A program made the position numbers and the translations under genes. The notes under the pieces are model-generated. The model saw only the letters and a list, made by a program, of their open reading frames with translations, did not search any database and was not told the DNA's origin. This document shows positions 1 through 43,831 of a DNA stretch of 43,831 bases, piece after piece. Origin of the DNA: Bacteroidia bacterium (lineage in GTDB: Bacteria > Bacteroidota > Bacteroidia > Cytophagales > Cyclobacteriaceae); NCBI GenBank assembly GCA_030430675.1, contig JAUIKU010000012.1, forward strand, positions 1 to 43,831, in the 5' to 3' direction. How positions within the stretch are numbered: the stretch's first letter is position 1; every line of letters begins with the position of its first letter.

Positions 1-1157
1 ACCTCCAGTGTTTTCATATAAAGTGCCTCAGCTTCCTTGAAGGAACCCGTTTTTCTGTTTAAGCTGGCAATGTTGTTCAGGGTATTGGCATAAAGTGGAT
101 GTTGGGTTCCAAATGTCTCCTCAAAAATGCTGAGGGCTTTTTCATAGTATGGTCTGGATTTCTCAAATTCCATTACTGCCACGTAGAAATCCCCTAAGTT
201 GTTTAATACGGTGGCATAATCGGGACTATGGTCACCCAAGGTTTTTTCAAATATCTTTTCCGCCTGACGATAATTGCTTTCGGCTTTTTCAAAGTTCCCC
301 ATCACCTGATACAGGCTGGCCAGGTTATTCAGTGCTTCAGCTACCTGCCGGTGCTGGTTTCCATAGATGTTACGGCGAAGGTTAACGGTTTGGGTGAGAT
401 AAACTTCAGCCAGAGTATATTGGCCCATGGATTGCATCAATACACCAAGTTCACCGGTGGCGTTGGCATAGGTTGGATGCAGCTGACCATAGGATTTCTC
501 ATAAATTCCAAGAGCCTCCTCAAAGTAAGCCTTGGATCGCTCATAATCGCCGGTTTTTCGGTATAGCCTACCCAGACTATAAAGGGAACTGGCGTAATTG
601 GGATGAAATGACCCAATGGCAAACTTGCGAATATTTATGGCATTCAGATAAAGTGCCTCTGCCTGAGTGTAGCGAGCCTGGGATTCGTAAAGTTGCCCCA
701 GGTGTTGTACGGAAGTGGCATAATCCGGATGCTGATCTCCCAGGGAAACTTTATAGTTCTCAATGGCTTCCAGATAAAGCGATTCCGCTTTTTCATATTC
801 ACCCAGATCCTGGTAGATTCCGGCCAGATTTACCAACGAAGCAGCATACTCAGAGCTGTTTATGCCCAGCAGGTCTTTCTTCAGTTCCACCAGATCCACG
901 AACAGGCTTTTTGCCTTGGAGTAGTCCCCGCTTTCCAGGTAAGCCAGTCCCAAATCGTTGAGCAGTACCATATAGTTCTTGCTGTTGGGGCTCATATCCC
1001 GGGCGGCTAATGGCAGCGCCTCTTCCAGCAATGAGACGCATTTGTTCCAGTCCTTGTTCCAGTAAATCTCCGTACTGTCGTACAGGGCTTTCCAGCTCTG
1101 GGCGGATACCGGATTAAATATGAGGGCAACCAAACAAAAAATTAAAAAAATCCTCAT
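1..1157 (-). CDS. Exported TPR (kinesin-light-chain type) protein, 3' truncated by window edge
   Basis: Reading leftward from an ATG at 1157, the frame stays open to base 1, giving about 385 residues without a stop. The N terminus (MRIFLIFCLVALIFNPVSAQ) is a signal peptide with a likely cut after SAQ, so the protein should be periplasmic or surface-located. The rest is a regular series of about 42-residue TPR units with repeated H-P-x-Y-A and L-x-x-L-Y motifs, as in TPR_12/kinesin-light-chain proteins. Such repeats bind partner proteins. In Bacteroidota this architecture often continues into a C-terminal CHAT peptidase domain, but that part lies outside the window, so the suggestion is only inference. 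The gene is separated by 193 bases from the DUF721 gene, which has the same orientation. Confidence 0.85.
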   Translation of the reverse strand, partial: MRIFLIFCLVALIFNPVSAQSWKALYDSTEIYWNKDWNKCVSLLEEALPLAARDMSPNSKNYMVLLNDLGLAYLESGDYSKAKSLFVDLVELKKDLLGINSSEYAASLVNLAGIYQDLGEYEKAESLYLEAIENYKVSLGDQHPDYATSVQHLGQLYESQARYTQAEALYLNAINIRKFAIGSFHPNYASSLYSLGRLYRKTGDYERSKAYFEEALGIYEKSYGQLHPTYANATGELGVLMQSMGQYTLAEVYLTQTVNLRRNIYGNQHRQVAEALNNLASLYQVMGNFEKAESNYRQAEKIFEKTLGDHSPDYATVLNNLGDFYVAVMEFEKSRPYYEKALSIFEETFGTQHPLYANTLNNIASLNRKTGSFKEAEALYMKTLE

Positions 1158-1350
1158 GCGATGCTAGCGTGAACAAAAAGTATGCCTTGACTTATCAAAC
1201 GATAAATAAATGACTATCGCTGCCAATTCGCAATGTGATTACCGGTTGAATATTACATACACCAGAAATCAACCCGGGTATATCAAAAACTACCCTGGCG
1301 GGTGTTATTTGCCTAATTTGTCTATAGTAAGGGGCACAGGGGTGGAGCCG
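1158..1350. other. 193-base intergenic stretch upstream of the TPR gene
   Basis: No convincing gene is present; the short open frames on the plus strand run into the DUF721 gene antisense. On the minus strand, upstream of the TPR gene, there are T-rich boxes resembling TAnnTTTG but with a three-base spacer, so a promoter is likely but I cannot place it confidently. I see no clear terminator hairpin after the DUF721 stop. Confidence 0.4.
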
Positions 1351-1665
1351 TTAAATAAAAACAACGTCATCCAGGAGTTTTTGACCGAATTCCTGCTCAA
1401 AAATGTCCAGGATCATACGTTTGGACATAGTCAGCTCATGCTTCAGGGGAGCTGAATTTAGCTCCACGAATAGCTTTCTGTCCTTGACGAAGACCCTCTT
1501 GGTGCGTTTGGCGATTGGAGCGCCCATCAGCCTTTCCCAGGAGGAGGTCAGCCGGGTTGCATCAAATTTTTGTTGGATCCTGTAAACATCCAGTAGTTCA
1601 TTCAATGACTCACCCACGGTGCTTAGGTTTGACTTTCTGGGGCGGTTGGTCTTTAATTTTGACAT
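1351..1665 (-). CDS. DUF721 (DciA-like) protein
   Basis: This 104-residue basic protein matches the DUF721 family. It has a lysine/arginine-rich N terminus followed by the typical W-x-x-[LV]-x-G core (SWERLMGAPIAKRTKRVFV) and a L-x-V-x-x-N-S/A-x-L-x-x-E-L segment (KLFVELNSAPLKHEL). DUF721 includes DciA, the replicative-helicase loader of many bacteria lacking DnaC, so a role in loading DnaB is plausible, but Bacteroidota members are divergent. The gene lies 41 bases downstream of recF on the same strand, a pairing common in this phylum and suggestive of a replication/repair operon. The ATG start leaves no overlap and gives the usual family length. Confidence 0.85.
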   Translation of the reverse strand: MSKLKTNRPRKSNLSTVGESLNELLDVYRIQQKFDATRLTSSWERLMGAPIAKRTKRVFVKDRKLFVELNSAPLKHELTMSKRMILDIFEQEFGQKLLDDVVFI

Positions 1666-1706
1666 CGGCTTAAAGCTAAAGAAAAAAAAGCTTGGTCCAA
1701 AGAGAA

Positions 1707-2831
1707 TTAATCCCGGGAAATACTGTTTTCAACCAATGTTGCCTCACCGTTTGACACCATAAACTTCCTGATATCTGAAGATACCTGCTTCAAAATAACC
1801 GCAGTTCTCTCCGCACGGGCATCGGTGATAAATATTTGGCCGAAATGGTGACTTGATACCATCTCAATCAACCTGGTAATACGATGATCATCCAGTTTAT
1901 CCAATATATCATCCAGCAGCAGGATAGGCTTAAATTGTTTATGGATTTCAACTAAATCGAACTGGGCCAGTTTCATGGCGATTACAAAAGATTTTTGTTG
2001 TCCTTGCGATCCGAACTTACGAATACTTCGCTTGCCTATGGTACATTTTAAATCATCCCGGTGGACCCCCATTCCGGTTCGCTGGAGGGTTACATCCCTC
2101 TGGTGATTTGCTAAGAAACTTTGTTTGAACTGTTCTGATATCACCTCAGACTGGTAGCTGATGGCTACCTCGTCCTGGTCGTCTGAGATGGTTTTATAAT
2201 GCTTTTGAAATACCGGTGCAAATTGCTCAACAAATTCGTTTCGACGCCTGGATATTGTACTCATTAAGGCCAGCATGGGTTCATCATATGATGCAATGAG
2301 CTCCGCATCGAATCGCTGTCGCGTGGCAAAGTCTTTCAGCAATTGATTACGCTGATTGAGCAGCCGCTGATATCTGAGCAGGTTGTTCAAATAGGAGTGA
2401 TCGATCTGCGAGATGATGCTGTCCATAAATTTTCTGCGCACGGCGCTACCTTCCCTCAGGATATCGGTATCGTAGGGGGTAATCAATACCACCGGGAACA
2501 AGCCCACGTGGTCACTTAACCTGGTGTAGACCTTCTGATCCTTTTTTACAATTTTTTTGGCGCCAGTTTTACAACTGCACTGTACCTTAGTCCTGGAACC
2601 CCCTTGATTGAATACTCCCCGGACCGAAAAATAGTCACAGTTGTGCTGAATATTTTGCTGATCGATGGTATTGAAAGCGCTCTTAGTAAGCGACAGGTAG
2701 TGAATAGCGTCCAGCAAATTGGTTTTACCACTTCCATTGGGACCCAGGATGCAGTTAATGTCCGCAGAAAATTCCAGCTTGTTTTCTGTATAGTTTTTGA
2801 AACAGCTCAAACTGATATTTTCCAGGTACAT
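1707..2831 (-). CDS. recF: DNA replication and repair protein RecF
   Basis: The 374-residue product is a full-length RecF, the SMC-like ATPase that with RecO and RecR loads RecA onto gapped DNA. Walker A is GPNGSGKTN at residues 30-38. The ABC signature region is FGSQGQQKSFVIAMKLAQ near residues 272-289, and the Walker B region is ILLLDDILDKLDDHR near 303-317. The N-terminal MYLENISLSCFKNY and the first beta-strand are typical. It is transcribed away from pdhA across a gap of 80 bases and toward the DUF721 gene. There is no dnaA, dnaN or gyrB next to it, unlike the classic arrangement near oriC. Confidence 0.97.
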   Translation of the reverse strand: MYLENISLSCFKNYTENKLEFSADINCILGPNGSGKTNLLDAIHYLSLTKSAFNTIDQQNIQHNCDYFSVRGVFNQGGSRTKVQCSCKTGAKKIVKKDQKVYTRLSDHVGLFPVVLITPYDTDILREGSAVRRKFMDSIISQIDHSYLNNLLRYQRLLNQRNQLLKDFATRQRFDAELIASYDEPMLALMSTISRRRNEFVEQFAPVFQKHYKTISDDQDEVAISYQSEVISEQFKQSFLANHQRDVTLQRTGMGVHRDDLKCTIGKRSIRKFGSQGQQKSFVIAMKLAQFDLVEIHKQFKPILLLDDILDKLDDHRITRLIEMVSSHHFGQIFITDARAERTAVILKQVSSDIRKFMVSNGEATLVENSISRD

Positions 2832-2872
2832 TAATTTCCTAGTTGGTGGTTTTTTAACTAATTTGCGGGTCT

Positions 2873-2888
2873 TTCAGAAAAATCTGAA
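2873..2888. promoter_or_regulatory. Short inverted repeat between recF and pdhA
   Basis: TTCAGA-AAAA-TCTGAA is a perfect 6-base inverted repeat with an A4 centre, lying 24 bases before the pdhA start and in the divergent recF-pdhA spacer. It could be an operator for a dimeric regulator or a small 5'-leader hairpin. No known regulator site is recognised, and a chance origin is possible because the arms are short. Confidence 0.3.
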
Positions 2889-2911
2889 TCCAATTTGATA
2901 ACCACCTGGGT

Positions 2912-3943
2912 ATGGCGACTACAAAGGCAAAATCTACAGCAAAGGTAAATTCCAAGGCCAACTTTTCAAAGGACACCTATCTTCATTGGTATGAGAGTAT
3001 GCTGCTGATGCGCAGGTTCGAGGAGAAGGCCGGTCAGTTGTACGGACAACAGAAGATCAAGGGATTCTGTCATTTGTATATCGGACAGGAGGCTTGTGTG
3101 GCGGGAGCTGTTTCCGCTTTGCAAAAAGACGACAAATATATCACCGCTTACCGGGACCACGCTCACCCCATAGGCTTGGGCACCGATCCGAAATATATTA
3201 TGGCGGAGTTGTTCGCAAAAGCCACCGGGATCTCCAAAGGAAAAGGGGGTTCCATGCATATATTTGACAGGGAACACAATTTTTTCGGAGGACATGGTAT
3301 TGTAGGTGGTCAGATTCCTCTGGGCATTGGTATTGCTTTTGCGGAAAAATATCAGAAGACCAACAATTTGTGCGTCACCTATATGGGCGACGGTGCAGTA
3401 AGACAGGGGGCATTTCACGAATCATTGAATCTGGCCATGGTATATAAATTGCCCGTCATCCTGGTAATAGAAAACAATGGCTATGCCATGGGTACTTCAG
3501 TGGCCAGAACCTCAAATGTGACTGACCTGTATACCCTGGGGGAAGCCTACGATATACCTTCAGCCCCGGTGGACGCAATGAAAGTGGAAGAGGTGCACAA
3601 TGCCGTGGCAGAAGCCGCTGAGCGGGCAAGGGCAGGTGAAGGGCCTACTTTACTGGAGTTTCGTACCTATCGGTACAAGGGACATTCCATGTCGGATCCG
3701 GCGAAATATCGTACCAAAGAGGAGGTGGCGGAATACAAATCCCAGGACCCCATTGAACAGGTAAAGAAGACCATATTGTCTAAGAAATATGCCACTGAAA
3801 AACAGATCGAAGAAATCGACAAGCAAATAAAAAAGCAAGTAGCTGAGGCTGTGGATTTTGCCGATGAATCTCCTTTCCCTGATCCTTCGGAGGCTTTTAA
3901 GGATGTCTATGTACAGACCGACTATCCCTTCATCAAGGAATAA
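2912..3943 (+). CDS. pdhA: Pyruvate dehydrogenase E1 component, alpha subunit
   Basis: The 343-residue product is a ThDP-dependent E1 alpha subunit, which with E1 beta decarboxylates pyruvate and passes the acetyl group to the lipoyl E2. The ThDP/Mg motif runs from GDGAVRQGAFHESLN to VIENN, and the phosphorylation-loop equivalent YRYKGHSMSDP is present. The substrate-side segment FCHLYIGQEA is also intact. A lysine/threonine-rich N-terminal tail of about 18 residues precedes the domain. No E1 beta or E2 gene lies nearby, so the complex must be completed from elsewhere; branched-chain 2-oxoacid specificity is possible but the sequence looks more like PdhA. ATG start, no strong ribosome binding site. 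Confidence 0.93.
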   Translation: MATTKAKSTAKVNSKANFSKDTYLHWYESMLLMRRFEEKAGQLYGQQKIKGFCHLYIGQEACVAGAVSALQKDDKYITAYRDHAHPIGLGTDPKYIMAELFAKATGISKGKGGSMHIFDREHNFFGGHGIVGGQIPLGIGIAFAEKYQKTNNLCVTYMGDGAVRQGAFHESLNLAMVYKLPVILVIENNGYAMGTSVARTSNVTDLYTLGEAYDIPSAPVDAMKVEEVHNAVAEAAERARAGEGPTLLEFRTYRYKGHSMSDPAKYRTKEEVAEYKSQDPIEQVKKTILSKKYATEKQIEEIDKQIKKQVAEAVDFADESPFPDPSEAFKDVYVQTDYPFIKE

Positions 3944-3951
3944 ATCCTTCA

Positions 3952-3985
3952 TTGGTTTTAAATCAAATAAAAACTATTAAATTTG
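3952..3985 (+). promoter_or_regulatory. Putative Bacteroidota sigma-A promoter for the TPR-ribH-lysC genes
   Basis: A TAAATTTG box at 3978-3985 matches the TAnnTTTG -7 element exactly. A TTGG at 3952-3955 could serve as the -33 element with a spacer of 22 bases, slightly longer than usual. Transcription would begin about 13 bases before the ATG at 4005. Confidence 0.45.
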
Positions 3986-4004
3986 CAACCCAAAATTTTA
4001 GATA

Positions 4005-4736
4005 ATGGCGAGCAGGAGATATAAGGTTAAGAAATCTGCGCAGGTTGCTGAAAAGGAGGAGGTTAAAGATTTTATTGAAAAGCCTGAGGTACTGGTTGAA
4101 CAGTTTTCCCGGACTGAGGCATTCTTCAATAAACACAAGTCGCTGGTATATGGCGTATTAGGGGTTATAATATTGGTGGCCGGAGGAGTTCTGGGTTACC
4201 GGTATTATGTATCCAGCCAAAACGACATCGCTCAACGAGAAATGTTTCAGGCGGTATTCTATTTTGAACAGGACAGCCTGTCCCAGGCCCTGAACGGTGA
4301 TGGACTGAACTTCGGGCTGTTGGACATAATTGAAGATTACGGATCTACCAAAGCGGGAAATCTGGCCAGGTTTTATGCCGGGACCTCCTACTTGAAGTTG
4401 GGAGAATATCAAAATGCAGTGGACCAGCTCAAGGCATTCAGCAGTTCCGACCTTTTGGTCCAGTCCAGGGCTTACGCCCTGATCGGAGATGCCTACATGG
4501 AGTTAGGTAACTATGCCGATGCCGCGGATTATTATGACAGGGCTTCCAACCACAGACCCAACGAAACCATCACTTCTCAATACCTGATGAAAGCAGCACT
4601 GGCTTATGAAAAACAATCCGATTTTCAACAGGCCATTGCGCGATACGACCAAATACTGGCCGATCACTACGGCTCCGCAGATTATCAAGATGCAAAAAAA
4701 TATAAAGCGAGATTAGAAGCACTGGCCTCCCCATGA
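4005..4736 (+). CDS. Membrane-anchored TPR protein (YfgM-like)
   Basis: This 243-residue protein has a basic cytoplasmic N terminus of about 47 residues, one transmembrane helix (near 48-67, LVYGVLGVIILVAGGVLGYR) and a C-terminal region of TPR units facing the periplasm. The motifs ARFYAGTSYLKLGEYQNAVD, AYALIGDAYMELGNYADAAD and AYEKQSDFQQAIARYDQIL mark at least three repeats. The topology resembles YfgM, a chaperone-network partner at the Sec translocon, but orthology is not established. In many Bacteroidota a gene of this kind sits between recF and ribH, as here. A strong hairpin terminator separates it from ribH. Confidence 0.8.
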   Translation: MASRRYKVKKSAQVAEKEEVKDFIEKPEVLVEQFSRTEAFFNKHKSLVYGVLGVIILVAGGVLGYRYYVSSQNDIAQREMFQAVFYFEQDSLSQALNGDGLNFGLLDIIEDYGSTKAGNLARFYAGTSYLKLGEYQNAVDQLKAFSSSDLLVQSRAYALIGDAYMELGNYADAADYYDRASNHRPNETITSQYLMKAALAYEKQSDFQQAIARYDQILADHYGSADYQDAKKYKARLEALASP

Positions 4737-4760
4737 TATTTGTAAAATGAAAAATGAATT

Positions 4761-4795
4761 AAAGGGACAAGGCCAGACGGTTTGGTCCCTTTTTT
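4761..4795 (+). terminator. Rho-independent terminator after the TPR gene
   Basis: AAAGGGAC (4761-4768) pairs perfectly with GTCCCTTT (4785-4792) across a 16-base loop, and the 3' arm runs into a stretch of T residues. It lies 24 bases after the TPR stop and 9 bases before the ribH start, so ribH is probably reached by read-through or a weak promoter inside the terminator region. Confidence 0.75.
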
Positions 4796-4804
4796 AGTAC
4801 TAAT

Positions 4805-5287
4805 ATGGCAACCTCAAGTAAAAACCTAAGCACTTATTCAGCGGTTAATCTAACCGGCACCGGGTCCAGCAGATTCGGGGTGGTAGTATCGGAGTGGAAC
4901 AACACCATAACAGAGTCACTTTATGAAGGGGCTCGCCAGACCTTGTTGGATCACGGCGCTCAAAAAGAAAATATTGAATACTATCAGGTACCGGGAAGTT
5001 TTGAATTAAGTCTGGGGGCGCAAAGACTGGCACAAAGAAAGGATATTGATGCCGTAATATGCCTGGGTTGTGTGATCCAGGGAGAGACCAGGCATTTTGA
5101 ATTCATCTGTAATGCGGTGGCAGCTGGCCTCACCGAAGTATCGCTAAAGTATAACAAGCCGGTAGTATTTGGTGTACTCACTACGGATACTTATCAGCAG
5201 GCACTTGATCGTGCCGGCGGCAAACATGGCAATAAAGGAGACGAAGCAGCCATTACAGCTATTAAAATGTTATACGATGGAGAATAA
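4805..5287 (+). CDS. ribH: 6,7-dimethyl-8-ribityllumazine synthase
   Basis: The 160-residue protein is a complete lumazine synthase, which condenses 5-amino-6-ribitylamino-uracil with 3,4-dihydroxybutanone phosphate in riboflavin synthesis. Recognisable parts are SEWNNTITESLYEGA near residues 29-43 (substrate-binding W-N), the loop YYQVPGSFELSLGAQ and the conserved GCVIQGETRHFEFICNAVA near 89-107 with the catalytic histidine. The stop codon overlaps the start of lysC by 11 bases. No other rib gene is nearby. Confidence 0.97.
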   Translation: MATSSKNLSTYSAVNLTGTGSSRFGVVVSEWNNTITESLYEGARQTLLDHGAQKENIEYYQVPGSFELSLGAQRLAQRKDIDAVICLGCVIQGETRHFEFICNAVAAGLTEVSLKYNKPVVFGVLTTDTYQQALDRAGGKHGNKGDEAAITAIKMLYDGE

Positions 5288-6629
5288 AGTAAGAGTCTTA
5301 AAGTTTGGTGGAACGTCAGTAGGGGCTCCTGACCGCATGCGCCAGGTGGCCAGGTTGATCCTGGCAGACCAGGCGCCTAAAATAGTTGTTCTTTCCGCAT
5401 TGTCGGGAACTACCAACAGCCTGGTGTCCATTGGTGAAAGTTGGAAGGTGATGAAATTGTCGGAAGTGGAGCAACAAATCGAAACGCTCTACGACCACTA
5501 TCTGAATTTCATCAATGAATTGCTTTCACAACAGCGCCAGGCAGGGAAAGAGGTAGTGGACAGTCATTTTGACCAAATCCGTAAACTTACTGCAGTATCA
5601 TACAATCGGTCCAGTAATCGCGAGCTACTGGCCCAGGGTGAGCTAATGTCCACCAGGCTTTTTGTCTTATACCTGAAAGAGATCTCGCAAGAAGCAATAT
5701 TGATTCCCGCCCTGGAAGTGGTCTCTACCGATGAAAACGGGGAACCCGATATAAGTTTGATCTCCGAGCGGCTAGGAGACATACTTCAGGCTAATTCAGA
5801 TCATGGGTTGTTTGTCACCCAGGGATACATTTGCCGCAATCACGTGGGGGAAATTGATAACCTGAAACGAGGAGGCAGCGACTATACCGCCTCTTTGCTG
5901 GGGGCTGCCACAAATGCCTCTGCCATTGAAATATGGACCGATATTGACGGAATGCACAATAACGATCCCAGGATCGTTCCCGACACCTATCCATTGCACA
6001 CCCTTTCATTCGATGAGGCGGCGGAGCTGGCCTATTTTGGCGCCAAGATACTGCACCCCAATACCATTTGGCCTGCACAGAAATACAATATACCGGTTAA
6101 GCTGCTGAACACCATGGCCCCGCAGGCCAAAGGAACCATTATCAGCAGCGCTAAAACGCCGGGATCTATAAAAGCAATCGCCGCGAAAGACGGGATTACT
6201 GCCATTAAGATAAAATCCAGCCGGATGTTGCTGGCCTATGGTTTTATGAGAAAGGTTTTTGAAATATTCGAGCATTTCAAGGTACCTATTGACATGATCA
6301 CTACTTCTGAAGTGGCGGTATCATTGACCATCGATGATGACGAAAACCTTAAAGCACTAGTTGCCGCACTTGAGCAATATGGGGAAGTGGCGGTTGATCC
6401 TGACATGACCATTGTTTGTATTGTGGGAGACTTGATATCCGAAGAAATAGGATTGGTAAAAAAAGTGCTGCGAAGTATCGGTGATCAGCCGGTGAGAATG
6501 ATTTCATTCGGAGGTAGTCGCAACAACATAAGCATTTTGATCCCCACCCGCTCCAAAAAGGAGGTCTTGTTATCTCTGAATCAGGGACTGTTCCTGCCCA
6601 GGGAACAACCGGTGGATAAATCGCAGTGA
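5277..6629 (+). CDS. lysC: Aspartate kinase (monofunctional)
   Basis: From the ATG at 5277 the product has 450 residues and begins MENKVRVLKFGGTSVG, the kinase signature, so the longer open frame starting at 5169 is rejected. The amino-acid-kinase domain occupies roughly residues 5-290, with the GGSDYTASLLGAA and EIWTDIDGMHNNDPR motifs. A pair of ACT domains follows (about 300-450), expected to give feedback inhibition by lysine or threonine. The enzyme makes aspartyl phosphate for lysine, threonine, methionine and diaminopimelate synthesis. The start overlaps the ribH 3' end by 11 bases, so translational coupling is likely. There is no fused homoserine dehydrogenase. Confidence 0.95.
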   Translation: MENKVRVLKFGGTSVGAPDRMRQVARLILADQAPKIVVLSALSGTTNSLVSIGESWKVMKLSEVEQQIETLYDHYLNFINELLSQQRQAGKEVVDSHFDQIRKLTAVSYNRSSNRELLAQGELMSTRLFVLYLKEISQEAILIPALEVVSTDENGEPDISLISERLGDILQANSDHGLFVTQGYICRNHVGEIDNLKRGGSDYTASLLGAATNASAIEIWTDIDGMHNNDPRIVPDTYPLHTLSFDEAAELAYFGAKILHPNTIWPAQKYNIPVKLLNTMAPQAKGTIISSAKTPGSIKAIAAKDGITAIKIKSSRMLLAYGFMRKVFEIFEHFKVPIDMITTSEVAVSLTIDDDENLKALVAALEQYGEVAVDPDMTIVCIVGDLISEEIGLVKKVLRSIGDQPVRMISFGGSRNNISILIPTRSKKEVLLSLNQGLFLPREQPVDKSQ

Positions 6630-6741
6630 AATAAGTCTTTCAAATAATTATTTCAGATTCCCAAGTTAGTTCTATATATTGACTGCCCCGGATAAAATCT
6701 GCTATCAGGGAATCCAATATTGAACAACTGAAAAACATCCG

Positions 6742-8094
6742 ATGGCAACCATAATTATCGCAATTTTTATCGTTGGATATTTATCCATTACCCTGGAGCA
6801 TCCCCTGAAATTGGACAAGACAGTACCAGCTCTGATAATGGCATCCCTAATGTGGGCCGTACTGGCCATTGCGTTTCATGGAGGAAGCATAACCATAATT
6901 GATACGCACGATCACATTTTTGATGCCTCAGCAGGATACACGGAAGAAGTAGAGGAGGGGTTTGTTAATACGCTGTTACATCATTTGGGTAAGACCGCTG
7001 AAATATTGGTATTCCTGATTGGTGCCATGACCATAGTGGAAATCATTGACCTGCACAAAGGGTTTCAAATACTCAAGGATTATGTAAATACCAGAAACAA
7101 GAAGAAATTATTATGGATTGTGGGAGTTTTGGCATTTATACTTTCAGCCATCATCGACAATCTAACCGCCACTATTGTATTGATTACCCTGCTGCGGAAA
7201 TTAATACCCAATAAACAATCAAGGCTCTGGTTTGCGGCCATGATTGTAATTGCAGCCAATGCCGGGGGGGCATGGTCACCTATCGGCGATGTTACTACCA
7301 CCATGTTGTGGATTGGTAAAAAGGTGTCGACCGGAGGGTTGATCTCGAAGCTGGTAGTGCCCTCTATTATTTGTTTCGTGGTACCGACTTTGATCGTAAG
7401 CTATATGACCCCCTTCCGGGGAGAGATTGATGCCGACTCCGATGAAGAGCAGGACAATACCCGGTTGTTAAGCAGTAAGGCCATGTTGTATTTGGGTTTG
7501 GGAGCTATCGTATCGGTACCGGTATTTAAAACTGTTACCCATCTGCCACCGTATTTGGGAATGATGCTGGCCCTGGGTGTGGTGTGGCTGGTTTCGGAAT
7601 ATATTGTACCCGAGAAGAATTTTACTCCCAACAGGCGAGATCATTACCGGACCCATCATGCACTGGCCCGTATAGAAATGTCCAGTATACTTTTCTTTTT
7701 GGGAATTCTGATGGCCGTGGGGGCGCTGGAGTCGTTGGTGGTTGCCGGCAGTGAGGTGGGCAGTCTGAGATATGTGGCAGAGGGGCTAGACGCAGCCATA
7801 CCCAATCAGAACCTGGTAATTATGATGCTGGGAGTGGCTTCGGCCATAATTGACAACGTACCGCTGGTTGCGGCATCCATGGGAATGTATAACTTCCCCA
7901 TGGACGATTATCTATGGCACTTTATCGCTTATGCGGCAGGTACGGGAGGCAGTATGTTGATTATCGGAAGCGCTGCAGGTGTGGCCGCCATGGGAATGGA
8001 GCGCATCGATTTTATATGGTACCTGCGAAAAGTAAGCTGGTTGGCGGCATTGGGATTTGTAGCGGGATCGGTAGTGTACATTGCCATGCATTAA
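6742..8094 (+). CDS. nhaD: Na+/H+ antiporter, NhaD family
   Basis: The 450-residue protein has about 12 hydrophobic segments and matches the NhaD branch of the ion-transporter superfamily. Typical stretches are SAIIDNLTATIVLITLLRK near 134-152, ANAGGAWSPIGDVTTTMLWI near 172-191 and a second inverted-repeat copy SAIIDNVPLVAASMGMY near 364-380. The repeated SAIIDN motif carries the polar charged residues expected in the ion path. It exchanges cytoplasmic Na+ (or Li+) for protons, consistent with a marine or saline habitat. The 112 bases upstream contain an AAATAATTATTT palindrome (6642-6653) and no exact -7 box. Confidence 0.93.
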   Translation: MATIIIAIFIVGYLSITLEHPLKLDKTVPALIMASLMWAVLAIAFHGGSITIIDTHDHIFDASAGYTEEVEEGFVNTLLHHLGKTAEILVFLIGAMTIVEIIDLHKGFQILKDYVNTRNKKKLLWIVGVLAFILSAIIDNLTATIVLITLLRKLIPNKQSRLWFAAMIVIAANAGGAWSPIGDVTTTMLWIGKKVSTGGLISKLVVPSIICFVVPTLIVSYMTPFRGEIDADSDEEQDNTRLLSSKAMLYLGLGAIVSVPVFKTVTHLPPYLGMMLALGVVWLVSEYIVPEKNFTPNRRDHYRTHHALARIEMSSILFFLGILMAVGALESLVVAGSEVGSLRYVAEGLDAAIPNQNLVIMMLGVASAIIDNVPLVAASMGMYNFPMDDYLWHFIAYAAGTGGSMLIIGSAAGVAAMGMERIDFIWYLRKVSWLAALGFVAGSVVYIAMH

Positions 8095-8169
8095 AGGTCA
8101 AATCTCAAACAAGAGATCGGCACATCTCATTCTTAACAACATTTTTCAGGGTAAAGGTTTGACTAGGCC

Positions 8170-8186
8170 AACACCAATCTGGTGTT
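8170..8186. promoter_or_regulatory. Inverted repeat upstream of coaX
   Basis: AACACCA-ATC-TGGTGTT is a perfect 7-base inverted repeat with a 3-base centre between nhaD and coaX, followed by A residues rather than T residues. It is therefore not a plus-strand terminator. It may be an operator or a leader hairpin of the coaX transcript; its function is unknown. Confidence 0.3.
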
Positions 8187-8254
8187 AAAAAAGGTTAATT
8201 GCTGGGAATAATTGGGTGGTTTTACCTCCTTTGCAGTGGCTCAAACCGAATCAA

Positions 8255-8980
8255 ATGCGAAACCTGGCCATCGATATGGGGAACTCCAGGGTAAAGGCAG
8301 GGCTTTTTGACAACTCCCGGTTGCAATCAGTGTTGTACGATCCTGAACCCGAAACACTTCCGGAATTGGTAGCAGCACAGGCTGTGGATCAGGTAATTGT
8401 CTGTTCGGTGGTATCCAACCTGCAAGATTTCGAAAAAGAAACCGGCCTGAGCGATGTTTACAAGTTAACTGCAGACCTGGAGTTACCTATAAGCAACCTG
8501 TATCAAACTCCCCGGACCCTGGGTATGGACCGACTGGCAGCAGCAGCTGGAGCACACTTCCTATACCCGGAGGAAAATTGCCTGGTAATTGATGCCGGTA
8601 CTACCATTACCTATGACCTAATTACCAACGAAGGAGCGTACTTAGGAGGAGGGATTAGCCCCGGATTGGGACTGCGATTCCAGTCATTGAACCAGCACAC
8701 CCGTCAGTTACCTCATCTAAGATCAACTAACCAGGAAGTCTCCCTGATTGGAAATAGTACCGAGTCATCGATTAAAAGTGGTGTTGTGAACGGGACAGTA
8801 GTCGAAATTGAGGGAATGATTCGTAGTTATGACGAAAAATTCTCAACTTTGAAAGTTATCATGTGTGGGGGAGATGCTACTTTCTTTGAAAGTCGGATAA
8901 AAGCCCCCATTTTTGTGAACCCTCACCTGGTATTAATCGGATTGAACAGTATTTTAATGTATCATGCTCGGAATAAGTAG
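8255..8980 (+). CDS. coaX: Type III pantothenate kinase
   Basis: Starting at the ATG at 8255 gives 241 residues beginning MRNLAIDMGNSRVKAGLF, the phosphate-1 motif of the ASKHA fold; the open frame from 8216 only adds a non-homologous tail. The other family motifs are present: the TPRTLGMDRLAAAAGA segment, VIDAGTTITYDLI and GGGISPGLGLRFQSLNQHT. CoaX phosphorylates pantothenate, the first step of coenzyme A synthesis; this class needs a monovalent cation such as K+ or ammonium. Its 3' end overlaps the next gene by 17 bases, so it heads an envelope-biogenesis block. Confidence 0.95.
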   Translation: MRNLAIDMGNSRVKAGLFDNSRLQSVLYDPEPETLPELVAAQAVDQVIVCSVVSNLQDFEKETGLSDVYKLTADLELPISNLYQTPRTLGMDRLAAAAGAHFLYPEENCLVIDAGTTITYDLITNEGAYLGGGISPGLGLRFQSLNQHTRQLPHLRSTNQEVSLIGNSTESSIKSGVVNGTVVEIEGMIRSYDEKFSTLKVIMCGGDATFFESRIKAPIFVNPHLVLIGLNSILMYHARNK

Positions 8981-10238
8981 GATAGCTGTTGTTGTAGCAT
9001 TAATTTTTTCGGTGTCAGGCCTCAGCGCTCAGAACACCTACAGTCCCTACAGTGTTTTTGGGATAGGAGATTTAAACAGCATGGACCTGGTGCCCAATAT
9101 AGCTATGGGTCGTGTAGGTATTAGCACCCCCAATCCCTTCCATTTGAACAACAAGAACCCCGCTTTGTTGCCCTATAACCGGGTGGTGGTATTTGAGTCA
9201 GCCGTCACCGTAGAGCAGAAGAAACTGAGCACCGACGCCCTGTCACAAGACAATTTTACCGGAGGTCTTGGCTACCTGGGGTTTGCCTTTCCGGTAGTCA
9301 GAGAGGTATGGACCATGAGTTTTGGTTTGATGCCATACAGCATTGTAAACTACGAGAGCAGGGAACTGGGTTTTGTCCCAGGAACCGAAACTCCTTTAAG
9401 TACCACATATACCGGTAGTGGAGGAGTGACACAGGCCTATTTTGCCAGTGGGATCAAGCTAACCAAAGGGCTGTCGGTGGGTCTCAGGGCGGCATATCTT
9501 TTTGGAAGTATCAAACAGGAGACGGAATTCTTTGTTGCGGAAACCAGCTTCAGGAGTGCGGACGTTTCAAAAAATGCCTTTTCTGATATTGCCTTCAGTC
9601 TGGGGGCAGCTTACAGCCTGGAATTGAGAAAAGATGAGAGCTATTTGAATTTTGGAATAACCTATGACCTGGGAGAAAATCAGACCGTGAAAAGGTTGGA
9701 ACAGTTGGAACGTAGAGATCTGAGCGGTGACCGACAGTCGCCTGACGATCCTCCCTACCTGGTAACCAATAATCTGAAGGGCAGTGTGGATTTTCCCGCC
9801 ACCGTGGGAATCGGAATTGGTTTCGAGAAAAGGTTGAAATGGACGGTGGCTGCGGACATAACACTGGGACAATGGTCTGACTATCGCAATTTTGATGGAG
9901 AAGATGTTGGCCTGAATGACCTGACAGCCATCGGAATTGGCGGAAGCTATTTACCCGATGCTTTTGCCGTAGGAAACTATCTTAACCGGGTCACCTACAT
10001 GGTTGGATTAAGGTATGAGAAGACCCCTTATCTGGTGAATGATCAGGAAATTAATGATTTTGGTATCAATTTTGGTGTAACACTACCGTTACAGACTATT
10101 TCCAGGCTGAGCTTGGCCTTTGAAGTAGGAGAGCGGGGCAGTACCGACCCTGGACTGATCCAGGAAAGATACTTTAGAGCTTATTTGGGAATTACTGTAA
10201 ACGACAATAAATGGTTTATTAGAAGAAAATTCGATTAA
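8964..10238 (+). CDS. Outer-membrane beta-barrel protein
   Basis: The 424-residue product has a signal peptide (about residues 1-22, ending GLSAQ) and then NTYSPYSVFGIGDL, a start typical of a Bacteroidota outer-membrane family found beside coaX and lptC. The body is rich in alternating amphipathic strands with aromatic residues, such as LSVGLRAAYLFGSI and YLNFGITYDLGE, and ends in an aromatic/charged strand. It resembles FadL/OmpP1-like or PorV-like barrels but I do not recognise a named family. It overlaps coaX by 17 bases and is followed after 2 bases by the TPR gene. Confidence 0.8.
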   Translation: MLGISRIAVVVALIFSVSGLSAQNTYSPYSVFGIGDLNSMDLVPNIAMGRVGISTPNPFHLNNKNPALLPYNRVVVFESAVTVEQKKLSTDALSQDNFTGGLGYLGFAFPVVREVWTMSFGLMPYSIVNYESRELGFVPGTETPLSTTYTGSGGVTQAYFASGIKLTKGLSVGLRAAYLFGSIKQETEFFVAETSFRSADVSKNAFSDIAFSLGAAYSLELRKDESYLNFGITYDLGENQTVKRLEQLERRDLSGDRQSPDDPPYLVTNNLKGSVDFPATVGIGIGFEKRLKWTVAADITLGQWSDYRNFDGEDVGLNDLTAIGIGGSYLPDAFAVGNYLNRVTYMVGLRYEKTPYLVNDQEINDFGINFGVTLPLQTISRLSLAFEVGERGSTDPGLIQERYFRAYLGITVNDNKWFIRRKFD

Positions 10239-10240
10239 AT

Positions 10241-11524
10241 ATGAAATTCCAGGCCTTATTGATGTTCCTAGTTATATTGATCTCTGGCTTACCGGTTGTT
10301 GCTCAAAACGGCTGGAACTGGCCCGAGGACCGGGCTACCGCAATGGAAAAGAATGCCCTCTATACCGATGCCATGAAGCTCGATAACTATCCGGAGGCCC
10401 TAAAGAATCTGACCTGGCTGTTTGAAAATGCCCCGGATCTCAACCCATCCATCTATATCAATGGTCAGAAGATCTATGAGCAGCTTTCGGAACAGGATGC
10501 TGAGAAGAAAACAGCTTACCAGGAAAAGGCCTTGGAAATGTACGACCTAAGGATCAAGTATTTTAACAAAGAGGCTCAGGTACTGAACAGGAAGGCCTCA
10601 ACCGCCTACAAGTATTATCGCAATAATCCTGAAAAATATCCCGAATTGCTGGACTTATTTGAAAAGGCCCTGGAATTAAACGGCAGTAAGTTGTACGATG
10701 GTAATACCATTGCCTACATGGATATTATCAGGCGTTATGAAAAAGGAGCCGGAGATTTGTCCGATGAGGAGATTCTGGAGCGGTATGATAAGATTACCGA
10801 GGTACTGTCGCAAAAGCAAGGAGAGAATATCGAATCCATGCAAAGCAAGATTGATGAGATGCTGCTGGAAGTAATCGATGTTGATTGTGACTATGTAGAG
10901 ACCATTATGGGAGAGAAACTCATATCCGAGCCAGACAATATTAAATTGGCCAAGCGGATCATCCAACTTTCCCTGAGTGGGAAATGTGCCGACAGCGAAG
11001 TGTTTATGTTAGCAGCAAAGACTGTATTTGAAGAAGAACCGAACCATGGAATGGCCAAGGTAATTGCCCTTAAATGCAAGGGAAACGGAGACAATCAATG
11101 CGCGGAAGAATACCTGAGCAAAGCCTTGGAACTAACTGAAAATGACCTTGAAAAAGGTGAGGTTTATATGTTGTTAGGTGCCATGAGAGCCAATGCAGGA
11201 GCCCTTTCACAGGCGAGGGGTTATTTTCGTCAGGCCGCCACTGCAGATCCGTCATTGGTGGGGAAAGCGTATACCAGTATCGGCAACCTTTATTTCGGCA
11301 GTTATGACGATTGCCGGCAAGGTCAGAGCAAGGTTGATGACCGGGGCTGCTATCTGGCAGCTTATGAAATGTACCAGAAAGCCGGTAACAACTCGGCCAT
11401 GGAACGGGCACAGCAGCAATTCCCGTCCAAGGAGGAAGTATTCCTGGAAGGAAAAGCTGTGGGCGATGCACTTTCCGTGGGTTGCTGGATTGGTGAAAGT
11501 GTAACCATCCGGACCAGGGATTAA
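10241..11524 (+). CDS. Periplasmic TPR protein
   Basis: This 427-residue protein has a signal peptide (about 1-21, MKFQALLMFLVILISGLPVV then AQ). A mature region rich in helical repeats follows: AMKLDNYPEALKNLTWLFEN near the N terminus and EEYLSKALELTENDLEKGEV, AMRANAGALSQARGYFRQAA further on. The last 60 residues contain several cysteines (DDCRQGQSKVDDRGC, GCWIGES) that may form disulphides. It lies 2 bases after the outer-membrane protein gene, in the conserved coaX-lptC neighbourhood, so a role in assembly of outer-membrane components is plausible but undemonstrated. Confidence 0.8.
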   Translation: MKFQALLMFLVILISGLPVVAQNGWNWPEDRATAMEKNALYTDAMKLDNYPEALKNLTWLFENAPDLNPSIYINGQKIYEQLSEQDAEKKTAYQEKALEMYDLRIKYFNKEAQVLNRKASTAYKYYRNNPEKYPELLDLFEKALELNGSKLYDGNTIAYMDIIRRYEKGAGDLSDEEILERYDKITEVLSQKQGENIESMQSKIDEMLLEVIDVDCDYVETIMGEKLISEPDNIKLAKRIIQLSLSGKCADSEVFMLAAKTVFEEEPNHGMAKVIALKCKGNGDNQCAEEYLSKALELTENDLEKGEVYMLLGAMRANAGALSQARGYFRQAATADPSLVGKAYTSIGNLYFGSYDDCRQGQSKVDDRGCYLAAYEMYQKAGNNSAMERAQQQFPSKEEVFLEGKAVGDALSVGCWIGESVTIRTRD

Positions 11525-11572
11525 GCCATACTAGTTTATTTCAGCTAACCTTAAAGCTGCAAATGTCAACCA

Positions 11573-12121
11573 ATGATCAACGAAAAAGTAAATTCTGTTT
11601 ATCTGAAGTTGGCAAGTTCACTGCTATTAATGATAATGGTGTGCTGTTCCGATACCCAGGAACAGTTAGATGAAAGAGACGTGTATGACGGGGCGTTTCA
11701 CGAGGTGGAAGGCCTTAAGTTGTGGTACAGTGACTCAGCGGTGGTCAGGCTGATGTTGCAGGCTGATAAGCTCCAGGAATTTGAGAATGGTGACCAGGAA
11801 TACCCGGATGGTATTTACATTGAGTTTTATGGTAAAGATACCGTTAAAACTTCCACCCTGGAGGCGGACCAGGCCTACTTCAACAGTGATGAAAACGTTT
11901 ACCGGGCAGTGGGAAATGTAAAGCTGGTGAGCCTGGAAAAAAATCAAAAGCTGAGCACAGAAGAACTTTTTTGGAGCAGGAAAGACCAGCGGGTATATAC
12001 CGAGAAATTTGTGATCATTGAGACCGGAGAAGATGTGCTGCATGGACAGGGACTTACTGCCGCACAGGATTTTAGCAGTTATCGGATCCTAAAACCTACC
12101 GGTGAGCTGGGCCTGGATTAA
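11573..12121 (+). CDS. lptC: LPS export ABC transporter periplasmic protein LptC
   Basis: The 182-residue product has one N-terminal hydrophobic segment (about 10-25, with two cysteines at the end; the lipobox is poor). An OstA/LptC-like beta-jellyroll domain follows: YSDSAVVRLMLQADKLQEFE, YIEFYGKDTVKTSTLEADQA, VYRAVGNVKLVSLEKNQKL and FWSRKDQRVYTEKFVIIETG. LptC receives LPS from LptB2FG and passes it to LptA across the periplasm. Position between the TPR and CNNM genes is the usual one in Cytophagales. Sequence similarity to proteobacterial LptC is low, so the name rests on fold motifs and context. Confidence 0.85.
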   Translation: MINEKVNSVYLKLASSLLLMIMVCCSDTQEQLDERDVYDGAFHEVEGLKLWYSDSAVVRLMLQADKLQEFENGDQEYPDGIYIEFYGKDTVKTSTLEADQAYFNSDENVYRAVGNVKLVSLEKNQKLSTEELFWSRKDQRVYTEKFVIIETGEDVLHGQGLTAAQDFSSYRILKPTGELGLD

Positions 12122-12158
12122 CTAAAAAGCAAATTTATCTGGAATATAAGCTAATCTG

Positions 12159-12314
12159 TTGAACACCATAATTCTTAGTCTTTCCACAGCCATTTTTATT
12201 ATCGCCGTACATCAGACCATTAAATTTGGGCTGGCTTACAGCTATTGGATCTTTATGTTCAGCATTGTATTACTTTTGTGGTATAACTATCGCAAACAGA
12301 AGAACAACCAATAG
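12159..12314 (+). CDS. Small 51-residue membrane protein, TTG start
   Basis: Between lptC and the CNNM gene a frame starts with TTG at 12159 and ends with TAG at 12312-12314. It encodes 51 residues: NTIILSLSTAIFIIAVHQTI, a short polar-aromatic turn (KFGLAYSYW), a second hydrophobic segment IFMFSIVLLLWYNY and the basic tail RKQKNNQ. Two short helices with a positive C-terminal end indicate an inner-membrane protein. There is no in-frame ATG except residue 33, so TTG is the probable start. The coding-like composition and position argue for a real gene that ORF finders can miss. Function is unknown. Confidence 0.65.
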   Translation: MNTIILSLSTAIFIIAVHQTIKFGLAYSYWIFMFSIVLLLWYNYRKQKNNQ

Positions 12315-12369
12315 TGCAGTTCGAAGTGACTAAAATTTCTTATTTTCCCTAAAAATTAGCTATGAAATA

Positions 12370-13650
12370 ATGGAGTACAGCAACCTTTCCATAGTGCTGA
12401 TATCCCTGATATTTTCTGCCGTATTTTCCGGTATTGAGATTGCCTTTGTGTCGTCGGATAAGCTGCATTTGGAACTATTGGGCCAACAGGGATCAATCAC
12501 CGGCAAAGTGCTGTCCAGATTTTCCAAAAAGCCTTCGCGTTTCATCGCTACCACCCTGGTGGGAAATACCGTGGCATTAGTTATTTACGGCATTTTCATG
12601 GCAGCTATTTTAGAACCCATTCTGGCCCGGGCCTTGCCTGTGGGGTTGAACAATGACGGGCTGGTACTGTTGTTACAGACAATTCTGGCCACATTGCTGG
12701 TATTGATCACCGCAGAGTTTACCCCCAAAAGCCTGTTTATGATCAATCCACATAAAATGCTGAGACTGTTTGCCCTGCCAATGCAATTGATCTATTGGAT
12801 CATGCAACCGGTGGTATTGGTGGTGGTTACCCTGTCCAAATTGATGATTGTAAAAGTACTGAGGCTGGAATATTCTGAGGACAAGCCCGTTTTCGGACTG
12901 ACAGATCTAAACAATTACCTCCTGAAGCTTACGGAAAACGCCGAGGATGCCAGGGTAGAAGTGGACACTAAAATATTTAACAATGCCCTGGAATTTAAAA
13001 CAGTAAGGGTGAGAGAGTGTATGATACCCAGAACGGAGATCGTGGCAGTGGATATAGAAGACACCATAGATGATCTAAAGAAAGCGTTTATTGAGAGTGG
13101 CCATTCAAAAATCCTGATATATAAAGAGACCATAGACGATATCATCGGTTATTGCAGCTCTCAGGAACTATTTAAAAAGCCCGAATCAATTGAGAAAATA
13201 CTGTCGCCGATTATCATCGTACCGGAAACCCTGTTAGCCAATGAACTCATGATACAATTCATCAACGAAAGAAAAAGCCTGGCACTGGTGGTTGATGAAT
13301 TCGGTGGTACCTCGGGGATCGTAAGCATTGAAGATATTATCGAGGAAATATTCGGAGAGATTCAGGATGAGCATGATGACGAGGACCTGGTGGAACAAAA
13401 GACCGGAGAAAATACCTATTTGCTCAGCGCCAGACATGAGATTGATTACCTGAACGAAACTTACCACTGGAATATTCCCGAGGGTGACTACGATACCCTT
13501 GGTGGATACATCCTGTCGGTGTATGAAGATATTCCCGATCTAAACCAGGTAATTGAAATTCCCCCTTTTACCTTTACCATTACTTCCCTGCAGGATACCA
13601 GGATCGATGTGGTTCGCATGAACATCAAACCCAAGCCAGGAAAGCCCTAA
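12370..13650 (+). CDS. Hemolysin-family (CNNM/CBS/CorC_HlyC) membrane protein
   Basis: The 426-residue protein shows the full order of this family. An N-terminal CNNM (DUF21) membrane domain spans about residues 1-180 with the FSGIEIAFVSSDKL motif. A CBS pair follows from about 200 to 325 (RECMIPRTEIVAVDIEDT, then LALVVDEFGGTSGIVSIEDI) and a CorC_HlyC domain lies near 345-420 (YLNETYHWNIPEGDYDTLGG). Relatives include MpfA/CorC, linked to Mg2+ extrusion, and GldE of gliding Bacteroidota. The context gives no proof of gliding here, so a Mg2+/metal efflux role is the safer call. ATG start 8 bases after an in-frame stop. Confidence 0.92.
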   Translation: MEYSNLSIVLISLIFSAVFSGIEIAFVSSDKLHLELLGQQGSITGKVLSRFSKKPSRFIATTLVGNTVALVIYGIFMAAILEPILARALPVGLNNDGLVLLLQTILATLLVLITAEFTPKSLFMINPHKMLRLFALPMQLIYWIMQPVVLVVVTLSKLMIVKVLRLEYSEDKPVFGLTDLNNYLLKLTENAEDARVEVDTKIFNNALEFKTVRVRECMIPRTEIVAVDIEDTIDDLKKAFIESGHSKILIYKETIDDIIGYCSSQELFKKPESIEKILSPIIIVPETLLANELMIQFINERKSLALVVDEFGGTSGIVSIEDIIEEIFGEIQDEHDDEDLVEQKTGENTYLLSARHEIDYLNETYHWNIPEGDYDTLGGYILSVYEDIPDLNQVIEIPPFTFTITSLQDTRIDVVRMNIKPKPGKP

Positions 13651-13666
13651 GTTTCAAGGTAATCCG

Positions 13667-13696
13667 TTGATTTTGACTTTTTATTGATTAATTTTG
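13667..13696 (+). promoter_or_regulatory. Sigma-A promoter for ppiD
   Basis: A TTG at 13667-13669 and a TAATTTTG box at 13689-13696, with a spacer of 19 bases, match the Bacteroidota -33/-7 consensus (TTG, TAnnTTTG) well. Transcription would start near 13702, giving a leader of about 25 bases before the ATG at 13728. Confidence 0.65.
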
Positions 13697-13727
13697 CCGT
13701 TCTTTATCAAGTGAAAAAACTGAGATC

Positions 13728-15836
13728 ATGGCATTGATTAACAAGTTAAGGAACAAGATGGGTACCGTTATCGTGGTTGCGGTAGGTTTTGCCATAGTTT
13801 CTTTTGTGTTGGCTGATTTACTGGGCCCTAACTCCACCCTGTTCGGTGGTCAGGACAATACGGTTGGTGAAATAGCCGGTCAAACGGTAATGGTACAGGA
13901 ATACCAGAACGCCATTGATGTAATGTCCGATAAGTTTACCATGAGAAACGGACGACGTCCCTCAGACCTTGAGAACAATACCATCAGGGAACAGGCCTGG
14001 GAAATGTTAATTTCGGAGATTGCCTTTAGCGAACAATTCCGGGAACTGGGGCTGGTGGTAACCGAAGAAGAAGAGGTTGACATGGTGCAGGGAAAGAATA
14101 TATCACCGGAACTGGTTTCGGCTTTTACCAATCCCGAGACCGGCGAATTCGATAAGACCAGCATTGTGCAGTTTTTAAGTAACCTAAGTAACATGCCGGT
14201 GCAAAACCAGGCCATGTGGTATAGCATGGAAGAGGATATTGTTACCGGACGCCGCCGGGTAAAATACGATAACCTGCTGGTGAAATCGAGTTACGCTACC
14301 CTGGAAGAGTCCAAAAGACTTTATGAAGAGCAAACGGCAGTAGCTGAAGTTAAGTACCTGTATGTACCATACTATTCGGTGGGTGATTCTGCGGTTGCCG
14401 TCACCGATTCCGAATTACAATCGTATTTGAAAGAGCATGCTGCGGAATACCAGATAGAGGAGAGCCGTTCCATGAAATATGTGACCTTCCCGGTATTACC
14501 CTCGGCTTCAGACTCACTTGATTTCCAACAGGAGTTAGCCGAGATCAAACAGGAGTTTGCCAGTATCAGTGATGATTCAATTTACGCTCAGGCAAATACG
14601 GAGTTTGGAACAGGTTTCCGAAGTTATACTGTGGATGCATTGCCGGAAATCCTGCAAGTGGACTATGAAAATCTTACCCCGGGAGCGGTGTACGGGCCGT
14701 TTGTTGAGAACGATTATTACAACCTGTACAAAATTTCCGCAGAAGTTGAAGATACGGTTTACGCCGCCAGGGCCAGCCATATTCTGTTTAAAGGTGAGGA
14801 TGATAGCGATGAGGCCAAGGCACAGGCCAGGAGAGATGCCCAGGCGGTATTACAACAAATAAAGAATGGGGCGGATTTTGGCGAAATGGCCCAGCAGCAC
14901 GGTACCGATGGTACTGCCACCAGGGGTGGTGATTTGGGATGGTTCCGGGAAGGAGCCATGGTAGCTCCATTTCAGGAAGCGGTTTTCGGAGCAAGCCAAC
15001 CGGGACTGCTGCCCAGCCTGGTGGAGACCGACTTTGGTTACCATATTATTGATGTTACCGAGGTCAAGACCAACCAGGTATTTAAAATAGCCACCATTAG
15101 CCGATTATTAATAGCCAGTGATCAGACCCGTGATGAGGCATTTAGAAAAGCGGACTTTTTTGCCGGCACTTCCGGGAATCTTCAGGAATTTGAGGCAAAT
15201 GCCCAAAGTGAAGACATACTGATTCAGGAAGCACCCAATGTGGATCAAAACGCCAGACGGTTTGGTACATTGGGCAATGCCCGGTCTGTAGTAAGTTGGT
15301 TGTTCAGATCTGCCAGTATTGGAAAAGTTTCGGAAGTATATGAGGTAGATGACAATTACGTAGTGGCAGTAATGACAGGAAAATCCGAAAAAGGAACTGC
15401 TTCGCTGGAAGCCGTAAGAAATGAGATCACAGTAAAGGTCAAAAACAGGAAAAAGGCCGACATCATAATTCAGCAGCTAAACGAATCTACCGGCGAACTG
15501 GAATCCATGGCATCGACCTATGGACCGGATGCGGTAGTGCATTCCAGTAGTGACCTTAAGTTGACCAGCAATTCATTACCCAATGTCGGATTCGCACCGG
15601 AAGCGGTAGGGGTTGCATTTGCGCTGGAAAGCGGGGAGCGAAGTAGCCCCGTGACCACGGATAACGGGGTAGTGATTTTGGAGATGATATCCTTGACTCC
15701 TGCGCCCCAGATCGCAGACTATTCCATGTACAAACAACAATTGTCACAGCAATATGAAAGCAATGTGGGCTTTAATATTGTCAATGCAGTAAAGGAGAAT
15801 GCGGATATTGATGATCGCAGGTATAAGTTCTTCTAG
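13728..15836 (+). CDS. ppiD: Periplasmic peptidylprolyl isomerase, PpiD/SurA type
   Basis: The 702-residue protein has one N-terminal transmembrane helix (about 12-32) and then a SurA_N-like chaperone region. A parvulin-type rotamase domain occupies about residues 344-446 (ASHILFKGEDDSDEAKAQAR, ADFGEMAQQHGTDGTATRGG, DLGWFREGAMVAPFQEAVF). A second SurA-like chaperone region follows. This is the PpiD layout: an inner-membrane anchored chaperone at the Sec exit that helps outer-membrane proteins fold. It has its own good promoter and follows the CNNM gene by 77 bases. The gene name follows architecture rather than close identity. Confidence 0.9.
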   Translation: MALINKLRNKMGTVIVVAVGFAIVSFVLADLLGPNSTLFGGQDNTVGEIAGQTVMVQEYQNAIDVMSDKFTMRNGRRPSDLENNTIREQAWEMLISEIAFSEQFRELGLVVTEEEEVDMVQGKNISPELVSAFTNPETGEFDKTSIVQFLSNLSNMPVQNQAMWYSMEEDIVTGRRRVKYDNLLVKSSYATLEESKRLYEEQTAVAEVKYLYVPYYSVGDSAVAVTDSELQSYLKEHAAEYQIEESRSMKYVTFPVLPSASDSLDFQQELAEIKQEFASISDDSIYAQANTEFGTGFRSYTVDALPEILQVDYENLTPGAVYGPFVENDYYNLYKISAEVEDTVYAARASHILFKGEDDSDEAKAQARRDAQAVLQQIKNGADFGEMAQQHGTDGTATRGGDLGWFREGAMVAPFQEAVFGASQPGLLPSLVETDFGYHIIDVTEVKTNQVFKIATISRLLIASDQTRDEAFRKADFFAGTSGNLQEFEANAQSEDILIQEAPNVDQNARRFGTLGNARSVVSWLFRSASIGKVSEVYEVDDNYVVAVMTGKSEKGTASLEAVRNEITVKVKNRKKADIIIQQLNESTGELESMASTYGPDAVVHSSSDLKLTSNSLPNVGFAPEAVGVAFALESGERSSPVTTDNGVVILEMISLTPAPQIADYSMYKQQLSQQYESNVGFNIVNAVKENADIDDRRYKFF

Positions 15837-15858
15837 TTAATCAATAGAAAAAGAAAAC

Positions 15859-16125
15859 ATGGACTTACCGAAGTCCAGGGAAGATTTCATTCGAATATTA
15901 GACCAGGAGCACCAATGGCCTAGCTGGTACCTTTTCAAATTTATTGTACCCAGGGGCAAAGAGGATTTGGTAGTGGCACTTTTTCCCGATGGCAAGACAT
16001 CTATAAAATCATCTTCGAAAGGGAACTACCGCAGTGTTACCAGCAAAGTTATGATGTCATCGGCTGAGGAGGTACTTGAAATTTACGAAAAGGCTGGCCA
16101 TATTGAAGGAGTTCTGGCCCTGTAA
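15859..16125 (+). CDS. DUF493 (YbeD-like) protein
   Basis: The 88-residue product matches the DUF493 family, a ferredoxin-like alpha/beta fold related to ACT domains. Typical parts are the N-terminal [19 protein letters not shown] and a central [23 protein letters not shown]493 members are thought to be small regulatory or ligand-sensing proteins, and the E. coli YbeD role is not settled. It sits between ppiD and the pterin dehydratase gene with 4 bases between its stop and the next start, suggesting co-translation. Confidence 0.75.
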
Positions 16126-16129
16126 ACCT

Positions 16130-16363
16130 ATGTGGAAAGAAGAAGATAACAAGCTTACCCGTACTTTCGAGTTCAGCAATTTTGTGGATGCCTTCGGTTT
16201 TATGAGCAAAGTTGCTTTACTGGCTGAAAAAATGGATCACCATCCAAATTGGAGTAATGTCTACAACCAGGTAACCATTGCCCTATCGACTCATGATCAG
16301 GGTAACATTGTAACCGACAAGGACCGAAAGCTGGCGGCGGCAATTGACCAATTACTAGATTAA
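16130..16363 (+). CDS. phhB: 4a-hydroxytetrahydrobiopterin dehydratase, short form
   Basis: The 77-residue product, counted from the ATG at 16130, begins [18 protein letters not shown]. It carries the PCD active-site signature [13 protein letters not shown] and the [13 protein letters not shown] segment. PCD dehydrates the 4a-carbinolamine during pterin-dependent hydroxylation; in bacteria it may also act as a pterin-recycling or transcription-coupled factor. Compared with the usual 95-110 residues, the N-terminal helix is missing. The open frame extends back to 16076, but that extension overlaps the DUF493 gene and lacks family similarity, so the short start is preferred. No aromatic amino-acid hydroxylase gene is nearby. 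Confidence 0.85.
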
Positions 16364-16408
16364 ATCTGCCGTTTGGCAACATTTAACCAGGAGTGACTAT
16401 CTTTGGAT

Positions 16409-17086
16409 ATGCAGTCACCCGTCCGGCTATACCTGGTTCCTACCCCTATTGGAAATTTACAGGATATTACATTGCGGGCACTGGAGGTGTTAAGAGAAGT
16501 TGACACCATTTTGGCGGAGGATACCCGAACCTCATCGAAGCTGCTCAAGCACTATCAAATCAACAACTCCCTGGAAAGCTTTCACGCATTCAATGAGCAC
16601 AAGAAGCTAACCAGTTTAATTGACCGGCTGAGCAAGGGTGAAACCATGGCTTTGATTTCCGATGCGGGGACCCCATCAATTTCAGATCCCGGATTTTTGC
16701 TGGTGAGAGCCTGTCACGAAAACCAGATCCCGGTGGAATGTCTGCCGGGACCTACCGCCCTGATCCCGGCTTTGGTCAATTCTGCCCTGCCCAGCGACCG
16801 GTTTGTATTTGAGGGGTTCCTCCCGGCAAAAAAGGGCAGGAAAACCCGGTTGCAAGCCATTAAGGAAGAGAATAAAACGGTGATTCTGTACGAATCTCCC
16901 CATCGACTGCTTAAAACACTCACACAGCTCAGCGAAGAGCTGGGAGGTGACAGACAGGCTTCCATTTCCAGGGAATTGACCAAGATACACCAGGAAACGG
17001 TAAATGGATCCCTGACGGAGTTAATTGAATATTATAACAATAATACAGTAAAGGGTGAATTGGTCATCGTTATCGCGGGTAAATAA
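16409..17086 (+). CDS. rsmI: 16S rRNA 2'-O-ribose C1402 methyltransferase
   Basis: The product of about 225 residues is RsmI, which methylates the ribose of C1402 in 16S rRNA. The tetrapyrrole-methylase fold is seen in LYLVPTPIGNLQDITLRALE, AEDTRTSSKLLKHYQI, and ISDAGTPSISDPGFLL. An AGGAG stretch at 16389-16393 lies 9 bases before a TTG at 16403, which would add two residues; the ATG at 16409 is the family-typical start, but either is possible. The short C-terminal end is normal for Bacteroidota members. lnt follows 13 bases after the stop. Confidence 0.95.
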   Translation: MQSPVRLYLVPTPIGNLQDITLRALEVLREVDTILAEDTRTSSKLLKHYQINNSLESFHAFNEHKKLTSLIDRLSKGETMALISDAGTPSISDPGFLLVRACHENQIPVECLPGPTALIPALVNSALPSDRFVFEGFLPAKKGRKTRLQAIKEENKTVILYESPHRLLKTLTQLSEELGGDRQASISRELTKIHQETVNGSLTELIEYYNNNTVKGELVIVIAGK

Positions 17087-17099
17087 TCTTCCTGTCAAC

Positions 17100-18710
17100 A
17101 TGTACTCCCTGTTCGGAGCATCTTGTTTATCCGGCTTATTGCTGTGGCTGTCCTGGCCGGTAGGGCCAGGGGCGCCACTACTTTTTATTGCCTGGATCCC
17201 ACTATTCTGGGTAGATATGAATCTCTCCGGCCGCAGATCGGGCCTCAAGTTTTTCTTTCTGGTGTGGTGGGCCTGTTTGATATGGAATGTTGGTACCACC
17301 TGGTGGATCTACTACTCCACCGCAGTAGGAAGCCTGGTTGCAATGATGGCCAATGCCTTTTTAATGACCTTACCGTGGGCATTATTTCGATATACCCGCA
17401 AACTTGCCGGCGCCAACTGGGGGTATCTTGGCTGGGTACTCTATTGGTGTACTTTTGAATACATTCATTTGAACTGGGAAATTTCATGGCCCTGGCTTAC
17501 TCTGGGCAACGGTTTTGCCATGTATCCTCAATGGATCCAGTGGTATGAGTTTACCGGAGTTTTTGGCGGGACATTGTGGATCTTGCTAATCAACCTGGGT
17601 GTTTTCAGGCTGTTAGCCGGCAAAAAAAAACCAGCCATGCTGAAATTAGCAGTGCTTTCGGGATTGTTGTTGCCGATACTGGTTTCATACCTGATATACC
17701 ACAGATACCAGGAAAGCGGTGAGACGGTGGAATTTGTGGTGGTTCAACCCAACATAGATCCGTACACTGAAAAATTTATTGACAACGAAAATTTCATACA
17801 ATTTGATCAACAGGTCGACCGATTTATTCAGTTGTCAAAACAGCAGCTGACCGGTGAAACATCCTTCCTGCTTTGGCCGGAAACCGCCATCGATGGGGGT
17901 TTTGAAGAGCGCGCTCTGTTGACTTCAAACATTAAAGCAGATAGCCGGGCATTGCTGGCACGGGACCTGACACCCATAGTTAGCATGCGTAACTTTAAGC
18001 AGCAATATCCAGCGCTTTCCCTGCTTACCGGACTAACCAGTTTTCAGATGTACCCTGACCGTAGATCCGCTACCCCTACTGCCAGGACCAGCGGCGATTC
18101 GATCTATGATCTTTTTAATACCGCTTACTATCTGGGAGACAATGACCGGCTACAAACCTACCACAAATCCAAACTGGTACCAGGTCCGGAGACCATGCCC
18201 TATCCGCAGGTTTTCGGATTTCTTTCCGATCTGCTGGTTGACTTTGGTGGCACTGGCGGACAAATGGGCAAGCAGACGGAACGTACGGTATTTTTTAATA
18301 GGCAGGGAGTAGGGTTGGCACCGGCTATTTGTTATGAGTCGATCTATGGCGATTTTATGGCTCAATACGTTCGCAACGGGGCTCATTTCATCGGGATAAT
18401 TACCAACGATGGCTGGTGGAGAGATTCACCCGGCCACAAGCAGCACCTGCATTATGCAGTATTAAGGGCTATTGAAAACCGGCGCAGTATCGCCAGATCT
18501 GCCAATACCGGGATATCTGCATTTATCAATCAGAAAGGAGAAATCTTGAAGCCCACTAAATTTTGGGAGCAGGATGTTATCAAAGCAACAATACAGGCCA
18601 ATTCCAATAAGACGTTCTACACCAGATACGGAGATTATATTGCCCGTACCGCAGTTTGGCTGGCGGTTTTGGTATTTTTAGCTGCCTGGGTAAAACGACG
18701 AATTACTTAA
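17100..18710 (+). CDS. lnt: Apolipoprotein N-acyltransferase
   Basis: Starting at the ATG at 17100, the 536-residue protein has about six hydrophobic N-terminal helices, a nitrilase-like periplasmic domain and a final C-terminal helix (about 510-530). The catalytic triad can be seen: Glu261 in LLWPETAIDGG, Lys356 in YHKSKLVPGPE and Cys411 in PAICYESIYG. Lnt adds the third acyl chain to the N terminus of lipoproteins in the inner membrane. A GTG start at 17055 would extend it into rsmI; the ATG is preferred because of spacing. Its neighbour suhB begins 4 bases after the stop. Confidence 0.95.
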   Translation: MYSLFGASCLSGLLLWLSWPVGPGAPLLFIAWIPLFWVDMNLSGRRSGLKFFFLVWWACLIWNVGTTWWIYYSTAVGSLVAMMANAFLMTLPWALFRYTRKLAGANWGYLGWVLYWCTFEYIHLNWEISWPWLTLGNGFAMYPQWIQWYEFTGVFGGTLWILLINLGVFRLLAGKKKPAMLKLAVLSGLLLPILVSYLIYHRYQESGETVEFVVVQPNIDPYTEKFIDNENFIQFDQQVDRFIQLSKQQLTGETSFLLWPETAIDGGFEERALLTSNIKADSRALLARDLTPIVSMRNFKQQYPALSLLTGLTSFQMYPDRRSATPTARTSGDSIYDLFNTAYYLGDNDRLQTYHKSKLVPGPETMPYPQVFGFLSDLLVDFGGTGGQMGKQTERTVFFNRQGVGLAPAICYESIYGDFMAQYVRNGAHFIGIITNDGWWRDSPGHKQHLHYAVLRAIENRRSIARSANTGISAFINQKGEILKPTKFWEQDVIKATIQANSNKTFYTRYGDYIARTAVWLAVLVFLAAWVKRRIT

Positions 18711-18714
18711 CACC

Positions 18715-19503
18715 ATGGATCTACAAAAAATAGTTACCGAAGTCATAGATATCGCTAAGGAGGGAGGCGCATTCATCCGCCAGGAACAATCCAATTTCAA
18801 CTGGGAAAAACTGGAGTTCAAGGGCAGCAATGACCTGGTTTCCTATGTTGATCGGGAGACTGAAAAGATACTGGTCGGAAGACTGAGCAAGCTTGTTCCT
18901 GAAGCGGGGTTTATCACGGAAGAAGGAACAGTGGCCCAGCAGTCAGCGGAAATGAAATGGATTATTGACCCGTTGGATGGAACTACAAATTTTGTACATG
19001 GGATACCATTTTATTCCGTCAGTATAGCGTTGGTCTCAGGAGATGTACCGGTGCTGGGAGTGGTATACGAAGTTAGCCGAGACGAATGTTTTTATGCGGT
19101 GCAGGATGGGAAAGCATACTGCAACGGAGAGGAGATAAGTGTTTCAGCTGCCGGTTCCCTGGCCGAAAGTGTCATAACTACCGGATATCCTCACCGCGAT
19201 TTTGAACAATTACCCCATTATATCGATGCCTTATCGGCTTTAATGCCCCAAACCCAGGGCATGCGCAGATTAGGGAGTGCTGCCGCTGACCTGGCCTATG
19301 TGGCCTGTGGTCGGGTATCGTGTTTTTTCGAATCAAATCTCAATTCTTATGACGTGGCCGCAGGAGCTTTGATCGTCCAGCAGGCCGGGGGCAGGGTCAC
19401 GGATTTCCAGGGAGGTAACAACTGGCTGTTTGGACGTGAGATCATCGCCGCCAACGGGGTACACCTGGATGTGCTGGAAGTAATCCGCAGCTGTTGGAAA
19501 TAA
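18715..19503 (+). CDS. suhB: Inositol monophosphatase family protein
   Basis: The 262-residue protein has all metal-binding motifs of the IMPase family. They are EE at 69-70 in FITEEGT, DPLDGTTNF at 85-93 and the C-terminal SYDVAAGALIVQQAGG near 217-232. The GSAAADLAYVACGR segment is also present. The family dephosphorylates inositol phosphates, and sometimes fructose-1,6-bisphosphate or adenosine 3',5'-bisphosphate; SuhB in E. coli also assists rRNA transcription. The exact substrate cannot be told from sequence. It follows lnt by 4 bases and is probably the last gene of the envelope block. Confidence 0.85.
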   Translation: MDLQKIVTEVIDIAKEGGAFIRQEQSNFNWEKLEFKGSNDLVSYVDRETEKILVGRLSKLVPEAGFITEEGTVAQQSAEMKWIIDPLDGTTNFVHGIPFYSVSIALVSGDVPVLGVVYEVSRDECFYAVQDGKAYCNGEEISVSAAGSLAESVITTGYPHRDFEQLPHYIDALSALMPQTQGMRRLGSAAADLAYVACGRVSCFFESNLNSYDVAAGALIVQQAGGRVTDFQGGNNWLFGREIIAANGVHLDVLEVIRSCWK

Positions 19504-19616
19504 GCTTGGGGAGTTATAGGTTATAAGAAAACTGCCAACTGGAAACTACACAATTATTCATTGTCAATTCTTAATCTTATATTGAATCAGACAATGAAAA
19601 CCAACAAATATACGCC

Positions 19617-20519
19617 ATGAAATCATTACCCTGCTATCTGGTATGCGTGCTATTAACCGTCTTATTACTGCCGAACTTTCAGTTGCAGGCACAATCTTCG
19701 GAGAATGAAAAACTCCGCATCATAGCGTTTGGAGCCCATCCGGATGATGCCGAACTGGATGCCGGAGGAGTAGCAGCCTTGTGGGCAGCCCAGGGACATG
19801 CGGTGAAGTTTGTAGCAATGACCAATGGCGACGTCGGACATTTCCAGATGGCGGGAGGGCCGTTGGCCATACGCAGAACCGCTGAAGTGCAGGAGTGTGC
19901 CCGTTTGCTGGGTATAGAAACCGAAGTACTGGATATACATGACGGGGAACTAATGCCCACACTTGAAAATCGCAAAACCGTGGCCCGGCTGATCCGGGAA
20001 TGGCAAGCGGATATTGTGCTGTTTCACCGACCTTATGATTATCACCCCGACCACCGGTATACCGGCCAGCTGGTGCAGGATGCCGCCGTGGTAGTAGTGG
20101 CCCCGTTTTTTGTCCCAAATACCCCTCCCACCAAGAAAAATCCGGTTTTTCTTTACACCTACGACGTTTTTGAAAAACCCTATCCATTTGAACCCACTAT
20201 TGTAGTGAGTATAGATGAGGTGGTACAACAGAAATGGGATTGTATTTCCGCCATGCCTTCGCAATTTGGCGATCTACATTCCTGGCAGGCCAGTACCGGA
20301 TCTAATATTCCCACCGGAGATGCCGAACGAAAAGCCTATTTGCTTGATCGATGGAAACAACACAATAAGGCAATTGCCGATAAGTACCGTGATCGGTTGA
20401 TCGAACTCTACGGTCAGGAAAAAGGCAATCAGATCCAGTTTGCGGAGGCTTTTGAACTTTGCCAGTACGGCAGTCAGCCCGATATGGAAACCCTGAAAAA
20501 GCTGTTCCCAGGGAGTTGA
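19617..20519 (+). CDS. Secreted PIG-L/LmbE family deacetylase
   Basis: This 300-residue protein has a signal peptide (about residues 1-26, ending LQAQ). A zinc-dependent PIG-L deacetylase domain follows, with AHPDDAELDAGG at residues 40-51 and the second metal ligand in YDYHPDHRYTG. The family removes N-acetyl groups from N-acetylglucosaminyl or related substrates; bacillithiol and mycothiol enzymes belong here but are cytosolic, so the exported location suggests an extracytoplasmic sugar or glycoconjugate substrate. The catalytic aspartate-histidine set looks intact. Promoter unclear; a short upstream ATG frame is closed immediately by the gene start. Confidence 0.87.
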   Translation: MKSLPCYLVCVLLTVLLLPNFQLQAQSSENEKLRIIAFGAHPDDAELDAGGVAALWAAQGHAVKFVAMTNGDVGHFQMAGGPLAIRRTAEVQECARLLGIETEVLDIHDGELMPTLENRKTVARLIREWQADIVLFHRPYDYHPDHRYTGQLVQDAAVVVVAPFFVPNTPPTKKNPVFLYTYDVFEKPYPFEPTIVVSIDEVVQQKWDCISAMPSQFGDLHSWQASTGSNIPTGDAERKAYLLDRWKQHNKAIADKYRDRLIELYGQEKGNQIQFAEAFELCQYGSQPDMETLKKLFPGS

Positions 20520-20536
20520 AAACTGCTATAAAAAAC

Positions 20537-20566
20537 AAAACCCTGTAACGAAAGTCACAGGGTTTT
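20537..20566. terminator. Bidirectional terminator between convergent genes
   Basis: AAAACCCTGT (20537-20546) pairs with ACAGGGTTTT (20557-20566); with one mismatch the stem extends to a GAAA tetraloop. The T-run is stronger on the minus strand (TTTTGTTTTTT). It lies 18 bases after the deacetylase stop and 19 before the end of the convergent gene, so it can end transcription from both sides. Confidence 0.78.
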
Positions 20567-20584
20567 ATATGGCAGGTGCATTAA

Positions 20585-20974
20585 TTAACCAAGTTTGTGT
20601 TTATAGTGTTGGAGATACAAAGCTGTGGAAAGGCCGGTCATGATGAGCAACAACATCAACACTGCCATTTCGCTTCCCATCTGCTCCCAGGTACCGTGAA
20701 CCGCATCGGTGCCGAAAACCAGGTAGATTACAAAAGCCGCCAGTGCGCCGAATAATGAGATGGCAAATATCATTATGCCGTTTTCAAAGGCAAATAACCC
20801 CTTTCGTCTCTGAAGCTTTTGCTTATTCAACAACTTGTGTAAAATCTCCTTTTCTGCATTTATAGAATTTACTTTTGATTTCAAATCCGGAGTGGTGGAA
20901 ATAGTTAATTCACTAAGCAATTCCTTCAATTCCATCTCCTTAGTTTGTAATTCTTTTTCAATTGCCGCTACCAT
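20585..20974 (-). CDS. Small membrane protein with coiled coil and two helices
   Basis: This 129-residue protein starts with a charged coiled-coil half (residues 1-60, rich in Glu, Lys and Leu). Two transmembrane helices follow, near 67-87 (IMIFAISLFGALAAFVIYLVF) and 103-123 (VLMLLLIMTGLSTALYLQHY). I do not recognise a family. It stands alone, convergent with the deacetylase gene and followed on the left by the shared terminator. Frame length, ATG start and membrane pattern support a real gene, but the function is unknown. Confidence 0.65.
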   Translation of the reverse strand: MVAAIEKELQTKEMELKELLSELTISTTPDLKSKVNSINAEKEILHKLLNKQKLQRRKGLFAFENGIMIFAISLFGALAAFVIYLVFGTDAVHGTWEQMGSEMAVLMLLLIMTGLSTALYLQHYKHKLG

Positions 20975-21133
20975 TATTAATTTATTTATATTAAATATTG
21001 AAATATGTCAAATACTATTGTTTGGTGGTTTATACATTCACGTCACAAAAAGTAACCACAATTCCGGTAATCTTTCTGATGTAAGAAAATGAGTGAAATT
21101 CAAAATATTGGTATAAGCAACTGTATATCAGTA

Positions 21134-21152
21134 ATATAGATTGGATCTATAT
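21134..21152. repeat. Inverted repeat ATATAGAT-TGG-ATCTATAT
   Basis: An exact 8-base inverted repeat with a 3-base centre, in an AT-rich stretch. It could be a protein-binding site or a hairpin; AT-richness makes chance a fair alternative. Confidence 0.3.
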
Positions 21153-21170
21153 GCGTTATATTTCGGAGAA

Positions 21171-21193
21171 AATAAAAAATTGGAGATCGCTCC
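21171..21193 (-). terminator. Weak terminator after the radical SAM gene
   Basis: On the minus strand GGAG-CGAT-CTCC is followed by AATTTTTTATT, starting 8 bases after the radical SAM stop. The stem has only 4 base pairs, so the call is tentative. Confidence 0.35.
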
Positions 21194-21200
21194 TCAGTCT

Positions 21201-22223
21201 TCAACTAAAAACTTTTGTCCCTTCCGTACAGTTGCTGCAGATATCAATTTGTGACCGTGCCCTGGTGAGATCACTGCGGAATTTACGGTATTTCTGGCCA
21301 TGCCAAAGATCTTTGAATTGCTCCCCCTTCATACTTCCCATGGGATGATGGGCATCTTTATCGAAACAACAGGGTACTATTTGGCCGTCCCAGGTCATTA
21401 CACAACTGTGCCACATTCTCCAGCAATGGTTAAACAGTTGATTTTTTAAGCTGAAGCCACCGTCTTTATTTCTTTTATAGCGACTGTATTTTTCATTCTC
21501 AGGAATCAGATCAGAACCCTGTTCATAATCGTAGATCTGTGCTGTTTTTAGTGCAACCTGGTCTACTCCCAGCTGGGCCGCAAGTTGTTCCACTTCCGTC
21601 ACCTGGTGCTCATTGGGCTTTACCACCAGGAACTGAAAAATAACATGGGGGGTGCTACTGCCCAGTTTTTTCTTCCATTTTATGATTTCTTTGGTCCCTG
21701 AAAGCACTCGCTCCAGCTTACCGCCAACGCGATAGCTCTGGTAGGTATCCTGGGTGGTGCCGTCTATGGAAATTATCAAGCGATCCAGCCCCGAGGCTAT
21801 GGTTTTTCGGGCGTTTTCCTCCGTCAAATAATGTGCATTGGTGGAAGTACTGGTGTAGATCTTTCTTTTAGCGGCTTCATCGACCAGGTCGAAAAACTGC
21901 GGGTGCAGATAAGGTTCTCCCTGGAAATAAAGCGTCAAGTACCAAAGTACATCTTGCAGTTCATCCAGCATTTTCGTATAAAGGTCCAGCTCCAGCATAC
22001 CTGTGGGCCGGGTGAAACTCCGTAGCCCGCTGGGACATTCGGGACATCGCAGATTGCAACTGGTGGTGGGTTCCACTGAAATGCTCACCGGTAATCCCCA
22101 GGGGTGAGAATAGGGCGTCACCCGCGAAACGTAATAGCTGCTCAGTATTTTAAAAGCATTCCAGGCCCGCAAGGCAGTGACTTTTGACAGGAAGTTTAAA
22201 CCATCAACATAATACGGCCGCAT
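21201..22223 (-). CDS. Radical SAM/SPASM domain protein
   Basis: From the ATG at 22223 the product has 340 residues. The CX3CX2C cluster motif is C56, C60 and C63 in CNLRCPECPSG. The C-terminal third is cysteine-rich (CWRMWHSCVM, IVPCCFDKDAHHP, DICSNC), consistent with a SPASM domain holding auxiliary FeS clusters. Such enzymes modify peptides or proteins, or mature other enzymes; no precursor peptide gene is visible beside it, so the substrate is unknown. The longer frame starting at 22418 is rejected, since it would overlap the divergent DUF4230 gene and lacks homology-like sequence. It is divergently transcribed from that gene. Confidence 0.87.
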   Translation of the reverse strand: MRPYYVDGLNFLSKVTALRAWNAFKILSSYYVSRVTPYSHPWGLPVSISVEPTTSCNLRCPECPSGLRSFTRPTGMLELDLYTKMLDELQDVLWYLTLYFQGEPYLHPQFFDLVDEAAKRKIYTSTSTNAHYLTEENARKTIASGLDRLIISIDGTTQDTYQSYRVGGKLERVLSGTKEIIKWKKKLGSSTPHVIFQFLVVKPNEHQVTEVEQLAAQLGVDQVALKTAQIYDYEQGSDLIPENEKYSRYKRNKDGGFSLKNQLFNHCWRMWHSCVMTWDGQIVPCCFDKDAHHPMGSMKGEQFKDLWHGQKYRKFRSDLTRARSQIDICSNCTEGTKVFS

Positions 22224-22286
22224 AATAAAAACAATAGGACTTTTATTACCTTTAACTGAGACCAAAATACTCCTGACCGATAAAAA

Positions 22287-22925
22287 ATGCGAGCTCTGAA
22301 AGTCTTTTTTTGGGTTTTTCCATGGTTGGTGGCCATAGTGTGCGGACTTTGGTTTTGGCACAATTGGTCTGAAATCGAGCTCTTCCCCAAGCAGCAGGAA
22401 GAAATGTCCGCGCGGCACTCTTTGGTATTAGAGCGAATGATCACCATGGGCAAGCTGGAGTTGATAAAATACCACTTCCAGGAAATCACTGAAATTGAAA
22501 AAGTGGGAAAGGATTTCTATAACCTGTTCAAACTGGAAAATGATTCCCGGGCCGTATTAATTTCCAAGGGTGAGGCGGTAGGTTGTATTGACCTTACGCG
22601 TATGGAAGTACGGCACATACGGGAAACAAACGACAGCATCATCGTACAGTTGCCGCCTCCTGAATTGTGCTATTTCAAACTTGATCTTGATAATACCAGG
22701 ATTTACGCTATCGAGACAGGCCTTTTCACCAGTGAAAAGGGGTTCATTGAAGAAGCCTATAAGAGCGCGGAAAAACAAATCAGGGAGTCGGCCATTGAGT
22801 CGGGAATCCTGCAGGAAGCCAAAAACAATGCAGAGATCGTTTTAAAGCCATTGTTGGAAGAAATTTCCGGGAAACAAGTGGTGATTGTATATGACCTGCA
22901 AACCATAAAAATCGGAAACCGCTGA
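22287..22925 (+). CDS. DUF4230 membrane-anchored protein
   Basis: The 212-residue product has one N-terminal membrane helix (about 8-25). The rest is a DUF4230-type region with LVLERMITMGKLELIKYHFQ, ISKGEAVGCIDLTRMEV and VQLPPPELCYFKLDLDNTRI. Members occur in many Bacteroidota and other bacteria and have no known function. A helical segment near 150-185 (EEAYKSAEKQIRESAIESGI) may form a coiled coil. It starts 63 bases from the divergent radical SAM start. Confidence 0.8.
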   Translation: MRALKVFFWVFPWLVAIVCGLWFWHNWSEIELFPKQQEEMSARHSLVLERMITMGKLELIKYHFQEITEIEKVGKDFYNLFKLENDSRAVLISKGEAVGCIDLTRMEVRHIRETNDSIIVQLPPPELCYFKLDLDNTRIYAIETGLFTSEKGFIEEAYKSAEKQIRESAIESGILQEAKNNAEIVLKPLLEEISGKQVVIVYDLQTIKIGNR

Positions 22926-23016
22926 TAACCAAATACAGAAATTAGGGGTCAATGTTGGACATTCTAAATTCTTACCGGTATCTTATCGGAATATTTCAGA
23001 AGATATTTCAGAACAA

Positions 23017-24327
23017 ATGAGAATTAAGCACAAAAATACAGTAGGAGAAGACCGCCGGAGTTTTATTAAGAAAACCGGCATGGCGGTATTGGGTAGTTCT
23101 ATGGCCTTCAATATCGGTCGTGCAAAATCAGTTCCAAATACCAATGACGAGACCTTAAAAGTTGGTCTGGTGGGTTGCGGAGGCAGAGGAACCGGGGCAG
23201 CGGGACAAGCGCTTAGTGCGGACCCCAATGTGGTATTACATGCCATGGCGGATATCTTTCCGGATCGTCTGGACAAATCCTTAAGCGCACTATTGGAAAT
23301 TCATCCCCAAAAGGTAGCGGTAGATGAAGACCACAAATTTATTGGATTCGATGCCTACCAGAAGCTTATAGATTCGGACGTGGATGTAGTGCTGCTGGCC
23401 ACGCCACCGGCATTCCGACCGGACCATTTGCAAGCTACAATTGCAGCAGGCAAACACGCTTTTGCAGAGAAACCGATGGCGGTTGATGCTCCGGGAGTTA
23501 GAAAAGTGCTGGCAGCAGCTAAAAGTGCCAAGGAAAAAGGTCTTTCATTAACTTCAGGTTATTGCCTGCGCTATGACAATGCCAAACGAGCATTTTTTGA
23601 AAGAATTCTGGATGGCCAGATTGGTGACATAAAGTCTATGAACTCCACCAGGTATGGAGGTGAATTATGGTATAAACCACGTCAACCGGATTGGACCCAG
23701 ATGGAATACCAGTTGAGGAACTGGTACTACTATCACTGGTTGTCAGGTGATTTCGTGGTAGAAATGCACGTGCATAATATTGACCTGATGGCCTGGGCCA
23801 TGGGCGACCAGACTCCGTTAAACGCAGTGGGTATCGGTGGTCGCCAGGTGAGAGTTGACCCGAAGTACGGTGACATTTATGATCATTTAGCAGTGGAATA
23901 CGAATATGAGGGCACTACCAGGGGGTATCACTTTGGACGTCAGTACAATGGCTGCTCATCCAAGCAGATATTGGATATTGTAGGCAGCAAAGGAACAGCG
24001 CACATTGATCGCAGGGGCAACCATATAATCCACGGTACCAGTGATTGGGAGTTTGACGGAGAAAAGAATAATATGTACCAGACTGAGCACGATGAGCTGT
24101 TCGCGGCCATAAGAAAGGGGGAACCAACCAATGATGGTGTATGGATGGCCAATACTACTATGTTGGGTATTCTGGCCAGAATGGTAGCCTATAGTGGTCA
24201 AACCATTAGTTGGGAAGAAGCCATCAATTCAGATATGTCTGTTGGTCCGGCTATCGATGACTACAGCTGGGAATTGGAATGGCCCAATGGTGAAGTGGCG
24301 GTTCCCGGAGTAACCCAGGTGCTGTAG
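23017..24327 (+). CDS. Gfo/Idh/MocA family oxidoreductase, Tat-exported
   Basis: This 436-residue protein starts with a Tat-type signal ([20 protein letters not shown], residues 12-31), so it is probably exported folded. The NAD(P) site is VGCGGRGTG near 52-60, and the catalytic EKP motif is in [10 protein letters not shown]. The C-terminal oxidoreductase half follows. Family members oxidise or reduce sugars and inositols; exported versions in Bacteroidota act with DUF1080 proteins in keto-sugar metabolism, and the following gene is such a protein, with which it shares an overlapping TAGTG stop/start. The upstream region has two copies of ATATTTCAGA, 12 bases apart. Confidence 0.92.
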
Positions 24328-25079
24328 TGCCTGCTTTTACCAATTACCCAAAATGGCTATGGGCTCTTCTGCTGGTGTTGGCGCCCATTACCTCCCTGGT
24401 TCAGGGTCAGTCTAATGAACTTTTATTCGAATTTGGAGAGGAGATTCCCTGGGAAGCAAAGTATTCGGGTAAAGGTCCGGCCGGTCAGTCAATAAAGTGG
24501 TTCAACGTAAACACTACCCCTGAAACCTGGTCCTGGAAGCAGGATAAATTGATCTGTTCCGGAAATCCCATAGGAGTGGTGCGATCGGAAAAGCAGTATG
24601 AGAATTTCATCATGCACATTGAGTGGATGCATATGGAACCGGGAGGAAATTCGGGAACTTTTATCTGGAGTAAGGCCATACCGGGGGAAAACAGGTTGCC
24701 GGATGGCGTGGAAGTGCAGATGCTTGAGTTGGACTGGGTCACTCTAAATACCAGGGATGGCAAGAAGCCGCCTGAAGCCTATGTACAGGGGGAGCTATTC
24801 GGAGTAGGAGGGGTAAAGATCGTTCCGGATAACCCCCGGGGGGAAAGAAGTAAATCAATCGAGCATTTGTGCAAACCTCGTGGTGAGTGGAATACCTACG
24901 ATGTAGTTTGTGTTGACGGGGTGGTAAAGCTGTCGGTTAACGGAGTATTTGTAAATGGCATTAGCAAGTCTACCCAAAAGAAGGGACATATTTGTTTGGA
25001 GGCTGAGGGCGCTGAAATACACTTCAGGAACTTGAAAATTGTAGAACTGCCCCGGAATTCCACAGCAGGTCAGGAATAA
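24327..25079 (+). CDS. DUF1080 protein (3-keto-disaccharide hydrolase-like), exported
   Basis: The 250-residue product starts with GTG at 24327 ([20 protein letters not shown] as read). There is no in-frame ATG near the N terminus, and the GTG shares its G with the preceding stop (TAGTG), so the genes are probably translationally coupled. A signal peptide of about 28 residues (ending VQGQS) precedes the DUF1080 concanavalin-like fold. Typical features are [20 protein letters not shown] and the ending [23 protein letters not shown]1080 includes hydrolases of 3-keto-glycosides made by exported dehydrogenases. A role in periplasmic keto-sugar breakdown together with the Gfo/Idh/MocA enzyme is inferred. 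Confidence 0.88.
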
Positions 25080-25081
25080 AG

Positions 25082-25104
25082 CCGGGTACGTTGCGGCAAC
25101 CCGG
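25082..25104 (+). terminator. Hairpin after DUF1080 gene
   Basis: CCGGGT (25082-25087) pairs with ACCCGG (25099-25104) across an 11-base loop, flanked by A on the left and TTT on the right. It lies just after the DUF1080 stop and before the convergent recX end, so it is a likely terminator, though the T-run is short. Confidence 0.45.
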
Positions 25105-25118
25105 TTTCTCGTCCGGGT

Positions 25119-25598
25119 TTACCGGCTCGCTTCCCCGGATTTTAAAAGCTCCCATACCAGTTCCGGTTCAAATCCCTTTGATATTACAAAACGGGCAATC
25201 TTGTGGTGCCGAACAAAGGGGTCAGATTCATTGATCAGGCGTTCTTTTTTTTTCAGCAGGTTAATCATAGTCTCTCTATAATCCTGTTGGGAAAGGCCTT
25301 CTAAGGCTTCCTCAATACATTGTTGATCTACTTTGTGGCTTTCCAGACCCTGCTTAATTTTTATTTTCCCCCATTTATTGTTTCGCAACTTGCCATGGGC
25401 ATAGGCACTGGCAAATCTCTTTTCATCGAGAAAGTTTTCTGCAACCAAATCGGTCAGCACCAATTGCTGCTCCTCTGCATTGAGCCCGTAAACGGCCAGT
25501 TTCTGCCTCACTTCTTCCGGGGCCCTTTCCCGGTAGGAGCAGAACCGGGCAGCCTTCAACTTCGCCTGGCGAACCAGGTCTTTTTCCATCTTGGACAT
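25119..25598 (-). CDS. recX: Regulatory protein RecX
   Basis: The 159-residue basic protein is a RecX family member with three helical repeats. Typical segments are AARFCSYRERAPEEVRQKL, VAENFLDEKRFASAYAHGKL, NNKWGKIKIKQGLESHKV and the final RFVISKGFEPELVWELL. RecX binds RecA filaments and limits recombinase activity. It is convergent with the DUF1080 gene and divergent from the MFS gene, and no recA is nearby. ATG start at 25598. Confidence 0.92.
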   Translation of the reverse strand: MSKMEKDLVRQAKLKAARFCSYRERAPEEVRQKLAVYGLNAEEQQLVLTDLVAENFLDEKRFASAYAHGKLRNNKWGKIKIKQGLESHKVDQQCIEEALEGLSQQDYRETMINLLKKKERLINESDPFVRHHKIARFVISKGFEPELVWELLKSGEASR

Positions 25599-25651
25599 AG
25601 TGACTATATTACAACCGGCGAAAAACCGGTGATCGGATAATATACAAATAA

Positions 25652-26896
25652 TTGAAAAACCAGCAGGCCCTTACACTTCTGTTTACCGCCAATGCCATAT
25701 CGGGTTTTGCCCAGGGGGTCTCTATGCTGGCCATCCCCTGGTACTTTGCCCAATTGGACATTTCATCACAGTTTAACCTGCTATTCGGCATTGTAACATT
25801 CTGCAACATTTTTTGGGGTATTTATGCCGGTACCCTGGTGGATCGCTTTCAGCGCAAAAAGCTTTTCCTGGTGACCAATTTGGTAGAGGGGTGCACCCTG
25901 CTATTGGTGGCTACCACCGGATGGTTGGCAGGCTCACTGCCGTTGGTGCTGATTATGATGGTATTTGCGGTCACGGTTTTTGGCTACCGGATGCATTACC
26001 CCAATTTGTATGCTTTTGCTCAGGAAATAACCAGCCCGGAGCATTACACCAGGGTAACCAGCTATATTGAAATCGTGGGCCAGGCCACAAATGTTGCGGC
26101 GGGGGCTCTGGCAGTAGTACTGCTGGAGGGTATTGACGTGGATCTGCCGGTGTTGGGAAAGATAACCATCGAGGCCTGGGAGATCTATGAAATTTTCATG
26201 CTGGACGGAATAACTTATTTCGCCTCGGTGGTATTGATTTACTTTATTCGTTACATACCTGATAAGGTATATGAAGCAGATACAGGCAAACTCTCGGACC
26301 GGCTTAAGACAGGGTTCAATTTTTTATTGGAGCACCGGCTTATCTTTCTCTTTGGGTTCTTCAGTCATTCCATATTCGTAGTTATGCTGGTAAGTCTGTT
26401 CACCATTATGCCTATGTATATCACCAACGTGCTGAGTGCCGGTGGTGAAGTATTTGGAAGTATGGAGATGCTCTACGGGATTGGAGCGTTAAGCGCCGGA
26501 GTGTTTATTGGAAAAATGACCTCCAAAAAGAATCGTTTGGTGACCATCATCTCAATGATTTTTCTTACTACCATTTTGCTTATCCTATGCGGCTTTGTCT
26601 ATGCCTTACCTTATTATTTTGCCACAGGACTGTTGGTGGGCTTTGCGAACGCCGGTACCAGGATCCTCCGGGTAAGCTACTTGTTTGAACATATTCCCAA
26701 TCAGGTTATAGGTAGGGTGAACAGTGTATTTAGCGTGCTCAACATACTAATGAGAGTGGTATTTGTCTTCTTATTCTCGCTGGCTTTCTTTGCGGAGTCT
26801 ACCAATATAATCTACGCCTATTTCACCCTGGCTGCCTTTACTCTGGCCTCTGCCCTGGTGCTGTGTAGTTATTACGGAAAACTAAAAAAACTCTAA
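25652..26896 (+). CDS. Major facilitator superfamily transporter
   Basis: The 414-residue protein has about 12 transmembrane helices and the loop after helix 2 contains the MFS-type charged segment GTLVDRFQRKKLFLVTN. It starts with TTG at 25652, because the next ATG falls within the first helix. The six-plus-six pattern is consistent with the family of enterobactin/macrolide-type exporters, but the substrate cannot be assigned. It is divergent from recX (53-base gap) and its stop is 11 bases from the convergent YcxB-like gene. Confidence 0.87.
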   Translation: MKNQQALTLLFTANAISGFAQGVSMLAIPWYFAQLDISSQFNLLFGIVTFCNIFWGIYAGTLVDRFQRKKLFLVTNLVEGCTLLLVATTGWLAGSLPLVLIMMVFAVTVFGYRMHYPNLYAFAQEITSPEHYTRVTSYIEIVGQATNVAAGALAVVLLEGIDVDLPVLGKITIEAWEIYEIFMLDGITYFASVVLIYFIRYIPDKVYEADTGKLSDRLKTGFNFLLEHRLIFLFGFFSHSIFVVMLVSLFTIMPMYITNVLSAGGEVFGSMEMLYGIGALSAGVFIGKMTSKKNRLVTIISMIFLTTILLILCGFVYALPYYFATGLLVGFANAGTRILRVSYLFEHIPNQVIGRVNSVFSVLNILMRVVFVFLFSLAFFAESTNIIYAYFTLAAFTLASALVLCSYYGKLKKL

Positions 26897-26907
26897 CAGG
26901 CTTCAGG

Positions 26908-27381
26908 TTATTTGATCAGCCCTTTCCTTTTTAAAATGGTCTCCACAAACTTAACCTGGTTGTCGTTGTTGAAAATCCGGAAGGGCAGATGGATCAACTG
27001 GGCCTTCGATACCACCAGTACAAAATCATCTTTCCCGATACTGGCTCGTTTAATCATATCCCAGGTGATGGGCATTCCCTGTTTGCTGCTGACCTTAACC
27101 AGGATTTGCCGGCTGTCGATCTCGTATCCCAGCTTTTCAAACAATACCTTATTCTGTTCAAGTTGAGGAATGCCGGCAAACTGTATCAGCCAAAACAGTA
27201 TATATAGCACCAGTGCGATGCTTGCCCCAATAATCCACCACCAGGATGGGATTACCAGATACATGGCACAGATGGCCAGGTAAATTAGAAATACCCACCA
27301 TTGCTCTTTTAGGATGTTTTTCAACCCCAGCTTGATATAGGTACCGGTTCCCAGTTTATACTTTTTGGTCTTGACGATCAT
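26908..27381 (-). CDS. YcxB-like membrane protein
   Basis: From the ATG at 27381 the product has 157 residues. Two hydrophobic segments (near 28-64, WWVFLIYLAICAMYLVIPSW and following) are followed by a YcxB-like domain in which a hydrophobic strand pattern ends with ITWDMIKRASIGKDDFVLVV and LIHLPFRIF. The family has no established function. A longer frame reaches to 27429, but the shorter start fits the promoter position and the membrane topology. The gene ends close to the convergent MFS stop and is transcribed from its own promoter-like box. Confidence 0.7.
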   Translation of the reverse strand: MIVKTKKYKLGTGTYIKLGLKNILKEQWWVFLIYLAICAMYLVIPSWWWIIGASIALVLYILFWLIQFAGIPQLEQNKVLFEKLGYEIDSRQILVKVSSKQGMPITWDMIKRASIGKDDFVLVVSKAQLIHLPFRIFNNDNQVKFVETILKRKGLIK

Positions 27382-27402
27382 ACAGATGACATTATTGGGG
27401 CA

Positions 27403-27410
27403 CAAATATA
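27403..27410 (-). promoter_or_regulatory. Bacteroidota -7 box for the YcxB-like gene
   Basis: TATATTTG on the minus strand is an exact TAnnTTTG. A TTG lies 16 bases upstream, slightly closer than the usual 19. Transcription would start about 15 bases before the ATG at 27381. Confidence 0.5.
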
Positions 27411-27449
27411 ATAATGAAAATGCCGCCAAGGCACTAAAACAGGTAGATT

Positions 27450-28319
27450 TTAATGAGAGCTGGTGGCTTTCAGGCTAATGTCCATACTGGACACGGAATG
27501 TGTGAGAGCCCCTACTGAAATAAAGTCAACCCCGGTGGCAGCAACCTCCGCAATAGTTTCTTCGGTGATGCCGCCAGAGGCTTCGGATTGATATTTGTCT
27601 GCAATTAGATCAACTGCCAGCCGGAGCTGGTCCGTGCTCATATTATCCAGTAAAATTCGATCAACTCCGCCGGCCTGCAGCACTTGTTGTACTTCATCCA
27701 GGCTGCGGGTTTCAATTTCAATTTTTAATTTCAATTGGTTCTTTGCCAGGTACCTGTGTGTGGCCTTGATAGCTGCGGCGATTCCTCCGGAAAAATCCAC
27801 ATGGTTATCTTTCAGCATGATCATGTCGTAGAGCCCAAACCTGTGGTTCACACCACCGCCAATGGCCACAGCCCATTTCTCCGGAAGCCTGAAATTCGGA
27901 GTAGTTTTCCTGGTGTCCAACAGTTTTGCGGAGGTACCGGAAATTAATGAGTTCAAATATTTGGTGTAAGTGGCTATACCGCTCATCCGTTGCATACAGT
28001 TCAACACCAGCCGTTCTGAAGCCAGGATAGCGCGTACACTACCGGTTACCAGTATCCCAATATCACCGTTGACCACATCGTCTCCATCCTGCTTAAAATG
28101 CTCAACCTGAAGCTGATGGTCCACTGTTTTGAAAATTCTCTCTGCCAAATCCACACCAGCCAAAGTACCCGGTGATTTAATTATCAGTTCCGCGGATCCC
28201 GTGCGGCGGGGTTCAATGGAGGCCAGCGAACTGTGATCACCATCTCCCAGGTCTTCGCGTAGCGCAGATTCGATAAATCCGGAAATGGCGGATTCTGTTA
28301 AATAAGGTAGAGAATTCAA
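27450..28319 (-). CDS. nadC: Nicotinate-nucleotide pyrophosphorylase (quinolinate phosphoribosyltransferase)
   Basis: The 289-residue protein is NadC, which converts quinolinate and PRPP to nicotinate mononucleotide in de novo NAD synthesis. Motifs include ALREDLGDGDHSS, LVLNCMQRMSGIATYT, LDTRKTTPNFRLPEKWAVAI, KIEIETRSLDEV and ILLDNMS. The start is TTG at 28319: an in-frame TAG lies directly before it and no in-frame ATG occurs before the core. No nadA or nadB is nearby. Confidence 0.95.
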   Translation of the reverse strand: MNSLPYLTESAISGFIESALREDLGDGDHSSLASIEPRRTGSAELIIKSPGTLAGVDLAERIFKTVDHQLQVEHFKQDGDDVVNGDIGILVTGSVRAILASERLVLNCMQRMSGIATYTKYLNSLISGTSAKLLDTRKTTPNFRLPEKWAVAIGGGVNHRFGLYDMIMLKDNHVDFSGGIAAAIKATHRYLAKNQLKLKIEIETRSLDEVQQVLQAGGVDRILLDNMSTDQLRLAVDLIADKYQSEASGGITEETIAEVAATGVDFISVGALTHSVSSMDISLKATSSH

Positions 28320-28352
28320 CTAATCAAAAAAGCTAAGCACATACACCGAAAT

Positions 28353-28763
28353 TTACTCCTTGGTAAAGTCAAGGCTGCTTACCTTGTAGGTCCCGTTAAC
28401 CATTTTAGATCGCAGTACTACCCGGAAAGAACCTCCTTCATAGCTATACCTGCCAATGGCGTATTTGAGACCTCCCTCGGATGCCCCTTGATGTACGTAT
28501 TGAAAATCGTTTGGAGGATACTTCTTAAAAAAATCTTTTAGTACATATTCCGCCTGAGTCTTGCTGTAATTGGACTGTACCCCGTCGATCTCCAAAGAAA
28601 TCATGTCTCCCAGATAGTTGGACAATTCTTTGGAACTTCCGGCTTTAATTGATGACCGTACATTGTTTATCACTTCGCTCTGCCCATAACCGAGCTGGCA
28701 AATGACCATGGTGACCATCAACAGAAATAGTACTAAGTATCGTCCTGTCCTAGTGTTGTACAT
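28353..28763 (-). CDS. DUF4783 exported protein
   Basis: From the ATG at 28763, the product has 136 residues with a signal peptide (about 1-28, ending LGYGQ) and a DUF4783-type mature domain. This shows SSIKAGSSKELSNYLGDMIS, YSKTQAEYVLKDFFKKYPPN and the final YKVSSLDFTKE. The fold resembles the NTF2-like/cystatin-type family; its function is unknown. It stands 33 bases upstream of nadC on the same strand and may be cotranscribed with it. Confidence 0.8.
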   Translation of the reverse strand: MYNTRTGRYLVLFLLMVTMVICQLGYGQSEVINNVRSSIKAGSSKELSNYLGDMISLEIDGVQSNYSKTQAEYVLKDFFKKYPPNDFQYVHQGASEGGLKYAIGRYSYEGGSFRVVLRSKMVNGTYKVSSLDFTKE

Positions 28764-28895
28764 ATATATATTCTGATTTGCCCTTGCATGTCTCCAAAAC
28801 TGTGCCAAAAGCACCTGGAGTTAAGTCGATTGGTGGTTTGCAGGAATTTAAAATAATACAATCTCTTATGAGTTACAAACCTAGCTTTGAATATT

Positions 28896-28903
28896 TATAT
28901 TTG
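28896..28903 (+). promoter_or_regulatory. -7 box directly before gpmI, possibly leaderless transcript
   Basis: TATATTTG at 28896-28903 is an exact TAnnTTTG, ending only 4 bases before the ATG at 28908. With the usual start 5-7 bases downstream, the mRNA could begin at or very near the start codon. The -33 side is weak (TTAC around 28873). Confidence 0.5.
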
Positions 28904-28907
28904 CATC

Positions 28908-30431
28908 ATGGATAGAAAAATACTGTTGATGATACTGGATGGATGGGGATTGGCCACCAATCCGGAGGTTTCTGCCATCAATGCAGCCAGTACACCTTTT
29001 ATGGACGAGGCATGGTCGAGGTACCCGCATAGCCGATTAAATGCCAGCGGATTAGCGGTGGGACTTCCGGCAGGACAAATGGGCAATTCGGAAGTGGGAC
29101 ATATGAACATAGGTGCTGGCCGGGTTGTGTTTCAGGACCTGGTAAAAATCAACCAGGCGGTGGAGGATGGTTCATTAGGTAAAAATCCAACTTTACAATC
29201 TACTTTTGAGAATGTCAAAAAGTCAGGGAATAAGCTACATTTTATCGGGTTGGTTTCCGATGGCGGTGTCCATTCTCATATTGATCATTTGAAAGGGCTT
29301 TGTCAGCTGGCTCAGCAGCAAGGGCTATCCAATCAGATCCGCGTTCATGCCTTTACCGATGGTAGAGATACCGACCCCAACAGCGGTATTAAGTTCATAG
29401 CGGATCTGCAACAATTTCTCAATGCAAAAGGTGGGCAACTGGCTTCTGTAATAGGGCGGTACTATGCCATGGACCGTGACAAACGTTGGAATCGGGTACA
29501 AAAAGCTTATGACGCATTGGTACATGGGAAGGGGCAGTATTCCCATAACCTTACCGAGGCTATAGGACGCTCTTACGAGGCGGACATAACAGATGAATTT
29601 ATTGAACCGATTATTGCCATAAATGCAGACAGTGAACCAGTTGGTTTGATCGAAGAAGGCGATACGGTAATTTGTTTTAACTTCCGAACCGACCGCGGAA
29701 GGCAGATCACTCAGGCATTAACCCAAAAGGATTTTCCCGAGTTTGGCATGACCAGGTTGAATTTGGACTATGTCACCCTTACCAACTACGATCAAACCTT
29801 TAAGAATGTAAAGGTGATTTTCGAAAAAGACAATCTTGAAAATACCCTGGGAGAAGTGCTGAGCAAGCATGGGCGAAAACAAATTAGGATTGCTGAAACT
29901 GAAAAATATCCACATGTAACTTTTTTCTTTTCAGGAGGAAGAGAACAGCCTTTTGAGGGAGAAAAGCGCATTCTTTGCCCTTCGCCTCAGGTGGCGACCT
30001 ACGATCTTCAGCCAGAAATGAGTGCCAATGACATTAAGGAAGCTATCATTCCGGAATTGAAGGAGCATACGGCTGATTTTATCTGTCTGAATTTTGCCAA
30101 CCCCGATATGGTAGGACATACCGGTGTTTTTGAAGCCGCGGTAAAGGCCTGTGAAACTGTGGATCGCTGTGCCCGGGAAGTGGTTGATGTAGCACTGGCA
30201 CAGGGCTACACTTCCATTATTATAGCTGATCACGGGAATTCCGATTGCATGATGAATGAGGACGGCACCCCAAATACGGCTCATACCACCAACCTGGTAC
30301 CTTGTATATTAATTGACAGCACTTACAACCGGCCAATAAACGACGGGAAACTGGGAGATCTTGCACCTACAATACTCAAATTAATGGGGTTACCGGTACC
30401 ACCGGAAATGACCGGAGAAAGTTTATTATGA
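28908..30431 (+). CDS. gpmI: 2,3-bisphosphoglycerate-independent phosphoglycerate mutase
   Basis: The 507-residue protein is GpmI, the Mn-dependent glycolytic mutase that interconverts 3- and 2-phosphoglycerate. It begins MDRKILLMILDGWGLATN. The catalytic serine is Ser61 in MGNSEVGHMNIGAGR; other markers are AFTDGRDTDP, YYAMDRDKRWNRV and the metal ligands in NFANPDMVGHTG and IIADHGNSDCMM. The longer frame from 28887 is rejected as it lacks family similarity. It overlaps the following lipoprotein gene by 4 bases (ATGA). Confidence 0.97.
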   Translation: MDRKILLMILDGWGLATNPEVSAINAASTPFMDEAWSRYPHSRLNASGLAVGLPAGQMGNSEVGHMNIGAGRVVFQDLVKINQAVEDGSLGKNPTLQSTFENVKKSGNKLHFIGLVSDGGVHSHIDHLKGLCQLAQQQGLSNQIRVHAFTDGRDTDPNSGIKFIADLQQFLNAKGGQLASVIGRYYAMDRDKRWNRVQKAYDALVHGKGQYSHNLTEAIGRSYEADITDEFIEPIIAINADSEPVGLIEEGDTVICFNFRTDRGRQITQALTQKDFPEFGMTRLNLDYVTLTNYDQTFKNVKVIFEKDNLENTLGEVLSKHGRKQIRIAETEKYPHVTFFFSGGREQPFEGEKRILCPSPQVATYDLQPEMSANDIKEAIIPELKEHTADFICLNFANPDMVGHTGVFEAAVKACETVDRCAREVVDVALAQGYTSIIIADHGNSDCMMNEDGTPNTAHTTNLVPCILIDSTYNRPINDGKLGDLAPTILKLMGLPVPPEMTGESLL

Positions 30432-31024
30432 GAAGAGTTTCCACCATTAGTACATATGTCCAAGCGGGTGTATGCCTGGGCCTATTGCTGGTTTCCGGCT
30501 GTGGAACCAAAGAACGCAATACCATTGATAAGTATTTTGACACGCTAGGTTTTATAGATGAGCAAATAACTCTTCTCAACCACAATCAGGTGCAGTTGTC
30601 CAAGACTGTGGCATTTGGTGATAAGACAGAGTCGATCCTGGTTGAAACTCCTGATAGTACGCTCTGGCAAAAGGAACTAAGAATTTTCAGAGAACACGAT
30701 ATTAATAAACCGGTATTGGTTGATGCCTATCAAACCAGCGAACAAACCAGGAACGGAGAGAAAATTACTGCCTATAAGTTAAAAGACAGTACTGGTTCCG
30801 GAATACTTGATATGGAGATTATTTATGATGCAAAAGGAGAGGTATCCTCCTGGTCTTCCAGTTTTCTGGAGGAGAACTTACTATATTGTAATTTTAGGAA
30901 AGTAAAACTGACAACGGATACCAATGGTATGTTGAGCAGTTACCTGGTGGACGGGTTTCATAAATTGATGTTTAAAGATACGGTCCATTACCAGCTCCAG
31001 GTAAAAATAAATGATTTAAGGTAA
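30428..31024 (+). CDS. Predicted lipoprotein of unknown function
   Basis: The 198-residue product has an N-terminal lipoprotein signal with a good lipobox (LLVSGCGTKE, about residues 20-29). The mature region has mixed charged strands and no recognised family; the segment YKLKDSTGSGILDMEIIYDA and the final YQLQVKINDL suggest a beta-rich fold. Its start overlaps the gpmI stop (ATGA), so translation is probably coupled, though a biochemical link to glycolysis is not obvious. Families of this type are common in Cytophagales. Confidence 0.75.
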   Translation: MRRVSTISTYVQAGVCLGLLLVSGCGTKERNTIDKYFDTLGFIDEQITLLNHNQVQLSKTVAFGDKTESILVETPDSTLWQKELRIFREHDINKPVLVDAYQTSEQTRNGEKITAYKLKDSTGSGILDMEIIYDAKGEVSSWSSSFLEENLLYCNFRKVKLTTDTNGMLSSYLVDGFHKLMFKDTVHYQLQVKINDLR

Positions 31025-31056
31025 CCTTCCGGGTTGCATCTAAACAGAAATTTCAC

Positions 31057-31383
31057 ATGGAAGAAGCCAAACAGAAAAAGCCCTTTCTGGAGCGAATGAA
31101 GGAAAAATGGGGACTGACCAGTATTTTCCAGGTGGTGCTTATTTTGATAGTTTTCTCGCTAACCGGCATGACGGTGGTATGGCTGCGACCGATTATATTT
31201 CATATCCTGGGAATTGACCATGCAAATGGATGGATAAAGACAGTGAGTTACCTCATCCTGGTATTTCCCCTATACCAGTTGTTACTGCTGGTATATGGTT
31301 TTCTGTTTGGGCAGTTTTCTTTTTTCTGGGAAAAGGAGAAGAAGCTGGTCAATGCAGTAATCAGGTTGTTTAACCGTTCCTAA
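31057..31383 (+). CDS. Small two-helix membrane protein (DUF6787-like)
   Basis: This 108-residue protein has a basic start containing LERMKEKWGLTSIFQ and two membrane helices (about 23-45 and 62-86). The last part is basic (FFWEKEKKLVNAVIRLFN). I associate the K-W-G-x-x-S/T-x-F-Q start with a Bacteroidota-specific uncharacterised family (DUF6787), but I cannot confirm it. It follows the lipoprotein gene by 32 bases and ends 27 bases before the convergent rimK stop. Confidence 0.68.
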   Translation: MEEAKQKKPFLERMKEKWGLTSIFQVVLILIVFSLTGMTVVWLRPIIFHILGIDHANGWIKTVSYLILVFPLYQLLLLVYGFLFGQFSFFWEKEKKLVNAVIRLFNRS

Positions 31384-31410
31384 TACTTTTCAAAAAGGTA
31401 ACAGCTAGGG

Positions 31411-32292
31411 TTATTTGTTCAATACGCTGCGTTCCAGGTATTCGATGATCTTTCCGGCAATGTTTTTACCGGTGGCGGTTTCAATACCTTCCAGACCGGG
31501 AGAAGAGTTCACCTCGATGATTAAAGGACCGCGATCCGACCGCAACATATCAACCCCTGCTACACCCAGTCCCATGGCCTCGGCAGCCTGGATGGCAGTA
31601 GCTTCTTCTTCCGGTGTAAGTTCAATAAGACTGGCACTACCTCCACGATGCAGATTTGATCTAAACTCTCCTTCTGGCGCCTGTCGCAACATGGCCCCAA
31701 TTACCCGGCCATCCACTACCAAAACCCGAAGGTCAGAGCCATGTGCTTCCGCAATAAATTCCTGAACAATAATGCGAGCCTTTAACCCGTTGAACGCTTC
31801 AATCACCGATGCTGCCGCCTTTCGGTTTTCTGCCAGCACCACCCCCAGGCCCTGAGTACCTTCCAGAAGTTTGACTACCAGTGGGACTCCTCCAACCGAC
31901 CTGATCACCTCATTTACATCACGACTGTAATTGGTAAATACGCTCTTGGGAATACCCAATCCGGCCCTGGCCAGTATTTGTAAGCTTCTCAGTTTATCTC
32001 TTGAGCGCATTAGTGCCTGACTTTGTACCGCAGTGAATATATCTCTCATCTCGAATTGACGGATTACTGCAGATCCATAGAAGGTAACTGATGCACCGAT
32101 CCTGGGGATCACTGCATCGGTATCATCCAGGGAACGTCCCATATATTTTATATGCGGGTTTTGCTTTTCATTGATAAGGTCACATTTCAAATGATCCACT
32201 ACTTCAACGCTGTGGCCTCTTTCCATACCAGCTTCAACCAGCCTTCTGGTGGAATAGAGGTTACCGTTGGTAGAAAGTATTACAATCTTCAC
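31411..32292 (-). CDS. rimK: RimK-family ATP-grasp alpha-L-glutamate ligase
   Basis: The 293-residue ATP-grasp protein has RimK motifs. They are the N-terminal [39 protein letters not shown] and [19 protein letters not shown]. The C-terminal metal-binding [16 protein letters not shown] is also present. RimK adds glutamate residues to the C terminus of ribosomal protein S6; other members act on small molecules or coenzymes, so the substrate is not certain. It overlaps the upstream protease gene by 4 bases (ATGA) and ends the seven-gene block. Confidence 0.9.
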
Positions 32293-32759
32293 TTTTTCTT
32301 TGATTTTCTGCGATATGAGAGGTTAGTCCTGGCAACATCAACGATGAATCTTCGATAGAGAAATTTCCTGCCCAGTAGCACCGGAAAGGTTAAGTTGCCG
32401 CGATAACTGAGAGAAAACTCCGTACGTCTTTCCTTTCCAAATAAAATTACAGAGGTTGAAATAACAAAGCGTTTCTCACTGGCACCGAAACTGTTCTTTA
32501 CAGTGCGTCTCTTGAAGTCACTAAAAAAAAAGCTTTTATTGTCATAGTTGGGGTGAGATGGGTCTAACAATATAAAATGAAGCATTTTTTTATTGTTCTT
32601 TTTGACCAGTTCGATATGGTGGCAATGAATAGCGCTGCCATCCGCCCCGGTATCTATCTTGGCATCTATGTCAAACAAGGCCATTTCGGGCAGGTCTATC
32701 TTGTCATACCGGCCAATAATGGTTTTAGAAATAGGTTTTACTTTTCCGGTGTTCCTCAT
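32289..32759 (-). CDS. rimB: RimB-like retropepsin (ATP-dependent zinc protease family)
   Basis: The 156-residue protein has the active-site motif [10 protein letters not shown] with Asp36, and a later strand motif [16 protein letters not shown]. This is the retropepsin-like family annotated as ATP-dependent zinc protease (PF05618). Its Pseudomonas member RimB is encoded with rimK and acts on RimK-modified S6. The close pairing with rimK (4-base overlap) supports the same role here. A 5-base gap separates it from the mscS gene upstream. The gene symbol is by context and motif, not proven orthology. Confidence 0.87.
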
Positions 32760-32764
32760 ACTGT

Positions 32765-33796
32765 TTAAAAGAGGTCCTTGGGATCGACCAGTTTTTGCTG
32801 AACCAATTGGTTGATGACAATCTCGGTCATATCGCTTTTGAAATTGAATTCATCGCGAATATCCATGACGTAGGCTTTTATACGCATCTTGAGATAAGAA
32901 CGGCGTTCATGAATTTCATTGAAGAACAACACTCTGATAGGTTTGTTCAGGTATATGTATTTTGACACCTGAGCTGTTTCCAGCGCTATTTTCCTTACTT
33001 TGTCTGTATCAATGGTGATGGGTAAAAAGATCTCAGCCACTACCTGGCAATTGGTTTCGCCGGCGTTCGCATTTGACACAGCCTGGTTCATCATTTCTCC
33101 ATTGGGAATGCTAACCAATGAGTCATCCGGAGTTACTACCTGGGTTGATCTAAGGCCAATTTCCTTCACCTCACCATAGTATTTGCCTATTTCTACTTTG
33201 TCTCCCACTTTGAAAGGCCGGTCGATTATGATAATTAACCCCCCAAAAATATTGCGAAGGATGTCCTGCGAAGCAAATCCCACTGCGATACCAATCGAAG
33301 CAGCTACTGCCAATACCGTTTCCGCAGGGGGGTTAATTACCCCTCCCACCACGACATAGGTGGCAAATATCCATCCCAATACCCTGAGAATAGGAATGAA
33401 CCCCTTGACCGTGATTCGGTAACGGACGGTACGTTCGGCTATTATATTCAACAACCGGGTAACCGCCATTATGATGAAGTAGGTGAATACCAGGAACATC
33501 ACCGACCAGATGATTTTTCCTACCGAAATCACTTTCAATACGGACCGGGGGTCTACTTTATCATCCTCAGATTCTTCCGAAGTATTGGTATTGAGATCTT
33601 CGGCAATGGATCTTTCTGCCACAAAGATGGTATCCGTGTGATGAATTACTACCGTATCTGAATTGGACAAGTAGATATGCACGGTAGAGTCGGCATAGAC
33701 CAACGTATCGCTTACGGCCTGTGCCAAACCGGTTTGCACACAAAGCGACAGGCAAAACAGCCAAACAGTTAAAAAGAATCGCCTCCGTATTTTCAT
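32765..33796 (-). CDS. Small-conductance mechanosensitive channel, MscS family
   Basis: The 343-residue protein has a signal peptide (about 1-25), a threonine/aspartate-rich periplasmic part, and three transmembrane helices near 95-117, 132-153 and 162-192. The pore helix is AAASIGIAVGFASQDILRNI, followed by FGGLIIIIDRPFKVGD and the cytoplasmic beta-domain (STQVVTPDDSLVSIPNGEMM), diagnostic for MscS. The C-terminal vestibule domain is present, so the protein looks complete. The start ATG overlaps the stop of the upstream NTPase-like gene by one base (TGATG), which suggests coupled translation and a physical or functional link. Confidence 0.93.
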   Translation of the reverse strand: MKIRRRFFLTVWLFCLSLCVQTGLAQAVSDTLVYADSTVHIYLSNSDTVVIHHTDTIFVAERSIAEDLNTNTSEESEDDKVDPRSVLKVISVGKIIWSVMFLVFTYFIIMAVTRLLNIIAERTVRYRITVKGFIPILRVLGWIFATYVVVGGVINPPAETVLAVAASIGIAVGFASQDILRNIFGGLIIIIDRPFKVGDKVEIGKYYGEVKEIGLRSTQVVTPDDSLVSIPNGEMMNQAVSNANAGETNCQVVAEIFLPITIDTDKVRKIALETAQVSKYIYLNKPIRVLFFNEIHERRSYLKMRIKAYVMDIRDEFNFKSDMTEIVINQLVQQKLVDPKDLF

Positions 33797-36700
33797 CAGT
33801 GTATAATGTTCTTGTCTTTCAAAAGATGCAATACCTGCCGAAAAAGCAAAGGATTGATATAGAACCTGCTCTCATTTTGAACCACCAGGCCATCATCAAA
33901 CAAAGTGAGCAGCGTCATCTTACTTTTCTCTGGATTTTGGTTAAACACCTTGGCATGATCTTGTATACTAATACCATCATGCAGCAGCATACTGTTCATG
34001 GTGAATGTTTTCTCCTCGGAAAGGTTCTTTAAGAAGGAAGTATCGATACCTTTCAAAGACCTGATATGCATCACGTCGCCCTCAATTTCAATGATCGAAC
34101 GCAGCCAGTATACCAGTGCCAGACTGGCATTACCGCTGACTATATTGTTTAGGGTACTGATATACTCACTTTGTAAGTATGCCTGCCGTTCTTCCTCATT
34201 CATTTTCTTGAACTTGGCTAGTTTTCTGTCCTGTTTATGCGCCTTAAACAACAGGTTGAAACCGCTGACCCGGTGCCTTTTCATTACCAGGGAGGTAACC
34301 TGCTCCGGTTTTAGCGGTCGCAGATCGATGTTGTAGGAAAAGCAATCATCAATGCCGGTAGTTTTCAGCAAATACTGGAAACTGTGTTGGTTAATGGTCA
34401 TCAACCAGAAGATATTGTCGTTGGTCCTGGTGAGCAGCTCCATAAATATTCTGATACAATCAAAACCGTTGACCCGACGCAGAAAAAAATGCTCCAGATC
34501 CTCAACCACGATTATTCGCTTTCCATCCAGCTGGTTAAGGTATTGCACCAGGGACTCTGTACTGTCAATTCCTTCGATATCCAATTGACTGCTAAAAAAT
34601 TGGAAAAACTGTGCTTCCTGATATATCTGCCGGTCGGTATTCAGCCAGATGGTCTGGTAGGGACTCTTCAATTCTTTTAGAAAAAACCTGACCAGGGTAG
34701 TGGCTCCACTGCCTGCCTCGGCAATCAAGGCGGTACCGCCATAATGGCCAACTTCCCAATTTTCATAGGCCTTTTTAAGGTCCAGATTGGCACGTGGTCT
34801 GGGTTCATAGAAAAACACATTTTCCAAAGGACTGATCTCAAATAACCTCTGGTAAACAAAAGGCAATTTCTTTACATTCTTGTCCGTATCGGATAAAAAT
34901 CCTGCCACTTCTGCCGTCAGTGATTTGGTGGAAGTCCCGATACCGTATTTCAAGGAGGTATCTCTATACCGTTTGTAAATCATCAGCCAACGACGCTTAC
35001 AATAGGTGATCAGGCGTGGAACAAATTCCTGGAATTTGGCCAGGTATTCCCGCCGTAAGGCCCTGGCCCTCTCCATGGCCATGGCCTTGGCAATTCTAAC
35101 CTGGGTGTCAAATACCTGGTCGATTTCATTCAACGCCATAATTTGTTCATTGAAATCATCCACCGCGGGGCGTATAATTTCCTCTGCTTCGGGTATCATG
35201 TCCTGAAGCTCTTTTACAATATCCTGAAGCCGGCTATGCGCCCGTTCTATTCCTTCGATGGACATGGCTTTGGCTTTGTCGTGCTGTGAGGCATCATCCA
35301 TTGCTGCCAGGGCGGTCTCCAGGTTGAAGTCACATATATTGGAGATCTCCATCAGTTGTTGCTGGGTGGATTCAACCACATCATTTACCGATTTTTCCAC
35401 CGACTGGATCTTACTGAGATATTGGGGCAGCGCTTCAAAAGTAATGAGATCTTTGGGGGCAATCTGATCTATCTCCGATTCTTTGATGGCATGCTCATAG
35501 CTTATGTTCTTAACCATGGAGCGGGTTTCGGAGAGTTGGGCAATTTCCGATTTGGTTTTAGCTTCCAGGTTTTCTACCAGCTGAGGGATCTTCTGCTCCC
35601 TGATTAGCTGTATACAACCAGGTATGGCCCTCTTTAAGTATCTGGAGGTTTCGAATCGCAGCTCATTCAGGGTCTTCTTGAAATCCTGATCCTTAGTGGA
35701 AGCCTGGCTCAGTTGAGATTCCTTTGAGGCCAGGAAAGTTGAAATTTTATCAAGTTCGATTAAAATCTTATCCGAAATCCTGGATTCTAGCTTTTGAATT
35801 AAAAACAGGTACTGTTCGAAAATGGTAAAGCGCGCATTGAACAGCTCGTGATCGAAATTATAGCGGTCCGAGAGTACCATTAATGTATTGCGCCATCCAT
35901 CCATGGTTTTTTGGTAAGACCTGGCGGCTCGCTTGTGTACAGCACTCAGTCCATCATCTTCAAAGGTTTTCACCGGTAGTTCAATAGTTCCTACCAGTTG
36001 GTAGTTTCGCTCGAAAATACCTTGGATGCGCTCCAGTCGACTTGCTGCTATTCCCCCAATGGATTCGGTCAGCTCCCTGATGGTTGACAGTACCTTATCT
36101 ATTTCTTCCCGCTGATCTTTCTGCTCAGGATTAGTTGTTTGCGCCGGTTCAGATTCCTTGCCTATCAGTCCGGCGAACTTTTCATTCATGCGAGCCTCCA
36201 CCTCATAAAGTTCATAGGTCGAAGCTGCAATGGCCCGGTTGATGGTTTGCACCATTTCAATTAACTGTTCCACCATCAGGTCCCTGAAGTGATAGGTTAT
36301 CATTCCTCTCAGGGGTACCTGGTGTTTCCACATTTTTAAAGGTATGGGTGACTTTCCGGCTTTTGACCTGACCCAATTGACGATCCTGTAAGGAAACCAT
36401 CCCAACTTAAGTCCCCATTTTTTAAAAGACTTGCCAATCTTTATTCTTAATGGATCCTCGGAGAACCTTTGAAAACGGTCCAGACTTTGGTCTTCAAGCA
36501 GGGAACCGGGAAGGGTATCAACGTAAGATTGCAGATGGCTAAAGTATTCACTAAACTCCTCATCGAGATCTACTTCTTCAGGGATAATCTTTAGTTCATT
36601 AACCGACTTGGCTAAAAGTTCCTTTCGCGCTTTTATTCTCCGTACATTCTCTAATACTTTGATCTTTGTACCCTGTTGATCAACTTTTCCGGTACTGCTT

Positions 36701-36828
36701 TGCAAATTCTCCCGTACCTGACTGATGAACTGCTGTTGCGCTTCCAGTTTCTCTGTCAAAACCGGTGTCAAATAGGTCAGCACCAACTCCTGGATATGTT
36801 GATAATACTGTTGTTGTTGCTGTTTCAT
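33796..36828 (-). CDS. Large coiled-coil NTPase-like protein coupled to MscS channel
   Basis: The 1010-residue protein starts with MKQQQQQYYQHI and has no clear transmembrane helix. About residues 1-640 are long heptad-like helical segments, interrupted near 130-175 by a basic, tryptophan-containing stretch that could contact membranes. Near 700-712 a P-loop-like sequence ALIAEAGSGATTLVRFFL occurs, with alanine at the position of the P-loop lysine. A Walker-B-like RIIVVEDLEHFFL lies at about 768-780, followed by an arginine/lysine-rich segment LRPLKPEQVTSLVMKRHRVS, as in AAA+/STAND-type domains. The C-terminal end resembles a winged-helix region. I do not recognise the family. Context suggests a regulator or scaffold of the channel. 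Confidence 0.78.
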   Translation of the reverse strand: MKQQQQQYYQHIQELVLTYLTPVLTEKLEAQQQFISQVRENLQSSTGKVDQQGTKIKVLENVRRIKARKELLAKSVNELKIIPEEVDLDEEFSEYFSHLQSYVDTLPGSLLEDQSLDRFQRFSEDPLRIKIGKSFKKWGLKLGWFPYRIVNWVRSKAGKSPIPLKMWKHQVPLRGMITYHFRDLMVEQLIEMVQTINRAIAASTYELYEVEARMNEKFAGLIGKESEPAQTTNPEQKDQREEIDKVLSTIRELTESIGGIAASRLERIQGIFERNYQLVGTIELPVKTFEDDGLSAVHKRAARSYQKTMDGWRNTLMVLSDRYNFDHELFNARFTIFEQYLFLIQKLESRISDKILIELDKISTFLASKESQLSQASTKDQDFKKTLNELRFETSRYLKRAIPGCIQLIREQKIPQLVENLEAKTKSEIAQLSETRSMVKNISYEHAIKESEIDQIAPKDLITFEALPQYLSKIQSVEKSVNDVVESTQQQLMEISNICDFNLETALAAMDDASQHDKAKAMSIEGIERAHSRLQDIVKELQDMIPEAEEIIRPAVDDFNEQIMALNEIDQVFDTQVRIAKAMAMERARALRREYLAKFQEFVPRLITYCKRRWLMIYKRYRDTSLKYGIGTSTKSLTAEVAGFLSDTDKNVKKLPFVYQRLFEISPLENVFFYEPRPRANLDLKKAYENWEVGHYGGTALIAEAGSGATTLVRFFLKELKSPYQTIWLNTDRQIYQEAQFFQFFSSQLDIEGIDSTESLVQYLNQLDGKRIIVVEDLEHFFLRRVNGFDCIRIFMELLTRTNDNIFWLMTINQHSFQYLLKTTGIDDCFSYNIDLRPLKPEQVTSLVMKRHRVSGFNLLFKAHKQDRKLAKFKKMNEEERQAYLQSEYISTLNNIVSGNASLALVYWLRSIIEIEGDVMHIRSLKGIDTSFLKNLSEEKTFTMNSMLLHDGISIQDHAKVFNQNPEKSKMTLLTLFDDGLVVQNESRFYINPLLFRQVLHLLKDKNIIH

Positions 36829-36924
36829 ACCGGATAATCTGGATATTCAGATCCCACCAATGTGGACTATAGTATCTGTTTCAACTAAATATAATACACA
36901 GTGAGCGTTTTTCTAGGGAACGAA

Positions 36925-38226
36925 CTATTCCAAGTCCGGTCCACCAGGTGATTTTGGGGGTGGCGGGCTCAAATCCTCGGAGTGGTTTTCAACCGGCTGC
37001 TCCAAAATATTGTCAGATTCGGCTTCAGCTAACAATTCACCGGCGGTCTTCTCCTTTTCCCCGTTACTTTTGATCAGGCCATACATCATAATAAGGTTGC
37101 TGATGATAATGATCAGGAAAAGAATTGCCGGGCTAAAACCGGGAATCTGGTACTCCACAGGGATACTGTAAAATAGCAGGATGGTGATCAAACCCCGGGC
37201 TGCCACATATATTCCGGGAGCGAGCTGTTTGGGGGCGATAATTTTCAGGGCGCCCCAACGCAACAGATACATAATTGCCAGCGCCAGGAAAGCGATTACA
37301 AATACGGAAATCTGGTTAAAACCATCCAGCGTAATGGACATTCCGAATACGATGAAGAAAAACGTGCGGATCAAAAACGAGCTTTCCAGGGTGATCAGTT
37401 TTATTTCCGAAAGCAATTCCTTATACGCCTCAGGAATAATAAACTGCTTTAAAAAGCCTCTGAAGAACAGGCTGATATTGTTCAGCATCAAACCAAAAAT
37501 CAATACAAATATTAAGGACGACAGGTGAAACAATTTTCCAGAGGCATAGAGCAGCACCAGTACCGCTATGGGCAAGAATAATTTTACCTCACCGGTAACC
37601 TTTTGGATCAATATGATTACCAGATATCCAAAAACTACCGCAATAATGAGGGTTAGCACCAGGTTTTGTACTATGTGCAGGCTTATGGTACCGAAACCGT
37701 CCAGGTTTACCGTGTCCAGAATAAAATAGAACAGCATGATCCCCAGAATGTCGGAAAATGCCGACTCTACAATCAGGAACTCTTTTTTCTCTTCGATAAG
37801 ACCGGCTACGCTGGGTATAATTATGGCACTGCTCATAATTGAGAGTGGGATGGCGTAAACCACTGCTTCGAATCGTTCAACGGCGAAGAAGAAACGGAAG
37901 ATCAGGGCAATACCAAAGGTGGTCAGTAACAACAGAATTAGGGCAATAACCAGCGATTTCCCCAACATACTGGCCTTGCTTTTTTCCAGGCGCAGGTCCA
38001 GAGCCGCTTCCAGAACGATCATCACCAAACCCACAGTACCCAGAATCTCCAATACCGGCCTTAATGTTTCTTCATCAAACCCGATAAACAGGCTGATGCA
38101 GAAGCCGGTTACAATCAGCATCAGCACAGATGGAATATTGGTCTTTTCGGCAAGTGCATTGTAGAAATACGACAGCAGGATTACTACCGAGGCTGCAATA
38201 AGGATCCAGTATACGTTGAATTCCAT
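36925..38226 (-). CDS. Cation:proton antiporter (CPA family)
   Basis: The 433-residue protein has about 12 membrane helices, with the core motif FLIVESAFSDILGIMLFYFI replacing the usual N-D/D-D pair (here S-D). A long charged C-terminal tail of about 50 residues is acidic, then proline-rich (LSPPPPKSPGGPD). It is expected to exchange Na+ or K+ for H+. The stop-to-start gap to trkH is 2 bases, so it is probably in one operon with trkH and trkA. The 96 bases downstream lead to the NTPase-like gene and contain a near-consensus -7 sequence (minus-strand TATATTTA, 36886-36893). Confidence 0.9.
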   Translation of the reverse strand: MEFNVYWILIAASVVILLSYFYNALAEKTNIPSVLMLIVTGFCISLFIGFDEETLRPVLEILGTVGLVMIVLEAALDLRLEKSKASMLGKSLVIALILLLLTTFGIALIFRFFFAVERFEAVVYAIPLSIMSSAIIIPSVAGLIEEKKEFLIVESAFSDILGIMLFYFILDTVNLDGFGTISLHIVQNLVLTLIIAVVFGYLVIILIQKVTGEVKLFLPIAVLVLLYASGKLFHLSSLIFVLIFGLMLNNISLFFRGFLKQFIIPEAYKELLSEIKLITLESSFLIRTFFFIVFGMSITLDGFNQISVFVIAFLALAIMYLLRWGALKIIAPKQLAPGIYVAARGLITILLFYSIPVEYQIPGFSPAILFLIIIISNLIMMYGLIKSNGEKEKTAGELLAEAESDNILEQPVENHSEDLSPPPPKSPGGPDLE

Positions 38227-38228
38227 AG

Positions 38229-39686
38229 CTAGTTTCTTGTCCAGAAATAGGGTGTAATGAGAATTAGTACCGTAAACAATTCAAGTCTTCCCAGCAGCAT
38301 CAGAAAAGACAGAAACCATTTTCCAACAGCTGGCAAATGGGCAAAATTATTAACCGGCCCCACTGACCCAAATCCAGGTCCAATGTTCCCCAGGGAAGTG
38401 GCCACACTGCCCAATGCGGTGACAAAATCAACCCCTATAAGACCCATGATAAATATACTTATCATGTATATAGTAAGGTAGATCATGATAAAACCCAGCA
38501 CGTTGGAGGTGATTTCCGGACTGACAGCTTTGCTGTTTAACCTTACCGGTATTATGGCGGAAGGATGAATTTGCCGTTTTAGTTCAAGTATACCATTTTT
38601 TAGCAATAAAACGTGCCGTACGATCTTTACTCCACCGGCGGTAGAACCTGCAGAAGCTCCCAAAAACATAAACATAAAAAACAAAAGAGACAGCGCCGGT
38701 CCCCAGAGCGTGTAGTCTGCCGAGACAAATCCTGTGGTGGTAATTATGGATACAACCTGGAATAAAGCATCCCTAAAAGATTGTTCGACGCCGCTGTCCG
38801 AATGAAAATAGACACCGACGGAAACAATTACCCCCAGCAGCAGTGTGCCCAGCGAATACACCCTGAACTCCTCATTGGCCCAAACCTTGTCGAACTTGCC
38901 TTTGAAACCAAAGTAAGTCAAGGTAAAGCTCGTTCCTGCCAGGAACATAAAAAGTATTATAACATATTGAATATAAGGTGAACTGTAATAGGCAATACTG
39001 TCCTGTTTGGTAGAGAAACCTCCGGTAGCCATGGTGGTAAGGCTGTGGTTCAGCGCGTCAAATACCGACATGCCACCCAGCAACAGCAAGACGAATTCAG
39101 CACAGGTCAATCCAACATAGATAATCCATAACCTGCGGGCAGTGGCGGTAATCCGGGGCTGTAACTTGTCGGGTTTTAGTCCGGGAGCCTCTGCCACAAA
39201 AAGCTGCATACCTCCAATCCCCAATAATGGCAGTATAGCTACTGCCAGTACTATAATTCCCATTCCTCCCATCCACTGGGTGAGACTTCTCCAAAACAGA
39301 ATTCCTTTGGGCAGTGATTCGATATCGTTGAGGATACTGGCTCCGGTAGTGGTAAATCCTGATAACGTCTCGAAAAATGCGTTGGTGAAGTTGGGGATAG
39401 CCCCTGAAAGTATATAGGGCAGGGTGCCAACCAGGGACATACTAAGCCACCCCAGGGTTACAATAAGGTAACCATCGCGTTTGCCCAGATTGTCGTCCAA
39501 CCTGTTGCGGGTAGTGGCCCACAATGTTGCTCCAATCAACGCTGAAAGCAGTCCGGAAATGATCAATGGAATCACCCCTCCCTCCCGGAAAATAAGTGAT
39601 ACCGGCAAACACAGCAGCATAAACCCACCATTGATAATCAATAGAATCCCCAATAGGTTGGCTATTATCTTTAGGTTGAGTTTCAT
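38229..39686 (-). CDS. trkH: Trk-type K+ transport membrane subunit
   Basis: The 485-residue protein is a complete TrkH/KtrB-type channel subunit. It has four pore loops whose filter sequences can be read: SGFTTTGAS near 109-117, TTMATGGFS, IITTTGFVS and SLGNIGPGF. About ten to twelve membrane helices are predicted by hydrophobicity. It takes up K+ in concert with a TrkA-type regulator, which is encoded immediately upstream in the operon (9-base gap). Confidence 0.96.
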   Translation of the reverse strand: MKLNLKIIANLLGILLIINGGFMLLCLPVSLIFREGGVIPLIISGLLSALIGATLWATTRNRLDDNLGKRDGYLIVTLGWLSMSLVGTLPYILSGAIPNFTNAFFETLSGFTTTGASILNDIESLPKGILFWRSLTQWMGGMGIIVLAVAILPLLGIGGMQLFVAEAPGLKPDKLQPRITATARRLWIIYVGLTCAEFVLLLLGGMSVFDALNHSLTTMATGGFSTKQDSIAYYSSPYIQYVIILFMFLAGTSFTLTYFGFKGKFDKVWANEEFRVYSLGTLLLGVIVSVGVYFHSDSGVEQSFRDALFQVVSIITTTGFVSADYTLWGPALSLLFFMFMFLGASAGSTAGGVKIVRHVLLLKNGILELKRQIHPSAIIPVRLNSKAVSPEITSNVLGFIMIYLTIYMISIFIMGLIGVDFVTALGSVATSLGNIGPGFGSVGPVNNFAHLPAVGKWFLSFLMLLGRLELFTVLILITPYFWTRN

Positions 39687-39695
39687 GGATGGCGA

Positions 39696-41036
39696 CTATT
39701 TGAACAGGCGTTCCACTTTGGCAATGCATTCCGGTTTACTCAGAACCACTACCCGGTCTTTTGGTTTGAATCTAAATCCACCCATAGTGGTATGCCCCTG
39801 ACCTTTTCGGATTACCCCTCCCACGATTGCAGATTTAGGAAAATCAACGTCCTTCAATTCGCGTTCAACAATTTTGGAAGACTCCGTTACTTCGTATTCC
39901 AGGATCTCTGCGTCAACGCCATGGATACTGGTAAGATCAAGTACTTCTCCCTGGCGGATGTACCGGAAGGTAAAATTGGCTGCAATAAGCTTTTTATTGA
40001 TCATGGTATCCACTCCCACATTTTGTGACAGATGAATGTAATCGATGTTCTCAACCAGGGCAATGGTTTTGGGAACTCCCTGATTTTTGGCCAGCAGACA
40101 GGAAATAATATTGCTTTCTGAGTTGCCGGTAACCGCAATGAAGGCATCCATTTCGGCGATACCTTCGGATTTAAGCAGGTCTACATCACTGCCATCGGCA
40201 TTAATGATCAACGTACCCGGTAACTTGTCTGCCAGCTCAAAGCATTTCTCCTTGTCCTTTTCGATCATCTTAACATGGTACTTAATGCTTAGTTTGCGTG
40301 CGGTATGAAAACCAATTTTGCTGCCACCCAGTACCATTACATTCTTAATATTGCGACGTTCCCTGGGGGTAAAACTCAGTACTCTTTCAAAGCCTTCCGG
40401 TTCGGCAATAAAATAAGCATGATCATTCAGGTGAAATACCGTGTTGCCCCGGGGGATGATGGTTTCGTTATTGCGCAGGATGGCCACGGTAATAAAATTA
40501 TGATCGGGATTGAGGTGTGCCAGTTCCGCAATAGATTTGTTGTGCAGAACGCTCCCTTCATCTACGTTTATACCTACCAGAGTAAGCAGTCCGTAGTCAA
40601 AATCGAAAGTATCGGTGATAACGGTTTCTTTGAGCAGTCGTTTTATTTCCCGGGCCGCCAGCGATTCGGGAGATATTAACTCATCGATACCCATTTGCTT
40701 CAACGCGGTCTTTTCTTTTTTCAGCAGGAACTCTATGTTGCTGATCCTGGCCACGGTTCTTTTTGCACCCAGTTGTTTGGAAATAATAGCGGTGGCGATA
40801 TTGGTTTCTTCGGAGCTGGTCAAAGCCAGTACCAGGTTGGCCTTTGATACCTGGGCTTCTTCCAACACACTAAAATAGGTGGCGTTGCCATGGATCACTG
40901 CCACATCCATAGAATTAGCCACCTGGGAAAGTTTATCTTTATCGGTGTCGATTAATACGATATCCTGCTTTTCGAATGCCAGAAGCTTTGCCAAATGAAA
41001 GCCCACTTCTCCTGCACCCGCTATAATAATTCTCAT
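39696..41036 (-). CDS. trkA: Trk system K+ uptake regulatory protein
   Basis: The 446-residue cytoplasmic protein has two RCK halves. Each has a Rossmann NAD-binding domain: MRIIIAGAGEVGFHLAKLLA at the N terminus and NVMVLGGSKIGFHTARKLS in the middle (about residue 230). Each is followed by a TrkA_C-type region (YGLLTLVGINVDEGSVLHNK in the first half). This tandem layout is that of classic TrkA, which binds nucleotides and gates TrkH. It heads the block trkA-trkH-antiporter. Confidence 0.96.
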   Translation of the reverse strand: MRIIIAGAGEVGFHLAKLLAFEKQDIVLIDTDKDKLSQVANSMDVAVIHGNATYFSVLEEAQVSKANLVLALTSSEETNIATAIISKQLGAKRTVARISNIEFLLKKEKTALKQMGIDELISPESLAAREIKRLLKETVITDTFDFDYGLLTLVGINVDEGSVLHNKSIAELAHLNPDHNFITVAILRNNETIIPRGNTVFHLNDHAYFIAEPEGFERVLSFTPRERRNIKNVMVLGGSKIGFHTARKLSIKYHVKMIEKDKEKCFELADKLPGTLIINADGSDVDLLKSEGIAEMDAFIAVTGNSESNIISCLLAKNQGVPKTIALVENIDYIHLSQNVGVDTMINKKLIAANFTFRYIRQGEVLDLTSIHGVDAEILEYEVTESSKIVERELKDVDFPKSAIVGGVIRKGQGHTTMGGFRFKPKDRVVVLSKPECIAKVERLFK

Positions 41037-41167
41037 GGGATACTAAGAATAGCCGCGGAAATATACGTAAAAAGTTAACAAAACCAGGGTTCAAATAAGG
41101 GCTACACCTTGCACATGCGATATACGTCGATTTATGTGGGTTTTTGTATAATTCCTATAAGAAGGAG
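41037..41167. other. Intergenic region upstream of trkA (131 bases)
   Basis: This region probably holds the promoter of the ion-homeostasis block. On the minus strand TAACTTTT is within one base of TAnnTTTG, with a TTTG 14 bases before it, which is not an ideal spacing. I see no clear terminator for the upstream coiled-coil gene. Confidence 0.35.
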
Positions 41168-41917
41168 TTAATTCTGGGCAGATTCTTCATCTGCGTAGTA
41201 CTGATCTTCCACGTATTTCAGTTTTTCCTTTATTTGCAGGATGTGTTCGTTGAGGGATTCGATCTTCTTATGCGATTCAGGGATTTCAGCTTCAAGTCTT
41301 TCAATATCCTCCAGGTTTTGTTGGTTCTTTCTTTCCATGTTGGCCCTTCGTTTGTCGTTGGTCTCCGTATTTAGCTTTTCTTCATTACGCGTGATCTGCC
41401 CGCGCATAGAGCCAATTGATTTTTCCGATTTCTCAATAGATTTTTCATAGTCGCTGATCTGCTTCATGTCCTCATCGATAATGTCGTTGTAGTAATGCAC
41501 ATAATGGAATCGCAGGTAATCCCGGGTAAATCGACGCAATCGCTCCATCTCTTCCGGATAATCATCCGGGTTGATCCAAACGTCATAACCCAGCAGCAGA
41601 GACAGCCCCAGTTTATTCCGGTCTCCTTCCGTGTAAAAAGTAATTCTCAGATCGCCCCTTTTGTCCGTAACCTGGGGAATACTCACTTTCTCCAGAAGTT
41701 CTTCATTTTTACCGTCGTTCTGGCTTCTGCTGCCAAACTCCTGTTTGGTAAAGTCTTCGAAGGTATCCTCATAAAAACTCATATCATCGTTGAGGTTGGC
41801 TGACCAAACATCGGCAGTAACATCCGACACCGGGATTTTACTGTGGGTTACCGTCAGATCCTGAGCACAAAGCGACCCAAAGAAGAATACGGCGCTAATG
41901 GTAGAGAGGAATTTCAT
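41168..41917 (-). CDS. Exported protein with C-terminal coiled coil
   Basis: From the ATG at 41917 the 249-residue protein has a signal peptide (MKFLSTISAVFFFGSLCA then Q). It has a central part (FYEDTFEDFTKQEFGSRSQN; VWINPDDYPEEMERLRRFTR) and then a long charged helix from about 150 to 240 rich in K/E with regular heptads, such as YEKSIEKSEKSIGSMRGQIT. The sequence suggests a periplasmic protein that dimerises by its coiled coil. I do not recognise a family. A frame beginning 21 bases upstream is possible, but it would put charges before the signal peptide. Confidence 0.72.
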   Translation of the reverse strand: MKFLSTISAVFFFGSLCAQDLTVTHSKIPVSDVTADVWSANLNDDMSFYEDTFEDFTKQEFGSRSQNDGKNEELLEKVSIPQVTDKRGDLRITFYTEGDRNKLGLSLLLGYDVWINPDDYPEEMERLRRFTRDYLRFHYVHYYNDIIDEDMKQISDYEKSIEKSEKSIGSMRGQITRNEEKLNTETNDKRRANMERKNQQNLEDIERLEAEIPESHKKIESLNEHILQIKEKLKYVEDQYYADEESAQN

Positions 41918-42048
41918 GTCGATTAATTTAATTCTCATTAGTGAGAAAACTCGTTTTAATAAAAATAACGAATTAATTCAAGTCTGTGGTAGTTTGAGGA
42001 TACTAACATTATACGCTAGTTTGGCCGGATTTTGTTAGATTGTAGATT

Positions 42049-43053
42049 ATGAAGTCCGCCGGGCTAAGAAAATTCATTATTTCAGCACTGCTATTGCTGT
42101 TTTCAATTACCACCGGTGTGGTGGGTTTTATGGCTTTGGAGGGGTTTAACTTTTTGGACAGTATATACATGACTGTCATCACTCTCAGTACCGTTGGATT
42201 CAATGAAGTAGAGCCCCTTTCGAATACCGGAAAGCTGTTTGCAACACTATACATTCTCTTCAATATTGGTATTTTTGCGTACATCGTTTCTACCATTACC
42301 ACCTATCTTTTTGAAGGAGAGCTTCAAAAGATATTTAAAAATATCATGTTTGGCCGAGAAGTGAAGAAATTGAAGAATCACGTTATTGTCTGCGGCTATG
42401 GCCGCAACGGTTCACGTGCCTGTCTTGAATTTATAGACAATCAAACCCCATTTGTCATCATCGAAAAAGACCAGAGTATACTGGAGTTTTCGTCGGAATC
42501 AAGGCCACCGGTTATTGTTGGAGACGCCACATCGGACGACACGTTGGTGGAAGCGGGTATTCACAGGGCCCGGGCGCTGATTACCACATTGCCGGAAGAC
42601 GCCGATAATGTTTTTATTACCCTTACTGTCAAGGAACTCAATCCCGCCGTACGTGTTATTGCCAGGGCCTCCGACCTTAGTTCTGAGAAAAAATTGTTAC
42701 GTGCCGGTGCCAACCGGGTAGTGTTGCCCGATATTCTGGGCGGTATTCACATGGCTCAGCTTATCACCAAGCCCTATGTAGTTGAATTCCTGGAAATCCT
42801 AAACGGAATGGGTGAGGGGAATTTGAGGCTGGAAGATTATTCTTTTGAACAGTTGAAAGAACAACATCAGAATAAAACCCTCAATGAGCTCAAGATACAG
42901 GAAAACACCGGTGCCACGGTGGTTGGTATCAAGAATGACGACAAAGGTTTTATTTTTGGCCCCGATAGGGACCTGGTAATAGGTACCAGGGATATATTGA
43001 TTCTGCTGGGCTCTGAAGAAAGTCTAAAGCGTTTTAACAGCTACTGTAAATAG
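42049..43053 (+). CDS. Two-helix K+ channel with RCK (TrkA-N) domain
   Basis: The 334-residue protein has two membrane helices (about 9-31 and 62-86) flanking a pore loop with the filter sequence TVGF at 48-51 (STVGFNEVEPLS, in place of the canonical TVGYG). A cytoplasmic RCK domain follows, with HVIVCGYGRNG at 111-121, and a C-terminal TrkA_C part. This is the MthK/Kch plan, giving ligand- or nucleotide-gated K+ flow. The gene is divergent from the exported coiled-coil gene, and its stop is one base from the convergent purE stop. Confidence 0.93.
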   Translation: MKSAGLRKFIISALLLLFSITTGVVGFMALEGFNFLDSIYMTVITLSTVGFNEVEPLSNTGKLFATLYILFNIGIFAYIVSTITTYLFEGELQKIFKNIMFGREVKKLKNHVIVCGYGRNGSRACLEFIDNQTPFVIIEKDQSILEFSSESRPPVIVGDATSDDTLVEAGIHRARALITTLPEDADNVFITLTVKELNPAVRVIARASDLSSEKKLLRAGANRVVLPDILGGIHMAQLITKPYVVEFLEILNGMGEGNLRLEDYSFEQLKEQHQNKTLNELKIQENTGATVVGIKNDDKGFIFGPDRDLVIGTRDILILLGSEESLKRFNSYCK

Positions 43054-43054
43054 C

Positions 43055-43585
43055 TCAGGAGGACTTAAACCCTATTCCCTTGCCGCGATATCCTTTTGCT
43101 TCCAGGTCCGACACCGATTTCATTACCTTATCCTTTAGTTCGGTTTTAAACCTGGCCAGACGTTCGACGGTCTGCTTGCTGTGGGTACCTATGATTTGTG
43201 CCGCCAGTATGCCGGCATTTCGGGCGCCATCCAGCGCCACTGTGGCTACCGGAACCCCTGCCGGCATCTGAAGGATCGACAGTACCGAATCCCAGCCATC
43301 TATGCTGTTACGGGATTTAATTGGTACACCTATAACCGGCAAGGTCGTGATGGAGGCCACCATTCCCGGAAGATGTGCTGCCCCTCCGGCACCGGCGATG
43401 ATTACTTTGATGCCGCGGTCCCTGGCCTCTGCAGCATAATCGAACATTCTCTGCGGCGTGCGATGGGCTGATACTACGGTGACTTCAAAAGGAATGTCCA
43501 GTTCCTCTAAAACTTCAGCGGCTTCCTGCATAATTCTTAAATCGGACTGGCTGCCCATGATGATACCTACCTGAACCTGACTCAT
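43055..43585 (-). CDS. purE: N5-carboxyaminoimidazole ribonucleotide mutase
   Basis: The 176-residue protein is class I PurE, converting N5-CAIR to CAIR in purine synthesis. Typical motifs are [32 protein letters not shown] and [16 protein letters not shown] with the central GVPIKS. It overlaps purK by 4 bases (ATGA), so the two are co-translated. The stop is separated by one base from that of the convergent K+ channel gene. Confidence 0.97.
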
Positions 43586-43831
43586 GATATAATTTTTAAA
43601 TGATTTTTTACTGCCCTGGCTTTTTCTTCCAGACTATTGATGTCTGGGTCTGAAATAGTGACATGTCCCATTTTGCGGAAGGGCTTGGTTATTTTCTTCC
43701 CATACAAATGAATATGAGTGCCTTCCATGGCCAGCACTTGCTCCATGCCACGGTAAGTAGCCGGCCCCTGATACCCGGGTTCCCCCAACAGGTTTACCAT
43801 AGCGGTGGGACCTTTAATTGCGGTACTGCCC
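43582..43831 (-). CDS. purK: N5-carboxyaminoimidazole ribonucleotide synthase, 3' part only
   Basis: The visible 3' end (about 83 codons with the stop, continuing beyond base 43831) encodes [19 protein letters not shown] and [20 protein letters not shown], typical of the C-terminal ATP-grasp region of PurK. The segment [11 protein letters not shown] is diagnostic. The ATG at 43800 is an internal methionine, not the start. PurK makes N5-CAIR from AIR, bicarbonate and ATP, feeding purE downstream. Confidence 0.93.

Follow-up and report, generated by a model that had tools for sequence, protein, structure and literature searches.

The seven genes between positions 31411 and 41036 of the window (the whole analysed stretch of 43,831 nucleotides from a bacterium of the Cyclobacteriaceae) are best explained, with moderate confidence, as an ion- and pressure-balance cluster arranged around a large protein, here called BIG, and a dedicated MscS channel paired with it; BIG would be a cytoplasmic regulator or scaffold common to this channel and to ion transporters. 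BIG is probably a shared controller of the cell's salt and swelling handling, since MscS is its near-constant neighbour and salt transporters are fused to it elsewhere. The initial annotation had proposed an osmotic-response module that also adjusts protein glutamylation, and the ion-balance side of this proposal holds well; of its glutamylation side, a lineage-limited gene linkage with a doubtful substrate is what stands.

BIG and its MscS partner

BIG (P0004; 33796..36828, minus strand) is a protein of 1010 residues with a helical/coiled-coil part (1–650) and an AAA+ (ORC/Cdc6-like) part with a winged helix (653–1010). Neither an NCBIfam nor a PADLOC family matches it, and the only Pfam match, AAA_22 (E 0.005, 17.5 bits), lies under the cut-off of 27. 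The ORC/Cdc6-like relationship was seen only by fold comparison, after searches of the PDB by sequence had given nothing convincing (best E 0.087 with the single sequence, 0.18 with the profile). In the predicted model (mean pLDDT 87), long helices precede an ORC/Cdc6-like AAA+ domain that carries a winged helix and forms the C-terminus; residues 653–1010 align with ORC/Cdc6 (7jgr_G; Z 15.6, rmsd 3.6, 241 residues aligned) and also match TnsC. An AAA+ core with a C-terminal winged helix is common to this part of BIG and to ORC/Cdc6, TnsC and STAND-type AAA+ proteins. BIG differs from all of these in its 650-residue helical N-terminal part, in the frequent loss of the P-loop lysine and in being linked to ion channels and transporters, not to DNA.

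The earlier description of this protein as NTPase-like applies to its AAA+ fold in the predicted model, but not to its P-loop, which reads AEAGSGATTL in the window and is devoid of the Walker A lysine. This lysine is kept in 11 and lost in 64 of 75 aligned BIGs; by an eye count it is kept in 12 of 12 transporter-fused BIGs (7 SLC12-type, 3 Pfam-confirmed CPA and 2 TM-rich proteins with no Pfam match). In several lineages, nucleotide binding and hydrolysis could have been retained by the AAA+ head. In the clade of the window, where the lysine is gone, BIG is more likely to be a non-hydrolysing nucleotide sensor or a pure scaffold.

The pairing of BIG and MscS was followed in two locus sets, which overlap (L123–L126 with G002, G001, G003 and G004; L186 and L192 with G029 and G020), so their counts are never summed. 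The first set was built from stand-alone BIGs as the best 80 of 108 matches, fused BIGs being outside it. MscS stands directly behind BIG on the same strand in all 80 of these loci, overlapping it in 27 and separated from it by 0–20 bases in 44, by 21–60 in 6 and by more than 60 in 3; in L157 and L164 the MscS gene is a short, incomplete open frame. The wider set comprises the window and 60 loci, and here MscS adjoins BIG on the same strand in 56 of 61 cases (it follows BIG in 50 and precedes it in 6), the other five BIG genes being those of L047, L050, L052, L112 and L120. The neighbour of BIG in L048 falls just under the Pfam MscS cut-off (19.8 of 20.2 bits). MscS comes first in L111, L116–L119 and L121, and BIG in most other loci; no open frame in the two sets is labelled as both. 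Neighbour labels in the locus maps come from the analysis's own profiles, genes with no label having been only sampled with Pfam; a first BIG profile, built from 17 BIGs, had too much diversity for a genome scan. Each family genome with the BIG–MscS unit has a single copy of it, BIG and its partner being matched one to one.

The channel itself (P0003; 32765..33796, minus strand; 343 residues) belongs to the MscS family by its PF00924 match (76.1 bits, cut-off 20.2) and by the TM helices, beta domain and C-terminal alpha/beta fold of its predicted model, which matches MscK/MscS (7e-16). This model begins with a signal-peptide-like helix and a low-confidence segment (residues 24–78), followed by three long helices and the two domains. 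In the cytosolic part of P0003, residues of about 285–325 form a conserved stretch. The Pfam beta domain and the predicted fold are common to P0003 and MscS/MscK, whereas the N-terminal helix and the segment after it, which is variable, are additions. P0003 represents a distinct, BIG-linked subfamily, which within the family genomes occurs only alongside BIG. Profile A4, made from 38 of 78 BIG-linked MscS proteins hand-picked for spread, detects this subfamily (at least 186 bits) in 15 of 60 family genomes, and these coincide exactly with the genomes that have a stand-alone full-length BIG; a sixteenth genome over the A4 threshold, G052, holds another MscS type, at 110 bits. Such co-occurrence (15/15 versus 0/45) corresponds to a p-figure of 1.9e-14 if the kinship of the genomes is ignored. 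Every one of the 60 genomes has at least one MscS-domain match among the matches listed. A pair of MscS and an AAA+ protein is not described in the titles and abstract openings listed from open-licence papers.

Layout of the block and reach of its gene order

The minus strand carries all seven open frames, in agreement with the single direction reported before. Upstream of BIG stand trkA (39696..41036), which encodes a Trk potassium uptake regulator of 446 residues with two RCK (TrkA_N/TrkA_C) units (NF007038, 545 bits, cut-off 374), trkH (38229..39686) for a K+ transporter subunit of 485 residues (PF02386, 252 bits, cut-off 27), and the gene of a CPA-type cation/proton antiporter (Na_H_Exchanger, P0005; 36925..38226; PF00999, 64 bits) of 433 residues with 13 hydropathy peaks. 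The block's TrkH stays under the cut-offs of NCBIfam TrkH models (400 of 866 and 328 of 331). A TrkA equivalog and a TrkH domain are both present and adjacent, as in Trk/Ktr K+ uptake; unlike there, the pair shares a block with CPA, BIG and MscS in the window, and stands with a CPA–BIG fusion elsewhere.

The gaps from trkA to rimK measure 9, 2, 96, -1, 5 and -4 bases, in agreement with the short spacing noted earlier except after the antiporter: the 96 bases separate CPA from BIG, and the end of BIG shares 1 base with MscS. The genes may be co-transcribed. In a consensus scan, by which one transcript can be neither proved nor excluded, promoter-like matches number 19 versus 19.5 in shuffles, one weak match (9 of 12) lying inside the 96-bp gap; terminator-like matches number 18 versus 11.3, with none listed between block genes. 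A coiled-coil protein of 256 residues (41168..41938, minus strand) with a signal-peptide-like N-terminus, judged by eye, is encoded 131 bp upstream of trkA and probably belongs to the block; its homologues occupy the equivalent place in L124, L125, L127 and L128. The divergent neighbour (42049..43053, plus strand) encodes a K+ channel of 334 residues with an RCK domain (Ion_trans_2, TrkA_N and TrkA_C), a homologue of which also adjoins the cluster in L127. In the PADLOC comparison, matches were limited to P0008, a coiled-coil protein that weakly resembles coiled-coil models (best 7e-5).

The exact seven-gene order free of insertions is found in the genus only. Interrupted by inserted genes, the block order is seen again in L127 and L128, two lineages whose BIG is only 44–45% identical, and the L127 cluster also holds SLC12 and a second exchanger. 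Together with the CPA and SLC12 fusions found elsewhere, these loci carry the linkage of K+ uptake, antiport and MscS through a large protein beyond close relatives, so a restriction to close relatives does not hold for the ion part, but does for the full order.

Other arrangements are TrkA-TrkH-BIG-MscS in L115 and [CPA-BIG]-MscS-TrkH-TrkA-like in L106–L108; an exchanger lies upstream of BIG in L180 and L185. For the membrane proteins of 407–422 residues upstream in L106–L108, L114 and L115, and for the BIG N-termini of L114 and L115, an antiporter identity was considered and set aside, with hydropathy peaks and no Pfam match in either case.

Genome-wide proximity counts for TrkH and RimB cover 79 genomes (96 BIG-positive ones minus 4 weak matches and 13 near-duplicates). 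Outside the genus, 7 of 74 genomes with BIG have TrkH no more than 10 kb away from it, against an expectation of roughly 0.4. Of the 24 family genomes that encode a P0005-type CPA, 10 have it at this distance from BIG, five of the ten being the genus. Among the best 80 of 108 matches, TrkH is present in only 6 loci, all of one clade. Since, in addition, Pfam was applied to a sample of the membrane neighbours, the transporter link is regarded as recurrent, not general. Some Trk and CPA neighbours may reflect ordinary clustering of K+ genes.

RimB and RimK as an addition to the block

Downstream of MscS, a RimB-like retropepsin-type protease of 156 residues (32289..32759, minus strand) is recognised by its PF05618 domain (72.8 bits, cut-off 27) and its DTG motif, in IDTGADGS. 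It is followed by a RimK alpha-L-glutamate ligase (P0001; 31411..32292, minus strand; 293 residues, GTG start), which exceeds the cut-off of the NCBIfam S6--L-glutamate ligase model NF007764 (379 bits versus 331). The entry K05844 is taken here to be rimK. A glutamate ligase adjoining a retropepsin-like protease is also a feature of Pseudomonas RimABK and RloABC, and Rlo is tied to osmotic stress in excerpts of the literature on it. In contrast to these systems, no rimA or rloB was recognised in the block, its RimB-like protein lies far under the cut-off of the NCBIfam RimB equivalog (59.7 bits versus 200), and the genes are linked to BIG–MscS, in two arrangements.

RimB is present in 12 and RimK in 13 of the 80 loci (best 80 of 108 matches), and of the 47 RimB-bearing genomes outside the genus, 3 have the gene at most 10 kb from BIG. 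Fulvivirga has the arrangement RimB-RimK-AstE-BIG-MscS. The assignment of the Rim genes to the block is therefore upheld as a linkage, but one limited to a minority of loci; judging from gene order, RimB–RimK is a real yet lineage-limited add-on to BIG–MscS.

Ribosomal protein S6 ends in Glu-Glu in E. coli. Of 5 genomes searched, 3 gave an S6 above the cut-off, with the C-termini EEVAS (G003), EEPAS (G040) and EESAS (G016); in the window's own genome it was looked for and not found. S6 as the RimK substrate is doubtful, since none of these three ends in Glu. Instead of modifying S6, RimB–RimK, joined in several relatives by an AstE/AspA-type amidohydrolase, could possibly make and trim poly-glutamate or small glutamyl peptides serving as counter-ions or osmolytes for accumulated K+. 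This reading, which is tentative, agrees with the S6 termini and with the AstE-type genes that adjoin RimK in L037 and L128. The own genome's second RimK seems to have such a neighbour too, judged solely from position and by eye. According to excerpts, poly-Glu is cut by RimB and RloA proteases (PMC7343187, PMC12239564), and RloA proteins, secreted relatives of RimB, are required for hypo-osmotic tolerance (PMC12239564). Among the open-licence papers listed for RimK together with mechanosensitive channels, PMC10219603 alone is relevant; it places K05844 among glutamate-modification genes commoner in brackish than in marine genomes, and one of the works it cites deals with the synthesis of poly-alpha-glutamate by RimK. 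Against the poly-glutamate reading stand the match of P0001 above the S6--L-glutamate ligase cut-off and the negative search for S6 in the own genome.

Transporter fusions and the possible function of BIG

BIG is fused to transporters of two unrelated families. CPA–BIG fusions are found in L106, L107 and L108 (PF00999, 68–79 bits); P0005 as query and the CPA profile gave zero matches to the fused N-termini, so their CPA identity is taken from Pfam. SLC12-type–BIG fusions (PF00324) are found in 7 loci, including C237 of the own genome, whose N-terminal 500 residues match SLC12A2/NKCC1 chains (9e-72) and account for its likeness to SLC12 cation-chloride cotransporters (NKCC/KCC). Whereas the C-terminus of an archaeal CCC is mixed alpha/beta, as stated in an excerpt of PMC4301019, that of the own-genome fusion is BIG, with coiled coil and P-loop.

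These fusions bear on the reading that the genes are neighbours with no interaction, an old BIG–MscS operon having gained Trk, CPA and Rim as osmotic-stress genes that are often co-regulated, while BIG serves a separate task, e.g., in DNA or envelope biology. The absence of RimB, RimK and TrkH from most of the 80 loci and the resemblance of the AAA+ head, with its winged-helix end, to DNA-bound initiators (ORC/Cdc6, TnsC) are in line with it. Yet it leaves unexplained the fusion of BIG to both transporter families, the existence of both BIG–MscS and MscS–BIG orders and the tracking of BIG by its MscS subfamily, for which order alone does not account, and it is considered unlikely. A STAND-like defence module, with the AAA+ protein as phage sensor and MscS as membrane-permeabilising effector, is very improbable: STAND proteins do appear among the Foldseek matches of BIG (EfAvs5 9jap and plant NLRs, E about 1e-5), but no PADLOC model matches BIG or its MscS, the unit is single in each family genome with a one-to-one partner, it is located with housekeeping ion genes and occurs in fusions with SLC12 or CPA transporters, and most aligned BIGs have lost the P-loop lysine.

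In the favoured reading of BIG as a common regulator or scaffold, this soluble cytoplasmic protein, with its predicted helical stalk and AAA+/winged-helix head, would bind its partner channel MscS at the cytosolic portion of the latter, and cation transporters (the CPA antiporter, the SLC12 cotransporter and perhaps Trk) at their cytosolic faces. Channel gating and transport could in this way be regulated together, solute uptake and release being set jointly on a change of turgor, K+/Na+ or nucleotide state. TrkA/TrkH, CPA, SLC12, the second exchanger and RimB–RimK–AstE would be lineage-specific additions. More speculatively, BIG might be one AAA+-fold turgor/ion controller, acting in trans or by fusion, that governs a dedicated release valve and the opposing SLC12, CPA and Trk transporters, so that influx and efflux are combined in a single device, with RimB–RimK–AstE as its output arm in some lineages.

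Regulation of ion transport by nucleotide-binding cytosolic parts is a known theme, and MscS channels are usually seen as lone tension valves. The linkage, which the initial annotation could match to no described system, likewise found no counterpart of such make-up among the open-licence papers listed. Since each part has a known fold, yet no described system of this make-up was found there, the BIG–MscS system could be called categorically new in make-up; a stricter reader could call it a variant. If the favoured reading is true, a valve is wired to pumps in some of the Bacteroidota and in certain phyla close to them, and a large protein family with no name in the libraries searched gains a function. 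Fulvivirga is a cultivable host genus for BIG–MscS.

Gene content and predicted structure

All seven minus-strand frames of the initial annotation are present, namely TrkA, TrkH, a CPA-type antiporter, the 1010-residue protein (BIG; 33796–36828), MscS, a RimB-like protease and RimK, and the block extends further than was first described. In the direction from trkA to rimK the gaps are 9, 2, 96, −1, 5 and −4 bases. The window is a complete contig of a 4.96 Mb draft genome. Pfam and NCBIfam back the six known parts; TrkH and RimB score under the cut-offs of their NCBIfam models, and no NCBIfam model matches the antiporter. BIG gives a single, sub-threshold Pfam match (AAA_22) and has no family in the NCBIfam and PADLOC libraries.

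Upstream of trkA, 41168–41938 encodes a coiled-coil protein of 256 aa whose start resembles a signal peptide, and 42049–43053, divergent from the block, encodes an RCK-domain K+ channel. The coiled-coil protein is conserved directly upstream of trkA in related loci L124, L125, L127 and L128; a homologue of the channel stands beside the cluster in L127 too.

AlphaFold2 modelled BIG from 75 sequences with a mean pLDDT of 87: long helices as far as roughly residue 650 are followed by an AAA+ domain and a winged helix. These two domains most resemble ORC/Cdc6, TnsC and NSF; STAND proteins also match, but more weakly. The P-loop lysine is missing in the window BIG and in the six other BIGs of its clade that were read (L123–L128), and is retained in 11 of 75 aligned BIGs, in all 12 transporter-fused BIGs read and in most BIGs of L085–L105. 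Without the lysine, hydrolysis by the window protein is unlikely, whereas for the BIGs that keep it hydrolysis is plausible.

Pairing of BIG with MscS

Among 98 genomes, the own one and its relatives, 21 carry BIG, including all five of the genus with the own genome counted; across the phylum its profile matches 76 of 395 genomes, in 42 of 171 genera. A genome scan with stand-alone BIGs, which carry no fused transporter, gave 108 matches, the best 80 of which were compared. These belong mostly to Bacteroidota (Cytophagales, Flavobacteriales, Bacteroidales, Saprospiraceae); a few others carry the labels Ignavibacteriaceae/Ignavibacteriales, Melioribacter, Calditrichaceae/Calditrichia, Gemmatimonadetes or Nitrospirota.

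In 80/80 of these loci (best 80 of 108) a same-strand MscS gene directly follows BIG, as partial short frames in L157 and L164; the junction is an overlap in 27 and measures at most 20 bases in 44. This figure is valid for the stand-alone type, because the queries were of that type. In an overlapping set of 61 loci (the window and 60 others) that includes fused types, 56 BIGs adjoin a same-strand MscS gene, which lies behind BIG in 50 and in front of it in six (L111, L116–L119, L121); the other five do not (L047, L050, L052, L112, L120). Forms of 380–433 residues that are little more than the AAA+ part (L102–L104) still stand in front of MscS. Such truncated genes suggest that BIG pairs with MscS through its AAA+ part. 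On sequence comparison, BIG and MscS form one gene unit.

The partner has a predicted MscS fold. Its identity to the window protein is 42–74% (38 hand-picked sequences); BIG is less conserved (20–67%, 74 sequences). With a window-derived profile the linked MscS proteins score at least 376 bits, if partial frames and additional MscS genes beside BIG are disregarded, and non-adjacent MscS proteins of the same loci at most 164, so the linked type is a separate subfamily. It occurs in 15 of the 60 family genomes searched, exactly the 15 with a stand-alone full-length BIG (in G007 it is split over two frames, L045:14983–16022); a sixteenth genome over the threshold has a different MscS (110 bits). 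Every one of the 60 genomes shows at least one MscS-domain match. The subfamily is absent from the six family genomes having only distant or ~1700-residue BIGs (G008, G013, G023, G032, G039, G048). The chance of 15/15 versus 0/45 is 1.9e-14 if genomes are taken as independent, which they are not.

Transporter fusions and the proposed role

In L106, L107 and L108, BIG (1495–1501 residues) begins with a Na+/H+ exchanger (PF00999; 68, 71 and 79 bits). The order is membrane protein, CPA-BIG, MscS, TrkH (in L108 broken across frames with stops) and TrkA-like (checked by Pfam in L106). Thus these loci encode antiporter and BIG in one polypeptide, whereas in the window the antiporter has its own gene ahead of BIG. 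L114 has the same order, and its BIG N-terminus is full of hydropathy peaks with no Pfam match; in L115 the order is TrkA, TrkH, BIG (also TM-rich), MscS. Seven further loci have a ~1700-residue BIG with an SLC12-type N-terminus (PF00324, 161–174 bits). One of the seven is on another contig of the own genome, C237: this second BIG, of 1722 aa, matches SLC12A2 (NKCC1) at 9e-72, and two MscS genes come after it (region L049:6590–13451).

Of the 24 family genomes that have an antiporter like that of the window, 10 carry it no more than 10 kb from a BIG; five of these 10 belong to the window's genus. In Natronoflexus and Alkalitalea (L180, L185) BIG-MscS likewise has an exchanger just ahead of it, with one small opposite-strand frame between them in L180.

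Membrane proteins of 407–422 aa precede the transporter-BIG clusters (L106:12688–13956, L107, L108, L114, L115:15276–16499). They have 7–11 hydropathy peaks and no match in a Pfam search, and are possibly an undescribed exchanger-like family.

MscS, Trk, CPA and SLC12 have established osmotic roles, which point to an osmotic function of the block. One paper assigns SLC12 a role in cell volume (PMC7200160). BIG probably lies on the cytosolic side, where it would hold or sense its MscS partner and cation transporters and in this way couple solute release to uptake; the strict MscS pairing and the transporter fusions carry most weight here. The ion-balance role first proposed for the block is well supported by comparison across loci.

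Linkage of Trk and Rim genes

The exact order trkA-trkH-CPA-BIG-MscS-rimB-rimK is found in G001 and G003. G002 lacks rimB, and the G004 contig lacks rimB and rimK; RimB was not found anywhere in either genome (81% and 87% complete, respectively). With insertions the order recurs in L127 and L128 (BIG 44–45% identical) as a larger block: coiled-coil protein-trkA-trkH-CPA-BIG-MscS-second exchanger-rimB-rimK-AstE-like (the last checked by Pfam in L128). In L127 it begins with an SLC12-type transporter, and a dehydrogenase and one more gene are inserted after MscS. Fulvivirga and relatives (L129, L130, L132, L135, L136, L139, L143, L154) have rimB-rimK-BIG-MscS with a 313–322-residue gene between rimK and BIG; in L037 the gene in this position is AstE/AspA-like.

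Outside the genus, TrkH lies within 10 kb of BIG in 7 of 74 genomes (~0.4 expected), and RimB does so in 3 of 47 RimB-carrying genomes (~0.2 expected), namely G040 and the congeneric G452 and G181; with these two counted once the chance is 0.02. Both expectations are rough and ignore kinship. The suggestion that the block also adjusts protein glutamylation holds in part: window-clade and Fulvivirga-type orders tie RimB and RimK to BIG-MscS in two arrangements, but RimB and RimK occur in just 12 and 13, respectively, of the best 80 of 108 loci.

The Rim genes may contribute glutamyl chemistry. RimK corresponds to K05844. One study lists K05844 among genes whose frequency is higher in brackish genomes than in marine ones (PMC10219603); others describe removal of poly-Glu tails from RpsF by RimB (PMC7343187) and a requirement for Pseudomonas RloA proteases under hypo-osmotic stress (PMC12239564). 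S6 was searched for and not found in the own genome. In G016 (L203), G040 (L204) and G003 (L205), all carrying RimK, it ends in EESAS, EEPAS and EEVAS; none ends in Glu, which counts against simple S6 modification.

About 7 kb beyond the SLC12-type BIG of C237 there is a second RimK, with an AstE-like gene (identified by eye) behind it and another MscS-like gene diverging from it (region L122:1187–4121). RimK therefore lies within 10 kb of both BIG loci of this genome.
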